Assembly (NCBI GenBank): GCA_025998875.1
Contig: AP024675.1
Span: 1,127,501-1,178,977 of the forward strand
Length of the DNA stretch: 51,477 nt
Reading direction: 5' to 3'
Source: Bacteroidota bacterium
GTDB lineage: Bacteria > Bacteroidota > Rhodothermia > JANXDC01
The notes under the pieces were generated by a model. It searched no databases. It was given only the letters and a program-made list of their open reading frames with translations, and was not told the origin of the DNA. Made by a program: the position numbers and the translations under genes. Of this stretch, positions 1 to 51,477 are shown piece after piece (the stretch's first letter is position 1; each line of letters opens with the position of its first letter).

Positions 1-1158
1 TTCCAGGCTGCTCTGCTCATAGCGCTTCTGCATACGACCAAAGCGCACGTGCGAGAGGTTTTTGAGCCACTCAAAGTAAGATACCGTCACCCCTCCAGCG
101 CTCAAGTACAGATCAGGCAAAATGAGCACCCCCCGCTGGGTGAGGATTTCCTCCGCCTCGGGGGTCGTCGGGCCGTTGGCCGCCTCGGCGATGATTTTGG
201 CCCGAATGCGGGGGGCGTTCTCGACCGTGATCTGATTCTCCACGGCGGCGGGAATCAGGATATCGCAATCGACCTCGAGCACCTCCTCCGGACGGGACAG
301 GGGTTTGGCGCGGGGATATTCGGTGATCTTCCCCCCCTCGGCAAGGAACCGGCTCAGGTCTTCCACATCGATCCCATCCGGATGGTAAATGGCTCCGCTG
401 GACCTTCCCACGGCCACGATCACCGCGCCGCCTTCCTGACAGAACTTGGCGCTGTGATAGCCCACATTTCCCCACCCCTGCACGGCCACACGCTTGCCCG
501 CGATGCCCGGGCTCAGGCCCAGCGCGCGCATGTCTTCGGCCTGCTCGCAGGCTTCCCGGATGCCGAAGAAGGCTCCCCTTCCGGTGGCCTCATTGCGACC
601 CCGAATGCCGCCCGCACTGATGGGTTTGCCCGTCACGCAGGCCATGGCGTCGATGTGGTCCGGGAAAAAGGTGGCGTATGTATCGGCAATCCAGGCCATC
701 TCCCGCGGACCCGTGCCCACATCTGGGGCGGGTACGTCAACGCCCGGTCCGATGAACTGCTTTTTGATGAGTTCAGCCGCATAGCGCCGCGTGATGGCTT
801 CGAGTTCTTCGACCGTATAGGCTCGGGGGTCGACCTTGACGGCCCCTTTAGCCCCTCCAAAAGGCACGTCCACCACTGCGCACTTATAGGTCATGAGCGC
901 GGCCAGCGCCTTGACCTCCTCCTCATCCGCATAGGGTGCGTAACGGATCCCGCCTTTAGTGGGCAGCTTATGGTGGCTGTGCTCTACGCGCCAGCCCGTG
1001 AATACCTTTATGCCCCGATGGGTGCGCACGGGAAAGTGGAATCGGTAGACCGCATTGGGTACCTTGATCTGCTCCAGCAGGCCGGCAGGATAATCCAGCA
1101 ACGCGGCCGCTCGGTCGAACTGTCGGTTGACCGCGGCGTAAAACTGGGCACCCGACAT
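1..1158 (-). CDS. gdhA: Glu/Leu/Phe/Val dehydrogenase family protein, probably glutamate dehydrogenase (3' end beyond window)
   Basis: The frame is open from an ATG at 1158 to the window edge, giving 386 codons. The family is usually about 420-430 residues, so roughly the last 40 are missing. Visible hallmarks are the substrate-binding stretch TKGGIRYAP, the catalytic-lysine motif PFGGAKG, the PAPDVGTG segment and the Rossmann turn VQGWGNVG. The last visible residues ([10 protein letters not shown]) match the conserved region near the family C-terminus. The enzyme interconverts glutamate and 2-oxoglutarate plus ammonia with NAD(P)H in the cytoplasm. The start is supported by a GAGGAG ribosome site a few bases upstream. 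Cofactor preference cannot be read with confidence. It is transcribed away from the DUF4097 gene. Confidence 0.93.
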
Positions 1159-1189
1159 GGCACGATCTCCTCTTCTTGCTGATGTGTCC

Positions 1190-1220
1190 CCATGATACAA
1201 GAGGCGCACAGTTCGCGCAA
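1190..1220 (-). promoter_or_regulatory. Candidate Bacteroidota-type promoter of the glutamate dehydrogenase gene
   Basis: On the minus strand a TTG (1220-1218) is followed after exactly 20 nt by TATCATGG (1197-1190). This keeps four of the six fixed positions of the TAnnTTTG -7 element at the expected -33/-7 spacing. It lies about 30 nt upstream of the ATG. The match is imperfect. Confidence 0.35.
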
Positions 1221-1273
1221 CTTCCCCGGGTCGATCCCGTACGTAAAGGACAACCAGCAACCAGGGGGCTTCT

Positions 1274-2368
1274 ATGCAGGGTCGTAGCGCGCTGTTGGTG
1301 GGACTGGGCCTTGTGCTGCTCGTAGCGGGTATCTGGAACCTGATGCAACGGCACGAACTCACCCGGCCAGACCCGGCCGCAGCCAACCCATCCCAGAAAC
1401 AGCAATCCGTTTCCCTTCCCCCGGATACCGTTCCGGTCCGGTCAGAAGAAGGCGGGCCTGAAGAGGTGGTGCTCCGGGAAGATGCTTTTGTCCTGCGGTC
1501 CGGTCAGGAGGTGAAGCTCGATACGGAGGGGGGAGAGATCGTCCTGGAAAGCGGGCAGACAGATACGCTCTGGCTGCGTGTGGGGCTCCGCCGGGGGGAT
1601 CCGCAGCGGGCGCGCGCCTGGTGGGCACAGCAGGTCCTGGAAGTAGAGGAAACCACTCAGGGGCTGAGCATCCGGCACCGGTCCCGAGGGGCGGAGAGGC
1701 TGCCGTGGGCTTTCTGGCATTCGGGCTCCTCTGGGCTCGTTTTCCGGCTCCGGGTGCCCCGAACGGTGTCCGTAGAACTCGTTTCCTCCGGAGGGGATAT
1801 CCATGTTCTTGGCCCCTGCGGGCCTGTAACGGCGCGTACCTCCGGAGGGGACATCCGGCTCGAAGGGCTCGTGGATCGGATTGAGGCCCGCAGTAGCGGT
1901 GGCGATATGGTGCTGCGTGATTTTTCGAGCCCGCACGTGGAGCTCTCTACCTCGGGCGGGGATATAAGCCTGAGCCGAGGGCGAGCCCGGGTGCTGCACC
2001 TGCGATCCAGCGGGGGCGATCTGTGGGTCGAAGCGCTGCAGGTGGAGGGGGATCTTGCGCTCATCAGCTCCGGCGGGGATATAAAGGCCCAGCTCCAGGG
2101 GCTGGGGGCGGAGGGGAATCGGATTTTCACCACGGGCGGAGATGTGGACCTGTATCTGCCTGTATCCGTTTCGGCTTCGCTTTCCCTGCGGGCAGAAGAG
2201 GTGCGCATCGATCCCCGCTTTCCCCTGAGCCCGATTGCCGAGGAGCGGACCCGATGGGGCTGGGGATGGAGCCGGAGCCAATATATCGCGGGCCGGATCG
2301 GGACGGGATCCAGGAGCCTGGAGGTCAGAGCCACCGGCGGAACGATCCGCCTACATCCCTTACCGTAG
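1274..2368 (+). CDS. DUF4097-type beta-strand repeat protein with N-terminal membrane anchor
   Basis: The protein has 364 residues. Residues 1-22 form a hydrophobic signal or anchor segment ([15 protein letters not shown]). After a variable region, residues 170-290 contain about six imperfect repeats of roughly 18-22 residues, each centred on S(S/T)GGD(I/M/L/V). This glycine-aspartate turn ladder is typical of DUF4097/DUF4098 putative adhesin-like proteins, which are predicted to fold as a beta-solenoid. The molecular function of the family is unknown; an extracytoplasmic location is inferred from the anchor. It stands alone between a divergent glutamate dehydrogenase gene and convergent bshA, whose stop lies 6 nt away. 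Confidence 0.8.
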
Positions 2369-2374
2369 CGTTTT

Positions 2375-3517
2375 TCAGGATGCGGGTTGGCGGGCCCGTA
2401 CGGCCTCGTAGAGGGCCTCATAGCGGGGCACTACGTGTTCGATGGCATAATGGGATACAGCCCGTCTACGCGCGTTGTGTTTGAGCGTTTCGGCCAGCTC
2501 GGGGTCCGTCAGGATCCGATATGCCCGTTCGGCCATTGTCTCCACATCGCCCACCTCGCAGAGAAAGCCGCTTTCCCCGTCGCGGATGAGCTCGGGCAGG
2601 CCACCGGCGTTGGTCGAAACCACGGGCACCCCGCAGGCCATGGCTTCGAGTGCAGCCAGCCCGAAGGTTTCCGAGGCGCTGGGCATGAGAAACAGATCCG
2701 CAATGGCCAGAATTTCTTCGATCGGTTCCTGTTTGCCCAGAAAACGCACATGTCCATCTACCCTAAGTTCCCGGCAGAGTTGCTCGACCTGCGTGCGCTC
2801 CGGCCCATCTCCAACGAGCAACAGCGTGGCTGGCAGGCCCCGATCCAGGAGCCGATACAGGACGTGAACGGTATCGGAGACCCGTTTCAGCGGGCGGAAG
2901 TTGGAGACGTGTACGAGCACCTTTTCCCCGTTGGGGCAGAGGGCCTGCTTGAAATGCGTTTTGTTAAGCGGGCGGAACCGTTCTGTGTCCACGAAATTCG
3001 GAATCACCACGATGGGTACGCGAACCCGGAAGTGTTCTTCGGTCTGCCTGCGCAGGTATTCGGATACGGCCGTGACGGCGTCGCTCTGGTTGATGCTGAA
3101 GCGCACCACGGGTTCAAAGCTCGGATCCTGCCCGACGAGCGTGATATCCGTTCCGTGTAACGTGGTGATGATGGGGATGTATAGGCCCTCCTCAGCCAGG
3201 ATTTGGCGGGCCAGATAGGCGCTCGTGGCATGGGGGATGGCGTAATGCACATGGAGCAGATCCAGGTGGGCGAAACGCACCGCATCGACTATTTTGCTGG
3301 CCAGGTTCAGGTCATAGGGCGGATACTCAAAGAGCGGGTACTGCACGATGGGCACCTCATGGTAGAAGATGCGCTCATGGAAGCCCTCCAGACGCATGGG
3401 AAGCGCGTAGCTGATAAAATGCACCTCATGCCCCCGGCGGGCGAGCGCCTTGCCCAGCTCGGTGGCTACCACGCCCGAGCCGCCATAGGTGGGATAGCAG
3501 GAAATCCCGATGCGCAT
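2375..3517 (-). CDS. bshA: N-acetyl-alpha-D-glucosaminyl L-malate synthase BshA
   Basis: This is a 380-residue GT-B glycosyltransferase of family GT4. It begins with the BshA-type N-terminus (MRIGISCYPTYGGSGVVA), continues with LDLLHVHYAIPHA, and has the GT4 donor-site block ASETFGLAALEAMACG at about residues 290-305. BshA joins UDP-GlcNAc to L-malate, the first step of bacillithiol synthesis, in the cytoplasm. Bacillithiol is the main low-molecular-weight thiol of Firmicutes and many Bacteroidota. The length equals the family norm. The later genes bshB and bshC are not in the window. A GGAGG ribosome site precedes the ATG. It is convergent with the DUF4097 gene and divergent from the KamA-like gene. 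Confidence 0.93.
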   Translation of the reverse strand: MRIGISCYPTYGGSGVVATELGKALARRGHEVHFISYALPMRLEGFHERIFYHEVPIVQYPLFEYPPYDLNLASKIVDAVRFAHLDLLHVHYAIPHATSAYLARQILAEEGLYIPIITTLHGTDITLVGQDPSFEPVVRFSINQSDAVTAVSEYLRRQTEEHFRVRVPIVVIPNFVDTERFRPLNKTHFKQALCPNGEKVLVHVSNFRPLKRVSDTVHVLYRLLDRGLPATLLLVGDGPERTQVEQLCRELRVDGHVRFLGKQEPIEEILAIADLFLMPSASETFGLAALEAMACGVPVVSTNAGGLPELIRDGESGFLCEVGDVETMAERAYRILTDPELAETLKHNARRRAVSHYAIEHVVPRYEALYEAVRARQPAS

Positions 3518-3595
3518 CCGGTGCGCTCCTCCGTAACCGGGCTTACTACCCCGGCCGAGGTCGCGGGTTCCCGGCGCAGAGGTCGACTTCGATTG

Positions 3596-3603
3596 TATCT
3601 TTG
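3596..3603 (+). promoter_or_regulatory. TAnnTTTG -7 promoter element of the KamA-like gene
   Basis: TATCTTTG is a perfect match to the Bacteroidota -7 box and lies 18 nt before the ATG at 3622. It overlaps an upstream in-frame TTG at 3601, which argues that this TTG is not the start codon. No good TTG is seen at -33. Confidence 0.6.
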
Positions 3604-3621
3604 CGCAGGTACAGGTGCGAA

Positions 3622-4812
3622 ATGAAAGCGATCCATCCCCGCTGGCGCGACTGGCGCTGGCAGATGCAGCATCGAATCCGTACGGTCGAGGAGCTGGAGC
3701 GCTTTGTGCGCCTGAGCGAGGATGAACGGGCGGCGCTGGATCGGTGTCGGCCGTATTTTCGGTGGGCGATCACGCCCTACTACGCGGCGCTGATGGATCC
3801 GGAGGATCCCTCCTGTCCCGTGCGTCGGCAGGTTGTGCCCCGGCTGGCTGAGCTGGATGACCCGATCGGATTGGACCAGGAGGATCCGCTCCAGGAGGTG
3901 GCCCATTCCCCGGTCAAGAACCTCATCCACAACTATCGGGACCGGGTGGCCTTCTGTGTTACGGCCGAGTGCGCCCTTTACTGCCGCTATTGCCTGCGCA
4001 AGCGTATGGTGGGTGATCCGGCCTTCTTTCTGAGGCGCTCGGAGGTGGAGGAAGCCATCGCCTATATCGCTGCCCATCCGGAAATCCGGGATGTGTTGCT
4101 CACAGGCGGGGATCCTCTCTCGCTCGGGGATGAGGCCCTGCAGATGCTGGTCAGCCGGCTGCGCGCCATTCCCCATGTGGAGTTGATCCGGCTCGGGACC
4201 CGTTATCCTGTCACGCTGCCCTACCGAATCACGGAGGAGCTGTTGAGTCGGCTTGCTCCCTATCATCCCATCTGGGTCAATACGCACTTCAACTGCGCCC
4301 GGGAGATCACCCCAGATGCGGCCGAGGCGGTGGATCGATTGCTGCGCTACGGCTTTCCGGTAGGCAATCAGACCGTGCTGCTGCGGGGCATCAACGATAC
4401 CCCCGAGGCCATGCGCGCCCTGCTGGAGGGCCTGGTGCGCATTCGGGTGCGGCCTTATTACCTCTATCAGGCGCAGCTGATCGGGGGTACGGCGCATTTC
4501 CGCACCTCCATCGAGCGGGGCCTGTGGATCATGCGTCAACTTCAGGGCCGCACCACCGGTTTTGCCCTCCCCCGATACGTGCTCGATACCCCCTTCGGCA
4601 AGGTCCCCCTTACGCGGGACTACATTCTCGGCCGCGCGGGCGATTACGTGGTGGTCGAATCCTATGACGGCCGGATCTGGATGGAGTACAACCCTCTGCC
4701 GGAGGAGGATCGCGATCTGCCGGTGAAGCTTCCCGAAATCGAAGCCGATCCGAGCTGGCCCGCCTACGTACGGCCGGCCGGAACGCAACCTGCGTCCCCA
4801 TCCTCCGTTTAA
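3622..4812 (+). CDS. KamA-family radical SAM aminomutase (lysine 2,3-aminomutase-like)
   Basis: The protein has 396 residues. The radical SAM cluster motif CALYCRYC supplies Cys117, Cys121 and Cys124. The PLP lysine is most likely Lys327 in VLDTPFGK. Family blocks NTHFNCAREITP, GNQTVLLRGIND and HFRTSIERG are present. KamA enzymes use a 4Fe-4S cluster, SAM and PLP to move an amino group from C2 to C3 of lysine or glutamate. The aspartate of clostridial KamA that binds the lysine epsilon-amino group (Asp293, context YQCDLS) aligns by eye with Gln285 (YQAQLI), while the second aspartate aligns with Asp322. The substrate is therefore uncertain. The start was chosen at ATG 3622 because the -7 box overlaps the earlier TTG. 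The ABC permease genes follow after 33 nt. Confidence 0.85.
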   Translation: MKAIHPRWRDWRWQMQHRIRTVEELERFVRLSEDERAALDRCRPYFRWAITPYYAALMDPEDPSCPVRRQVVPRLAELDDPIGLDQEDPLQEVAHSPVKNLIHNYRDRVAFCVTAECALYCRYCLRKRMVGDPAFFLRRSEVEEAIAYIAAHPEIRDVLLTGGDPLSLGDEALQMLVSRLRAIPHVELIRLGTRYPVTLPYRITEELLSRLAPYHPIWVNTHFNCAREITPDAAEAVDRLLRYGFPVGNQTVLLRGINDTPEAMRALLEGLVRIRVRPYYLYQAQLIGGTAHFRTSIERGLWIMRQLQGRTTGFALPRYVLDTPFGKVPLTRDYILGRAGDYVVVESYDGRIWMEYNPLPEEDRDLPVKLPEIEADPSWPAYVRPAGTQPASPSSV

Positions 4813-4845
4813 CTTCCTCTGGTAAGCCGAGAACGGAAGCTTCTC

Positions 4846-6090
4846 ATGCGCTCCCTGTTTGCCCTGCTCCTTCCCTGGTGGGAGGGGGTGCGTATGGCCC
4901 TGGAGGCCATCGCCGCCCATCGACTCCGGAGCCTGCTCACCACGCTGGGGATCATCATCGGGATCGTCTCCGTTACGGCGATGTTCACCACGATCGATGG
5001 GATCAACCGGGGTTTTGAGCGCACCATGGCCATGCTGGGGACGAACGTGCTCTATGTGGAGAAATGGCCGTGGGGGTTCGGCTCTGAGGAGTATCGGTGG
5101 TGGGAGTACATCAATCGTCGCCCCATCGATCCAGCCTATGCGGAGGAGATTCTGGCCCTCTCCGAATATGCCGATGCGGTGGATGTGGGCGTGGCCACCC
5201 GACGGATGATCCGCTACCGGGATCGAAGCGCCGAGGTGAGCGTACAGGGCCGTTCTCCCTATATGATGCTCGTTTCCAACGCGGAGGTGGCTGAGGGTCG
5301 GTTTTTCACGGAAACGGAAGATCGCGCGGCCCGTTTTGTTGTCGTTCTCGGGGCCGAGGCAGCCGAAGCGCTCTTTCCGGATGAGTCCCCCCTGGGTAAG
5401 CGCCTCTATATTGGCTCCTATCGCTTTGAGGTGATCGGTGTCCTGGCCAGGCAGGGGCGCGCCTTCGGGGTATTCCGCACCGACAACATGGTCATCATTC
5501 CGTTTGGTACGTTTAGGCGGGTTTTCGGCACGCGCGAGCGAAACGTCACCATCGCGGTCAAATACCCGAATGCGGCCATCCTGCCCGAAGCGCGCGAGGA
5601 ACTGCGCGGGATCCTGCGCCGGTTGCGCGCCCTTCGGCCCGAGCAGGAGGACGATTTCTCCATCAATGAGCAGGAGGCCATCCGCCAGCAATACGAACAG
5701 GTAACCGGGGTCATTTACGCCATAGGGATCGGGCTTACGGCCCTTTCTCTGCTCGTGGGGGGCATCGGGGTGATGAACATCATGTTCGTCTCCGTGCGCG
5801 AGCGCACGCGCGAGATCGGCATCCGAAAGGCTGTCGGGGCTCCGGCGCGAGCGATTCTGTGGCAGTTTCTGGTGGAATCCGTTGTGATCTGTACGCTGGG
5901 CGGCGTTGTGGGGATTGCGCTTTCCGCTCTCGTTACGTGGGCGATCAATCGGGTCTTTACGGCCTACCTGAGCCCGGTAACCGTGGTCCTGGCCTTCGGT
6001 ATCTGCCTGCTGACCGGGATTGTGTTCGGATACCTGCCCGCTCGTCAAGCCGCCCGGGCCAATCCGGTGGAGGCGCTGCGGTATGAGTAA
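4846..6090 (+). CDS. MacB/FtsX-type ABC transporter permease (first of a pair)
   Basis: The 414-residue protein has the MacB layout: one N-terminal membrane helix (about residues 24-48, LLTTLGIIIGIVSVTAMF), a large periplasmic core domain (about 49-285), and three C-terminal helices forming the FtsX domain. Family signatures are VGGIGVMNIMFVSVRERTREIG and GIRKAVGA just before helix 2. The protein ends with the usual ANPVEALRYE. Such permeases pair with a cytoplasmic ABC ATPase to drive lipoprotein, peptide or drug export or mechanotransmission. No ATPase gene is nearby. It overlaps the next permease gene by 8 nt, so the two are probably translated together as a heterodimer. It may belong to the KamA operon. 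Confidence 0.9.
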   Translation: MRSLFALLLPWWEGVRMALEAIAAHRLRSLLTTLGIIIGIVSVTAMFTTIDGINRGFERTMAMLGTNVLYVEKWPWGFGSEEYRWWEYINRRPIDPAYAEEILALSEYADAVDVGVATRRMIRYRDRSAEVSVQGRSPYMMLVSNAEVAEGRFFTETEDRAARFVVVLGAEAAEALFPDESPLGKRLYIGSYRFEVIGVLARQGRAFGVFRTDNMVIIPFGTFRRVFGTRERNVTIAVKYPNAAILPEAREELRGILRRLRALRPEQEDDFSINEQEAIRQQYEQVTGVIYAIGIGLTALSLLVGGIGVMNIMFVSVRERTREIGIRKAVGAPARAILWQFLVESVVICTLGGVVGIALSALVTWAINRVFTAYLSPVTVVLAFGICLLTGIVFGYLPARQAARANPVEALRYE

Positions 6091-7351
6091 GGCTCGTATT
6101 GTATCCGTACGGGAGGCCTTTCAGATGGCCTGGGACGCACTCCGGGCCAACCGGCTGCGTTCCAGCCTCACGCTTCTGGGCATCGTGATCGGCGTCTTTG
6201 CCATCATCGCCTCCGTGACAGCGGTGAACGTGATCGATCGCTATTTCCGCGATACGGTCCAGTTTCTGGGTTCCAACGTGTTTCTTGTGCAGAACCGCCC
6301 CACCGTGGAGATCAATACAGACCAGGAACGGCGCCGGCCCAATCCGCCCCTCACCTACGAGCAGGCGCTTGAGTTCCGCCGTCGCGCCTCCCTGCCCCTG
6401 AGCGTGGGCATCGCCTATCCGTTCAGCACGGATCGAATCCGTTACGCGGATCGAAAGACGGAGCCCAACGTGGAGATCTGGGGCGGAGACATGTACTTCC
6501 TGGCCCATATGTCCTATGAGCTGGCCGAGGGACGCAACCTGATCGAGGACGATCTCTATTACGCCCGTTCCGTGGTGCTGCTCGGATACGATGTGGCCGA
6601 AAAGCTCTTTCCAGACCGCAACCCCATAGGGCAGATGGTCAAGATCGGGGGCGCCAGTTTCCAGGTTGTCGGGCTGATCGCCCGCAAGGGATCGGCTTTT
6701 GGCCAGACCCAGGACCGCTTTGTTGTCGCCCCCATCACCCGACTTTTTCAGCTCTACGGGGCCTATACGATGACCCGCTCAGGGCTGAGCCCGCGTTCCG
6801 TGTTGCTTTCCGTGGAGGCGCCGAGCTTGGAGCTCCGGCAGGCCACCGTGGAGGAAGCACGGGGGGTGCTGCGCCAGATCCGGCGCCTGCAGCCCCAGGA
6901 TCCGGATGATTTCTACATCGACACCAACGAGAGCATCGCGCAGGCGGTGACCTTTTTTACCCCCTATCTGACCCTGGGCGGATTGCTCATCGGGTCCATC
7001 GCCCTGCTTGCGGCCGGAATCGGGGTGATGAACATCCTGCTCGTCTCCGTTACAGAGCGCACCCGGGAGATCGGGATCCGTATGGCCGTGGGCGCCCGAC
7101 GCCGGGATATCCTCTATCAGTTTCTCCTGGAGGCCATCTTTCTCTGTCAGATCGGCGGCTGGATAGGGATTCTGCTCGGCGTGCTGGGCGGAAACGTACT
7201 GGCCTGGCAGTTCGATATCCGTCCTGTATTTCCCTGGAACTGGGCGCTGGGCGGGGTGATGGCCATGATGCTCGTCGGCGTGCTCTTTGGAGTCTACCCC
7301 GCGCTTCGCGCTGCCCGACTGGACCCCGTCGAAGCGTTGCGCTACGAGTAG
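6083..7351 (+). CDS. MacB/FtsX-type ABC transporter permease (second of a pair)
   Basis: The protein has 422 residues from the ATG at 6083, which overlaps the stop of the preceding permease. An earlier in-frame start would intrude about 70 nt further into that gene. It has the same architecture: an N-terminal helix at about 22-45 (LTLLGIVIGVFAIIASVTA), a periplasmic MacB core, and three C-terminal helices with GIGVMNILLVSVTERTREIG and GIRMAVGARRRDI. It ends LDPVEALRYE. The two permeases are clearly paralogous but diverged in the core domain, as in heterodimeric FtsX-type exporters. The ATP-binding subunit must be encoded elsewhere. Confidence 0.9.
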   Translation: MSKARIVSVREAFQMAWDALRANRLRSSLTLLGIVIGVFAIIASVTAVNVIDRYFRDTVQFLGSNVFLVQNRPTVEINTDQERRRPNPPLTYEQALEFRRRASLPLSVGIAYPFSTDRIRYADRKTEPNVEIWGGDMYFLAHMSYELAEGRNLIEDDLYYARSVVLLGYDVAEKLFPDRNPIGQMVKIGGASFQVVGLIARKGSAFGQTQDRFVVAPITRLFQLYGAYTMTRSGLSPRSVLLSVEAPSLELRQATVEEARGVLRQIRRLQPQDPDDFYIDTNESIAQAVTFFTPYLTLGGLLIGSIALLAAGIGVMNILLVSVTERTREIGIRMAVGARRRDILYQFLLEAIFLCQIGGWIGILLGVLGGNVLAWQFDIRPVFPWNWALGGVMAMMLVGVLFGVYPALRAARLDPVEALRYE

Positions 7352-7382
7352 TTGCTTTTCTATTGCGCATCCACTATCCTTA
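7352..7382 (+). promoter_or_regulatory. Candidate promoter of the lipoprotein operon
   Basis: TTG (7352-7354), 20 nt spacer, then TATCCTTA (7375-7382). Spacing fits a Bacteroidota -33/-7 promoter but the -7 box keeps only four of six fixed positions. It lies immediately after the permease stop and 28 nt before the lipoprotein ATG. Confidence 0.3.
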
Positions 7383-7410
7383 CTTCTTGAGAGAGCCGAG
7401 GGGGAGGTAC

Positions 7411-9180
7411 ATGTTGCGCAAAAGCGAAGCTTGCCCGCCCCGATGGGCCCTTCTGGGGCTGGTGGGGATCCTGGTGGCGGGATGTGATCTGATCCCGCAG
7501 GCGCCCGATGTGGCCCTGCAGCCCGTACTCCAGGTGCCTCTCCTGCGGGGGCTGGAGTATCAGTTTATGGGGCGTGGCGAAAAGGTGTTTCTGGATACCA
7601 CCCGGGAGTCGGTTCGCAAGATTTTCAAAGTCGAGCCGGGCTCTGCCCGCGTTTCGCTGGGGCTGGAGCAGACGCTCGACATCGGAAAGTTCGACGAGTC
7701 TGTGCCCCCGATCACCGTTCGGGGGTTGCGGATTGAGGTCAGCAACCAGATTTCCCAGGTGTCTGGGGGGCTGACGGTTCTGGAGGATCAGGTTCGCTTC
7801 TCCGAGGGAGACTTTGTGGAAATTGCCGACGGGTGGGTGGCGATTCCGGAGATCCGGAATACCGAGCCGGTTCCCTATGAATTCGTCCGCATCGTGCTCC
7901 GGGGGTTGCGTCGAGCTCCCTATGGAGCCGCCGATTCCGTGGTGATCCGCTTCGAGGGCGCTGTGGATCGGCCAGAGCAGTTTCTCTTTCGTCGTCTGGA
8001 GCCCGGGGATGTGCGGCGGGACATTCGCCTCCCCGTGCGGGGGATGCGTCTGTATCCTCGCCAGGGCAGGGTGGGCTATGACGTCTACGTGCGTCCGGCC
8101 CAGTTCGTAAGCCAGCCCAATCCGCAGGCCATCGTCATTCAGCTCGCCATCGAGCAGATTGTGGTCTCTCGCCTCCAGGCTCACCTGGTGCCCCGCACGA
8201 TCTGGCTCGGGGAGGACCGCAACCGGGATGGGCGGCTGGACATAGATCGTCGCGAGGAGGCCCGGATCACCCAGTTGTCGGATCTGCGCACGCTCTCGCA
8301 GGCGTTGCAGAACCTCAAGCTCGCCAATGCGCAGATGGTCTTCGAATACCGGACCAACCTGCTGCTGGGAGGGGTGCTCTACGGTGTTTTCGAGGGCCGA
8401 AGGGCCGACGGATCCCGCATCGAGCTCCTGGGGCGGGGGCCTTATGCGATCACAGGGGCCGATACGGTATCGGGATTTCTGCGGGGCGCTCAGCTGATAC
8501 GGCCCACCATCAAGTTGCCGCTCTCCCGGCCCGTTTCGGCCGATCAGCTACAACGCCTCGTGCTCGATGATACGAACAGCAATTTGAGCGCCTTCCTGAG
8601 CGCGCTTCCCGTCGAGGTGCGTTTTGTGGGCAAGTTCCTCCTCAACCCATCGGGCGAGGTGGTCACTTTGCGTACGCCCGTGGAGTTTCAAGCCCAGGTG
8701 CGCTTTCAGTTGCCCCTGAGCCTGAGCAACACCGCCGCCGATCCCCTCCTGGTTCGGGATACGATACGGGCCGATCTGAGCGACTTGCCCAAAAATAACC
8801 CCGATGAGGAGCTCCGTCTGCTTGGGGGTACGGTGCGTTTGGGGTATCGCAACGGTCTGCCGTTCTCCATACAGGTCAGCCAGATCCGGTTCCTGGACGC
8901 CAACCGCAGGCCGCTGGCCATCGAGTTGCCCCGGCCGACAGAGCCCCTGGAGCTGGCTCCGGCTCCGGTTGACGCCTCGGGGCTCGCTTCCGGTCGGAGC
9001 ACGGGCACGCTCCAGCTCACCTTGCGGGAAGAGGAACTGCGCCTGTTGCACCAGACGCGGTACATCCTCCTGCTGCTGCGGGTCGGAATGGCCCGTCCGG
9101 GAGCCGTCATCCGGGCTACCGATCGCATCGCCGTGGATATGTCTGTTAGCCTCCAGCTCAATGCAAGGGTGCGCTCATGA
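7411..9180 (+). CDS. Large lipoprotein of unknown function
   Basis: The 589-residue protein carries a lipoprotein signal peptide with lipobox LVAGC; the lipidated cysteine is about residue 25. The start is ATG 7411, preceded by GGGGGAGG; an earlier TTG lacks a ribosome site. I do not recognise a named family. The body is rich in beta-strand-like alternating sequence with repeated DxVxIRF-type segments, suggesting stacked beta-sandwich domains. A DxNxDGxxD loop (Asp269, Asn271, Asp273, Asp277) resembles an EF-hand or dockerin-like calcium loop. The gene overlaps the following beta-barrel gene by 4 nt, so the lipoprotein and barrel probably act together at the outer membrane. Function not assigned. 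Confidence 0.8.
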   Translation: MLRKSEACPPRWALLGLVGILVAGCDLIPQAPDVALQPVLQVPLLRGLEYQFMGRGEKVFLDTTRESVRKIFKVEPGSARVSLGLEQTLDIGKFDESVPPITVRGLRIEVSNQISQVSGGLTVLEDQVRFSEGDFVEIADGWVAIPEIRNTEPVPYEFVRIVLRGLRRAPYGAADSVVIRFEGAVDRPEQFLFRRLEPGDVRRDIRLPVRGMRLYPRQGRVGYDVYVRPAQFVSQPNPQAIVIQLAIEQIVVSRLQAHLVPRTIWLGEDRNRDGRLDIDRREEARITQLSDLRTLSQALQNLKLANAQMVFEYRTNLLLGGVLYGVFEGRRADGSRIELLGRGPYAITGADTVSGFLRGAQLIRPTIKLPLSRPVSADQLQRLVLDDTNSNLSAFLSALPVEVRFVGKFLLNPSGEVVTLRTPVEFQAQVRFQLPLSLSNTAADPLLVRDTIRADLSDLPKNNPDEELRLLGGTVRLGYRNGLPFSIQVSQIRFLDANRRPLAIELPRPTEPLELAPAPVDASGLASGRSTGTLQLTLREEELRLLHQTRYILLLLRVGMARPGAVIRATDRIAVDMSVSLQLNARVRS

Positions 9181-10583
9181 AGCCGATGCCATGGATTCTG
9201 CTCGGCGGCCTTCTCTTCGGGGCCGGGGAGCTCAGGGCGCAGTGGGCCATCAGCCCCCGCGGTGTGGGAATGGGCAACACCGGCGTGGTCACGGAGAGTG
9301 GGATTTTCGGGCTGTTCTCCAACCCGGCCAATCTGGGCTGGTCCGATCGTGCGGGCCGGCTGATGCTCGCCCTGGGCACGCTGAGCGGGGGCCTGGATGC
9401 GGATCTGTTCCCGAAGGCCGTCTATGATCGCTATTTCACCCGGGGGGAATCCATCGGGCCCGATCAGGCCGAAGAGGTGCTCGCCCGCTGGTTTGGCTCC
9501 CGCACCGAGCAAAGCCTGTATGCCGAAGGGGGGCTGATGCCGATCGGGATCGGCCTGCGGGGGGAAAAGCTCTCTGTCGGGTTGGCGCTTCGGAGTCGCG
9601 TCCTCTTCCTGCAGCAGATGAGCCGGGGCTGGCTGGACCTCCTGCTGCGGGGTACCAGTCCGGATCGGGAGCTTCCCCTGGACGCCAGAAGCCAGCTGTG
9701 GCACTACACGGAGGCCGTGCTGGGAATTTCCGTGCCCCTGTGGCGCCATGAAAACGGTGCGCTCTACCTGGGGGTTGCCCCGCGATTGGTCTGGTCCATG
9801 ACTTATGGGGAGGGACAAGTGCGCTCCACGCTGGCCATCACCGCCGGAGGCGAGGAGATCCTGCACCGCTACCGGATCGAGGTGCGTACGGCCGGGGAAT
9901 TGACCCGTCGGTGGAATGCCTTGCTGGATGATCGGCCCGCTCCCGAGGGCTGGAAACCGCTGCAGAGCACGGGTTCCGGATGGGGAGGGTCGGTCGGACT
10001 GGCCTACCGAGGGGGTGGATGGACGTTCGGAGTGGCGCTCAATGATCTGGGGCGCGTGCGCATCAACCGGGAGGCGCAGCAGTCCACCAACCGCAAGGGC
10101 CAGTTTCTCTATCAGGGCATGCACATCGACCCCGATGTGCTCAAGGCGCGGTTTCAAAACGACCTGGGCGAATACCTGCGTGCCTTCTGGGAGGACAGTA
10201 TCCTGGGAACCCATTACCGGGATTTCGATCGTCAGAGCGGTAGCTTTTCTGTTTCCCTGCCCACTCATCTGCAGTTCGGCCTGGCCCGTCAGCTCGCCCG
10301 TTCCCTGCAGGTCAATGCGGCCTTTAGCATGGGCCTTGAGGACATGGCTCCTCCCGCCGCCCTGGGGCTGGGTCTGGAATATCGGCTCGGCTCCGAGCGC
10401 TTCTTTTTCCCTCTGCGGGCCGGCGTACAGCTCGGAGGCCATGTCCCCTGGTCGGTGACGGCCGGAGTAGGCCTTGTGAACTCCCGTTTTCTGGACCTGG
10501 ACTGGGCCTTGCTGTTGCATCCGGGTGCGGATGCGGGCTACCGGGTGCGCCTGGCACTGGGGATGATCACGTTGCGGTTTTAG
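9177..10583 (+). CDS. Predicted outer-membrane beta-barrel protein (DUF5723/PorV-like)
   Basis: The protein has 468 residues with a cleavable signal peptide ending ELRAQ, the common Bacteroidota cleavage context. The mature N-terminus contains SPRGVGMGNTGVV followed by LFSNPANLGW. This GMGNTG...NPANLG pair is typical of Bacteroidota outer-membrane barrels of the PorV/UPF0164/DUF5723 kind. The rest alternates amphipathic strands and ends with the aromatic strand LALGMITLRF, as expected for a BAM substrate. Its start overlaps the lipoprotein stop (ATGA), and the PAP2 gene begins 3 nt after it. A role as an outer-membrane partner of the lipoprotein is inferred from coupling. The family assignment is by motif only. 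Confidence 0.6.
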   Translation: MKPMPWILLGGLLFGAGELRAQWAISPRGVGMGNTGVVTESGIFGLFSNPANLGWSDRAGRLMLALGTLSGGLDADLFPKAVYDRYFTRGESIGPDQAEEVLARWFGSRTEQSLYAEGGLMPIGIGLRGEKLSVGLALRSRVLFLQQMSRGWLDLLLRGTSPDRELPLDARSQLWHYTEAVLGISVPLWRHENGALYLGVAPRLVWSMTYGEGQVRSTLAITAGGEEILHRYRIEVRTAGELTRRWNALLDDRPAPEGWKPLQSTGSGWGGSVGLAYRGGGWTFGVALNDLGRVRINREAQQSTNRKGQFLYQGMHIDPDVLKARFQNDLGEYLRAFWEDSILGTHYRDFDRQSGSFSVSLPTHLQFGLARQLARSLQVNAAFSMGLEDMAPPAALGLGLEYRLGSERFFFPLRAGVQLGGHVPWSVTAGVGLVNSRFLDLDWALLLHPGADAGYRVRLALGMITLRF

Positions 10584-11189
10584 GCGATGCTCTACGGGCT
10601 GCTGCTCCTCCTGTCCCTGTCCGGATCGCCGGGGGATTCGAGTTGGTGGCTGCGGCAGGATGTGCGCCTGTTGCGCCTGCTAAACGGTATAGAGCACCCC
10701 GTGTTGCAGGCCTGCCTGAGCGCGGCCAATGCCTCGAGCTATCCCGTTTTTGTCGGCGCTCCGGTGGGTATCTGGGTCACGGGCGCGCTGCGCGGCGAGC
10801 CCGCTTTGCGTCGAGCCGGATTCCGGATGGCCACTGCCGAGGGTGTGGTGGCGGGGGTTGTGCTGGTGCTCAAAGAGCTGATCGGCCGACCCCGTCCCTA
10901 CAAGACGATTCCGGACCTACAGCTCCGATCCCGAGACCGGCTCGCTTCCAGTACGGACGCCATGCCCAGCGGGCATGCGGCGCTGGCTTTTTCCCTGGCC
11001 ACCGCGGGCGTGCTGGAGACGCGAACGTGGACCGCGGCGTTCCCCTTGTACGCCTGGGCCGCTTCCGTTGCCCTGGCGCGGCCCTACATGGGGCTTCATT
11101 ATCCCTCCGATGTGCTCTTCGGCGCCATGCTCGGAACGGGACTCACCTGGGGGGTCTATCGGGTATGGGAGGCGCTTAGCCCGGCCCCT

Positions 11190-14342
<3,153 letters not shown>

Positions 14343-14522
14343 ACGTGGCTCTTGCTCGGGTTTACGAAAAATGGTACAATCCCACTGGGCCGATCAACAA
14401 AGATCGGGCCTTTTGCATCCGGCTGTAACGGAGTCATAACGGGCGCCTTATCTCCACCTTTCCGGGGAAGGGCTTCCGGAGGCGGGGTAAAAACGTAACC
14501 GAACGCGCATGGAGGAGGGATC

Positions 14523-15017
14523 ATGTCCGGGGACACGATCCGCACCGTTTTGCAGCTGTTGCCCTATCCGTTTTTCGCCTTCAGCACGCGTTATGAAGAT
14601 GAGGTCAACGCGTTTGCGGGAAACTGGCTGACGCAGTGCTCCTTTGAGCCGCGACTTGTGGCCTTCGGCCTGCAGCGAGAAGCGTATTCCTATGAGCTGT
14701 GCCGCCGGGGTGGGGTTTTTGCCGTCAGCCTGTTTACAAAAGCCGGCGCCGAGATCCTGCAGCGTGTTGTGGGTAGCCGGCGCAAGCGGCCGGATAAGAT
14801 GGTGCACGTCTCCTATCGGCCCGGGCCCGCTACGGGGTGTCCGATCCTGGAGGGCGCGGCGGCCTGGTTCGAATGCCGCGTACGTCAGTGGGTGGAGACC
14901 GGGGGAGATCACGACCTGGTCATCGGAGAGGTGATCGAAGCCGGTCTGGAGCTGCCCGATATGCGGGTAGGCGATGTGCTCACCCTTCCGGATCTGGGCT
15001 GGAACTATGCGGGGTAA
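14523..15017 (+). CDS. Flavin reductase-like FMN-binding protein
   Basis: The 164-residue protein fits the flavin reductase-like split-barrel fold. It begins with a strand-rich region holding NAFAGNWLTQCSFEP and VAFGLQREAYSYEL, equivalent to the FMN-phosphate binding loop of the family. A later segment, WFECRVRQWVETGGDHDLVIGEV, matches the common C-terminal pattern in which GDH(D/T)L(V/F)IGEV closes the sheet. Members reduce or bind FMN and act as electron donors or as stand-alone flavoproteins. The start is at ATG 14523 after GGAGGAGGG. Upstream 14343-14522 is a divergent intergenic region shared with the histidine kinase. Confidence 0.85.
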   Translation: MSGDTIRTVLQLLPYPFFAFSTRYEDEVNAFAGNWLTQCSFEPRLVAFGLQREAYSYELCRRGGVFAVSLFTKAGAEILQRVVGSRRKRPDKMVHVSYRPGPATGCPILEGAAAWFECRVRQWVETGGDHDLVIGEVIEAGLELPDMRVGDVLTLPDLGWNYAG

Positions 15018-15028
15018 AAAACCGTTTT

Positions 15029-15060
15029 TTTGCCTCTTCGGTTGTGCTGTCTTATCTTTG
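15029..15060 (+). promoter_or_regulatory. Bacteroidota-type promoter of the OmpA-family gene
   Basis: TTTG (15029-15032), a 20-nt spacer and TATCTTTG (15053-15060) form a canonical -33/-7 pair matching TTTG-N20-TAnnTTTG. The ATG follows 30 nt later with AAAGGAG. This is the best promoter match in the window together with that of the PorQ-like gene. Confidence 0.75.
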
Positions 15061-15089
15061 GCCGAACTGTAACCGAAAGGAAAGGAGCT

Positions 15090-16433
15090 ATGCGCATAGC
15101 CGCTATTGGTGTGCTTCTGCTCCTGGCTTCCGCTGCTCAGGCGCAGACGGAGCGGAAAGTGTGGGTGGGCCTGCAGGTGGGGTTGCCTTCCTATGTGGGG
15201 GATTTTAACCGCACGGGCACGGCGGTGGGAGGCAACAGCTTTCAGCTCATTACCGGCAGGTGGCTTGGGGGGCTGCAGTTCGGATATGAGCTATCCCCCG
15301 CGCTGGGTCTGCGTTTCGGGCTCGGGTACGGAGAGCTCCACTATGAACCCGCGGGTGGTAATTTCCCCCCAAGAGCCACGGTGCCCTTTCACACTACGAT
15401 CGTGCCCGTTGAGGGACAGGTGATCTACAGTCTGGCTCCCGGGGCTACAGTCAACCCGTATGCCTATCTGGGCCTCGGGGCGCTGTATTTTCAGCCCTAT
15501 GACAACCGGGACACCAAGCTGCGCGACGGTACACTGACGCTGCTTGTTCCCATCGGCCTGGGGCTGGAGTTCGCCCTGGCTCCTCGTCTGTCGCTGTGGC
15601 TGGATGTGGGCTACCGGCATACCCAGCATGATTACGTGGACAATTTCTCCAGCGGTTCCCGGGATATCTTCGGTACAAAGATCTTCAAAGGCGATGCCTA
15701 TCTTGCCTACAGCGCGGGGCTGCGTATCAATCTGGGCAGTGCGCCGCCCCCGCCGCCCCCGCCGCCCCCGCCTCCGCCGCCAAACAACGCGCCGGTCTGG
15801 CGCAGTCTACCGGATCAGTCCGGCATGGTGGGCGAGCGGCTTGTGATTAACGTGCAGGCCACTGACCCTGACGGAGATCCCCTGACGCTCCGTGCGCTTT
15901 CTCTGCCGCAGGGAGCCCAGTTCCGGGATCTTGGAAACGGGGCGGGTCAGATCATCTGGACACCTTCGGAGGCGCAGGTGGGCACACATACGGTGGAGCT
16001 CGAAGCCGCCGATGGCAAGACCTCTACCACGGGCAGGCTACGCATTAGCGTGCAGGCTCGTCCCACCCCTCCGCCGCCGCTGACGGAGCTCAATACGGTC
16101 TTCTTCGACTTCGACAAAGCGGATATCGACGCCGAGGCCGCGCGTTTGCTTGATGAGAACGTGCGGTTGCTACAGCAGTATCCGCAGTACGCGGTGCGGA
16201 TCGATGCTTACACAGACTACGTGGGTACGGCCCAGTACAACCTGCGCCTCAGTCAGCGTCGTGCGGAGGCCGTGCGGCGGTACTACGAATCCAAGGGGAT
16301 CGATCCGTCCCGTATCACGGCGCGCGGACTGGGCTTCTATCCCCAGCGGTGCGGTCCCGCTGAGCAGGATCCGGGTCCGGGTTGCCGCTGGATGCGCCGC
16401 GCTGTCAGCGTGCCCATTCCGCCAGGGCAGTAA
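15090..16433 (+). CDS. OmpA-family outer-membrane protein with Ig-like insert
   Basis: The 447-residue protein comprises four parts. A signal peptide (LLLLASAAQAQ) is followed by an eight-strand-type outer-membrane barrel to about residue 213. Next comes a run of about 14 prolines. A putative Ig-like domain (He_PIG/cadherin-like; NNAPVWRSLPDQSG, DPDGDPLTL) covers about 230-325. After a second short proline linker, a C-terminal OmpA peptidoglycan-binding domain spans about 340-447. The OmpA motif is visible as FFDFDKADID and YNLRLSQRRAEAVR, with the arginine that contacts diaminopimelate. The protein should tether the outer membrane to peptidoglycan. The start at 15090 has a strong ribosome site; a TTG at 15030 falls in the promoter. 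A strong terminator follows. Confidence 0.92.
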   Translation: MRIAAIGVLLLLASAAQAQTERKVWVGLQVGLPSYVGDFNRTGTAVGGNSFQLITGRWLGGLQFGYELSPALGLRFGLGYGELHYEPAGGNFPPRATVPFHTTIVPVEGQVIYSLAPGATVNPYAYLGLGALYFQPYDNRDTKLRDGTLTLLVPIGLGLEFALAPRLSLWLDVGYRHTQHDYVDNFSSGSRDIFGTKIFKGDAYLAYSAGLRINLGSAPPPPPPPPPPPPPNNAPVWRSLPDQSGMVGERLVINVQATDPDGDPLTLRALSLPQGAQFRDLGNGAGQIIWTPSEAQVGTHTVELEAADGKTSTTGRLRISVQARPTPPPPLTELNTVFFDFDKADIDAEAARLLDENVRLLQQYPQYAVRIDAYTDYVGTAQYNLRLSQRRAEAVRRYYESKGIDPSRITARGLGFYPQRCGPAEQDPGPGCRWMRRAVSVPIPPGQ

Positions 16434-16453
16434 GGTTCTGGGGATCATGCAAG

Positions 16454-16488
16454 ACGGGGCAGGTCACCGGCGGCCTGCCCCGTTTTTT
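16454..16488 (+). terminator. Rho-independent terminator after the OmpA-family gene
   Basis: A perfect 10-bp stem (ACGGGGCAGG at 16454-16463 with CCTGCCCCGT at 16474-16483) and a 10-nt loop are followed by a run of six T. It begins 20 nt after the stop codon. From 16489 to the accC stop at 16651 I see only GC-rich sequence with a 7-bp inverted repeat. Confidence 0.93.
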
Positions 16489-16650
16489 GTGTCAGCCGCT
16501 ACAGCGGAACAGGCCCGTTGCCCGAAAGCGGGCGTTATGATTTGCCATCGAACCCGGGGATTGTCGGCGGGCGCGACAGTGGGCCGATCCGGCCTGCCGG
16601 GAATCCGCCCGAACCCGGGGAAAACGGGCGGGCTGAGCTTTCCCGGAAGG

Positions 16651-18165
16651 CTAAGGCATCCAGCGGCGCAACCCCCACCGGCTCGGCGGGAACGGTTCCC
16701 GGTGATCTGCCTGCAGATCAAGAGAGGGCGGAGGAGTAAAGCGGGAATGCGCCGTGGCGGCTTCGAGGGCGGCCATGGCGGCGGCGCGGGCCAGGGGTTC
16801 GGCAAGCGCCTCCTCACCCGGAGGCCAGTATCGGGCCACAAAGGAGGTGTCGAAGTCACCCGACTGGAAGGCAGGATGATCCATGACGTAGCGACAGAAG
16901 GGGATCGTGGTGGCCACCCCGGCGATCTGATATTCGTCCAGGGCCCGGCGCATGCGCGCAATGGCCTGCTCCCGCGTGGGCGCCCAGACGATGAGCTTGG
17001 CGATCATGGGATCGTAATGCAACGGGATTTCCTGTCCCTCTTCAATGCCCGCATCCACGCGCACACCGGGACCGCTCGGAGGACGATGCACAAGCAGGCG
17101 GCCCGCGTCGGGCAGGAAGTTGTTATAGGGATCTTCGGCGTAGATACGCGATTCGATGGCATGACCGCGCAGGGAGAGCATTTCTTGCTCGTATCCGAGC
17201 CGTTCTCCCTGGGCGATGCGGATCTGCTCGGCCACAAGGTCCAGTCCCGTAACGAGCTCGGTTACCGGGTGTTCAACCTGCAGGCGAGTATTCATCTCTA
17301 GAAAATAAAAGTTTCCCTCCCGGTCGAGCAGGAACTCCACCGTGCCGGCGTTCACATATCCGCACTGCCGGGCGGCACGTACAGCGGCCTCTCCCATGCG
17401 GCGGCGCAGCTCGGGGGTCAGGATAGGCGAGGGGGCTTCTTCGATGACCTTCTGGTGTCGGCGCTGAATGGAGCATTCGCGCTCGAAGAGGTAGACCACC
17501 TGGCCATGGGCATCGGCCAAGATCTGGATCTCCACGTGGCGCGGGCCCAGCAGATACTTTTCCACATACAGCCGGCCGTCGCCAAAAGCCGAGGCGGCCT
17601 CCGAGCTGGCGGCACGAAAGGCGGAGTCCAGATGGTCTGGGCTTTCCACGATCCGCATGCCCTTTCCCCCGCCCCCGGCCGCGGCCTTGAGCAGGATGGG
17701 ATAGCCGATTTTCTCGGCCACCTCTCGGGCCTCGCGGGCATCGGATACGGCCTCCAGCGTACCCGGAGCCATGGGCACGCCCGCCTGGCGCATGAGCCGG
17801 CGTGCTTCGGTTTTGTCTCCCATGGCCCGGATCGCGTGGGCAGGGGGGCCGATGAAGATCAATCCGGCCTGCTCAACGGCTGTGGCGAAGTCGGCGTTTT
17901 CGGAAAGGAATCCGAAGCCGGGATGGATGGCGTCAACGCGAGCCCGACGGGCAACTTCCAGTATGCGATCGATGCGCAGATAGGATTCCCGTGATGGGGC
18001 GGGGCCGATTTCATAGGCCTCATCGGCCATCCAGACGTGCGGGCTGGTGCGATCGGCCTCGGAATAGACGGCTACCGTCCGGATGCCGAGTTCCCGGCAG
18101 GTACGGATGATGCGCACAGCGATCTCGCCTCGGTTGGCGATGAGCACCTTCCGGATTGCACCCAT
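16651..18165 (-). CDS. accC: Biotin carboxylase subunit of an acyl-CoA carboxylase (AccC type)
   Basis: The 504-residue protein has the biotin carboxylase order: N-terminal preATP-grasp ([17 protein letters not shown]), ATP-grasp domain with the glycine loop [10 protein letters not shown], and the active-site stretch [16 protein letters not shown]. It ends with the C-terminal lid domain. It uses ATP and bicarbonate to carboxylate biotin on a carrier protein in the cytoplasm. The tail after about residue 450 exceeds the roughly 450-residue E. coli AccC, as often seen in acetyl/propionyl-CoA carboxylase alpha subunits. It contains no MKM biotinylation site, so the carrier is separate. No carboxyltransferase or BCCP gene is adjacent. 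Acetyl- versus propionyl-CoA specificity cannot be decided here. Confidence 0.92.
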
Positions 18166-18189
18166 GATTTTCTTCTCACCAGGGCGCCG

Positions 18190-18221
18190 CTAAACTACGG
18201 CAAAGCGCGGAGTCGGGACAA
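18190..18221 (-). promoter_or_regulatory. Candidate promoter of accC
   Basis: On the minus strand TTG (18221-18219), a 21-nt spacer and TAGTTTAG (18197-18190). The box differs from TAnnTTTG at one fixed position. It lies 25 nt before the accC ATG, in the short gap after the MoxR-like gene. Confidence 0.5.
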
Positions 18222-18226
18222 CGGCT

Positions 18227-19729
18227 CTACTCGTCGTCCTCTTCGGAGGGTTCGTCGCCCGGGCGGATGTTGCTCAGCATTGTGCCCAGCAGGTCCATGT
18301 ACGTGCGCTCCTCATCCAGATCCCGCCTGCCCAGCAGGGAATGCTGATGCAGGGCGTCCAGCACGAGCTCCATGAGGCTTAGCCGTTCCCAGTCGTTGCT
18401 CGGACGCGGGTATCGATCGACCAGGGCCGAAAGGCCGGGCACAGATTCCAGCCGCTGCCGATACACCTCTCCGGGCAGGTCGTCGGACAGGGAGAGCGTA
18501 TTGCCCTGAGCAAACCAGTCCAAAATGGGTTGATACGGCTTGCGGCCATCGGGTTTCTGGTTGGGATCGGGGAAGTACTCCCGAAAACGCGCGACGATGG
18601 CCCGCCCGATCAAGAGCCGGGCCACAGCCAGAGGACCTTCCTGTTCGCCTTCGTAGACGAGTTCAAGTTTGCCCGTGATGGCCGGTATGGTGTGGTACAG
18701 GTCGGAGACGCGTACCCCGGTTTCCGCCTCCCCGTTCAGGATGGCCCGGCGTTCGGCGCTGGAGATCAGGTTTTCCAGGGCCGCGATGGGCAGGCGTGCC
18801 GAGACTCCGCTTTTCTGATCCACGAATTCGCTTTGCCGGGCTTCGAAGGCGACCTGTTCGATAATCTCCCGGTAGATCCGGGGTACGTGTATGCGCACCA
18901 GTCCGCGTTCCGTCCAGGCTTCTTGTTCGGTGATCTGCAGGGCCACCTCGAGCGAGCGAGGATAGTGCGTGATGATCTGCGATTCGATGCGATCCTTTAA
19001 CGGGGTGATGATGGCCCCCCGGTTGGTGTAGTCCTCTGGGTTGGCCGAGAAGACCATAAGGATATCCAGGGGTAGCCGAACGGGAAAGCCCCGGATCTGG
19101 ATGTCCCGCTCCTGGAGGATGTTGAACAGCCCTACCTGGATGCGCGGAGCCAGGTCAGGCAGTTCGTTGATGGCAAAGATCCCCCGGTTGGTGCGGGGGA
19201 TGAGGCCAAAATGGATTACCTCTTCGTCGGCGTACGTTAACCGGCGGGTGGCCGCCTTGATCGGATCAATGTCTCCGATCAGGTCGGCGATCGTAGTATC
19301 GGGGGTGGCTAGCTTCTCCCCGTATCGCTGGCTGCGGTGGATCCAGGCGATTGGCGCCTCATCGCCGGCCTCCTCCAGCAGACGCCTACCGTAGCGAGAG
19401 ATGGGGGCGAAGGGGTTATCGTTCGTCTCCGATCCCTCTAGAACGGGCACGTATTCGTCCAGAAAATCCGGAAGCATACGGATAATGCGGCTTTTGGCCT
19501 GCCCACGGAGGCCGAGCAGGATGATATCGTGCTTGGCCAAAAGGGCGTGCACAAGCTGGGGGATGACCGTACGTTCATAGCCGATGATGCCTGGAAAGAG
19601 CCGTTCTCCGGCTCGAAGCTTGCGGATCACGTTGCGGCGTATCTCCTCCTTGACGGGTAGAACCTGATAGCCGGAACGTTTCAGCTCTCCGAGGGTGCGG
19701 ATGCGCAGGAGTCGATCGTAGTCGGGCAT
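18227..19729 (-). CDS. MoxR/magnesium-chelatase-like AAA+ ATPase
   Basis: The 500-residue protein starts at ATG 19729, 4 nt after the vWA gene stop, so the pair is co-translated. The Walker A motif is GLRGQAKS (residues 73-80), with alanine where most P-loops have glycine. The Walker B region reads GIFAINELPDL, where an Asn-Glu pair replaces the usual Asp-Glu. I recall the same variants (LGLRGQAK, INELPDL, SRYGRRL, LIGDIDPIKA) in a conserved Bacteroidota/actinobacterial subfamily annotated as magnesium chelatase-like or sigma-54-interacting. They are therefore probably family traits and not damage. MoxR AAA+ proteins act with vWA partners as chaperones that insert metals or remodel complexes. 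The C-terminus is acidic (EEDDE). Confidence 0.85.
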   Translation of the reverse strand: MPDYDRLLRIRTLGELKRSGYQVLPVKEEIRRNVIRKLRAGERLFPGIIGYERTVIPQLVHALLAKHDIILLGLRGQAKSRIIRMLPDFLDEYVPVLEGSETNDNPFAPISRYGRRLLEEAGDEAPIAWIHRSQRYGEKLATPDTTIADLIGDIDPIKAATRRLTYADEEVIHFGLIPRTNRGIFAINELPDLAPRIQVGLFNILQERDIQIRGFPVRLPLDILMVFSANPEDYTNRGAIITPLKDRIESQIITHYPRSLEVALQITEQEAWTERGLVRIHVPRIYREIIEQVAFEARQSEFVDQKSGVSARLPIAALENLISSAERRAILNGEAETGVRVSDLYHTIPAITGKLELVYEGEQEGPLAVARLLIGRAIVARFREYFPDPNQKPDGRKPYQPILDWFAQGNTLSLSDDLPGEVYRQRLESVPGLSALVDRYPRPSNDWERLSLMELVLDALHQHSLLGRRDLDEERTYMDLLGTMLSNIRPGDEPSEEDDE

Positions 19730-19733
19730 GGCG

Positions 19734-20828
19734 CTATCGCAGACGCTTGCGTCGGTTGCGGATGAAATCCTCCAGTACATACTCGCCCAGGCGATCCAGC
19801 GCCGCATAGTAGGCCCGGCCCTGGTTGGCGCGCGTGAATTCCTGCACGAAAGCCTGTAGGTACGGATCGCGAGCAACCATGAAGGTTGTAATCGGGATGC
19901 GCTCTCGACGGCAGCGGATGGCCTCATCCAGAACGCGATTCACTATACGGCGATCGAGTCCGTACGGGTTTTTGTAGAGCCGGCCCCGGACGAACATGGC
20001 GCTCGGTTTGCCATCGGTGATGAGCACGATCTGCTTGTTCATCCCGCGCCGGCGACGCAGGATCGCCCGGGCGCGCTCCAGAGCGGCCAGCGTGTTCGTG
20101 TAGTAGGGCCCCACATCCAGATACGGCAGCTCCCGGATCGAAACCGACCAGGCCTCATTGCCGAAGGCGACAAGGTCCAGGCTATCTCCCGGGTATTGGG
20201 TCAGGATGAGCTCCGCCAGGGCCATGGCGACCTTTTTGGCGGGCGTGATGCGATCTTCCCCGTAGAGCACCATGGAGTGCGAGACGTCGATGAGCAGCAC
20301 GGTGGCTGTGGCGGCCTGGTGGTCGGTTTCCCGCACCGCGATGGACTCTTCATCGAGCCGAAAATCATCGAGCCCGTAGCGGCGAAAGACGTTGCGGAAG
20401 GTTTCCTGGTGGTCGATGTAGTGGATGTTGTCGCCGAATTGCCAGGGGCGGGTTTCGGGCTGGGGTTCTTCGCCCATCCCCGTATACGGGGTCGGATGCC
20501 GGCCCAGCCCCTTGCGGCGCAGTCGGGAGAAAATCTCCTCTAGCGCCTGCCGACGCAGGCTCTGTTCGGTCCGGGCCGTGATGCGCACCTGTCCGGGCGA
20601 TTCCTCTCGCAGGTAGCCCCGCTCCTTGAGTTCCTCGATGAAGTCCCCGATACCGTACTCCGGATCTGTCAGTCCGTACTGACGGTCCAGTTGGGTGAGC
20701 CAGTTCAGGGCCTCGCGGGCATCTCCGGCCGTGTAGAAGAGCAGCTCCTGAAAGAGCCGTAGGAGCCGCTCGAAGCTCGTCTGCCGATTTCGGAAAGATT
20801 CCCGCCAGGCCTCGTAGAGGAAATGCAT
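19734..20828 (-). CDS. vWA (MIDAS) domain protein, partner of MoxR-like ATPase
   Basis: This 364-residue protein has no signal peptide or membrane helix, so it is cytoplasmic. The N-terminal half is charged and helical (about residues 1-170). The C-terminal half is a von Willebrand A domain with an intact metal-ion-dependent adhesion site: DVSHS starting at Asp181, a threonine in DRITPAKK, and LITDGKPSA. Cytoplasmic vWA proteins encoded with MoxR AAA+ ATPases are thought to hold substrate while the ATPase remodels it, as in CoxE/CoxD or RavA/ViaA. The next gene starts 4 nt downstream. The 227-bp divergent region to the DUF3109 gene (20829-21055) holds no gene and no strict TAnnTTTG box. Confidence 0.88.
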   Translation of the reverse strand: MHFLYEAWRESFRNRQTSFERLLRLFQELLFYTAGDAREALNWLTQLDRQYGLTDPEYGIGDFIEELKERGYLREESPGQVRITARTEQSLRRQALEEIFSRLRRKGLGRHPTPYTGMGEEPQPETRPWQFGDNIHYIDHQETFRNVFRRYGLDDFRLDEESIAVRETDHQAATATVLLIDVSHSMVLYGEDRITPAKKVAMALAELILTQYPGDSLDLVAFGNEAWSVSIRELPYLDVGPYYTNTLAALERARAILRRRRGMNKQIVLITDGKPSAMFVRGRLYKNPYGLDRRIVNRVLDEAIRCRRERIPITTFMVARDPYLQAFVQEFTRANQGRAYYAALDRLGEYVLEDFIRNRRKRLR

Positions 20829-21055
20829 AACCGAGGTCCAGATTGTACCTTCTGGTGTGCGTTATGTGCCCGCTATAAAGAACTCCTGCGGGAGGTTCGA
20901 TAACGATACGTGAGCTTCGCCTTCAGGGCGAAATCTACGACGGGCGGGGTCGGAAAACAACGGGTACGGAAGGCCCCGAGTGTGACAAAAATCGGGCCAC
21001 AAAAGATTGATTTTCACCGCCCATTGGCCTAAATAGCAAAAAAGCGCAATCGACT

Positions 21056-21637
21056 ATGGCTGAGTGGATAGACGGAGTAGGGGTTTGCCCAGATGTGCTG
21101 GAGGCCTTCTTCGCCTGCGACCTGCGGGCCTGCCGGGGAGCCTGCTGTGTGGTCGGGGTGGGGGGAGCACCTCTGGAGCCCGGGGAGCGGACCGAACTGG
21201 AGGCCATTTTGCCCGTGATTTGGGATCGACTCCGCCCGGAAGCGCAGGACGTGATCGCCCGCCTGGGGCTGGTGGAGCCCGATGAGTCGGGGTGGGCTCT
21301 TCGCACGGTGCCGGAAGACGGGGCCTGCGTGCTGGCCGTCTTTGAGGGACCCATAGCCCGCTGTGCGGTGGAGAGCGCCTATCAGGAGGGGCAGATCCCG
21401 TTTCGCAAGCCCATCTCCTGTCATCTATACCCGATCCGGGTGCAATACCACCGCGGACGGGAGTATCTGACCTATGAGCAGGTGCCCATCTGCGAGCCGG
21501 GTCGCCGGCGGGGAGAGCGGGAGGGGATCCGGTTGCTGGATTTCCTCCGGGAAGCGCTCCTGCGCCGGTGGGGTCCGGCCTGGTATGAGCGGTTACGCCA
21601 CAGAGCAGGAGCTGATAAGGAGGAAACGCGATGCTGA
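21056..21637 (+). CDS. DUF3109 family cysteine-rich protein (YkgJ-like)
   Basis: The 193-residue cytoplasmic protein has clustered cysteines: FFACDLRACRGACCVVG near the N-terminus, then further single cysteines in GACVLAV, ARCAVES, ISCHLYPI and PICEPG. This distribution is characteristic of DUF3109, a Bacteroidota relative of the YkgJ/CxxCxxCC family thought to bind zinc or an iron-sulfur cluster. The biochemical function is unknown. The stop overlaps the rpoN start by 7 nt, so the two genes are translationally coupled. The start codon ATG at 21056 has no strong ribosome site. Confidence 0.85.
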   Translation: MAEWIDGVGVCPDVLEAFFACDLRACRGACCVVGVGGAPLEPGERTELEAILPVIWDRLRPEAQDVIARLGLVEPDESGWALRTVPEDGACVLAVFEGPIARCAVESAYQEGQIPFRKPISCHLYPIRVQYHRGREYLTYEQVPICEPGRRRGEREGIRLLDFLREALLRRWGPAWYERLRHRAGADKEETRC

Positions 21638-23226
21638 AGACGTCTTTGCAGCAACGCCTACAGCAGCGGCTCTCTCCGCAGCAGATCCAGTACATCAAGC
21701 TCCTGCAGCTGCCCACGCTGGCCTTCGAGCAACGCGTGGCGGCCGAGCTGGAACAGAATCCCGCCCTGGAAGAGGGGCCCGAGGAGGAAATCGAGGGGCT
21801 CCTGAGCGAAGAGGACCAGCAGGCGTTGCTGGCCGCCGAAACCATTCCGCTCTCCGATGAGGAGGGAGGGGAAACCGGAGAGGAAGAGCTCCTCGCCAAT
21901 CCCCTTCCGTCCATTGCGCCGGAGTCCTCCATGCCCAAGGGGCTTCCGGAGGCGGATCGGCCCGTCGGAGATGGGGCCTCTTCCGAAGACGAATACAGCT
22001 GGGAAGAGCTCCTTGCCGGACAGGACCTCGATCCGGAGCGGTATTATCAGACCTGGGGAGGGGAAGATCCAGACGAAGAAGACGATCCCTGGGCGCGAAC
22101 CCCGGCGCGGGAAACCTTTACGGAGCATCTGCAGAAGCAGCTCCTCTACCTGGAGCTTGACGAGCGGGGAAAGCTCATAGCCGAGCAAATCATCGGATCT
22201 CTGGATCCGGACGGATACCTGCGCCGACCTCTGAGCTCGATCGTCGACGATCTGCTGTTTTCCTATGGGGTCGAGGTCTCCGAGGCCGAGATAGAGGCTG
22301 TGCTCAAACAGATCCAGCGGCTCGATCCCGTTGGGGTAGGCGCCCGGTCTCTGCAGGAATGCCTGGAGGTACAGCTGGAGGTGTTGCCGGAATCCACACC
22401 CGGCCGCGAGCTGGCGCTGCGCATCGTGCGCGAGGCCTTCAGCGAGCTGGCGCGCAAGCACTTCGACGCCATCCTGCGCAAGTTCGAGATCTCCCGGGAG
22501 CAGCTGCTGGAGGCCTGGCAGCTCATTCAGCGCCTCAACCCCAAGCCCGGAGAAGGGGAGGGGGTGCCGGAGCTCAATTACGTGGTGCCGGATTTTGAGG
22601 TCTACGAACAGGACGGGGAATTCGTCATCACCCTCAACCGACGCAATGTGCCCGAGCTGCGCATCTCACGCCAGTATCGGCGCATGTGGGAGGAGCTGCA
22701 GCGCGACAACCGGCAGGATCCCTCTCTGGAGGAGGCCCGCGAATACCTGAAGAAGAAAATCGAGGACGCCCGCTGGTTTATCAACTCCATCCGCCAGCGG
22801 CATAGCACCATGCTCAAGGTTATGCGCGCGATCGTGGAGCTGCAGGAGGACTTCTTCCGCCACGGAGAGGGCCATCTGAAGCCCATGATCCTCAAGGACG
22901 TGGCCGAACGCATCGGCATGGACATCTCCACGGTAAGCCGGGTGGTAAACGGCAAATACGTGCAGACCGAGTTCGGTATCTTCCCCTTGAAGTACTTCTT
23001 CAGCGAGGGGCTGGAGACGGAATCCGGCGAGGAGATCTCCAATCGCGAGGTCAAGAACATGATCCGCGAGCTTATCGAACAGGAGGACAAGCAAAACCCC
23101 CTGAGCGACGATAAGATCGCCGAACTCCTGGCCAAAAGGGGGCTGAAGATCGCCCGCCGCACCGTCACGAAATACCGGGAGCAGATGGGTATCCCGGTGG
23201 CCCGGCTGCGCCGAGAGCTGCGCTGA
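21631..23226 (+). CDS. rpoN: RNA polymerase sigma-54 factor RpoN
   Basis: The 531-residue protein has the three sigma-54 regions. The N-terminal activator-interacting region is glutamine- and leucine-rich (LQQRLQQRLSPQQIQYIKLLQLP). An acidic linker follows at about residues 45-150. Then come the core-binding domain, the helix-turn-helix (LKDVAERIGMDISTVSRVVNGKYV) and the RpoN box ARRTVTKYRE at residues 508-517, one substitution from the consensus. It directs polymerase to -24/-12 promoters and needs AAA+ enhancer-binding activators. A GGAGG lies just before the start, inside the DUF3109 gene. The stop is 3 nt from the convergent PorQ-like gene. Confidence 0.96.
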   Translation: MLKTSLQQRLQQRLSPQQIQYIKLLQLPTLAFEQRVAAELEQNPALEEGPEEEIEGLLSEEDQQALLAAETIPLSDEEGGETGEEELLANPLPSIAPESSMPKGLPEADRPVGDGASSEDEYSWEELLAGQDLDPERYYQTWGGEDPDEEDDPWARTPARETFTEHLQKQLLYLELDERGKLIAEQIIGSLDPDGYLRRPLSSIVDDLLFSYGVEVSEAEIEAVLKQIQRLDPVGVGARSLQECLEVQLEVLPESTPGRELALRIVREAFSELARKHFDAILRKFEISREQLLEAWQLIQRLNPKPGEGEGVPELNYVVPDFEVYEQDGEFVITLNRRNVPELRISRQYRRMWEELQRDNRQDPSLEEAREYLKKKIEDARWFINSIRQRHSTMLKVMRAIVELQEDFFRHGEGHLKPMILKDVAERIGMDISTVSRVVNGKYVQTEFGIFPLKYFFSEGLETESGEEISNREVKNMIRELIEQEDKQNPLSDDKIAELLAKRGLKIARRTVTKYREQMGIPVARLRRELR

Positions 23227-23229
23227 GGT

Positions 23230-24165
23230 CTACAGAAGGAGCCGCAGGCTCCACAGATGCGCCCCGCCCGGCGTGCTGAAGGAACGGTACGTGTAATCCA
23301 GCCCGAACCGCCTCACCTGCAGACCGAAGCCGAAGCGCAGGCCCGCTGCGTCCAGGCGATTGCGCTGTCGCAGTTCGGCCTGTTCGCGAACCCGGTATCC
23401 CACCCGGAGTAGAAAGGCCGGACTGAGGGCGAACTCTCCTCCTAGGGCGAGCTGGCGTCCCAGGACGGAGAAACGCTCCGGCATTTCCGACGGGGTCGAG
23501 AAGGCCAGATGTGCCGTAAAGGGCAGATAGGCCAGTCGTTTCGAAACCGAGACGATCACCTCCGGCGCGGGCTGTTCGTTCGTGGCCGTATAAGTCTGCA
23601 CGGCCCGGCCCAGATGACGGGCCACCAGGGCGGCCGTCCATCCCTGCCCTAGGGGCCAGACCAGACCCGCATCCAGCACGAGGACCAGCGCTCTGTACTG
23701 ATCCAGGAGGGAATAAAGCGTCCTCAGGGCGATGCCCGACCGGATACCCCCGGGCCAGGTATATCGGTATTGCAGGGCGAACACTACCTCCCCAGCCGCA
23801 AAACGGCCCTCCTCCTCTCCGCTCTCCGATAGCCGCTCGAAGCTTCCGTAATGCACCAGAAGGATATGCCCCCCCAGAGCACCCCGGGTGGAGAGCGACC
23901 GCCGAAGGCCGAGCCAGAATGTCTCCACTGTCCCCAGCACTCGGCCATAGCCGAGCCCGAATTCCGGAGCCTGGCCCTCCGGAAGCAGGGCCGGATTGTA
24001 CCAAGCCGCCCCGAGATCTCCCATGGGGAGCGCAGTTGAAGCCCCGCCCAGGGCAGAAAGGCGGGCCGAGGTCTCCATGCGCAACACGGCATACGGCTGG
24101 GCCCATGCCCCGGAGCCGGAAAGGAGCAACATCGCCGCAGGTAGCCAGCGAAGAAAAACGCCCAT
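23230..24165 (-). CDS. PorQ-like outer-membrane beta-barrel protein
   Basis: The 311-residue protein has a signal peptide (LPAAMLLLSGSGAWAQ). The mature start MRMETSARLSALGG-like (read RMETSARLSALGG) and AAWYNPALLPEG match the PorV/PorQ family pattern of Bacteroidota, and the length is close to PorQ (about 330). PorQ is linked to the type IX secretion system, where PorV shuttles cargo. The remainder is amphipathic beta-strands ending HLWSLRLLL. The start is ATG 24165 with GAGGA upstream; an in-frame TTG at 24192 lies inside the -7 box. No other type IX component or obvious T9SS C-terminal sorting domain occurs in the window, so the functional link is inferred. Confidence 0.65.
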   Translation of the reverse strand: MGVFLRWLPAAMLLLSGSGAWAQPYAVLRMETSARLSALGGASTALPMGDLGAAWYNPALLPEGQAPEFGLGYGRVLGTVETFWLGLRRSLSTRGALGGHILLVHYGSFERLSESGEEEGRFAAGEVVFALQYRYTWPGGIRSGIALRTLYSLLDQYRALVLVLDAGLVWPLGQGWTAALVARHLGRAVQTYTATNEQPAPEVIVSVSKRLAYLPFTAHLAFSTPSEMPERFSVLGRQLALGGEFALSPAFLLRVGYRVREQAELRQRNRLDAAGLRFGFGLQVRRFGLDYTYRSFSTPGGAHLWSLRLLL

Positions 24166-24189
24166 TTTGCGTCCTCGGACGTGTACGGC

Positions 24190-24220
24190 CAAAGGTAGCA
24201 GCCCCTGTGGCGCGGGACAA
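24190..24220 (-). promoter_or_regulatory. Bacteroidota-type promoter of the PorQ-like gene
   Basis: Minus strand: TTG (24220-24218), exactly 20 nt, then TACCTTTG (24197-24190), a perfect TAnnTTTG box, 24 nt before the ATG. It overlaps back-to-back with a weaker plus-strand box for the hydrolase gene. Confidence 0.72.
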
Positions 24221-24232
24221 GTCGGGGTTGCG

Positions 24233-24240
24233 TATCTTGG
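24233..24240 (+). promoter_or_regulatory. Candidate -7 element of the hydrolase lipoprotein gene
   Basis: TATCTTGG differs from TAnnTTTG at one fixed position and sits 32 nt before the ATG at 24273. No clear TTG is seen 20 nt upstream. Confidence 0.4.
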
Positions 24241-24272
24241 CCGTATCCGAATCGGTGGCGGCCCGAGGCATC

Positions 24273-25211
24273 ATGAAGAGCTGGATCGGGTTTCTTCTGT
24301 GCCTGAGCGTGCTGGGTTGCGCCGCTCCGAAAACAACGCGCCTGGACCCCCGCCAGCTGGCCGACCCGGATGGCCAGTTTCTCTCTCTTGGACGGGAGCG
24401 ACTTTATGTGCGTGTTCGAGGGCCCGAGGCCGGGGAGCCCGTGCTCCTGGTTCATGGCTTCGGGGCCAGCGCGATCAGCTTCGATTTCCTCCTCGACAGC
24501 CTCGTGCGACGGGGGTACCGGTGCTACGCTGTCGACCTGCTCGGTTTCGGGCTTTCGGATAAACCCTCTCGGGCCGATTACAGCCATCCCGCTCAGGCGC
24601 GTCGGCTCCTCCGCCTGCTCGACCGGCTCGGAATTCCCTCCGCGCACCTTGTCGGCCACTCCATGGGCGGTAGCGTGGCGCTGCATCTGGCCCTTCTGGC
24701 TCCGGATCGGGTGCGCTCCCTTGCCCTCATCGCCCCTGCTGTGCAGCTTCAACCCGGAGGACCCGGCTGGTTGAGCCGACAGCTGCTCCGGTTTCCCCCC
24801 ATGGCGGGCTGGGTGAAAAGTCGATTGCGCGCCAGCTTTTCCGGTCCAGAAGCCGTCTCCGCTCTCCGCATGGCCTATTATCAGCCCGATTCCGTGCTTA
24901 CGGACGAACGCCTGGCGCGCTATCTGAGACCCCTGCAAACACCGGGATGGGAGTCCGCTCTACTGGGTATGCTCCGAGATGCCGGCCGGAACTGGATCCC
25001 TCCCGAACGCCTCCGGAAGATACGACAGCCCGTGCTGCTGCTCTGGGGGGAGGCGGATCGGATCGTTCCCATCCGGGAGCGGGATCGGCTGCGCGCCCTC
25101 TTCGCGGAGACCTATGAGGCCACCGTGCGCCGGACCGGCCACATGCCCTTCGAGGAAGCCCCCGGCTTGGTCGCCCGGGCCCTGGAAGAGTTCTGGTCCC
25201 TGATCCGGTGA
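24273..25211 (+). CDS. Alpha/beta-hydrolase lipoprotein
   Basis: The 312-residue protein has a lipoprotein signal (LLCLSVLGC, lipidated Cys16) and is therefore anchored outside the cytoplasm. The alpha/beta-hydrolase fold is shown by the oxyanion block LLVHGFGAS and the nucleophile elbow VGHSMGG (Ser130). The acid is Asp262 (GEADRIVP) and the base His290 (TGHMPFEE), so the triad is complete. Substrate is unknown; the family includes lipases, esterases and haloperoxidase-like enzymes. The start is the ATG at 24273, which alone gives a proper signal peptide. It is divergent from the PorQ-like gene with back-to-back promoters. Confidence 0.9.
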   Translation: MKSWIGFLLCLSVLGCAAPKTTRLDPRQLADPDGQFLSLGRERLYVRVRGPEAGEPVLLVHGFGASAISFDFLLDSLVRRGYRCYAVDLLGFGLSDKPSRADYSHPAQARRLLRLLDRLGIPSAHLVGHSMGGSVALHLALLAPDRVRSLALIAPAVQLQPGGPGWLSRQLLRFPPMAGWVKSRLRASFSGPEAVSALRMAYYQPDSVLTDERLARYLRPLQTPGWESALLGMLRDAGRNWIPPERLRKIRQPVLLLWGEADRIVPIRERDRLRALFAETYEATVRRTGHMPFEEAPGLVARALEEFWSLIR

Positions 25212-25359
25212 GCCGGGTTGGCGGACACGGAATGTGAGACATATCGTCATGTCGTGCGTCTGGGCTTCCCTCTAGAATATGCCTAAATGGCACACACCTT
25301 GTGTCGGCACGGTTATGGAAAATTGCCGGGGCGAAAGGTCAGCATAAGGAGGCAGGGCC

Positions 25360-25728
25360 ATGACGAAGGTGATCCGAAAAGACGGTCAGCTCGTGGAGGC
25401 CACCGATGTGCAGTATCGGGTGATCACCCCGGCTGTAGATGTATATGAGCTCGAAGATGCCTATGTGGCGCTCTTCGACCTGCCAGGGGTAGAGAAGTCC
25501 CAGTTGCAGCTGCGCCTGGAGGAGAACCGACTGAGCCTCGAGGCGCAGGTGGAAGATCCGCTCCTGGAGCAGCATCGGGGCTATACGGGGTACCGCTATG
25601 AGCGCATGTTCGTGCTCGGCGATGATGTGGATCCCAACCAGGTCGAGGCCGAGCTGCGCGATGGCGTGCTCATGCTCCGCATCGGCAAGCGTGAGCAGCT
25701 CAAACCGCGGACGATTGAAATCAAATAA
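25360..25728 (+). CDS. Small heat-shock protein, Hsp20/alpha-crystallin family (short form)
   Basis: This 122-residue protein consists almost entirely of an alpha-crystallin domain: PAVDVYELEDAYVALFDLPGV opens the fold and the conserved A-x-x-x-x-G-V-L motif appears as AELRDGVLMLRI. It ends with the IxI-like anchor TIEIK. The N-terminal arm is short, unlike the second copy, so its oligomer may differ. These ATP-independent chaperones hold unfolded proteins in the cytoplasm. AAGGAGG precedes the ATG. It is 15 nt from the second Hsp20 gene and both share a downstream terminator. In the 148-bp upstream region I see no CIRCE element. Confidence 0.9.
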   Translation: MTKVIRKDGQLVEATDVQYRVITPAVDVYELEDAYVALFDLPGVEKSQLQLRLEENRLSLEAQVEDPLLEQHRGYTGYRYERMFVLGDDVDPNQVEAELRDGVLMLRIGKREQLKPRTIEIK

Positions 25729-25743
25729 AAGGAGGGCTGGGCT

Positions 25744-26214
25744 ATGGCAACGCTGGTGCGCACGATGCTTCCCACGCTCTGGAGCGATCCCTTTGCTTCT
25801 GACTGGACGCGTTCCCTGGTTCGGGACGTGGATCGGGCCTTCCAGGAGATGGACGCACTCATGGAGCGCTTTTTCGACTGGGCCCGTCCGGCCTGGATGC
25901 CCAGTGTGGAGGTCTTCGATACGGATACGGAGTACATCATCCGGGCCGAGTTGCCGGGCTTCCGCAAGGAGGATGTCAGGGTAACCCTCGTGGGCGATCA
26001 GCTCACCCTTGAAGGGGAGCGCAAGCCGGACTCCCGCTTCGAGCAGGCGCGTGTGCATCGCGCCGAGCGCTGGTATGGGACGTTCCGGCGCACGTTTGTG
26101 CTGCCCTTCACGCCCGGCGACAGCCCTGTGGAAGCCCGCTTCAAGAACGGGGTGCTCACGATCTCCATCGCCAAACCGGAGGCCCAGAAGCCGCGGCACA
26201 TCGCGATTAAATAG
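25744..26214 (+). CDS. Small heat-shock protein, Hsp20/alpha-crystallin family (long form)
   Basis: The 156-residue protein has a 55-residue N-terminal arm (VRDVDRAFQEMDALMERFFDW), the alpha-crystallin domain starting at PSVEVFDTDTEYIIRAELPG, and the motif ARFKNGVLTISI. It ends HIAIK, an IxI-type tail that docks into neighbouring subunits. This is the classic bacterial Hsp20 layout. It probably assembles with the shorter Hsp20 encoded 15 nt upstream. AAAGGAGG lies before the ATG. A strong terminator 17 nt after the stop separates the pair from the protease gene. Confidence 0.94.
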   Translation: MATLVRTMLPTLWSDPFASDWTRSLVRDVDRAFQEMDALMERFFDWARPAWMPSVEVFDTDTEYIIRAELPGFRKEDVRVTLVGDQLTLEGERKPDSRFEQARVHRAERWYGTFRRTFVLPFTPGDSPVEARFKNGVLTISIAKPEAQKPRHIAIK

Positions 26215-26230
26215 CGCCTACCTTTTCCAG

Positions 26231-26265
26231 GCCCGGCGCCATCTCCGCATGGCGCCGGGCTTTTT
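26231..26265 (+). terminator. Rho-independent terminator after the Hsp20 pair
   Basis: Perfect 12-bp stem: GCCCGGCGCCAT (26231-26242) and ATGGCGCCGGGC (26249-26260), 6-nt loop, then TTTTT. It ends the Hsp20 transcript. Confidence 0.94.
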
Positions 26266-26353
26266 CGTTTTGCGGGATCTTTTTTTGCTGGTGGCACAAT
26301 AATTCCTCGAGCCGATGCGTTCTTCTATACGGTGCCATAGGAGGAGAAACGCC

Positions 26354-27880
26354 ATGAGGCGAGCCAGATCTACCTGGGCATTGCTGATCGCGGGTTTTCT
26401 GGCCGGGCTGCTGGTGACCGCCGTCATTAGCCTCCGAGGTAGCTGGTTGGGCGTGCGGGGTATCCAGGCGGCCGACAACCGGGTCGTGACCGTGCCGGAG
26501 CGTCGTATTCAGACGCTTTCGGATCTGAGCCAGGCTTTTGCCGATGTGGCCGAGACGGTCGTGCCCTCCGTAGTGACGATCACAGCCGAGCGCGTGGTGC
26601 GCACACCCCGACTGCCCAACCCCTTTGAGGGCACGCCCTTTGAAGACTGGTTCCGGTTCAATCTGCCCGAAGGGGAGAGCCGCGCTCGCGGGCTGGGCTC
26701 AGGGGTCATTATGCGCTCCGATGGGGTGATCCTGACCAACAACCACGTCGTCGAGGGCGCCGAACGGCTGCGCGTACGCCTCTACGATGGTCGGGTTTTC
26801 GATGCCGAGATCGTGGGCCGAGATGCGGCTACGGATGTGGCCGTGTTGCGCATCAAGGCCACCGGCCTGTCCACCCTTCCCCTGGGCGACAGCGACCGAT
26901 TGCGTGTAGGCGAGTGGGTGCTGGCCATCGGAAGCCCTCTGTCGGAGAACCTGGAGCATACCGTTACGGCCGGGATCGTGAGCGCCAAAGGGCGGACCGG
27001 GATCGTGCAGGATGGCCGGGCCTTTGAGAACTTCCTGCAGATCGATGCGGCTATCAATCCGGGCAACTCCGGTGGACCCCTGGTCAACGTGCGCGGAGAG
27101 CTGGTGGGCATCAACACGGCCATCGCCACGCGTACGGGGGGATTTCAGGGTATCGGCTTCGCTATCCCGATCAACATGGCCCGCTGGGTGATGGATCAGC
27201 TGCTGGAAAAGGGCAGGGTGGAACGGGGCTATCTGGGTGTGACGATCCAGCGCATCACTCCGGAGCTGGCCCGGGCGCTCAAACTGGAGCGGCCTCAGGG
27301 TGCGCTGGTGAGCCAGGTTGCCCCAAACAGCCCGGCGGAAAAAGCCGGCATTAAGCCCCGGGATGTGATCCTGGCCTTTAACGGCCAGCCTATCGAAAAC
27401 GAAGCCGACCTGCGCAATCGCGTGGCCTTCAGCCGGCCTGGATCGCGCGTTGAGCTGACCATCCTGCGCGACGGACGGCGTCAGCGGATCACCGTCACGC
27501 TCGGCACCCTCGATCCGCGTCTGCTCTCCGAGGCCGGAGAAGGGCAGGAATCCTCCCCCGAATCAGGGGAATCCGCTTCGAGCTCGGCCACGCTGGATAA
27601 GCTGGGGCTCAGTGTGCGGGATGTGACCGAGGAACTGGCCCGTCGTTACCGGCTGGATGCCGGCCGCGAGGGGGTGCTCATCACCGGAGTGCGCTCCGGC
27701 TCCGTGGCCGAGATGGCCGGTCTACAGCCCGGCATGCTCATCGTCGAGGCCAATGGTCAGTCCGTGCGTACGGTCCGCGATCTGGAGCGCGTCCTGGCCG
27801 ATGTCCGATCCGGAGATACGGTGCTGTTCCGCATCCGGCAGGGGGCAAATTACCTCTACGTGGCCCTCTCCGTTTCCTGA
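26354..27880 (+). CDS. Do-family (DegP/DegQ/HtrA) serine protease
   Basis: The 508-residue protein has an N-terminal membrane helix (about residues 6-26, TWALLIAGFLAGLLVTAVIS) and then a trypsin-like domain with complete triad His131 (TNNHVVEG), Asp161 (ATDVAVLRI) and Ser239 (NPGNSGGPLV). Two PDZ domains follow, the first from about residue 285 (YLGVTIQRI) and the second from about 415 (LGLSVRDVTEEL). The domain count matches DegP/DegQ, which degrade or chaperone misfolded periplasmic proteins. The start at 26354 follows GAGGAG; an in-frame ATG at 26315 has no ribosome site. Position after the Hsp20 pair and before an exported peptidase suggests an envelope stress neighbourhood. Its own terminator follows the stop. 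Confidence 0.95.
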   Translation: MRRARSTWALLIAGFLAGLLVTAVISLRGSWLGVRGIQAADNRVVTVPERRIQTLSDLSQAFADVAETVVPSVVTITAERVVRTPRLPNPFEGTPFEDWFRFNLPEGESRARGLGSGVIMRSDGVILTNNHVVEGAERLRVRLYDGRVFDAEIVGRDAATDVAVLRIKATGLSTLPLGDSDRLRVGEWVLAIGSPLSENLEHTVTAGIVSAKGRTGIVQDGRAFENFLQIDAAINPGNSGGPLVNVRGELVGINTAIATRTGGFQGIGFAIPINMARWVMDQLLEKGRVERGYLGVTIQRITPELARALKLERPQGALVSQVAPNSPAEKAGIKPRDVILAFNGQPIENEADLRNRVAFSRPGSRVELTILRDGRRQRITVTLGTLDPRLLSEAGEGQESSPESGESASSSATLDKLGLSVRDVTEELARRYRLDAGREGVLITGVRSGSVAEMAGLQPGMLIVEANGQSVRTVRDLERVLADVRSGDTVLFRIRQGANYLYVALSVS

Positions 27881-27903
27881 GCGTCCGGGGGTCTTCCTCT
27901 CCG

Positions 27904-27930
27904 AAGGGCCGCCGCAGGGCGGCCCTTTCT
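27904..27930 (+). terminator. Rho-independent terminator after the Do-family protease gene
   Basis: A 10-bp stem AAGGGCCGCC/GGCGGCCCTT with a 4-nt GCAG loop, followed by TCT. The T-tract is short, so efficiency may be moderate. Confidence 0.75.
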
Positions 27931-27995
27931 GATTTGCGTAAAGGCAGGGGAAATACGAAGTTGTCCCCGCACGCCGTTTGCCAGGAGGTCTGCAC

Positions 27996-29477
27996 ATGCG
28001 CCGACTCGTCTGTTTCCTCTTCGCCGTCCTGAGCTTAAGCGCCGCCTATGCCCGACAAGAGGCGGCCCTCTTCGGTGGGGATTTCCCCCCAGAGGAATTC
28101 GCCCAACGTCGATCCCATCTCTATGAGGCCATCGGCCCGAACGCCATCGCCCTGCTGCAGGGCGCACCCAGTCCGGCCGGATACGTGCGCTTCCGGCAGA
28201 CGAACGAGTTCTACTACCTCTGCGGCGTTGAGACCCCACACGCCTATCTGTTACTGGATGGATCCGAGCGTCGAGCCGCCCTGTATCTGCCCCACCGCAA
28301 CGAGGCCCGGGAGCGGAGCGAGGGCAAGTGGCTGTCGGCCGAGGATGGGGAGCTGGTGCGTCGCCTCAGTGGGGTAGAGGCGGTCTACGGCCTGGAGCTG
28401 CTGGCCGAGCACCTGGCCCGATATGTGTTGCGCGGGGTGCGTGTGCTCTATACCCCCCTGCAGCCGGCCGAGGGGCTGGCCACCAGCCGCGACATCGCCC
28501 TGCGCGCGCAGGCCGATCGGGCTTCCGACCCCTGGGACGGCCTCCCGTCCCGGGAAGGGCGTTTCCTGGCCCTGTTGCGGGAGCGTTTCCCCCAGCTGGA
28601 GATCCGGGACCTTTCTCCCCTGCTCGATGAGCTCCGGCTCATCAAAAGCCCCCGGGAGCTGGAGCTCATCCGCAAGGCCACCCGTCTGGCCATGGAAGCC
28701 ATTGCCGAGGCCATGCGCTCCACCCGTCCGGGGCAGTACGAGTACGAACTGGAGGCCGTGGCCCGCTTCGTCTTTTGCCGCCACGGCGCACAGGGGGATG
28801 CCTACTACGCCCTCGTGGCCAGTGGAGCAAACGCCTGGTATCCGCATTATCACGCCGGGACCCGACGGATGCGCGCCGGCGAACTGGTGCTCATGGACTA
28901 CGCCCCGGATGTGGGCTATTACATGAGCGATGTGACGCGCATCTGGCCCGTCAGCGGCCGCTTTAGCCCCGAACAACGGGAGCTGTATGCGTTTTATCTG
29001 GGCTGTTACCGGGCTATACTGCGCGCCATCCGGCCCGGAAAGACCGCCCAGGAGATCAAACGCGAAGCGGCATCCGAGATGGAGCGCCTGCTCCAGGAAA
29101 GCCGCTTCTCCCGGGCTCCCCATCGGCGAGCAGCCGAGCGTTTCGTGGCCGACTACCGGGCCTCGGCCGAGAACCCGAACAGCGCGCTCGGACACGGGGT
29201 CGGCATGGCTACCCATGACGTGGGCCTCTATAGGGGTCCTCTGCGACCCGGGATGGTCTTTACGATCGAACCCGCCCTGCGTGTGCCCGAAGACAGCCTC
29301 TACATCCGGCTCGAAGACGTGATCATCATCACCGCAGACGGCGTCGAGGTCGTCTCCGAAGCGTTGCCGATGGATATAGAGGCCATAGAGGAGCTCATCC
29401 AACAGGAGGGGATGCTGGAACGCTATCCCCGAATGGAGGAACACCGCCTGCGCGCGCCCGCCATCCGGAGGCGGTAG
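27996..29477 (+). CDS. Exported aminopeptidase P-type (Xaa-Pro) metallopeptidase
   Basis: The 493-residue protein starts at ATG 27996 after an ideal AGGAGG. It has a signal peptide (LVCFLFAVLSLSAAYA) that cytoplasmic PepP lacks. The aminopeptidase P N-terminal domain covers about 25-165. The pita-bread catalytic domain carries five predicted dinuclear metal ligands: Asp301, Asp312, His400, Glu425 and Glu440. It should remove N-terminal residues preceding proline in the periplasm. Similar exported PepP homologues occur in Bacteroidota. The next gene begins 26 nt downstream, so the SDR gene may be co-transcribed. Confidence 0.92.
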   Translation: MRRLVCFLFAVLSLSAAYARQEAALFGGDFPPEEFAQRRSHLYEAIGPNAIALLQGAPSPAGYVRFRQTNEFYYLCGVETPHAYLLLDGSERRAALYLPHRNEARERSEGKWLSAEDGELVRRLSGVEAVYGLELLAEHLARYVLRGVRVLYTPLQPAEGLATSRDIALRAQADRASDPWDGLPSREGRFLALLRERFPQLEIRDLSPLLDELRLIKSPRELELIRKATRLAMEAIAEAMRSTRPGQYEYELEAVARFVFCRHGAQGDAYYALVASGANAWYPHYHAGTRRMRAGELVLMDYAPDVGYYMSDVTRIWPVSGRFSPEQRELYAFYLGCYRAILRAIRPGKTAQEIKREAASEMERLLQESRFSRAPHRRAAERFVADYRASAENPNSALGHGVGMATHDVGLYRGPLRPGMVFTIEPALRVPEDSLYIRLEDVIIITADGVEVVSEALPMDIEAIEELIQQEGMLERYPRMEEHRLRAPAIRRR

Positions 29478-29503
29478 ACCGGACCGGAGGCCAGACAAGC
29501 CCT

Positions 29504-30253
29504 ATGGAGTTGACCGGGAAAGTTGTCCTGATCACCGGCGGAGCCGTACGGATCGGAAGAGGGCTTGTGGAGGATCTGGTGCGGCTCGGATGCCGGGTGG
29601 CCTTCACCTATCACCGCTCCCGGGTCGAGGCAGAGGAGCTGGCCCGTCGGCTCGGGGCCGAGACCGGGCAAGACGTGCTGGCCCTGTCCTATGATGCGCG
29701 CCGGGTGCAGGAGGCGCCCGCCCTCGTGGAGCGCCTCTGCGCCCATTGGGGCCGGATCGATGTGCTTGTGCTCAACGCGGCTCGGTTTTATCGCACTCCG
29801 TGGGATGCGCTCTCCGAGGCGCAGTGGGATGAGCTCCTGGAGATCAACCTCAAGGGCCCCTTCTTCCTGGCCCAGGCCGCAGCCCGGCAGATGCGTCTTC
29901 AGGAACCGGATCCGAACGGCATCCGGGGCAAAATCGTGGCCATCTCGGATGTGGCCGCCGAGCTCGTCTGGCGCAGTTACCTGCCTTACCAGATCTCGAA
30001 GGCGGGTTTAAACCTCATGGTGCGCGTGCTGGCGCGCAACCTGGCCCCCTCGATTACGGTCAACGCCGTGGCCCTGAGCACGATTCTGCCCGAGCCGGGG
30101 CGATCGGTTTCACCCGAAGCGTTCGCCCAAGATATCCCCCTGGGCCGACCGGGCCGGATCGAAGAGGTCGCCCACGCTGTGCGCTTTCTCCTGGAAAACG
30201 ACTTCGTAACGGGACACGTACTGCATCTGGACGGGGGGCGGATGCTCCGCTGA
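29504..30253 (+). CDS. Short-chain dehydrogenase/reductase, pteridine-reductase-like
   Basis: The 249-residue classical SDR has cofactor motif TGGAVRIG near residue 11, NAARFY in place of the usual NNAG, and catalytic Tyr and Lys in YLPYQISKAG. The TGGAxRIG signature and the NAA variant are typical of pteridine reductase (FolM/PTR1-like) members, which reduce dihydropterins with NADPH. That specificity is inferred from these two motifs only. It follows the exported aminopeptidase gene by 26 nt. Confidence 0.82.
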   Translation: MELTGKVVLITGGAVRIGRGLVEDLVRLGCRVAFTYHRSRVEAEELARRLGAETGQDVLALSYDARRVQEAPALVERLCAHWGRIDVLVLNAARFYRTPWDALSEAQWDELLEINLKGPFFLAQAAARQMRLQEPDPNGIRGKIVAISDVAAELVWRSYLPYQISKAGLNLMVRVLARNLAPSITVNAVALSTILPEPGRSVSPEAFAQDIPLGRPGRIEEVAHAVRFLLENDFVTGHVLHLDGGRMLR

Positions 30254-30440
30254 GTCCCTTGCGGGGAGCGTTTTCGAATCGGTATGCTGCCGGTTGCGGG
30301 CAGAGCAAAGCACCCCGTATGCTTGAGGCATTCGCACGCTCCCTGACCCCGACGATCCGAATGGCCACAGAATCCCGACCCGGACAGAGTTCCCCGGCGT
30401 GGGAAGAAGAGACGCGCGGATCGGGTGCGTATTTTTGGGT

Positions 30441-30899
30441 GTGGAACGCCTGTTCTGGAGCCGATATGCCATCCCTTCCTGGTCGCGGGCCTGGCGCAGT
30501 GCTGCGGAGCGGGCGCTGCGCTGGCTGGGGCCGGCGGGTATGCTGTTTGTGCTGGGATGGGCGTTGGAGGCGCGAATAGAGAAGCCCCTCTGGATTCTGT
30601 TGCTTCTGCTTCCCCCGCTTGTGGGGGGCCTAAGCGCCTGGTGGGAGCTTCTGCGCCGCCCGGCCCGGCTGCGTGTGCGTCCGGGTTGGATGGCTCTCGA
30701 TCGCCAGTGGGATCTGTTGCGCCGCAGGGATAGTCGATTCCGGCGCCTTGTGGGCGTCCGCGAGGGGGCCGAGGGAGAGCTACTCGTATACCTGGAGGGA
30801 GGGGATCAAGAGGTCCTCTATCCGGAGGACTGGCCCGGATGGCGGATGCTGGTGGGCGTGCTCCGACGCTCAGTCCACCTGCGGCCAACGGGCTACTGA
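30441..30899 (+). CDS. Small predicted membrane protein of unknown function
   Basis: The frame is open from a GTG at 30399, with another GTG at 30441 (152 residues from there). No start has a convincing ribosome site. The product has two hydrophobic segments (AGMLFVLGWAL and PLWILLLLLPPLVGG) followed by a basic, strand-rich C-terminal part with tryptophans. Two helices plus a small cytoplasmic domain is a common layout, but I recognise no family. A perfect TATTTTTG box at 30430-30437 lies immediately before the GTG at 30441; if used, the mRNA would be nearly leaderless or the start lies downstream, for instance at ATG 30540. The 3' end overlaps the convergent usher-like gene by 7 nt. Confidence 0.5.
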   Translation: MERLFWSRYAIPSWSRAWRSAAERALRWLGPAGMLFVLGWALEARIEKPLWILLLLLPPLVGGLSAWWELLRRPARLRVRPGWMALDRQWDLLRRRDSRFRRLVGVREGAEGELLVYLEGGDQEVLYPEDWPGWRMLVGVLRRSVHLRPTGY

Positions 30900-33800
30900 A
30901 CGCTGCGGTACAGGGGTTGCCAGGATCCCATGCCCACAGGAATCAGGTAGGCCGTTGAGATGCCGATTCCGGATCGGGCCTTCTCCAGAAGGTGCTCGGC
31001 CTGTTGGCGCTCAGGAAGGGGCTCGGTGAGCACCACGTAGAGGCCCTTTTGAGGGCGGATGTCCACTGCACAGCGCACCCCAAGAGCCCGACCCGCGCGC
31101 TCGGCCAGCGCGCGGGCCGATTCGAGCCGCCGGAAGGCGCCCAGCGCCACGGAGAATCCGTAGACCATCTGGGCCCGTTCAAGCCGGATACCAAAAGCCT
31201 CCAGGGCGTGATCCCGTAGCGTACGCAGGCCGGCTTCCAGCTCCTGCCGGGACCAGAGCGTATCGGTCCAGACCACATACAGGCCGACCTCCGGTCGGGG
31301 CACAACATACAGCCGGCCCGGCCAGTACATACGGATGCTCTCCTGATGGCGTCGGGCCGCTTCCGGGGTGCGGAAGGAGCCCAGCTGGATGACAAAGGGC
31401 TCCCCTTCGAGTTCCCGACGGGGTTGTCCTTCCTGCTCGGAGGCCGCCAGCGGGCGGTTTTCGGGTCGCTGCAGGTCTTGTAGCACCACGTCCACGGTCA
31501 GGAGCTCCCGCTCTGCCGGGTTCAGCTGGAAACGGATGGGCTCTGGATCCCGGATGCCGAGCCAGCTCAGCTGCTCCGCATCCGGCTTTAACTCATAGGT
31601 GCCCCGGGGCAGGCCCTCCAGGTACAGGTACCCATCGTGGAAGGTGGTCACGGTTTGCTGGAAATCACCCTCCAGCCGGCGCACGTGCACGATAAGCCCG
31701 GGCAGGGTGCGCCTCCGGCCATCGCGCTCCAACCAGACCTGCCCCTGCAGGATGGCTGTCGGCTGAAAAGGAATGCGAACGGGAAGCAGTACCTCGGGCA
31801 GGGGCACAAGGGCTGTATCCCCGGAGGGCCGGTAATGGGGCAGGCCGGGACTGACGGCTTCAATCCGGTAGACCGTATACGGAGCAAGCCCCTTAATCAG
31901 CGGATCGGAGCGCACCTGCTGGCCATGAAGCCGAAGCTGGATCTGCAGATCGTCAACCAGTGCTTCGTCCCGGTCCCGGCGGCCATTGCTGTTTTCGTCC
32001 TGAAAGCCCTCTATTCGGAATCCGCCTCCCCCCACGCTCTCCCCCAGCCAGATCCCGGATCCCGGCATCCAGGCAAAGGAGCCAGAGAGGCTCATTTGCA
32101 TGTGGTTCCACTGCCGCAGGGTGCTGGCGTTGTTCTGGGCCTGCGCCCAGAGGCGGGCTATGGAGCCGAGGGGGAGGGCCAGCTGTAGCCCTGCCTGCCA
32201 GGTCCGGGTACCGGGCAGGCGCCCCAGATAGGCGTATATCTGTCCGGAGCGCAACATGGAAAAACCAAGTTGCAGCCGCCAGGATTCTACAGTCCGCTCG
32301 GATACGTTGTAGCGCACCTGGCCAGAAAGTTGCAGGCTCCGGAAGGCGTGCAGGAATACTTGGCCCTCCAGCGAGCGGCCGAAAAGCCCACCCGATAGGG
32401 GCCATCGTCTTCGTTCCTGGTAGAAGAACTGCCCCGAAAGGCCGGGAAGGCTTATGAACAGGCCCGGACTGGCCAGCACGTAACCCTGCTGGGAAAAGTG
32501 CACATACGAGGCCGCCGCGCGGGGGCTGAGGTTCACCCGGCCCAGCCGAAACGGAAAAGAGGCCAAAAGCGAAGCATACCGCTGCTCCAGCCGGGTGGGA
32601 TACGGCCAGGAGCGCAGGTCCCGCTGAGCGAGCAGGCTCAGGTTGCCTCCGCGGGAGGAGTTCACCTGCAGGCTAATCAGATAGCGAAACGGCCAGAGGA
32701 CCTCGGCCTGCAGGGCGCCGTAGGCGCCAAGTCCGGCCCCCAGCGCGCCCCAATAGGCGCGGGAAAGCGGGGCTCCATCCGGAGTCCAGCTCTGCACTCC
32801 GCCGGCCTGCAGGGTGAGATCGGGCAGGAGGCCGAAGGCGACCCGCCCCCCGAGGAGGCGTTCTGAGCCCGACAGGCGTTCCCCGGCCCAGAGCTCATAG
32901 CGCAGCGCCCGGAAGGGAACCAGCTGATAGGGGATCGTGCGCCTCCAGCGCTCCTCGATCTGCGTCCCCGTGGGGGTGATCGCCCGGAGTTCCAGCTCAT
33001 TATGGCCAACCAGCAGCGGTATCCGAAGCAGCAGACGGCCATCGTCCGGCACGCGGATTCGGCCCACCAGGACGCGGTTCTGATAGAGCTCGACCAGTGT
33101 GCCCGGAGGCCAGAGCCGTTCTTCGGTGACCCATCCCCGGTTCTGCTCCGGATACGGAGGCTCATTGCGCAGATGGAGGCCGCGCAGTTGCGCCCCCGGA
33201 ATCCAGAAGACGGATGTCTGGCCGATGGTGAGCTGACGCATCCAGGGGTTTGTGCCGATCCAGCGCCACTGCCAGCCGGAGAGGACGGGCTCGATCACGG
33301 CTCCGTAGCTGCCGTAGAGTATTCCCTCTAGATCCAGCTCGCCTCCGGCAAGAAGCATCCGTGTGCGCCAGCTGATCTGTAGATGCGAGGAGCCCGTAGC
33401 GAATCGCCCCCAGCTCACCGTGTACTGCGTCACCCCAGGGTAGAGCAGTAAACGGGGTATGGACCGGGCGGCTTCTTGTTGCGGCAGCACAGCTGTCCAG
33501 TTTAATTCCCTCTCTTGCAGTCCCGCGGCCTGCGCCCTCAGGAAGACGGGCGGCTGTGGGCCCAGGGGGATGAAGTGCAACCGCAGGCGAGCCGTATCGA
33601 GCTGTATGCGGGCCTCAAGCAGGGCCTCCAGCGCCGCCGTGGGGGCGAACACCTCCTCGGCTTTCCGGATCCAGGACCCGAAGGGGGCCAGATCCAGCAA
33701 ACCGCGCCAGGTCTCCGCGCGCCTGCGATCCGGATCCAGACAGAAACGGTAGCGTCGTTCGCCCACCCACCCGCACCAGCTGCCCTCCGGCGTCTGTGCG

Positions 33801-33994
33801 GTGGAAATGCCGAGCGCCTCCAGGAATTCCCTGACCGGCAGGTAGAGCTTGGCCCCCTCCAGCAGGGCTATCAGCACCGGCGCCTCCCCTCCGGGCACCT
33901 CCAGCTCCAGGGGTACTTCCTGGGGCGGGGAGGGGTGCTGTCCCCGGCCCTGAAGGGCAAAAAGCAGCCATAGCAGGCAGGCGAGGATCCTCAT
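30893..33994 (-). CDS. Usher-like outer-membrane protein with SdrD-like motif and two C-terminal SPOR repeats
   Basis: The 1033-residue protein starts with a signal peptide (LLWLLFALQG). Residues 25-110 hold a small domain with LYLPVREFLEALG. Around residues 298-350 lies a segment strongly like the usher middle/plug domain: VELYQNRVLVGRIRVPDDG, IPLLVGHNELEL and PTGTQIEER. Residues 350-650 are amphipathic strands consistent with a large barrel. Then FQDENSNGRRDRDE (Asp666 to Glu677) is a SdrD-type calcium motif, followed by carboxypeptidase-regulatory-like beta domains. Two SPOR-like repeats (about 866-932 and 944-1018, each with a GSF or GAF motif and a GLYVV strand) end the protein. Ushers thread fimbrial subunits across the outer membrane; SPOR domains bind glycan strands stripped of peptides. 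The start overlaps the chaperone stop by 4 nt. Confidence 0.7.
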   Translation of the reverse strand: MRILACLLWLLFALQGRGQHPSPPQEVPLELEVPGGEAPVLIALLEGAKLYLPVREFLEALGISTAQTPEGSWCGWVGERRYRFCLDPDRRRAETWRGLLDLAPFGSWIRKAEEVFAPTAALEALLEARIQLDTARLRLHFIPLGPQPPVFLRAQAAGLQERELNWTAVLPQQEAARSIPRLLLYPGVTQYTVSWGRFATGSSHLQISWRTRMLLAGGELDLEGILYGSYGAVIEPVLSGWQWRWIGTNPWMRQLTIGQTSVFWIPGAQLRGLHLRNEPPYPEQNRGWVTEERLWPPGTLVELYQNRVLVGRIRVPDDGRLLLRIPLLVGHNELELRAITPTGTQIEERWRRTIPYQLVPFRALRYELWAGERLSGSERLLGGRVAFGLLPDLTLQAGGVQSWTPDGAPLSRAYWGALGAGLGAYGALQAEVLWPFRYLISLQVNSSRGGNLSLLAQRDLRSWPYPTRLEQRYASLLASFPFRLGRVNLSPRAAASYVHFSQQGYVLASPGLFISLPGLSGQFFYQERRRWPLSGGLFGRSLEGQVFLHAFRSLQLSGQVRYNVSERTVESWRLQLGFSMLRSGQIYAYLGRLPGTRTWQAGLQLALPLGSIARLWAQAQNNASTLRQWNHMQMSLSGSFAWMPGSGIWLGESVGGGGFRIEGFQDENSNGRRDRDEALVDDLQIQLRLHGQQVRSDPLIKGLAPYTVYRIEAVSPGLPHYRPSGDTALVPLPEVLLPVRIPFQPTAILQGQVWLERDGRRRTLPGLIVHVRRLEGDFQQTVTTFHDGYLYLEGLPRGTYELKPDAEQLSWLGIRDPEPIRFQLNPAERELLTVDVVLQDLQRPENRPLAASEQEGQPRRELEGEPFVIQLGSFRTPEAARRHQESIRMYWPGRLYVVPRPEVGLYVVWTDTLWSRQELEAGLRTLRDHALEAFGIRLERAQMVYGFSVALGAFRRLESARALAERAGRALGVRCAVDIRPQKGLYVVLTEPLPERQQAEHLLEKARSGIGISTAYLIPVGMGSWQPLYRSVQ

Positions 33995-34821
33995 CCGGGT
34001 ACGCGCACGGAGAGCCGTTCCTGTACGGGCCGAAACGGGATGAGCTTCGTCGTCTCGAGATCGGGCCGCTCGGGAAGGTATTCGACCTCCAGCGCATAGG
34101 TCCCGGCGGGCAGTTGCCTGCGCGGCAGAAGCCAGATCCGGATCAGGCTCCCGTACAGGGGCACGTATTCCTGTCCCTCAGCAACCAGGGTTCCATCCGG
34201 CCGCCGGAGTCGGTATCGGAGCGTGCCCAGCGCCGGGATCTCGTCCTGCGTGCGCAGACGCAGGCGCACCAGTATGGAATCGGAGCGCGCCCACAGGTCA
34301 ACCCCCTCCAAAAAAGGGCGGGCCTCAACGGAGCCATGCCGTAAGTAGACGACTATGTTCTGCCTGCCGATGATCTGCGCCTGAAGCTCCTGGTCCTCCA
34401 GCGTGGTCAGGGGCCGCGGTGGCGGGGTACCCTGCACGGTAAGGCGCGTCCAGTACACCCCAGGCGGGGCTCCGGCGGGCAACCGGGCAAGCAGGCGCAC
34501 AGTCTGGCTCTGAGCAGGCCCGAGCCGGAAGCGCTGAGGGAAGTAGCGCAGATACGGGGTAAGATTCCAGCGGCCGAAAGGGGATTTCGAGAGTGGATTC
34601 GGATACAGGATCGAAAGCACGCCCAGGGAATCCGTGATCGGATATCCGAATGCAAGCTCGAGCACGACCTCCATGGGCGCATCTCCTCCGTTGCGCACCT
34701 CCAGCACCCCAGCTCCGGTCCGCGCATCCAGCGCCCCGGCCAGGGGATAGACGCTGAGCTGGGCCCAGGCTCCGGAGGCCAGCCCCAGCAGCAGGCCGCA
34801 CATGCCCAGATGACGCATCAT
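33991..34821 (-). CDS. PapD-like periplasmic pilus-assembly chaperone
   Basis: The 276-residue protein has a signal peptide (MCGLLLGLASGAWAQ) and then a beta-rich N-terminal domain of the chaperone type: LSVYPLAGALDA, VLEVRNGGDAPMEVVLEL and RFRLGPAQSQTVRLLARLP. This order, including the N-glycine turn and the P-x-Q-S-Q-T-V-R-L strand, is that of PapD-like two-Ig-domain chaperones. A second strand-rich domain follows. Such chaperones complete the fold of subunits by donor-strand complementation. Start codons at 34821 and 34818 are tandem ATGs behind GGAGGA. An upstream TTG at 34875 is unlikely because the intergenic hairpin would be coding. It is followed by the usher-like gene with a 4-nt overlap. 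Confidence 0.7.
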   Translation of the reverse strand: MMRHLGMCGLLLGLASGAWAQLSVYPLAGALDARTGAGVLEVRNGGDAPMEVVLELAFGYPITDSLGVLSILYPNPLSKSPFGRWNLTPYLRYFPQRFRLGPAQSQTVRLLARLPAGAPPGVYWTRLTVQGTPPPRPLTTLEDQELQAQIIGRQNIVVYLRHGSVEARPFLEGVDLWARSDSILVRLRLRTQDEIPALGTLRYRLRRPDGTLVAEGQEYVPLYGSLIRIWLLPRRQLPAGTYALEVEYLPERPDLETTKLIPFRPVQERLSVRVPG

Positions 34822-34841
34822 CCTGTCCTCCGTATACAAAC

Positions 34842-34869
34842 GCGAAACCCGCCCTGCGGCGGGTTTCGC
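34842..34869 (-). promoter_or_regulatory. Perfect intercistronic hairpin between subunit and chaperone genes
   Basis: A 12-bp perfect stem (GCGAAACCCGCC with GGCGGGTTTCGC) and a 4-nt loop lie between the subunit stop (34897) and the chaperone start (34821). On the minus strand the stem is followed by GTTTGTAT, not a full T-tract. It is better explained as a partial terminator or 3' mRNA stabiliser than as a complete terminator. Confidence 0.8.
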
Positions 34870-34896
34870 ACTCAAAAAACGGACCAGACCGACGGG

Positions 34897-35454
34897 TTAC
34901 GGGATGGTGACCGAGTAGTCGATGGTGAGTATGGGGGTAGAAGAGCCAACCGGACTGGCGGTGTGGTATACCGTCAGAATGCCGCCCAACCATACGAAGA
35001 TGGTATTGGCACCCGTCACGTTGATCTGCCCCCCGTTAGCGGTCGGAAACTGAGGTGGGCTGGTCCCGTAGGAGTTCGAATTGACTCGATACTTAGGTGG
35101 ATAGGGAGTGAAAGAGTACCCGGGTAGGGGACTGTTGTACTGCAGCACAAGCGTAAGGGGACCTGTCCAGGGAGTTGCCGGGCCGGATAAGGTTATCTGA
35201 ATATTGCCTCCCGCTATGTTTGTGTTGTAGGGTTCTGTTGCGGTTCCCCCTGTGGGATAGTAATCCACCGATCCCGAGGTGGGGATCACGATGGGCCCAC
35301 TGGTCGGGCCGAACGGGAAGTTTCCGTGGGTGGTGGAAATGGTAGGGGGAGTAACAGAACCGTTCCCTAGGACCAGGTTAATGGTTCCTCCCTGAGCCCA
35401 TAGGCTATAGCTACAGGCTCCGAGCAGGAGGACGGTGAGCAGGGCGCGCTTCAT
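34897..35454 (-). CDS. Small secreted beta-sandwich protein, candidate fimbrial subunit (DUF4402-like)
   Basis: The 185-residue protein starts at ATG 35454 after GGAGGG; a GTG at 35469 is also in frame. The signal peptide is LLTVLLLGACSYSLWAQ; LGAC could also serve as a lipobox, so lipidation is possible. The mature part is rich in Gly, Pro, Ser, Thr and Tyr. It shows a pattern I associate with DUF4402/spore-coat-U-like subunits: FPFGPTSG, SGSVDYYPTGG, NIQITLSGPAT, a late LGGILTVYH and a final TIDYSVTIP strand. This is weak, pattern-level similarity. Codon use and base composition are visibly AT-richer than the neighbours. Being first in an operon with a chaperone and usher-like gene supports a surface-subunit role. 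Confidence 0.6.
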   Translation of the reverse strand: MKRALLTVLLLGACSYSLWAQGGTINLVLGNGSVTPPTISTTHGNFPFGPTSGPIVIPTSGSVDYYPTGGTATEPYNTNIAGGNIQITLSGPATPWTGPLTLVLQYNSPLPGYSFTPYPPKYRVNSNSYGTSPPQFPTANGGQINVTGANTIFVWLGGILTVYHTASPVGSSTPILTIDYSVTIP

Positions 35455-35524
35455 GGTTTGACCCTCCACATCTGGGTTTACGGATTTTGAGCCCTCTCGG
35501 GCTTTTCTCTTGCTGTGCCCGAAG

Positions 35525-35555
35525 CAAGCTTATAGAGAAGGCCAGAATATGTCAA
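35525..35555 (-). promoter_or_regulatory. Predicted promoter of the subunit-chaperone-usher operon
   Basis: Minus strand: TTG (35555-35553), exactly 20 nt, TAAGCTTG (35532-35525), one mismatch from TAnnTTTG. The same stretch also reads TTGACA and TATAAG, a sigma-70-like pair with a short 15-nt spacer. The leader would be about 60 nt and contains a small AGCCC/GGGCT stem at 35490-35503. Confidence 0.55.
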
Positions 35556-35591
35556 GATGAGTTTTTCTTTTTGATGATGAAAAGGTAGCCT

Positions 35592-35855
35592 TCAATGTCG
35601 GTGTATCCACTTCCATACGGTTGGGATAGCCACTCCCAGGTGTCGGGCGATGGCCGTTACATTCCATCCCTGCTGGTACAGATCTCGGGCCCGGTGTTTG
35701 AGCGTGGGGGGGTGGTTCGGGCGTTTGGCGTCCGGCAGGAAGCGGTGGTAGCAGCGCCGGCAAAGATAGGACTGTCGGCCCTGTACGGAGCCGTTTTTGA
35801 CCACGCGGTAGCTGGCGCAGTGCGGGCAGGTGGGTCTGCGGAGGGTCTCTTCCAT
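35592..35855 (-). CDS. IS1 InsA-like zinc-ribbon/helix-turn-helix protein (transposase remnant or domesticated regulator)
   Basis: The 87-residue protein matches the layout and length of IS1 InsA (91 residues). An N-terminal zinc ribbon has CPHCASYRVVKNG and YLCRRCYHRF (four cysteines in two CxxC pairs), and a helix-turn-helix follows (DLYQQGWNVTAIARHLGVAIPTVWKWI). In IS1, InsA binds the terminal repeats and a -1 frameshift extends it into InsB, the DDE transposase. Here only about 60-140 AT-rich nt remain before the subunit promoter, and the -1 frame shows no InsB-like sequence. So this is either a remnant or an independent DNA-binding protein. It lies directly upstream of the subunit operon in the same orientation. 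Confidence 0.72.
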   Translation of the reverse strand: MEETLRRPTCPHCASYRVVKNGSVQGRQSYLCRRCYHRFLPDAKRPNHPPTLKHRARDLYQQGWNVTAIARHLGVAIPTVWKWIHRH

Positions 35856-36008
35856 CGGGAGCGGCTTTTCTCTCCGAGCTAAACAGCAAAGCTCAAGGAT
35901 CATTCCGGCGCCCGATGCGGCCGTCTGGCGCTTCGGGGGCCTCTTTTCTGGCGGATCGTTCTCACAGGGAGACCCAGTTCGGGTTTCAGCAAGAGGGTTC
36001 ATCCTGCG

Positions 36009-36016
36009 TACCTTAG
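36009..36016 (+). promoter_or_regulatory. Candidate -7 element of the thiolase gene
   Basis: TACCTTAG differs from TAnnTTTG at one fixed position, 25 nt before the thiolase ATG. TTTC lies 21 nt further upstream in place of TTTG. The rest of 35856-36041 holds no gene I can support. Confidence 0.35.
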
Positions 36017-36041
36017 CGGAGCATTTGCACGAGGACAGGCC

Positions 36042-37253
36042 ATGGCGGAGGTGCCCGTTATCGTCGATGCGCTGCGCACGCCGATTGGTCGCTACGGGGG
36101 GGCGCTTGCCCGCGTACGGCCCGATGATCTGGCCGCGCACGTGCTGCGCGCGCTCCTGGACCGGCATCCGGAGCTGGATCCGGGCCAGATCGAAGATGTC
36201 GTGCTGGGTTGTACAAACCAGGCCGGGGAGGATAATCGCAACGTGGCCCGCATGGCCGCCCTGCTTGCCGGGCTTCCGGAGAGCGTGGCCGGGGTGACGG
36301 TCAACCGGCTCTGTGCCTCGGGTCTGGAGGCTGTGGCCGTTGCGGCCCGGGCCATTCAGGCCGGGGAGGGGGATGTGTTTCTGGCCGGGGGGGTGGAGAG
36401 CATGAGCCGCGCCCCGTTTGTGATTCCGAAGCCGGAGGAGCCCTTCGGCCGCCGCATGGAGATCTTCGATACCACGATCGGGTGGCGCTTCGTCAACCCC
36501 CGGCTTGCGGCTCGGTATTATCCCTACTCCATGGGGGAGACGGCGGAGATCGTGGCCGAACGCTATCGAATCAGTCGGGAGGAGCAGGATCGTTTCGCTT
36601 ACGAGAGCCAGATGCGCGCCCGGGCTGCTATGGAGGCGGGTCGGTTTCGGGAGGAGATCGTGCCCGTCCCTGTTCCGGGTTTGCGGGGAGAGACCGTGCT
36701 GGTGGATCAGGATGAGCATCCGCGTCCGGATACCACGCTGGAGAAGCTGGCCCGGTTGCGGCCCGCCTTTCGGGAGGGGGGGACGGTAACGGCCGGCAAT
36801 TCGAGCGGGATCAACGACGGAGCGGCCGCGTTGCTGGTGATGTCGCTTTCTGCTGCGCGCAGGCTGGGGCTGCGTCCCTGGGCGCGCATTCTGGGATCGG
36901 CCGTTGTGGGCGTGCACCCGGACGTGATGGGCATTGGGCCGGTTCCGGCCACGCGCAAGCTGCTCGGCCGGCTGGGCGTGCGGCTGGAGGATATCGATCT
37001 GATCGAGCTCAACGAGGCCTTCGCCGCCCAGGTGCTGGCCTGTGTGCGCGAGCTGGGGCTGGATATGGCCAGGCTCAACGTAAACGGCGGGGCCATCGCC
37101 CTGGGCCATCCGCTGGGGGCCACGGGAGCGCGGCTCCTGGTGACCCTGCTCTATGAGCTGCGTCGCCGGCCGGAAGCCCGGCTGGGGCTGGTGACCCTGT
37201 GTGTGGGGGTGGGGCAGGGTATGGCCATGCTCGTGGAGAAGCTCACCGATTAG
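36042..37253 (+). CDS. Acetyl-CoA acyltransferase (thiolase), PcaF/FadA-like
   Basis: The 403-residue protein is a full-length thiolase. The acyl-accepting nucleophile is Cys91 ([12 protein letters not shown]). The catalytic His356 ([11 protein letters not shown]) and the second Cys387 (TLCVGVGQG) are present, as is the NEAFA motif. It cleaves or forms 3-oxoacyl-CoA with CoA in the cytoplasm. The [13 protein letters not shown] sequence and about 400-residue length resemble 3-oxoadipyl-CoA thiolases (PcaF/PaaJ) as well as general acetyl-CoA acetyltransferases; no paa or pca genes are adjacent, so specificity is open. It lies 143 nt upstream of acetyl-CoA synthetase on the same strand. Confidence 0.92.
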
Positions 37254-37396
37254 GTTGAGCGCTCCACCCTCTTCTGCGGTGGTCCGGGCATGCCGCTCCG
37301 ATCCGGACAAACTGCCGGCCCACAGGGGGCGTGCTGGCGTGGGGGGCGGAGGGTATGTATCTTCCTCGGAGAAACGGGGAAGAGGAGCTCGGGCCT

Positions 37397-39364
37397 ATGA
37401 GCCAGGATCAGATCACAAGCCTGCTACAGGAGGATCGCCTGTTCTATCCGCCCCGGGACTTTCAGGAACAGGCGCACATTCGGAGCCTGGAGCAGTATCG
37501 GGCTCTGTATGCGCGGTCTCTGGAAGATCCGGAGGGTTTCTGGGCCGAGATGGCCTCCGCACTGCACTGGTTTCGGCGCTGGGATCGGGTGCTCCAGTGG
37601 GATCCCCCGCAGGCGCAGTGGTTCCTGGGCGGGCAGACCAATCTCTGTTACAACTGTGTAGACCGGCATCTGCAGAGCTGGCGCCGCAACAAGGCCGCCC
37701 TCATCTGGGAGGGCGAACCCGGCGAAGAGCGCGTGCTCACGTATCAGGACCTGTACCGGGAGGTGAGCCGATTTGCCAACGTGCTTCGCTCGCTGGGGGT
37801 CGGCAAAGGGGATCGGGTGGCCATTTACATGCCCCTGGTGCCCGAAGCCGTGGTGGCCATGCTCGCCTGCGCGCGCATCGGAGCCGTGCATTCGGTGGTT
37901 TTCGGGGGATTTTCCTCCGAGGCGCTCCGGGATCGGGTCAACGACGCCGGGGCCCGTCTGATCGTAACGGCCGATGGGGGCTGGCGTCGGGGGCGGATCG
38001 TGCCGTTGAAGGACTACGTCGATGAGGCCCTCCGTCGAGGTGCGCCCACCGTGGAGCATGTTGTCGTCCTGCGCCGCACGCATCAGGAGGTCTCCTGGGA
38101 GCCCGGCCGAGACCATTGGTGGGATGAGCTCATGGCCGCCGCTTCGGCCTCCTGTCCGGCCGAGCCGCTGGATAGCGAGCATCCCCTCTTTATTCTGTAC
38201 ACCTCGGGCACCACGGGCAAGCCCAAGGGCGTCGTGCACACCACGGGGGGCTACATGGTCTATACGGCCACCACGGCCCGATATGTCTTCGATCTCCGGG
38301 AGGAGGACACCTACTGGTGCACGGCGGATATCGGCTGGATCACGGGCCATTCCTACGTGGTCTACGGGATTCTGGCCAACGGAGCTACGAGCCTCATCTA
38401 CGAGGGGGCGCCGGACTGGCCCGATCCGGGTCGGTTCTGGTCCATCGTGGAAAAGTATCGGGTTTCTATTTTCTACACGGCTCCGACGGCCATCCGGGCC
38501 TTTATCCGCTGGGGAGAGGCCTATCCGCGCCGCTATGATCTATCGAGCCTGCGCCTGCTGGGTACGGTGGGGGAGCCGATTAATCCCGAGGCCTGGATGT
38601 GGTATTACCGCGTCATCGGGGGCGGGCGCTGTCCGATCGTGGACACCTGGTGGCAGACCGAAACCGGCGGGATCATGATCAGTCCCCTGCCGGGAGCGAC
38701 TCCGCTGGTGCCCGGATCCTGTACGCTTCCGTTTTTCGGCATCGAGGCCGACGTGGTCGACCGCGAGGGGCGCAGCCTGCCCCCCAACACGGGAGGATTT
38801 CTCGTCATCCGTCGTCCCTGGCCGGGTATGATGCGCACGATTTACGGGGATGAAGCCCGCTACCGGCGCCAGTACTGGGAGGAGATCCCGGGTCTGTACT
38901 TTTCCGGTGACGGAGCCCGGCGCGATGAGCGGGGCTATTTCTGGGTGATGGGCCGGGTCGACGACGTCATCAACACCAGCGGGCACCGGCTGGGGACCAT
39001 GGAGATCGAGTCCGCGCTGGTGAGCCATGCGGCCGTGGCCGAAGCGGCCGTGGTGGGGCGTCCGGATCCGGTTGTGGGAACGGCCATCGTGGCCTTTGTC
39101 GTGCTCCGGCCGGGGGCAGACCCCTCGCCGAAGCTCAAAGAGGCGCTGCGCGAGCATGTGGCCCAGCAGATCGGTCCCATCGCCCGGCCTCAGGAGATCA
39201 TCTTCACCGACGGGTTGCCCAAGACGCGTTCCGGCAAGATCATGCGCCGGCTGTTGCGTCAGCTCGCCTCCGGAGAGGAGCGCCTGGGGGACATGACCAC
39301 GCTCGAAAGCGCGGAGGTCATTGAGCGCCTGCGGGCGCAGATGGGCAGCGAGGAGGAGGAGTAA
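37397..39364 (+). CDS. acs: Acetyl-CoA synthetase (AMP-forming)
   Basis: The 655-residue protein starts at ATG 37397 after GAGGAG, and its length matches Acs (about 650). ANL-superfamily motifs are P-loop [18 protein letters not shown], the A5 motif WWQTETGG, the hinge region [23 protein letters not shown], and the acetylatable A10 lysine in [10 protein letters not shown]. The WQTETGG and HTTGGYM blocks are typical of acetate-activating enzymes, including the tryptophan that limits acyl size. It converts acetate, ATP and CoA to acetyl-CoA. A partial TATCTT box sits at 37358. The thiolase upstream could share the acetyl-CoA pool. Confidence 0.95.
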
Positions 39365-39446
39365 AAAAGGAACCGGATGAAGGGCGGTGTGGGTTTTTTC
39401 GAATGCCGCCGGGAGCGAAAACCTCGTTATACAGGAGGACACGGGT

Positions 39447-39959
39447 ATGGTACAGCTATTGCTCGCAGTCGCACTGATGGTTTTCGGTCTGGGTTCGGAC
39501 GAGAAACCCCGCGTGGGGGATCCGGCCCCGGATTTCGAGGCGCCGGCCACGAATGGGAAGACGATCCGGCTCAGTGCGCTCAAAGGGAAGTGGGTTGTGC
39601 TCTACTTCTATCCCAAAGCCTTCACTCCCGGATGCACGGCGCAGTCCTGCTCGCTTCGCGACGGCTATGCGGAGATCGAGAAGTTCGGAGCCGTTGTGCT
39701 GGGGGTGAGTCTGGATGATCTGGAGACGCAGAAGCGCTTTAAGGCCGAGCACCGGCTGCCCTTTGAGCTCATCAGCGATGCGGACAAAAAGATCGCTCGT
39801 GCCTATGGGGTGCTGGCGCCCATGGGGCTTTTTGCCCAGCGCAAGACGTTTGTGATCGATCCACAGGGTCGGATCGCCTACATCTTCGAGAAGGTCGACA
39901 CAGCCAGGCACGAACAGGAAGTGCGCCAGGTGCTGGCGCAGCTTACGGGCCAGAGCTAG
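39447..39959 (+). CDS. Exported peroxiredoxin (Bcp/AhpC-TSA family)
   Basis: The 170-residue protein starts at ATG 39447 after AGGAGG. A short hydrophobic N-terminus (VQLLLAVALMVFGLG) suggests export or membrane attachment. The mature peroxiredoxin domain starts at VGDPAPDFEAP and has peroxidatic Cys63 in KAFTPGCTAQSC and resolving Cys68, the CxxxxC spacing of Bcp (PrxQ) enzymes. A conserved FVIDPQGRIAYIF strand follows. It reduces hydroperoxides using thioredoxin-like donors. An exported version would defend the periplasm. Confidence 0.9.
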   Translation: MVQLLLAVALMVFGLGSDEKPRVGDPAPDFEAPATNGKTIRLSALKGKWVVLYFYPKAFTPGCTAQSCSLRDGYAEIEKFGAVVLGVSLDDLETQKRFKAEHRLPFELISDADKKIARAYGVLAPMGLFAQRKTFVIDPQGRIAYIFEKVDTARHEQEVRQVLAQLTGQS

Positions 39960-40021
39960 TCCTGGGACGCGTCCGGACGGTGGGCGCGGCCCGGTTCTCT
40001 GCCCAGGAAGCGAGGTGAGCC

Positions 40022-40915
40022 ATGGAAGGTACCGAGTCGCGCCCTCCGGCGGTACGGATTCGTCCGCTTTCCTTTGATTTGCAGCTGCCGCCGCTCCCCT
40101 CGACGGTGGTGGAGATCAGCGAGCTGCTTGCCGCAGGTATACAACAGGTCGATCTGAACCGGCTCACGCACATCATCGAGCGGGACGTGGCCACTTCGGT
40201 CGCCCTGTTGCGTCGGGTCAACTCCGCCTACTATGGCCTGCGCGTGCGGGTAAGCGACGTGGGCCGGGCCGTGCGGCTGCTCGGGATCATCGAGGTTTCC
40301 AATATCGTGGCCACCATCTCCGTGCTCAAACTGCGTCAGTTCATGCGCACCGAAGAGCAGCGGCAGATCTACCAGAACCTGCTTCGCTACAGTCTGGGCG
40401 CGGCCTTTTTCGCCCAGTTGCTGGCCGATGGGCTGGAGCTCCCGGTTAAGGCGCTGGCTTTCACCGGCGGCCTGCTGCACAATGTGGGCCGGCTGGTGTT
40501 CCTGTACAACGATCCGGAGCTTTATGAGGCGATCTGGTACGGCACCTCCGATGGCCAGCCTCCCTCGGCAGAGGAGGAACGGCACCTGCTGGGGATGGAT
40601 TACGTCGAGGTGGGGGCGCAGGCCGTGCGGGAGTGGAATTTTGCCGAGGAGCTGGAGTTGCTCGTGCGGCATCAGTTCAGCCCCGAATCCCTGCCCCCGC
40701 TGTTGAGGCCGGTGGGATGTGCGATCGCAGTGGGTATGTGGGTGGCCTATCGGCTGCCCCATATGCCCTGGCTGGACTGGCATGAGCTTGCCGGAAAGCG
40801 CTTTTTCCGTCAGCTGGCCGAGCTGGCCGAGGTCCGGCCGGCCGACCTCATCGGGATGCTACAGCACAACGTGCCCCGAGCCAAGGAGTTCGTCTACACC
40901 TCCATCGAGGGGTGA
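40022..40915 (+). CDS. HDOD-domain signalling protein
   Basis: The 297-residue cytoplasmic protein has an HDOD domain at about residues 20-220, beginning LPPLPSTVVEISELL and continuing with LTHIIERDVATSVALLRRVNSAYYG, VGRAVRLLG and GLLHNVGRLVF. HDOD domains are degenerate HD phosphohydrolases that lack full catalytic metal ligands and work in regulation, often with c-di-GMP, chemotaxis or kinase partners. No partner domain is fused here. The last 22 nt overlap the 3' end of the convergent Dph6-type gene. Confidence 0.88.
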   Translation: MEGTESRPPAVRIRPLSFDLQLPPLPSTVVEISELLAAGIQQVDLNRLTHIIERDVATSVALLRRVNSAYYGLRVRVSDVGRAVRLLGIIEVSNIVATISVLKLRQFMRTEEQRQIYQNLLRYSLGAAFFAQLLADGLELPVKALAFTGGLLHNVGRLVFLYNDPELYEAIWYGTSDGQPPSAEEERHLLGMDYVEVGAQAVREWNFAEELELLVRHQFSPESLPPLLRPVGCAIAVGMWVAYRLPHMPWLDWHELAGKRFFRQLAELAEVRPADLIGMLQHNVPRAKEFVYTSIEG

Positions 40916-41595
40916 GGGGTAAGGGGTACCAGGTCCCGGTAGTAGAAGCCCCCGCGCAGAACCCGGCGGCCCAGGCGATGGGCGATGGGGCCGGAAAAAA
41001 GCGGTCCGGAAAAGACAAAGGTGTGGAACTCGCCCCGCTCTCCGCACGGATCGACCTCTTCGGGCAGCGCCCGCAGCAGAGCGGGCGTAAGTTCTTCTCC
41101 CACCCATTCGGGTTTGAAATAGCGGCTGTCGGCGCAGACGATGCGGGCGTGGAACCCCGTCTGCCAGAAGCGCTCCAGTAGCGCCCATCCGGAGTCCGGG
41201 TCCTCGAGTCCCGTCCAGATGGGAAAGATCGGCTCCATATCGAGCGCGGCGAGCTGATTTTCCCGGTAGGCCCGAATGTCCCGCAGGAAGATGTCCCCGA
41301 AAGCGACATGTCGCACGCCCCGTTGTCGCCAGGGTTCGAGCGCCTCGGCCCAGCGCGCTTCGTAGATGCTGTTTGAGGCCTCGGGGGGCAGGTAAATGGG
41401 CACAAGCGGCAGGCCCAGCGCCCGTGCCTGCCGCTCCAGCAGGGAAAGCCGGACGCCGTGCATGGTGACTCGCCCATAGGGCTGGCTGATGGAGCAGAGC
41501 AGGGCCAGGGGATGCCAGCGTTCGCTTCGGAGGAGTTCCCAGAGGGCCAGAGCGCTGTCCTTGCCCCCGCTCCAGGAGATCAGGATCGGCTGCAT
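40894..41595 (-). CDS. Dph6-related ATP pyrophosphatase (PP-loop, MJ0570-like)
   Basis: The 233-residue protein begins with the N-type PP-loop ISWSGGKDSALAL. It contains VAFGDIFLRDIRAYRE and the C-terminal signature GERGEFHTFVFSGPLF that defines the MJ0570/Dph6 (diphthine-ammonia ligase) family. In eukaryotes and archaea Dph6 amidates diphthine on EF2. Bacteria lack diphthamide, so the bacterial substrate is unknown; adenylation of a carboxylate followed by amidation is the expected chemistry. Length is normal. It is convergent with and overlaps the HDOD gene. Confidence 0.88.
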   Translation of the reverse strand: MQPILISWSGGKDSALALWELLRSERWHPLALLCSISQPYGRVTMHGVRLSLLERQARALGLPLVPIYLPPEASNSIYEARWAEALEPWRQRGVRHVAFGDIFLRDIRAYRENQLAALDMEPIFPIWTGLEDPDSGWALLERFWQTGFHARIVCADSRYFKPEWVGEELTPALLRALPEEVDPCGERGEFHTFVFSGPLFSGPIAHRLGRRVLRGGFYYRDLVPLTPHPSMEV

Positions 41596-41687
41596 GGGCC
41601 CGTGATCTTGTTTCCGGATTAAGCTCCCCCTTTTTTGGCCTTCGGGGCAAGCGCGCGTTGGCCTCGCATGGGAAGGCAGGCCGTGGC

Positions 41688-41695
41688 TATCTTTG
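41688..41695 (+). promoter_or_regulatory. TAnnTTTG -7 element of the aldehyde dehydrogenase operon
   Basis: TATCTTTG, a perfect match, lies 24 nt before ATG 41720. An upstream in-frame TTG at 41693 falls inside the box, which supports the downstream ATG as start. No TTG at ideal -33 spacing is seen. Confidence 0.6.
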
Positions 41696-41719
41696 CCGGA
41701 AGATGAGGCTGGAGGTGTT

Positions 41720-43252
41720 ATGGGTCTGCCGCGATATGAGCTCTTTATCGATGGTCGCTATCGGCCCGCCTCGGATGGCGGTACGATACCGGCCATCGAT
41801 CCGTCTACCGGAGAGGCGTTTGCCCAGATCGCCTGGGCCACGCTCGAGGACGCCGAGGAGGCGGTTCGGGCCGCCCGACGGGCCTTCGATGCGGGTCCCT
41901 GGCCGAAGATGAACCCCGAGCAGCGGGCCGATCTATTGGAGGCGCTGGCTAGGAAGATCGGCGAGGAGCGCTTCAAGACCTTCGTCGAGCTCGAGGTGCG
42001 GGATGCGGGATCCACATACAAGAAGGCCAAAGAAGACGTCTATCTGTCCGCTCGCGCGCTGCAGGTATTCGCCCGTCTGGCGCGCCGATTTCCCTTTGAG
42101 CGGGAGCTGGAGGACGTCTCCCGTCCCGGCGTGAGCCGTAACTACCTGCGATACGAGCCTGTGGGGGTGGTGGCGGCGATCACGCCGTGGAATTTCCCGC
42201 TCAAGATGGCCGTCTGGAAGCTGGGTCCGGCCCTGGCTGCGGGCTGTACGGTTGTGCTCAAGCCCGCTCCCGAGGCGAGCCTCTCCCCGCTTCTGCTCGG
42301 TGAACTGCTCCAGGAGATCGGCCTGCCTCCGGGGGTGGTCAACATTCTCACGGGCGACGCGGAGGTGGGGCAGTATCTGGTGCGCCATCCCCTGGTGGAT
42401 AAGATCTCCTTTACGGGTTCGACCGAGGTGGGTCGGCTCGTGATGGAGGGTGCTGCGGCCACGATGAAACGCCTTACCCTGGAATGCGGGGGCAAATCGG
42501 CCAACATCCTTCTGGAGGATGCCGACTGGGAGCAGGCCATCGACGGGGCCATTTACGCCATGTATTATCATGCCGGTCAGTGCTGCGAGGCCGGAAGCCG
42601 GTTGCTTGTGCCCCGATCTCGCTACGAGGAGGTGCTTGTCCGGCTGTTGGAGCGGCTCCGGGAAGTTCGTCTGGGAGATCCCCGGGATCGGGATACGGAC
42701 ATGGGCCCGGTGGTCTCGGAGGCCCAGTTCCGGCGCGTACTCGACTACATCGCCCTGGGCCAGCAGGAGGGGGCGCGGCTGCTTTGCGGAGGCCGTGCCC
42801 TGGATCGGCCCGGATACTTCATCGAGCCCACCGTCTTCGTCGATGTCCGACCCGAGATGCGCATCGCCCAGGAGGAGATCTTCGGCCCCGTGCTCGTGGT
42901 CATCCCCTACGATACAATCGAGGAGGCGATTCAAATCGCCAACGGAACCCCCTACGGGCTGGCCGCAGCGGTCTGGAGCCAGAATCGGGAGCGGGCCATG
43001 GAGGTCGCCCGACAGCTCCGGGCCGGCACGGTCTGGATCAACGAATACCATTTGCTTACCGAGAAGGCCCCCTTCGGGGGGTATAAGCAAAGCGGACTGG
43101 GGCGGGAGTTCGGAGAAGACGGACTGAAGGCCTTTCTGGAGGCCAAGCATATCTACGTCGATGAGCTGGGAAGCCGCAGCAAAAAGCCCTGGTACGATAC
43201 GGTGATCCGTCCCGCCCAGCGTCCTGAGCCGGAATCGGAGCGCGCCTCATGA
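41720..43252 (+). CDS. NAD(P)-dependent aldehyde dehydrogenase
   Basis: The 510-residue protein is a full-length ALDH. Catalytic Glu255 (LTLECGGKS) and nucleophile Cys289 (HAGQCCEAG) are 34 residues apart, as in the superfamily. The Rossmann region holds ITPWNFPLKMAVWK and SFTGSTEVG. The C-terminal block EEIFGPVLVVIPYDTIEEA and the end motif PFGGYKQSGLGRE are those of class 1/2 ALDHs, betaine-aldehyde and semialdehyde enzymes. Substrate is not readable. The start is ATG 41720 behind GGAGG. The stop overlaps the thioesterase start (ATGA), so the two products are made together. Confidence 0.93.
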   Translation: MGLPRYELFIDGRYRPASDGGTIPAIDPSTGEAFAQIAWATLEDAEEAVRAARRAFDAGPWPKMNPEQRADLLEALARKIGEERFKTFVELEVRDAGSTYKKAKEDVYLSARALQVFARLARRFPFERELEDVSRPGVSRNYLRYEPVGVVAAITPWNFPLKMAVWKLGPALAAGCTVVLKPAPEASLSPLLLGELLQEIGLPPGVVNILTGDAEVGQYLVRHPLVDKISFTGSTEVGRLVMEGAAATMKRLTLECGGKSANILLEDADWEQAIDGAIYAMYYHAGQCCEAGSRLLVPRSRYEEVLVRLLERLREVRLGDPRDRDTDMGPVVSEAQFRRVLDYIALGQQEGARLLCGGRALDRPGYFIEPTVFVDVRPEMRIAQEEIFGPVLVVIPYDTIEEAIQIANGTPYGLAAAVWSQNRERAMEVARQLRAGTVWINEYHLLTEKAPFGGYKQSGLGREFGEDGLKAFLEAKHIYVDELGSRSKKPWYDTVIRPAQRPEPESERAS

Positions 43253-43665
43253 AACCGGGTCTGAAGGTCGGGGATCAGGCTACGTACGAGAAGGTGGTTT
43301 CCTCCTCCGATATCGCCACCTTTCGCAATAAGGTGGTTCATCCCCTGTATGCCACCTTCAAGCTGGCGGAGGATGTGGAGTGGACCTGCCGGCAGCTCAT
43401 TTTGCCCTACCTGGAGCCGCACGAAGAAGGGGCGGGCACGGAGCTCTACATCCGGCATCTGGCCCCCACGCCGATAGGGCAGCGGGTGCGCATTGTGGCC
43501 ACGGTTACAGAGGTCACCGAACGCCGCGTCGTGGCCCGTTTTGAGGCCTTCAACGAGGCTGTCCAGATCGCTGAGGGGCACATGACGCAGGCCATACTGC
43601 CCAAGGCCAAGTTCCGAGAGATCGTCCAGGAGATCCAGCGCAAGGCGGCGCGCATGGTCCAGTAA
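43249..43665 (+). CDS. FlK-like hotdog-fold thioesterase
   Basis: The 138-residue protein resembles the fluoroacetyl-CoA thioesterase-like (FlK) family. It opens with MKPGLKVGDQATYEKVVSS and contains VHPLYATFKLAEDVEW, the GAGTELYIRHLAPTPIGQRVRI stretch and AEGHMTQAILP near the end. The T-P-(I/V)-G and ARFEAFNE segments match the hotdog core. Members hydrolyse small acyl-CoAs. Coupling to the aldehyde dehydrogenase by a 4-nt overlap suggests that the pair handles an aldehyde/acyl-CoA couple, but the substrate is unknown. Confidence 0.8.
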   Translation: MKPGLKVGDQATYEKVVSSSDIATFRNKVVHPLYATFKLAEDVEWTCRQLILPYLEPHEEGAGTELYIRHLAPTPIGQRVRIVATVTEVTERRVVARFEAFNEAVQIAEGHMTQAILPKAKFREIVQEIQRKAARMVQ

Positions 43666-43698
43666 GCGGCTCGGTATTTGCCTTTGCCCGCAGATGGG

Positions 43699-44679
43699 AT
43701 GAAGGTATTCGTTCTGCTCTGGCTTCTTGTGGCCGATTCCGGGGCTGTGTCGAGCTCGAGCTGGCTCCGGGAGCTGGTGGCCCGTTACGAGGAGCCCTAC
43801 TGGGAGGCTCATCGGGCGCTGCTGCAAGCCGTGGCCCGGCAAAACGGGCTCGATGTGCGCCTGGAGCCTGTACGTCGTCGGCTGGTCATCGCCCATCTAC
43901 TGCACCAGTTCGTGGCCGCTCATCGCCGATCCTGGGGCGGAAGCCTGCTGGGGGTGCGCTATGTCTATATGGACGAGCGCGCCCAGATCCTGCATCGAAT
44001 AGAGACGCCGGAGGGGCCGGTTTACGAGCCCCTGTATAGTCGCCACCGCATCGGCCACCGCTATGTACAGCGGGCCCATGTGGTCGATCGCGTGCCGCGG
44101 ATTTTTCTGCAGGATTTGTTCTCCGAGTTTCCCCGATACCGCTGGGAGGGGACGGCGCTGTACAGTTTCGGTTGGTGTAGCGAGCTGGAGATGGCCTACG
44201 TGACCCTGCTCGACTATTTCGGGATTCCGGCCCGCATCGTAATGCCTCGCGCCACGCACGTGCGCACCCAGGTCTGGATCACCCCGCAGCGGGCCATTGT
44301 GGTGGACAACACGGAAGGCTGGTTTGCTCGACAGCCCTGGCCGTATGCGGAGGATGCGGCCCCGCATGTGCCGCCGCAGGCGCGGCGGTATCTGGCCTGG
44401 TATCAGGCACGCGCCCGCGAGGGCGCGGTGGTCCCCGTAGGACCTCGAGCCCGGGCACGGGTTGAGGAGGCGCTGCGCGAGTACCTGCGCCAACGCCGTT
44501 CCTGGTGGGCCGTGGGGCGCTGGCAGGAAAGGCTGGACCTGGCCGGATCAGGGTTCCGGATCGGGGCGCTGGCCGGCGGAGTTGCGCTTCTGGCCCTCTG
44601 GGGCCTTATTTGGTTCTACTACCATCGATACCGGCGCCGAATGGAAAGCCTACAGGGAGGCGATGCATGGTCCGCATGA
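43699..44679 (+). CDS. Transglutaminase-like membrane-anchored protein
   Basis: The 326-residue protein has an N-terminal signal segment (VFVLLWLLVADSGAVS) and a C-terminal membrane helix (about residues 288-310, IGALAGGVALLALWGLIWFYY) followed by basic residues. The bulk is therefore predicted to lie outside with a cytoplasmic tail. The centre carries a transglutaminase-like triad: Cys160 (FGWCSELEMAYVTLL), His187 (THVRTQVWI) and Asp203 (VVDNTEGW), with the FGIPARIV strand typical of the fold. Microbial members are often proteases or cross-linking enzymes. No specific family is recognised beyond the fold. It overlaps the EthD gene by 13 nt. The start is ATG 43699 although its ribosome site is weak. 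Confidence 0.7.
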   Translation: MKVFVLLWLLVADSGAVSSSSWLRELVARYEEPYWEAHRALLQAVARQNGLDVRLEPVRRRLVIAHLLHQFVAAHRRSWGGSLLGVRYVYMDERAQILHRIETPEGPVYEPLYSRHRIGHRYVQRAHVVDRVPRIFLQDLFSEFPRYRWEGTALYSFGWCSELEMAYVTLLDYFGIPARIVMPRATHVRTQVWITPQRAIVVDNTEGWFARQPWPYAEDAAPHVPPQARRYLAWYQARAREGAVVPVGPRARARVEEALREYLRQRRSWWAVGRWQERLDLAGSGFRIGALAGGVALLALWGLIWFYYHRYRRRMESLQGGDAWSA

Positions 44680-44966
44680 CCGCTCTGTACCGCAGACCCG
44701 AGGATCCGGAGGCCTTCGAGCGGGCCTATTTTGACGAGCATCTGCCCCTGGTGCGGCGTGTGCCCGGCCTGGAGCGGATCGAGGTCGCCCGTCAGCGGCG
44801 CACACTCATGGGCCAGGAGGGGCCCTATCTGGTCTGCGACATGTACTTTCCCTCTATGGAGGCCTTCAAGCAGGCCATGGCTTCGGCCGAGGGGCAGGCC
44901 ATGGCGCGCGATGCACAGCGGTTTTCGGATATCGTGACCGTGATCCTGGCCGAGGTCGTGCCCTGA
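44667..44966 (+). CDS. EthD-domain (dimeric alpha+beta barrel) protein
   Basis: The 99-residue protein starts at ATG 44667 within the end of the preceding gene, behind GGGAGG. EthD motifs are the opening MVRMTALYRRPEDPEAFERAY-type strand and helix, HLPLVRRVPGL, and a middle strand with DMYFPSMEAF. The EthD/Dabb fold forms small dimers that bind hydrophobic or quinone-like ligands; the family was named from ether degradation. The function here is unknown. The stop and the next ATG share one base (TGATG). Confidence 0.87.
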   Translation: MVRMTALYRRPEDPEAFERAYFDEHLPLVRRVPGLERIEVARQRRTLMGQEGPYLVCDMYFPSMEAFKQAMASAEGQAMARDAQRFSDIVTVILAEVVP

Positions 44967-45421
44967 TGGCCTTCTGGCTGCTCAAGTCTGAGCCTGCCGT
45001 CTACAGTATCGCCGATCTGGAGCGGGATGGGGAGACGATCTGGGACGGGGTCCGCAACTATCAGGCCCGTAATTTTCTACTGCAGATGCGGCCCGGAGAT
45101 CGGGCCTTCTTCTATCACTCCAATGCCTCCCCACCCGGTGTGGCCGGGCTCATGGAGGTCGTAGCTTCCGGTCTTGTGGACCCCACGCAGTTCGATCCCC
45201 AGAGCCCATACTACGACCCGCAGGCGCGGCCGCAACAGCCCCGATGGTGGACGGTGCGCGTGCGTTTTCTGGCCCGTCTGCCCCGCTATGTGGATCTGGC
45301 CACACTGCGGCGGCACTTTGGCCCCGAGGAGCTCTGGATTCTGCGTCGGGGCAATCGTCTGAGCGTGGTGCCTCTGTCGGAGGAGGTGGCGCAAGGTATT
45401 ATGGAGCTGGGCGGGCTCTGA
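44966..45421 (+). CDS. EVE-domain protein
   Basis: The 151-residue protein is a complete stand-alone EVE domain. It opens with FWLLKSEPAVYSI and the WDGVRNYQARNFL motif that gives the family its signature. DRAFFYHSN follows, then the later VRFLARLPRYVDLATLR segment. EVE domains are PUA-like folds that recognise modified bases such as methyl- or hydroxymethylcytosine in DNA or RNA; human THYN1 is a relative. There is no restriction or McrBC partner in the window. It is coupled to the EthD and VOC genes by one-base overlaps. Confidence 0.93.
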   Translation: MAFWLLKSEPAVYSIADLERDGETIWDGVRNYQARNFLLQMRPGDRAFFYHSNASPPGVAGLMEVVASGLVDPTQFDPQSPYYDPQARPQQPRWWTVRVRFLARLPRYVDLATLRRHFGPEELWILRRGNRLSVVPLSEEVAQGIMELGGL

Positions 45422-45801
45422 TGCAGGTCCTGGAGACGTGCCTGTATGCGCGCGATCTGGAGGCGGCCCGGCGTTTCTACGAGGGCGTGCTCGGTCTGGT
45501 CTGTTTTCGATTTGATCCGCCCCGGCAGGCCTTCTTTCGAGCCGGAGACGGCGTACTGCTCCTCTTTAATCCCGAGGAGACCAATAAGCCGGGCCCTCTG
45601 CCTCCGCACGGGGCCTGGGGGAGTGTGCACGTCTGCTTCCGGATTTCCGAAGAGGAGCTGGATAGCTGGCGGGAGCGGCTTGCGCAGGCGGGGCTGGAAG
45701 TCGAGGAAGCCTCCTGGCCCGGAGGGGCGCGCAGTCTGTACGTGCGGGATCCGGCCGGGAATCTGGTGGAGCTGGCTCCAGCTCGGATCTGGGGGCTTTA
45801 G
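45421..45801 (+). CDS. VOC-family (glyoxalase/bleomycin resistance-like) protein
   Basis: The 126-residue protein shows two paired beta-alpha-beta-beta-beta modules of the vicinal oxygen chelate fold: [22 protein letters not shown], then [21 protein letters not shown] and the ending [15 protein letters not shown]. The metal-binding His and Glu of typical members map to His in GSVHVCF and Glu in NLVELA. Members isomerise, cleave or sequester small molecules. The substrate is unknown. It starts with the last base of the EVE stop codon and ends 4 nt into the convergent hemB. Confidence 0.9.
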
Positions 45802-46823
45802 CCCGCCAGCCACCCCTTCTCCAGAGCCTCTCGAGCGTAGTAGGTAATGATCATATCCGCCCCTGCGCGTTTGATGGCCAGTAGCGCCTCGCTTACGGCG
45901 GTCCTTTCTTCCAGCCATCCCTGCAGGGCAGCGGCCTTGAGCATGGCGTACTCCCCGCTGACCTGATAGGCGGCCAGGGGGACGGGGAAGCGGTCCTTGA
46001 TCCGGCGGATCACATCCAGATACGGTCCGGCGGGTTTGACCATGACCATATCGGCGCCCTGCTCCAGGTCCAGCGCCACCTCGCGCAGCGCTTCCTCCGC
46101 ATTGGCGGGATCCATCTGGTGCGTGCGGCGGTCGCCGAAGGCAGGGGCGGATTCGGCCGCCTGGCGAAACGGTCCGTAGAAGGCGGAAGCGTATTTGACG
46201 GCGTAGCTCAGGATGGGGATATGCGTGTAGCCCGCCTCATCGAGCGCGGCCCGGATGACGGCGACCATGCCGTCGAGCATGCCGCTTGGGGCCAGCACGT
46301 CGGCTCCGGCCCGGGCGTGTGAGAGGGCCTGTTGGGCGAGCAGGCGCAGGGTGGCGTCGTTGTCCAATTGACCCCGCTCGTCGAGCAGGCCGCAGTGCCC
46401 GTGGTCGGTGTATTCACAGAAGCACAGATCCGTGATCACCACCAGCTCGGGGAAAGTCCGTTTGAGGGCACGCAGGGCGCGCTGAATAATGCCCTCTTCA
46501 GCGTAGCTCTCCGATCCGAACGGATCCTTGTGCTCCGGGATGCCGAAAAGCAAGACGGCCGGAATCCCGAGCCGGAGGGCAGCCTCCGCCTCGCGCAGCA
46601 GATCCTCTATGCTGAGTTGCCGCACGCCCGGCATGGAGGGCACGGGACGGCTCTCCCGGCCGGGTCGTACAAAGAGGGGGTAGATCAGATCGTTTGCCGT
46701 CAGCTGCGTCTCGCGCACCATCCGGCGCAGCGCCGCCTGCAGGCGCAGCCGGCGCGGACGCGCCCGCAGCGAGGCGATCGCGGACTCGATGGGAGGTGTC
46801 GAGGCGATTTCGATGCGTTCCAT
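45798..46823 (-). CDS. hemB: Porphobilinogen synthase (delta-aminolevulinic acid dehydratase) HemB
   Basis: The 341-residue protein contains the zinc site [14 protein letters not shown] with three cysteines. The Schiff-base and substrate lysines are in [16 protein letters not shown] and [12 protein letters not shown]. It also has [11 protein letters not shown] and [13 protein letters not shown]. It condenses two 5-aminolevulinate molecules to porphobilinogen in haem synthesis. Three cysteines indicate the zinc-dependent class. The ATG at 46823 follows a perfect TAGCTTTG promoter box. No other hem gene is nearby. The 3' end overlaps the VOC gene by 4 nt. Confidence 0.96.
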
Positions 46824-46848
46824 GGCGGCCTCAGGGGGTTTTTTCTCA

Positions 46849-46856
46849 CAAAGCTA
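46849..46856 (-). promoter_or_regulatory. TAnnTTTG -7 element of hemB
   Basis: Minus-strand TAGCTTTG is a perfect match, 26 nt before the hemB ATG. No TTG is placed 20 nt upstream. Confidence 0.6.
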
Positions 46857-46950
46857 CGGCATACGCCGCTGGATAACCAGCGCGCAAGGCTTGCCCCTCT
46901 GCGGGAGAATGCGTAACATCGGCCTGCCGCAAAAAGGGAAGGGGTGGACG

Positions 46951-47664
46951 ATGGAGCTAAACGGAAAAGTGGCCTGGGTGACCGGTGCCAGTCGCGGCCT
47001 GGGGCGTGCCTTCAGCGAAGCCCTCCTGGAGCGGGGAGCTCGTGTGGCCGGAATGGCCCGTTCCCGATCTGAGCTTGAGGAGATGGCCCGCCGGTGGGGT
47101 GAGCATTTTCTGCCCGTGCTCGGAGATGTGCGACGCCCGGAGGACGTGGAGCGCGCCGTGGAACAGATCCGCGCTCGCTGGGGCACGATACATGTGCTCA
47201 TCAACAACGCCGGCTTGGGGCGTTTCGGCAACGTGGAGGAGCTTTCCCTTGAAGACTGGCAGGTGCAGATCGAGACCAACCTGACAGGGGTGTTTTTGTG
47301 CACACGCGCCGCCGTGCCGCTCATGAAGGCCCAGCGCTACGGGCATATCGTGAACATATCCTCTATTGCCGGGCTACTGGGCAACCCCCAGCTGACGGCC
47401 TATAACGCCTCCAAGTTCGGCGTTCGGGGCTTCAGCGAGGCGCTCATGAAGGAGCTGCGCGATTTCGGGATCAAGGTCACCTGTGTCTATCCGGGCTCCG
47501 TAGATACCCCGTTTTTCGATCCGCTGGGCATGCCCCGACATGCGAACATGATGCGCCCGGAGGAGGTGGCGCGTACGGTGGTATTTATCCTGGAGACCTC
47601 GGACAATTTCCTGATCAGCGAGATCGTCTTAAGACCGCTCAACCCCAACCCGCCGGCCACCTAG
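46951..47664 (+). CDS. Short-chain dehydrogenase/reductase (3-ketoacyl reductase-like)
   Basis: The 237-residue classical SDR has TGASRGLG (cofactor loop, residue 11 on), NNAGLG, the catalytic serine in NISSIAG, and Tyr/Lys in YNASKFG. The PGSVDTPF segment is usual for the family. The closest character is of FabG-like or sepiapterin-reductase-like oxidoreductases; the substrate is not readable. The start is ATG 46951 after GGAAGGGG. It faces the next SDR gene convergently with a 4-nt overlap at their stops. Confidence 0.9.
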   Translation: MELNGKVAWVTGASRGLGRAFSEALLERGARVAGMARSRSELEEMARRWGEHFLPVLGDVRRPEDVERAVEQIRARWGTIHVLINNAGLGRFGNVEELSLEDWQVQIETNLTGVFLCTRAAVPLMKAQRYGHIVNISSIAGLLGNPQLTAYNASKFGVRGFSEALMKELRDFGIKVTCVYPGSVDTPFFDPLGMPRHANMMRPEEVARTVVFILETSDNFLISEIVLRPLNPNPPAT

Positions 47665-48422
47665 AAACCGGGCGGCACAAGGGAGCCGTGCTCGCGGATG
47701 TCCCATTCCTGGGCGGCGAACGTATCGGGGTCGACGCCGAGCAAGAGCCAGGCCAGAAAGCGGGCCACTGTGGAGGGACTGAGCAACTCTTTGCGTTCGT
47801 AGTAGCCGATAAAGCGCGATCGGGCCGGAAAGAGCGTCTCCGGAGTGGCGCGCACGCGCGCCTGCATGGGGGTGTCAACTACCCCCGGACGCGCGCTTCC
47901 GACCCGAATGCCCCGAGGGGCCAGCTCCTGGTCCAGACAGCGGTAGAGCATGTGCAGGGCGGCCTTGGAGACACAATAGGCCCCCCAGCCCACATAGGGT
48001 CGGTGTGCGGCCCCGGAGGAGATGTGCAGAATCCGTCCCCCGACCGGCATGCGATCCAGAAGGCGTTGCGTCAGAAACAGGGGGGCTTCCAGGTTCACGG
48101 CCATGTGCATCCGCCAGTCCGGCAGGCTCACCGTCGCCAGGGGGCCTATCGGTTCCAGGGTAGCCGCGTTGTGCACGATCCAGCGTATCGGTTCCCGGTC
48201 CGGCAGGGCGCCAGCTACGGCATCCCATCCCTCCGGAGAGGCCAGATCAGCCTGAACGACCCGGATGTGCTCTGCATCCCGGGCGCGCGTCTCCTCGAGC
48301 GCCTCCAGGCGTCTGCCAACGCCCAGCACGTAAAGTCCCCGACGGGCCAGCTCCCAGCTCAGGGCCTGTCCGATCCCGGAGCTGGCTCCCGTAATAAGGG
48401 CCCACGCTCGGGTTGTGCTCAT
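47661..48422 (-). CDS. Short-chain dehydrogenase/reductase (YciK/benzil reductase-like)
   Basis: The 253-residue SDR starts at ATG 48422 behind AGGGAGG. Motifs are TGASSGIG, VHNAAT (in place of NNAG), HISSGAA and YCVSKAALH. The HNAA variant and the SSGAAHRPY segment are typical of benzil reductase-like SDRs (BzrD/sepiapterin reductase type), an assignment made by motif only. It is 2 nt downstream of the YjbQ gene on the same strand, so the two form a short operon. It is convergent with the other SDR. Confidence 0.88.
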   Translation of the reverse strand: MSTTRAWALITGASSGIGQALSWELARRGLYVLGVGRRLEALEETRARDAEHIRVVQADLASPEGWDAVAGALPDREPIRWIVHNAATLEPIGPLATVSLPDWRMHMAVNLEAPLFLTQRLLDRMPVGGRILHISSGAAHRPYVGWGAYCVSKAALHMLYRCLDQELAPRGIRVGSARPGVVDTPMQARVRATPETLFPARSRFIGYYERKELLSPSTVARFLAWLLLGVDPDTFAAQEWDIREHGSLVPPGF

Positions 48423-48424
48423 GG

Positions 48425-48862
48425 CTACACCTCCCTGTGCGTTGCTCCGAAAAGCGTTGCCGTCACCGACCGGGCGCCGGCCCGGTGGCGGTGCTCGCAG
48501 AGGTAGATCCCCTGCCAGGTGCCCAGATGGGGCCGACCGTTGCGGATGGGAATCCATATGCCCGGTCCGATGAGGACGGCTTTGATGTGTGCGGGCATAT
48601 CATCGGGGCCTTCGATCCGATGCCGGAAATATGGGCTTCCGTCCGGTACGAGCCGGCTCAGAAACGCCTCTAGGTCGCCGCGTACATCCGGGTCGGTGTT
48701 CTCGTTCAGCGCCAGGGAGGCCGAGGTGTGCCGCAGGAACAGGTGCATGAGCCCCACGGAAAATTCCCGCACCTCGGGCAACTGGTCCAGCACCTCCTCT
48801 GTGATCAGGTGCACCCCTCGGGGGCGGGGGCGCAGGGTGAGCTCTTTCTGGATCCAACGCAT
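48425..48862 (-). CDS. YjbQ (UPF0047) family protein
   Basis: The 145-residue protein starts at ATG 48862, eight bases after GGAG; an ATG at 48883 would add seven residues but has no ribosome site. The signatures are the opening ELTLRPRPRGVHLITEEV, the LFLRHTSASLALNEN block and PHLGTWQGIYLCEHRHR with conserved histidines. The YjbQ/UPF0047 fold binds a metal; a weak thiamine-phosphate synthase activity was reported for the family, but the physiological role is unclear. It is probably co-transcribed with the following SDR gene. Confidence 0.92.
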   Translation of the reverse strand: MRWIQKELTLRPRPRGVHLITEEVLDQLPEVREFSVGLMHLFLRHTSASLALNENTDPDVRGDLEAFLSRLVPDGSPYFRHRIEGPDDMPAHIKAVLIGPGIWIPIRNGRPHLGTWQGIYLCEHRHRAGARSVTATLFGATHREV

Positions 48863-48946
48863 ATCGGACTCCAGATCGTACATACAATGTACGCATAACC
48901 GCTTTCCTGTGTGTGCCCGGGGTGTGCATTTTCCGGCGTGGGCACG

Positions 48947-48954
48947 TAGTTTTG
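48947..48954 (+). promoter_or_regulatory. TAnnTTTG -7 element of the ThyX-like gene
   Basis: TAGTTTTG is a perfect match, 25 nt before the ATG at 48979. It lies in the 116-bp divergent region shared with the YjbQ gene. Confidence 0.6.
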
Positions 48955-48978
48955 CCGGTGTACCGGGAGGCGGGCCTC

Positions 48979-50490
48979 ATGCGCGCAGAGGATCGGGAGC
49001 TGCTCCGACCGTATGTAACCAATCTCGAGGGGCCGGTTTTTGCCCTTCGGAATCTGCCCGAGGAGGTGGTGGCCGTTCTGTTTGCCTATTACAGTCGTTC
49101 GCCTCATGGGTTGCGGGAAAATCTGCTCAAGTTGCTCCGCGAGGGGGATCTGGCCCTTTTCGAGTCTCCCTCTGCCGAGGGGGATAGCTCGGAGGCCTTG
49201 CGCCGCGCACAGGAGCGGGCCCGCGCTTTTCATGAAAAATGGGTGATCGGCTACGGACACGCCTCGGTAGCCGAACACGCCGTTGTGCACCTGGCCATCG
49301 AAGACGTCTCCATTCTGGCCAGCAAGGTCATCGAGGACGCCCGGTTGGCCTCTTTTACGGAGAAATCCACCCGGTACGTGGTCTTCGATCCGGAGCGGGT
49401 CTATGCGCTCTCCGAACATGAGCGCGAGCCCTGGTATACCGCCTATCGGGCCTTCGTGACCCGCCTTCTGCGCCACTACCATGCGCTTTTGCCCGAGGCG
49501 GTGGAGCAATTACGTCGACAGATCCCGCGCGCCCCCGAACAATCGGAGCGGGCCTATGAAGTGGCCCTGCGCGCTCAGGCCTGCGATCTGCTCCGCTATC
49601 TGCTTCCGGCCGCCACGCAGACCAACCTGGGCATGACGATCAACGCGCGGGCGCTGGAGCTGCTGCTCGTGAAAATGTTCTCGCACCCCCTTGAGGAGGT
49701 GCGCCGGTTGGCCTCCCGGATCAAAGAGGAGGCCCTCAAGGTGGTGCCCACCTTGGTCCGGTATGCGGACTATAACCCGTATCGGGCCCAGACCCCGGAG
49801 CGCATGGCCGAATGCGTTCGGCTTTTTGTCGGCAGTCCCGCACCGGAGCCAGCCCATCCCGTTGTGCTTGTGGAGTACGATCCGGAGGCGGAGACAAAAC
49901 TCATCTGCGCTATGCTCTATGAGCAGTGCGCCCTTCCCTATGGGCAACTGCGCCGGCTGGTGGAGGGCTTCTCTCCGGAGAAGCGCGCCCGGGTAATCGA
50001 TGCCTACCTTGAGGGGCGGGGCAGGCACGATCCCCCTCTGCGGGCGCTGGAGGCCATCACCTACAGCTTCGATGTGCTCCTGGACTTCGGGGCCTATCGG
50101 GACCTGCAGCGGCATCGGATGATGACCCAGCTTGTGCAGGCTTTTCGGCCCGAGCACGGCTATGAGCTACCGGAGGTCCTGCTGGAGTGGGGATGGGAGG
50201 GGCGACTCAGGCCTCTGCTGGAGGAGGCGGCTTTGCTCTATGCGCGTATTGCGCGTACGCATCCCCATGAAGCCGCCTATGTACTGCCCATGGCCTACCG
50301 GCGTCGGGTGCTCATGATCGCCAACCTGCGGGAGCTGCACCACCTGATCGCCCTGCGCTCCAGCCGTCAAGGCCATCCCTCCTACCGCCGCATCGCCCAG
50401 GCCATGTACCGGGAGATCGCCCGAGTCCATCCTCTGCTGGCCCGCTATATCCGGGTGGATTTAAGCGAGTATGCGCTGGCGCGGGCCTAG
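48979..50490 (+). CDS. Tandem-domain ThyX-like (flavin-dependent thymidylate synthase family) protein
   Basis: The 503-residue protein is about twice the usual ThyX length (210-270). The first half (to about 230) has GYGHASVAEHAVVHL, like the ThyX H-x-S-x-x-E-H block, and a signature-like stretch at residues 120-133 reading DARLASFTEKSTRY. The canonical motif is RHRxxSxNExSxRY, so the first Arg and His are lost while R, S, E, S, R and Y remain. The second half (about 290-503) has RHR at 378-380 (LQRHRMMTQ) but lacks the later S, E, S and Y. The two halves are complementary. ThyX methylates dUMP using FAD, NADPH and methylene-tetrahydrofolate. Activity here is uncertain; no thyA is in the window. 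The start ATG follows GGGAGG. Confidence 0.82.
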   Translation: MRAEDRELLRPYVTNLEGPVFALRNLPEEVVAVLFAYYSRSPHGLRENLLKLLREGDLALFESPSAEGDSSEALRRAQERARAFHEKWVIGYGHASVAEHAVVHLAIEDVSILASKVIEDARLASFTEKSTRYVVFDPERVYALSEHEREPWYTAYRAFVTRLLRHYHALLPEAVEQLRRQIPRAPEQSERAYEVALRAQACDLLRYLLPAATQTNLGMTINARALELLLVKMFSHPLEEVRRLASRIKEEALKVVPTLVRYADYNPYRAQTPERMAECVRLFVGSPAPEPAHPVVLVEYDPEAETKLICAMLYEQCALPYGQLRRLVEGFSPEKRARVIDAYLEGRGRHDPPLRALEAITYSFDVLLDFGAYRDLQRHRMMTQLVQAFRPEHGYELPEVLLEWGWEGRLRPLLEEAALLYARIARTHPHEAAYVLPMAYRRRVLMIANLRELHHLIALRSSRQGHPSYRRIAQAMYREIARVHPLLARYIRVDLSEYALARA

Positions 50491-50521
50491 CCGCCTTGCG
50501 CTCCAGAGAGGAGGAGCACAC

Positions 50522-51397
50522 ATGGGACGTCTGGATTTCCGCTCGTTGCGTCTTCGACTCCAGCGGACATACGTGCTGTTGTGGATGGAGGAGCATGCGG
50601 CCCGTCCGGCCCGATCCGTGCGCTTTTCGCTTCTGGCCGGTATCCTGTCGGTGGTGCTCGGGCTTTCAGCTTTCTGCGGGCTCGTCTTTTTATTGATCGC
50701 CTACACCCCCCTGCGAGAGCTCATACCCGGATATGGTAGCTTGGAGGCGCGTCAGCAGGCTCGGATCGCCATGGCGCGTGTGGCCATGCTGGAGGATAGC
50801 CTGCGGGCGCAGACGGCCTATTTGGAGAGCTTGCGGCAGGTGCTTCTGGGCGAGTTTCGTCCCGAGGAACCCCCCACGGAGTCGCCGGCCGGCGAGGCTG
50901 TGCCGCTGGAGACGTATGCCCCCTTTTCGGATCCGTCCCCGAATACGGCTCCCGGCGTGCGGCGGGTTCTGCTAGGCGCCGAGCTGCTGGGGTCCTTGCT
51001 CTTTCCCGCCCCGCCCCCTCTCGACGGGGTGGTTACGCGGGGGCTGGATCCCCGTATCGGGCACTGGGGAATTGACATCGCCGCCGCCGAAGGCCAGCTT
51101 GTGCGCGCAATCGCCGATGGATTTGTCGTCTTTGCCGACTGGACACAGCAGGGGGGGTATACGATTGTGCTGCAGCATGCGGACAATGTGCTCAGCGTCT
51201 ACAAGCACAACCAGCGCCTGCTGCGTTCTGTGGGGGAACGCGTGCGGGCGGGGGAGACGATCGCTCTGAGCGGACGCTCCGGCGAGGTCACCACCGGGCC
51301 CCATCTGCATTTCGAGCTATGGCACGCGGGCATTCCGCTCGATCCGCTGGCATATCTCTACGGACTGCGCTCCGTTTTGCATACCACAGATCGATGA
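50522..51397 (+). CDS. M23-family (LytM-type) peptidoglycan endopeptidase, membrane anchored
   Basis: The 291-residue protein begins after GAGGAGG. It has a cytoplasmic N-terminus, a membrane helix at about residues 44-63 (VVLGLSAFCGLVFLLIAYTP) and a coiled-coil-like region at about 75-115. The C-terminal peptidase domain has complete zinc-site motifs: His181 and Asp185 in GHWGIDIA, and His261-Leu-His263 in GPHLHFELW. It should cleave peptide cross-links of peptidoglycan at the outer face of the inner membrane. In many Bacteroidota and Proteobacteria an M23 gene of this layout sits directly before a bactofilin gene and the two act in cell shape. That order is seen here, with the next ATG 16 nt on. 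Confidence 0.93.
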   Translation: MGRLDFRSLRLRLQRTYVLLWMEEHAARPARSVRFSLLAGILSVVLGLSAFCGLVFLLIAYTPLRELIPGYGSLEARQQARIAMARVAMLEDSLRAQTAYLESLRQVLLGEFRPEEPPTESPAGEAVPLETYAPFSDPSPNTAPGVRRVLLGAELLGSLLFPAPPPLDGVVTRGLDPRIGHWGIDIAAAEGQLVRAIADGFVVFADWTQQGGYTIVLQHADNVLSVYKHNQRLLRSVGERVRAGETIALSGRSGEVTTGPHLHFELWHAGIPLDPLAYLYGLRSVLHTTDR

Positions 51398-51412
51398 AGA
51401 GGAGGCGGGGAG

Positions 51413-51477
51413 ATGTTCAGGAAAGCCTCACCGGTTGAGGAAAACAAAACACAGCCGGCCGTGAACCTGATCGCGCC
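51413..51477 (+). CDS. Bactofilin, N-terminus only (runs off the window)
   Basis: An ATG at 51413, behind GAGGAGGCGGGG, opens a frame that runs to the end. Only 21 residues are visible, MFRK at the start and VNLIA at the end. This resembles bactofilin N-termini, which have a short charged tail leading to an N-L-I-G strand before the beta-helix. Identity rests mainly on the upstream M23 peptidase, a well-known partner gene. Bactofilins polymerise without nucleotides and localise peptidoglycan enzymes. Confidence 0.65.
   Translation, partial: MFRKASPVEENKTQPAVNLIA

Follow-up and report, generated by a model that had tools for sequence, protein, structure and literature searches.

The cluster described here is a real, divergent chaperone-usher system whose usher ends in a tail of the wall-binding type, and we hold with good confidence the fuller reading, in which a DUF4402-like subunit is handled by an outer-membrane usher whose two-SPOR tail most likely attaches the pore to peptidoglycan. 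The three genes lie in the window, the whole stretch of 51,477 nucleotides analysed from contig AP024675.1 of a Bacteroidota bacterium (Table 1). More surprising than the SPOR tail itself is that, across the family, it alternates with a TPR tail that is linked to genes of an ion-driven motor. The original prediction, made from the DNA letters, of three same-strand genes for a secreted beta-sandwich protein, a PapD-like chaperone and a 1033-residue usher-like protein describes the locus as it is. The genome is a single contig of 2.35 Mb, in which the usher and the subunit each occur once, and the window has no Rfam match at gathering thresholds. A phage origin of the cluster was considered and dropped, as no phage match was found. 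A zinc-ribbon/HTH gene at 35592-35882 was likewise rejected as a conserved operon regulator, being present in a single copy here and unmatched in the sister genome.

Table 1. Features of the chaperone-usher cluster, in window coordinates.
Feature	Position	Strand	Description	Basis
Putative fibre subunit gene	34897..35451	-	184 aa, signal peptide, beta-sandwich, divergent DUF4402-like; one copy in genome	
Periplasmic PapD-like chaperone gene	33991..34821	-	276 aa counted from ATG; open frame extends to 34875	
Usher gene	30893..33994	-	1033 aa	Foldseek and hhalign
Chaperone stop/usher start overlap	33991..33994	-	ATGA	sequence
Usher N-terminal domain	33560..33922	-	residues about 25-145	model secondary structure
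Usher beta-barrel with inserted plug	32000..33433	-	residues about 188-665	model strands, Foldseek
Plug block	32927..33112	-	VELYQNRVLVGRI ... LLVGHNELELRAITPTGTQIEER	hhalign alignment to FimD plug
Calcium-loop motif	31964..31999	-	DENSNGRRDRDE, residues 666-677	sequence
Two C-terminal beta domains, SdrD_B / CarboxypepD_reg-like	31475..31963	-	residues about 678-840	model, Pfam
SPOR repeat 1	31190..31396	-	residues 867-935, QxGSF motif kept	Pfam, family SPOR alignment
SPOR repeat 2	30959..31168	-	residues 943-1012, Ala in place of the Gln of QxGxF	Pfam, family SPOR alignment

The identity of the 1033-residue protein was approached through its predicted structure. An AlphaFold model computed from a 42-row alignment of the window protein with sequences from named genomes is of moderate quality (pLDDT 68.4, pTM 0.49), and in a Foldseek search of the PDB it placed FimD and PapC in all of the first 17 ranks (E 1e-28 to 6e-13), with the first non-usher at 3e-8 and porins from 4e-7. 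In addition, hhalign aligned the family profile with a FimD-like profile (probability 91.5, E 8.8e-7, 217 columns), the match spanning the early barrel and the plug in an order collinear with the FimD plug. The FimD-like profile was built from five ushers and was required because hhalign against the single sequences of FimD, EcpC, FimC and EcpB gave nothing usable. The model places one domain ahead of the barrel and two beta domains after it, and for these hhalign found no profile similarity to the N-terminal and C-terminal domains of FimD. Residues E302, Y304, G330 and G343 of the plug are invariant across the usher family. The model thus supports an outer-membrane usher of the FimD/PapC type; the predicted usher-like pore and readable plug-like block are both supported, and the outcome fixed beforehand as speaking against an usher did not appear. 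Profile libraries do not see an usher in the protein: the Pfam Usher family (PF00577) matches neither it nor anything else in its own genome and matches only three of 33 relatives, weakly (best E 3e-4), and an NCBIfam search of the cluster returned nothing useful, so that Pfam and NCBIfam fail to recognise this branch of ushers.

One may argue that the protein is some other outer-membrane barrel, porin-like or autotransporter-like, and that the PapD-like protein serves something else. The missing PF00577 match, the low TM-scores of the Foldseek alignments (about 0.2-0.5) and the likeness of the C-terminal domains to SdrD and to regulatory domains of adhesins would fit such a protein, but the best usher match (1e-28) and the best porin match (4e-7) lie about 20 orders of magnitude apart in E-value, the plug alignment is collinear with FimD, and genes for a PapD-fold protein and for DUF4402 proteins are conservedly adjacent. 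The present usher model already argues against the other-barrel reading, which we regard as highly improbable.

The chaperone is modelled well (pLDDT 89.9). Foldseek returned WxLIP first at 1e-10 and then Caf1M, SafB, DraB, CsuC, EcpB, FimC and other pilus chaperones at 3e-8 to 1e-6, and the model thus supports a PapD fold, as had been proposed, with no sign of an unrelated family. Pfam has no match in the window chaperone; among the chaperones of 34 relatives, PapD_N matches 12 and WxLIP 13. By alignment, the cleft position of Arg8 is occupied by Ala in the window chaperone and by Asn in most Balneolaceae, and that of Lys112 by Thr, with Lys in most relatives; an Arg neighbouring the cleft position is invariant instead. 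The window subunit is unmatched in Pfam, PF14352 (DUF4402) included, and in relatives its place upstream of the chaperone is taken by at least one small secreted protein, many of which match PF14352 (up to 1e-32). The window subunit aligns with these DUF4402 subunits at 10-23%, and by position and alignment it is a putative, divergent DUF4402-like member.

Behind the last barrel strand, the usher carries a calcium loop (D-E-N-S-N-G-R-R-D, residues 666-674), whose D666 is invariant in 42 family members, and beta domains to which Pfam gives weak SdrD_B and CarboxypepD_reg matches at residues 758-804. These domains occupy the position of CTD1 and CTD2 in FimD and PapC and are also kept in relatives that have no tail, and for both reasons they are not extra; the SPOR repeats are the only addition. 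The original prediction had counted the calcium motif and the regulatory-like domains together with the SPOR repeats as an unusual tail, of which the SPOR part stands and the rest belongs to the usher proper. Both ends of an usher barrel face the periplasm, so the tail, which follows the usher C-terminal domains, should be periplasmic if the protein is such a barrel.

The suggested check against the SPOR family (PF05036) gave a match in two stretches, the best at residues 946-1009, with an E of 9.8e-10 and a score of 39.1 bits against a curated cut-off of 21, at the end of the protein where a periplasmic tail was expected. SPOR domains recognise denuded glycan, which RlpA contacts through Q270, F274 and R309 (PMC6895207). 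In the alignment, SPOR1 keeps the Gln and the Phe and SPOR2 the Phe only, and an Arg equivalent to R309 is evident in neither, so glycan binding by the window tail is likely but not certain. Recruitment to division sites would follow only if denuded glycan is the ligand.

A single-protein search of genome contigs for close relatives found none. Usher relatives are present in 38 of the 198 phylum genomes searched, and scanning named genomes yielded 53 loci, mostly from Balneolaceae with some from Bacteroidales and others. The chaperone adjoins the usher in 63 of the 64 distinct relatives with enough upstream sequence, and the four-base overlap of the two genes recurs in 26 of 63. Plasmids of Polaromonas and Sphingopyxis carry DUF4402, chaperone and usher-like genes in the same order, the middle one being named a fimbrial or molecular chaperone by PGAP. 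The base usher family is also present in Pseudomonadota, in clusters annotated as DUF4402, chaperone and "carboxypeptidase regulatory-like" genes. The arrangement is not a matter of chance, since the same order of the three genes is seen across the phylum and also in Pseudomonadota; the co-occurrence in relatives, whose absence was to count against the idea, is found.

The one other genome that was found for the genus, that of a sister species, departs from this picture. Its subunit, chaperone and usher genes are all frameshifted, with five neighbouring genes intact, and the system may therefore be dispensable in this genus; in the sister species itself the cluster may be dispensable or dying, unless the assembly is at fault. 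Taken further, this decay in all three genes and in none of the five neighbours would make the intact frames of the window a recent remnant of a cluster that is being lost in the genus, and of a system that is no longer made. We consider such a loss quite unlikely, since about 4.4 kb of coding sequence is uninterrupted over the three genes of the window genome, with canonical spacing, and since the sister genome is a draft whose frameshifts could partly be assembly errors.

Across the family the usher core ends in one of three ways: without a tail, with one to five SPOR domains, or with a TPR tail some 113-134 residues long. About 30 distinct members are SPOR-tailed, and a usher-like protein of Pseudoalteromonas, encoded in the same gene order, also has a terminal SPOR. 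This recurrence in the family and in Pseudoalteromonas shows that the SPOR tail is a repeated module, one of three tail states of a widespread family, and no local oddity of the window. The same comparison shows how variable the module is, with the one to five SPORs spread over 121-676 residues and some standing behind linkers of up to about 430. This wide variation in number and spacing, the lost Gln of SPOR2 and the incomplete basic patch would suit repeats that are no wall anchor, having either diverged towards protein-protein contacts in the periplasm or begun to decay. We think this rather unlikely: the SPOR scores are far above the cut-off with QxGSF kept in SPOR1, SPOR tails last in many distinct lineages, another phylum included, and in the motor loci described below the SPOR domains are located on MotB behind its OmpA peptidoglycan domain (three SPORs in the MotB of 11 Balneolaceae loci; none in that of the more divergent locus L078). 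Attachment of the window tail to the wall thus remains our preferred reading.

The TPR tail has a different association. Taking a FliF/FliG-like or MotA match downstream of the usher as the criterion, all 20 testable TPR-tailed ushers with distinct cores have FliF/FliG-like and/or MotA/MotB genes downstream, versus none of the 43 loci whose usher has no TPR tail. The tail type has changed repeatedly among close relatives, so that a tree of the usher core offers eight independent contrasts, every one pointing the same way (sign test, p 0.008). This tree was built quickly and has no bootstrap values, and the long branch of the window usher makes its deep placement there unsure. Behind the usher, the TPR-tail loci encode a membrane protein of about 615 residues, a TPR lipoprotein, MotA and MotB. 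In three examples examined, the membrane protein matches the middle and C-terminal domains of FliG (E about 1e-9 to 1e-11), preceded in the same frames by a FliF-like stretch (PF08345, E 1.8e-4 to 0.06). In locus L070, the TPR tail of the usher is 46% identical to the TPR lipoprotein over 78 residues (E 3e-19). Fourteen genomes of the phylum sample have a FliG-type gene at the usher locus, and they are the ones in which this locus encodes a TPR-tailed usher; 11 of the 14 have no full-strength FliG match, so the motor genes beside these ushers are apparently not flagellar. Several TPR-tail genomes also have a stand-alone, usher-free copy of the motor operon. No motor genes were found near the window usher; the FliG and MotB of the window organism are encoded elsewhere in the genome, FliG in an apparent flagellar cluster.

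Since the TPR tail tracks the motor genes and resembles the motor lipoprotein, and since MotB of the motor loci carries SPORs, the usher tail probably serves as a coupling module in the periplasm, directed to the wall by SPOR in the window and to an ion motor by TPR in relatives. A more specific scheme, in which one core takes a plug-in tail and is either wall-anchored by SPOR or docked by TPR on a FliF/FliG-MotA/MotB motor of the same operon in Balneolaceae and relatives, has in our view an even chance of being right. If it is, the TPR type would amount to a chaperone-usher surface machine driven by a motor, in which force would pass from the motor to the usher. Such a machine is apparently undescribed: a literature search that took in few subscription papers and no bioRxiv preprints returned no description of a chaperone-usher operon that includes motor genes, nor of a SPOR-tailed usher.

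In the mechanism that we propose for the window, the PapD-like chaperone would deliver the small DUF4402-like beta-sandwich subunit to the outer-membrane usher, which would polymerise it, presumably into a fibre, or secrete it to the surface, and the periplasmic two-SPOR tail, by binding peptidoglycan, would most likely keep the usher on the wall. To our knowledge, ushers are viewed as passive platforms in the outer membrane that connect neither to the cell wall nor to the inner membrane. The repeated exchange of SPOR and TPR tails in a large unnamed branch of ushers suggests that such a platform for fibres can be tied to peptidoglycan or linked to the proton-motive force. Coupling to a motor, if true, would put MotAB/FliG to a new use and raise the new question of how surface fibres bear load. 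Moreover, the family assignment gives a name to genes whose only annotation at present is "SdrD B-like" or "carboxypeptidase regulatory-like".

Compared with known systems, the cluster is closest to the classical chaperone-usher systems (FimC/FimD, PapD/PapC), which supply the best Foldseek matches of the window usher and with which the cluster shares a subunit, a two-domain Ig chaperone, an usher barrel with a plug, and the gene order. It differs from them in having no Pfam Usher match, an added SPOR tail, a calcium loop behind the barrel, a chaperone cleft in which the Arg and Lys are not kept, and a DUF4402-like subunit. The DUF4402 clusters on the plasmids of Polaromonas and Sphingopyxis have the same three-gene order and the same usher-core family, but their "carboxypeptidase regulatory-like" ushers are shorter (about 896 aa), whereas the window usher carries two SPORs. 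With regard to the MotAB/FliG flagellar motor and the rotary motor of type 9 secretion (PMC9389320, PMC9127263), the genes beside TPR-tailed ushers of relatives are of the MotA/PomA, MotB and FliG types, and the window cluster has none of them. RlpA, FtsN, DedD and DamX have a homologous SPOR domain, but they are division lipoproteins or inner-membrane proteins, whereas the SPOR domains of the window are fused to an outer-membrane usher. Finally, some secretins are anchored to peptidoglycan, PilQ with AMIN domains and TsaP with LysM. They resemble the window usher as outer-membrane pores tied to the wall through an added domain, but both pore and anchor are unrelated to those found here.

Where the usher core is followed by a TPR tail, the same operon continues downstream with genes for a FliF/FliG-like protein, a TPR lipoprotein, MotA and MotB, and in eleven Balneolaceae loci among these operons MotB carries three SPOR domains. 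Motor operons also stand alone, with no usher, and encode a FliF/FliG-like protein, a secreted protein of ~360 aa, a TPR lipoprotein, MotA and MotB.

Features of the window and of loci from other genomes (L and number; coordinates within the locus)
Feature	Location	Position or strand
TPR-tailed usher and motor operon	L070:6923-14855	
Further TPR-tailed usher and motor operons	L088, L085, L093, L097, L103, L104, L112, L117, L120, L086, L078	
Stand-alone motor operon, no usher	L142:7847-12904	
Stand-alone motor operon, no usher	L143:7631-12687	
Stand-alone motor operon, no usher	L145:5679-10711	
Stand-alone motor operon, no usher	L144:4656-9902	
Zinc-ribbon and helix-turn-helix small protein (InsA-like)	window 35592-35882	upstream of subunit
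166-aa membrane-like protein	window 30399-30899	plus strand
Three frameshifted genes, sister species	L031:6696-11248	
N-terminally extended usher frame	L037:5893-10494	
N-terminally extended usher frame	L062:4904-9088	
PapD-like chaperone	window 33991-34821	

Usher architecture varies further among relatives: two frames have an N-terminal extension of ~590 residues and are possibly fusions, and in L039, L047, L059 and L113 long linkers (up to ~430 residues), in which Asp, Thr and Pro are abundant, join core and SPOR. Usher loci L076, L083 and L094 come from MAGs of soda-lake sediment that bear the labels archaeon, Nitriliruptoraceae and Thioalkalivibrio; the three loci group with Bacteroidota sequences and look like mis-binned contigs.

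In the sister species, subunit, chaperone and usher genes are all frameshifted; five neighbouring genes are intact. The membrane-like protein, whose gene overlaps the 3' end of the window's usher gene by 7 bases, is kept there, and the zinc-ribbon protein, present in one copy in its own genome, gave no match in that species.

The top structural match of the window chaperone is WxLIP of Enterococcus faecium, and 13 of 34 relatives match WxLIP_PGBD, which together hint that PapD-type chaperones are akin to WxL-interacting proteins.

Follow-up and report, generated by a model that had tools for sequence, protein, structure and literature searches.

Beside a fimbria-like operon in this member of the Bacteroidota stands a single gene of the InsA type, and the question it raises is whether an InsA-like protein without InsB has been kept as a regulator of its neighbours or is what remains of an insertion sequence (IS). 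We address this question in the window, by which we mean the whole stretch of 51,477 nucleotides that was analysed, and by comparison with other genomes, plasmids and phages. The reading that we favour, with a probability of roughly 70%, is that the ORF is an orphan fragment, the InsA part, of an IS1-family element.

The locus and its product

The features of the locus are collected in Table 1. The 87-codon frame is intact and shares its strand with the fimbria-like operon, with 137 bp (35455-35591) between its stop and the ATG of the pilin-like gene; acs, on the opposite strand, is 1.5 kb away from its start. The names pilin-like, chaperone-like and usher-like are readings from the sequence, made in the earlier note and in our follow-up: the pilin-like and chaperone-like products had no match in Pfam or NCBIfam, and in the usher-like protein SPOR alone scored above its cut-off. 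The three genes together (30893-35469, minus strand) are conserved in a congener and possibly encode a surface assembly system not yet described. The stretch that separates the ORF from the pilin-like gene also holds a terminator-like hairpin on the plus strand (35489-35504; two were found where 0.8 are expected), and no plus-strand gene was recognised as terminating there.

Table 1. Position, strand and source of evidence for features at the InsA-type locus
Feature	Position	Strand	Evidence or remark
InsA-type ORF (C4 zinc ribbon and HTH), orphan, 87 aa	35592-35855	minus	ORF calls, domain profiles, AlphaFold
Pilin-like subunit gene, gene 1 of the fimbria-like operon	34897-35469	minus	also in congener G001, there without the ORF
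Chaperone-like gene, same fimbria-like operon	33991-34875	minus	without Pfam match
Usher-like large protein, SPOR repeats at C-terminus	30893-33994	minus	Pfam
Thiolase, divergent from the InsA-type ORF	36042-37253	plus	
Acetyl-CoA synthetase (acs), strand as thiolase	37331-39364	plus	
FIIKKKN, +1 frame directly past the ORF stop	35561-35581	minus	candidate scrap of InsB start
GGCTTTTCTCT, left copy of 11-bp direct repeat, candidate target-site duplication	35500-35510	plus	
GGCTTTTCTCT, right copy of 11-bp direct repeat	35863-35873	plus	

The earlier note had described an intact, InsA-like gene of 87 residues with a zinc ribbon and a helix-turn-helix (HTH), and the ORF, its domains and its profile score confirm this description. 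The zinc ribbon of the product (CPHC...CRRC) is followed by the HTH, and the ORF stops right past the HTH. In Pfam, HTH_23 matched with 34.9 bits, above its cut-off, and Zn_ribbon_InsA with 17.2 bits, below its cut-off of 26.1. The NCBIfam model of the IS1/IS1595 Zn domain (NF050000) was passed with 42 bits against a cut-off of 28, and the NCBIfam IS1 transposase model gave 60 bits against a cut-off of 100, over positions 1-77 of 199; no curated InsA or whole-IS1-transposase model of either collection reached its cut-off. An AlphaFold model built on five aligned sequences, with a mean pLDDT of 80, has a beta hairpin at residues 18-32 and three helices. Compared with the PDB by Foldseek, this model stayed without a match at E <= 0.001; HTH proteins, IstA among them, stood high in the ranking. 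A search of PDB sequences with profile A4 returned mainly short generic zinc-finger and HTH matches.

The product was also scored on three profiles of our own. On the IS1-InsA HMM (21 rows) it reached 77.0 bits, where held-out IS1 members score 63-113, and on the HMM (23 rows) of the solo family, to which we return below, it reached 46.4 bits against 142-172 for held-out members. The IS1595-type HMM (six rows) gave 53.6 bits. For the tree, 31 IS loci were translated, and after L105, L207, L110 and L112 had been left out (phage protein, internal stop, short fragments) 21 IS1 and six IS1595-type rows were kept; the IS1 and IS1595 labels were assigned by hand, and L003 and L008, both from genome G003, may be divergent IS1 among the six. 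The protein resembles IS1 InsA in the order of its C4 zinc ribbon and HTH, in stopping just past the HTH, in its length (IS1 InsA has ~90 residues) and in scoring within the IS1 range, but it differs in being a single copy without InsB, without a frameshift run before the stop and without terminal repeats. The N-terminus of IS1595-type transposases likewise carries a zinc ribbon and HTH, but members of that group, six hand-labelled rows, score 92-125 bits on their own profile.

As judged from the sequence, the protein resembles InsA far more closely than chance would allow. Long chance frames are frequent at 64% GC, and a chance open frame might be considered on that ground, but it is refuted by the presence of zinc ribbon and HTH in the order of InsA and by the 77-bit profile score, and we regard it as practically dismissed. 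The open frame is nevertheless weak evidence of function: over six frames the stop frequency is 1.78% per codon, low enough that an open 87-codon stretch is expected by chance in about one case in five (~21%). The GC3 of the ORF is 0.75, and that of 18 neighbouring genes checked is 0.66-0.81.

Copies, InsB and possible traces of a mobile element

The protein (P0001) is encoded once in its own 2.35-Mb genome. According to the earlier note, this copy would be a simple truncation if the genome held several copies that carry InsB and inverted repeats; what we found is one copy and no InsB. The absence of a transposase partner, as that note had stated it, was borne out by a search for the InsB domain DDE_Tnp_IS1 (PF03400), which matched in neither of two genomes, its own and that of the congener, and which did give matches in the positive controls E. 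coli and Methanosarcina acetivorans. Three of 60 relatives, the own genome included, matched the protein at E <= 0.001, and the other two matches are multi-copy elements at 27-33% identity. Within the class, matches at E <= 1e-6 were obtained in four of 244 genomes, one of them its own and the other three at 31-33% identity, and no orthologue was found at that threshold among the 243 other genomes.

Wider searches gave similarly distant matches. A pattern scan of 84,980 species genomes with the protein sequence alone returned no relative, and with alignment A5 a single locus in a cyanobacterial MAG, at 33% identity. In IMG/VR the sequence alone again found no relative, and with A4 identity was at most 48% over short parts (in the best 80 of 122 stretches). 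Plasmids yielded 37 records, all below 60% identity, the nearest pieces being IS1 transposases (best 38%, Deinococcus), and phages two records with weak matches. None of the genomes, plasmids and IMG/VR sequences searched yielded a complete element whose InsA is similar enough for it to be the parent. In the tree (51 rows) the protein forms a long branch (1.73) outside the solo clade, its placement not being resolved. When the earlier note offered a recent IS remnant as its alternative, it was partly right: we too read the ORF best as an IS remnant, but the long branch and the lack of a close relative do not support its being recent, and an insertion hot spot, which the note had also proposed, is likewise not supported.

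As a target-site duplication, the exact 11-bp direct repeat that flanks the ORF is no more than suggestive: when the two flanks were shuffled by dinucleotides, 23 of 3000 shuffles shared a word of at least 11, and by ungapped score 51 of 1000 did as well. Terminal inverted repeats, which had not been seen in the first reading either, were not found in the flanks; the best pair (35479-35497 and 35992-36010) was rejected as IS ends, 370 of 1000 shuffles being equal to it. A 14-copy IS1-family element in genome G025, of the same class (L004 and 13 further loci), has InsA and InsB in two frames and ends in GGTAGCGG.../...CCGCTACC, starting 74 bp ahead of the insA ATG, and no ends resembling these were seen at the InsA-type ORF. 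A further candidate for a left end was GGAATGATCC, which lies 51 bp upstream; we rejected it, as it has no GGT terminus, unlike the G025 element.

Before the ORF stop there is no A6C-like slip run (a -1 frameshift site), A-runs being present downstream of the stop only. Past the stop, FIIKKKN fits the first conserved InsB block, a score as high being reached by 34 of 1000 shuffles and by 15 of 1300 pieces of the window, two profiles having been tried for this reading; as a remnant of the InsB start it is possible but unproven, and weakly suggestive. No InsB remnant of clear significance was found at the locus. We also asked whether the +1 frame past the stop (TDIEGYLFIIKKKNSS) is what is left of a solo-family C-terminus; it looks good by eye for this reading, which was rejected, with 681 of 1000 shuffles as good.

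A single copy that is intact, full length and free of any clearly significant InsB trace would also be expected of a small stand-alone zinc-ribbon/HTH protein, acquired horizontally and with a target of its own, that is not a decayed IS at all. We consider such an origin unlikely, as no close stand-alone relative was found and the nearest proteins by profile are IS1 InsA.

The junction in the congener

The comparison with a congener was made with one genome, G001, the sole congener examined. It has the junction of pilin-like gene, thiolase and acs but lacks the InsA-type ORF, and the protein has no match there; thiolase is 82% identical between the two genomes, and acs, in the part that matched, 80%. 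The gap between the start codons of the pilin-like gene and thiolase is 172 bp in the congener and 587 bp here (~415 bp less). The best single-deletion model for this gap removes 411 bp at 35468-35878 (score 8), and a model bounded by the 11-bp repeat scores -23, the intergenic DNA being hardly alignable and too diverged for the borders to be placed. At the level of sequence comparison the ORF is lineage-specific, and gain and loss both fit two genomes.

The earlier note had raised the possibility that the protein was domesticated as a regulator of the adjacent fimbria-like operon, which as a repressor of these downstream, same-strand genes it would exert by binding 35455-35600. The shared strand, the 137 bp to the pilin ATG, the intact frame and the host-like GC3 are all consistent with this proposal, as is the behaviour of IS1, where, in the parts of PMC12428005 drawn on here, InsA is described as being made without a frameshift, alone repressing the IS1 promoter and rivalling InsAB' for both ends, and its over-expression in frameshift-fixed strains as lowering transposition ~600-1000-fold. 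However, the congener keeps the operon, and thiolase-acs with it, while lacking the ORF and ~415 bp, so that the comparison lends no support to a conserved role of the protein in this operon. Nor did the search for homologues reveal an orthologue beside the same operon, either in the 243 other genomes of the class (E <= 1e-6) or at the operon of the congener. A scan of 35380-36100 for promoters of the sigma-70-like type, to which it was limited, found none, and a frame of this length has the chance of being open given above. We therefore regard repression of the fimbria-like operon as very unlikely, and as no InsB, second copy or ends were found, the known role of InsA is without a visible substrate here.

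The preferred reading is thus that of an orphan InsA fragment. An IS1-family element would have entered the lineage, or been lost from that of the congener, and its catalytic InsB part and its ends would since have gone; from this we infer arrival by transposition, deletion of InsB and the present lack of a selected role. If still translated, the protein is probably inert, since no IS1 partner or ends for it to repress were found in the genome. Against the remnant reading stand the intact frame, the host-like GC3, and the lack of inverted repeats, of a slip run and of a close parent element.

A solo InsA-like family linked to acs

A phylum-wide search with the InsA-type query matched 34 of 392 Bacteroidota genomes, and most of the matches belong to one solo family of ~140 residues, which was defined after being seen. 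Its members have a zinc ribbon, an HTH and a conserved C-terminal part (~55 aa) ending in ELGDKFMLIKWERFK; they are 50-67% identical to the first row, and NCBIfam IS1 models match them only partly. At E <= 1e-25 the family profile found 30 of the 392 genomes, with one match each, or 29 once G388, an ordinary IS1, is set aside. We fetched 32 loci, of which 29 scored above 90 bits, and removal of L062 (from G388) left 28 (L029, L032, L034-L058, and L061-L092 except L062, L089, L091 and L092). L062 is without any of the cluster genes described below, and L089, L091 and L092 are unscored, with no acs marked in their gene order.

In 26 of the 28 loci the gene that follows directly downstream, on the strand of the solo gene, is porin-like, a name given from its sequence and without a Pfam match. 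A sensor kinase of ~900 aa and a response regulator are each present in 26. All 28 loci have a symporter of the MFS or sodium:solute type, and acs is present in 24, where the stretches reached ~9 kb to each side, so that the missing acs genes may lie beyond. Pfam matches in the kinase are HisKA and HATPase_c only; its N-terminal part, from its length and hydrophobic start, may be an SLC5-type symporter by analogy with CrbS/R, which the two-component system of the cluster recalls and which is described, in the parts of PMC5436829 and PMC5715377 drawn on here, as controlling acs.

In the tree the solo clade has support of 100/99 and is nested, with moderate support (92/77, 92/83), among one subgroup of IS1. 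Of the 139 positions of the solo profile, those up to 127-131 align with the zero frame of this subgroup (L128, L033 and L095), whose zero-frame tail is homologous to the solo C-terminal part. The solo protein therefore seems to correspond to the entire repressor product made without the frameshift rather than to the transposase. We note that in these IS1 elements (L128:3001-3525, L033:1498-2022, L095:1213-1737) the zero frame passes the first InsB motif (ELDEMHSYIGxKK), such that what they make without the shift exceeds classical InsA in length. The solo family is likely a domesticated IS1 repressor frame in an acetate-utilisation cluster. No paper title in the open-access literature searched describes an InsA-like regulator of acs, and we found there no paper on a domesticated IS1 InsA repressor, or on Bacteroidetes acs with an IS1 family transposase.

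The orphan protein shares with this family its stand-alone zinc ribbon and HTH, its single copy and a nearby acs, and it might regulate the divergent thiolase-acs, whether it was recruited for this independently or is a truncated and very divergent relative of the family. The distance of its start from acs, on opposite strands, and the occurrence of acs within ~9 kb in the 24 solo loci, directly divergent in two, fit such a role; the proximity was noticed post hoc, and by rough arithmetic the chance of a random site in 2.35 Mb lying within a few kb of one given gene is some tenths of a percent. However, membership in the family is rejected by its solo-profile score, by the absence of the ~55-aa C-terminal part, which the frames downstream of the ORF match no better than shuffles do, and by its neighbourhood, where of the genes of the solo cluster acs alone is near and a pilin-like gene lies downstream. 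Its own genome matches the large kinase of the solo cluster only at the kinase end (query 601-895 of 901), with no full match, and the congener keeps thiolase-acs without the ORF. We thus judge regulation of thiolase-acs to be very unlikely, and equally so the broader proposal that InsA-type proteins of IS1 were recruited more than once as regulators at acs loci, by the monophyletic solo family and independently by the orphan protein beside thiolase-acs.

Taken by itself, the InsA-type ORF is an ordinary orphan IS fragment. The question whether InsA-like proteins persist without InsB led, however, to a solo family that does, and if this family regulates its cluster, it would show clearly, in bacteria, how the repressor that a transposon encodes for itself can become a host regulator.
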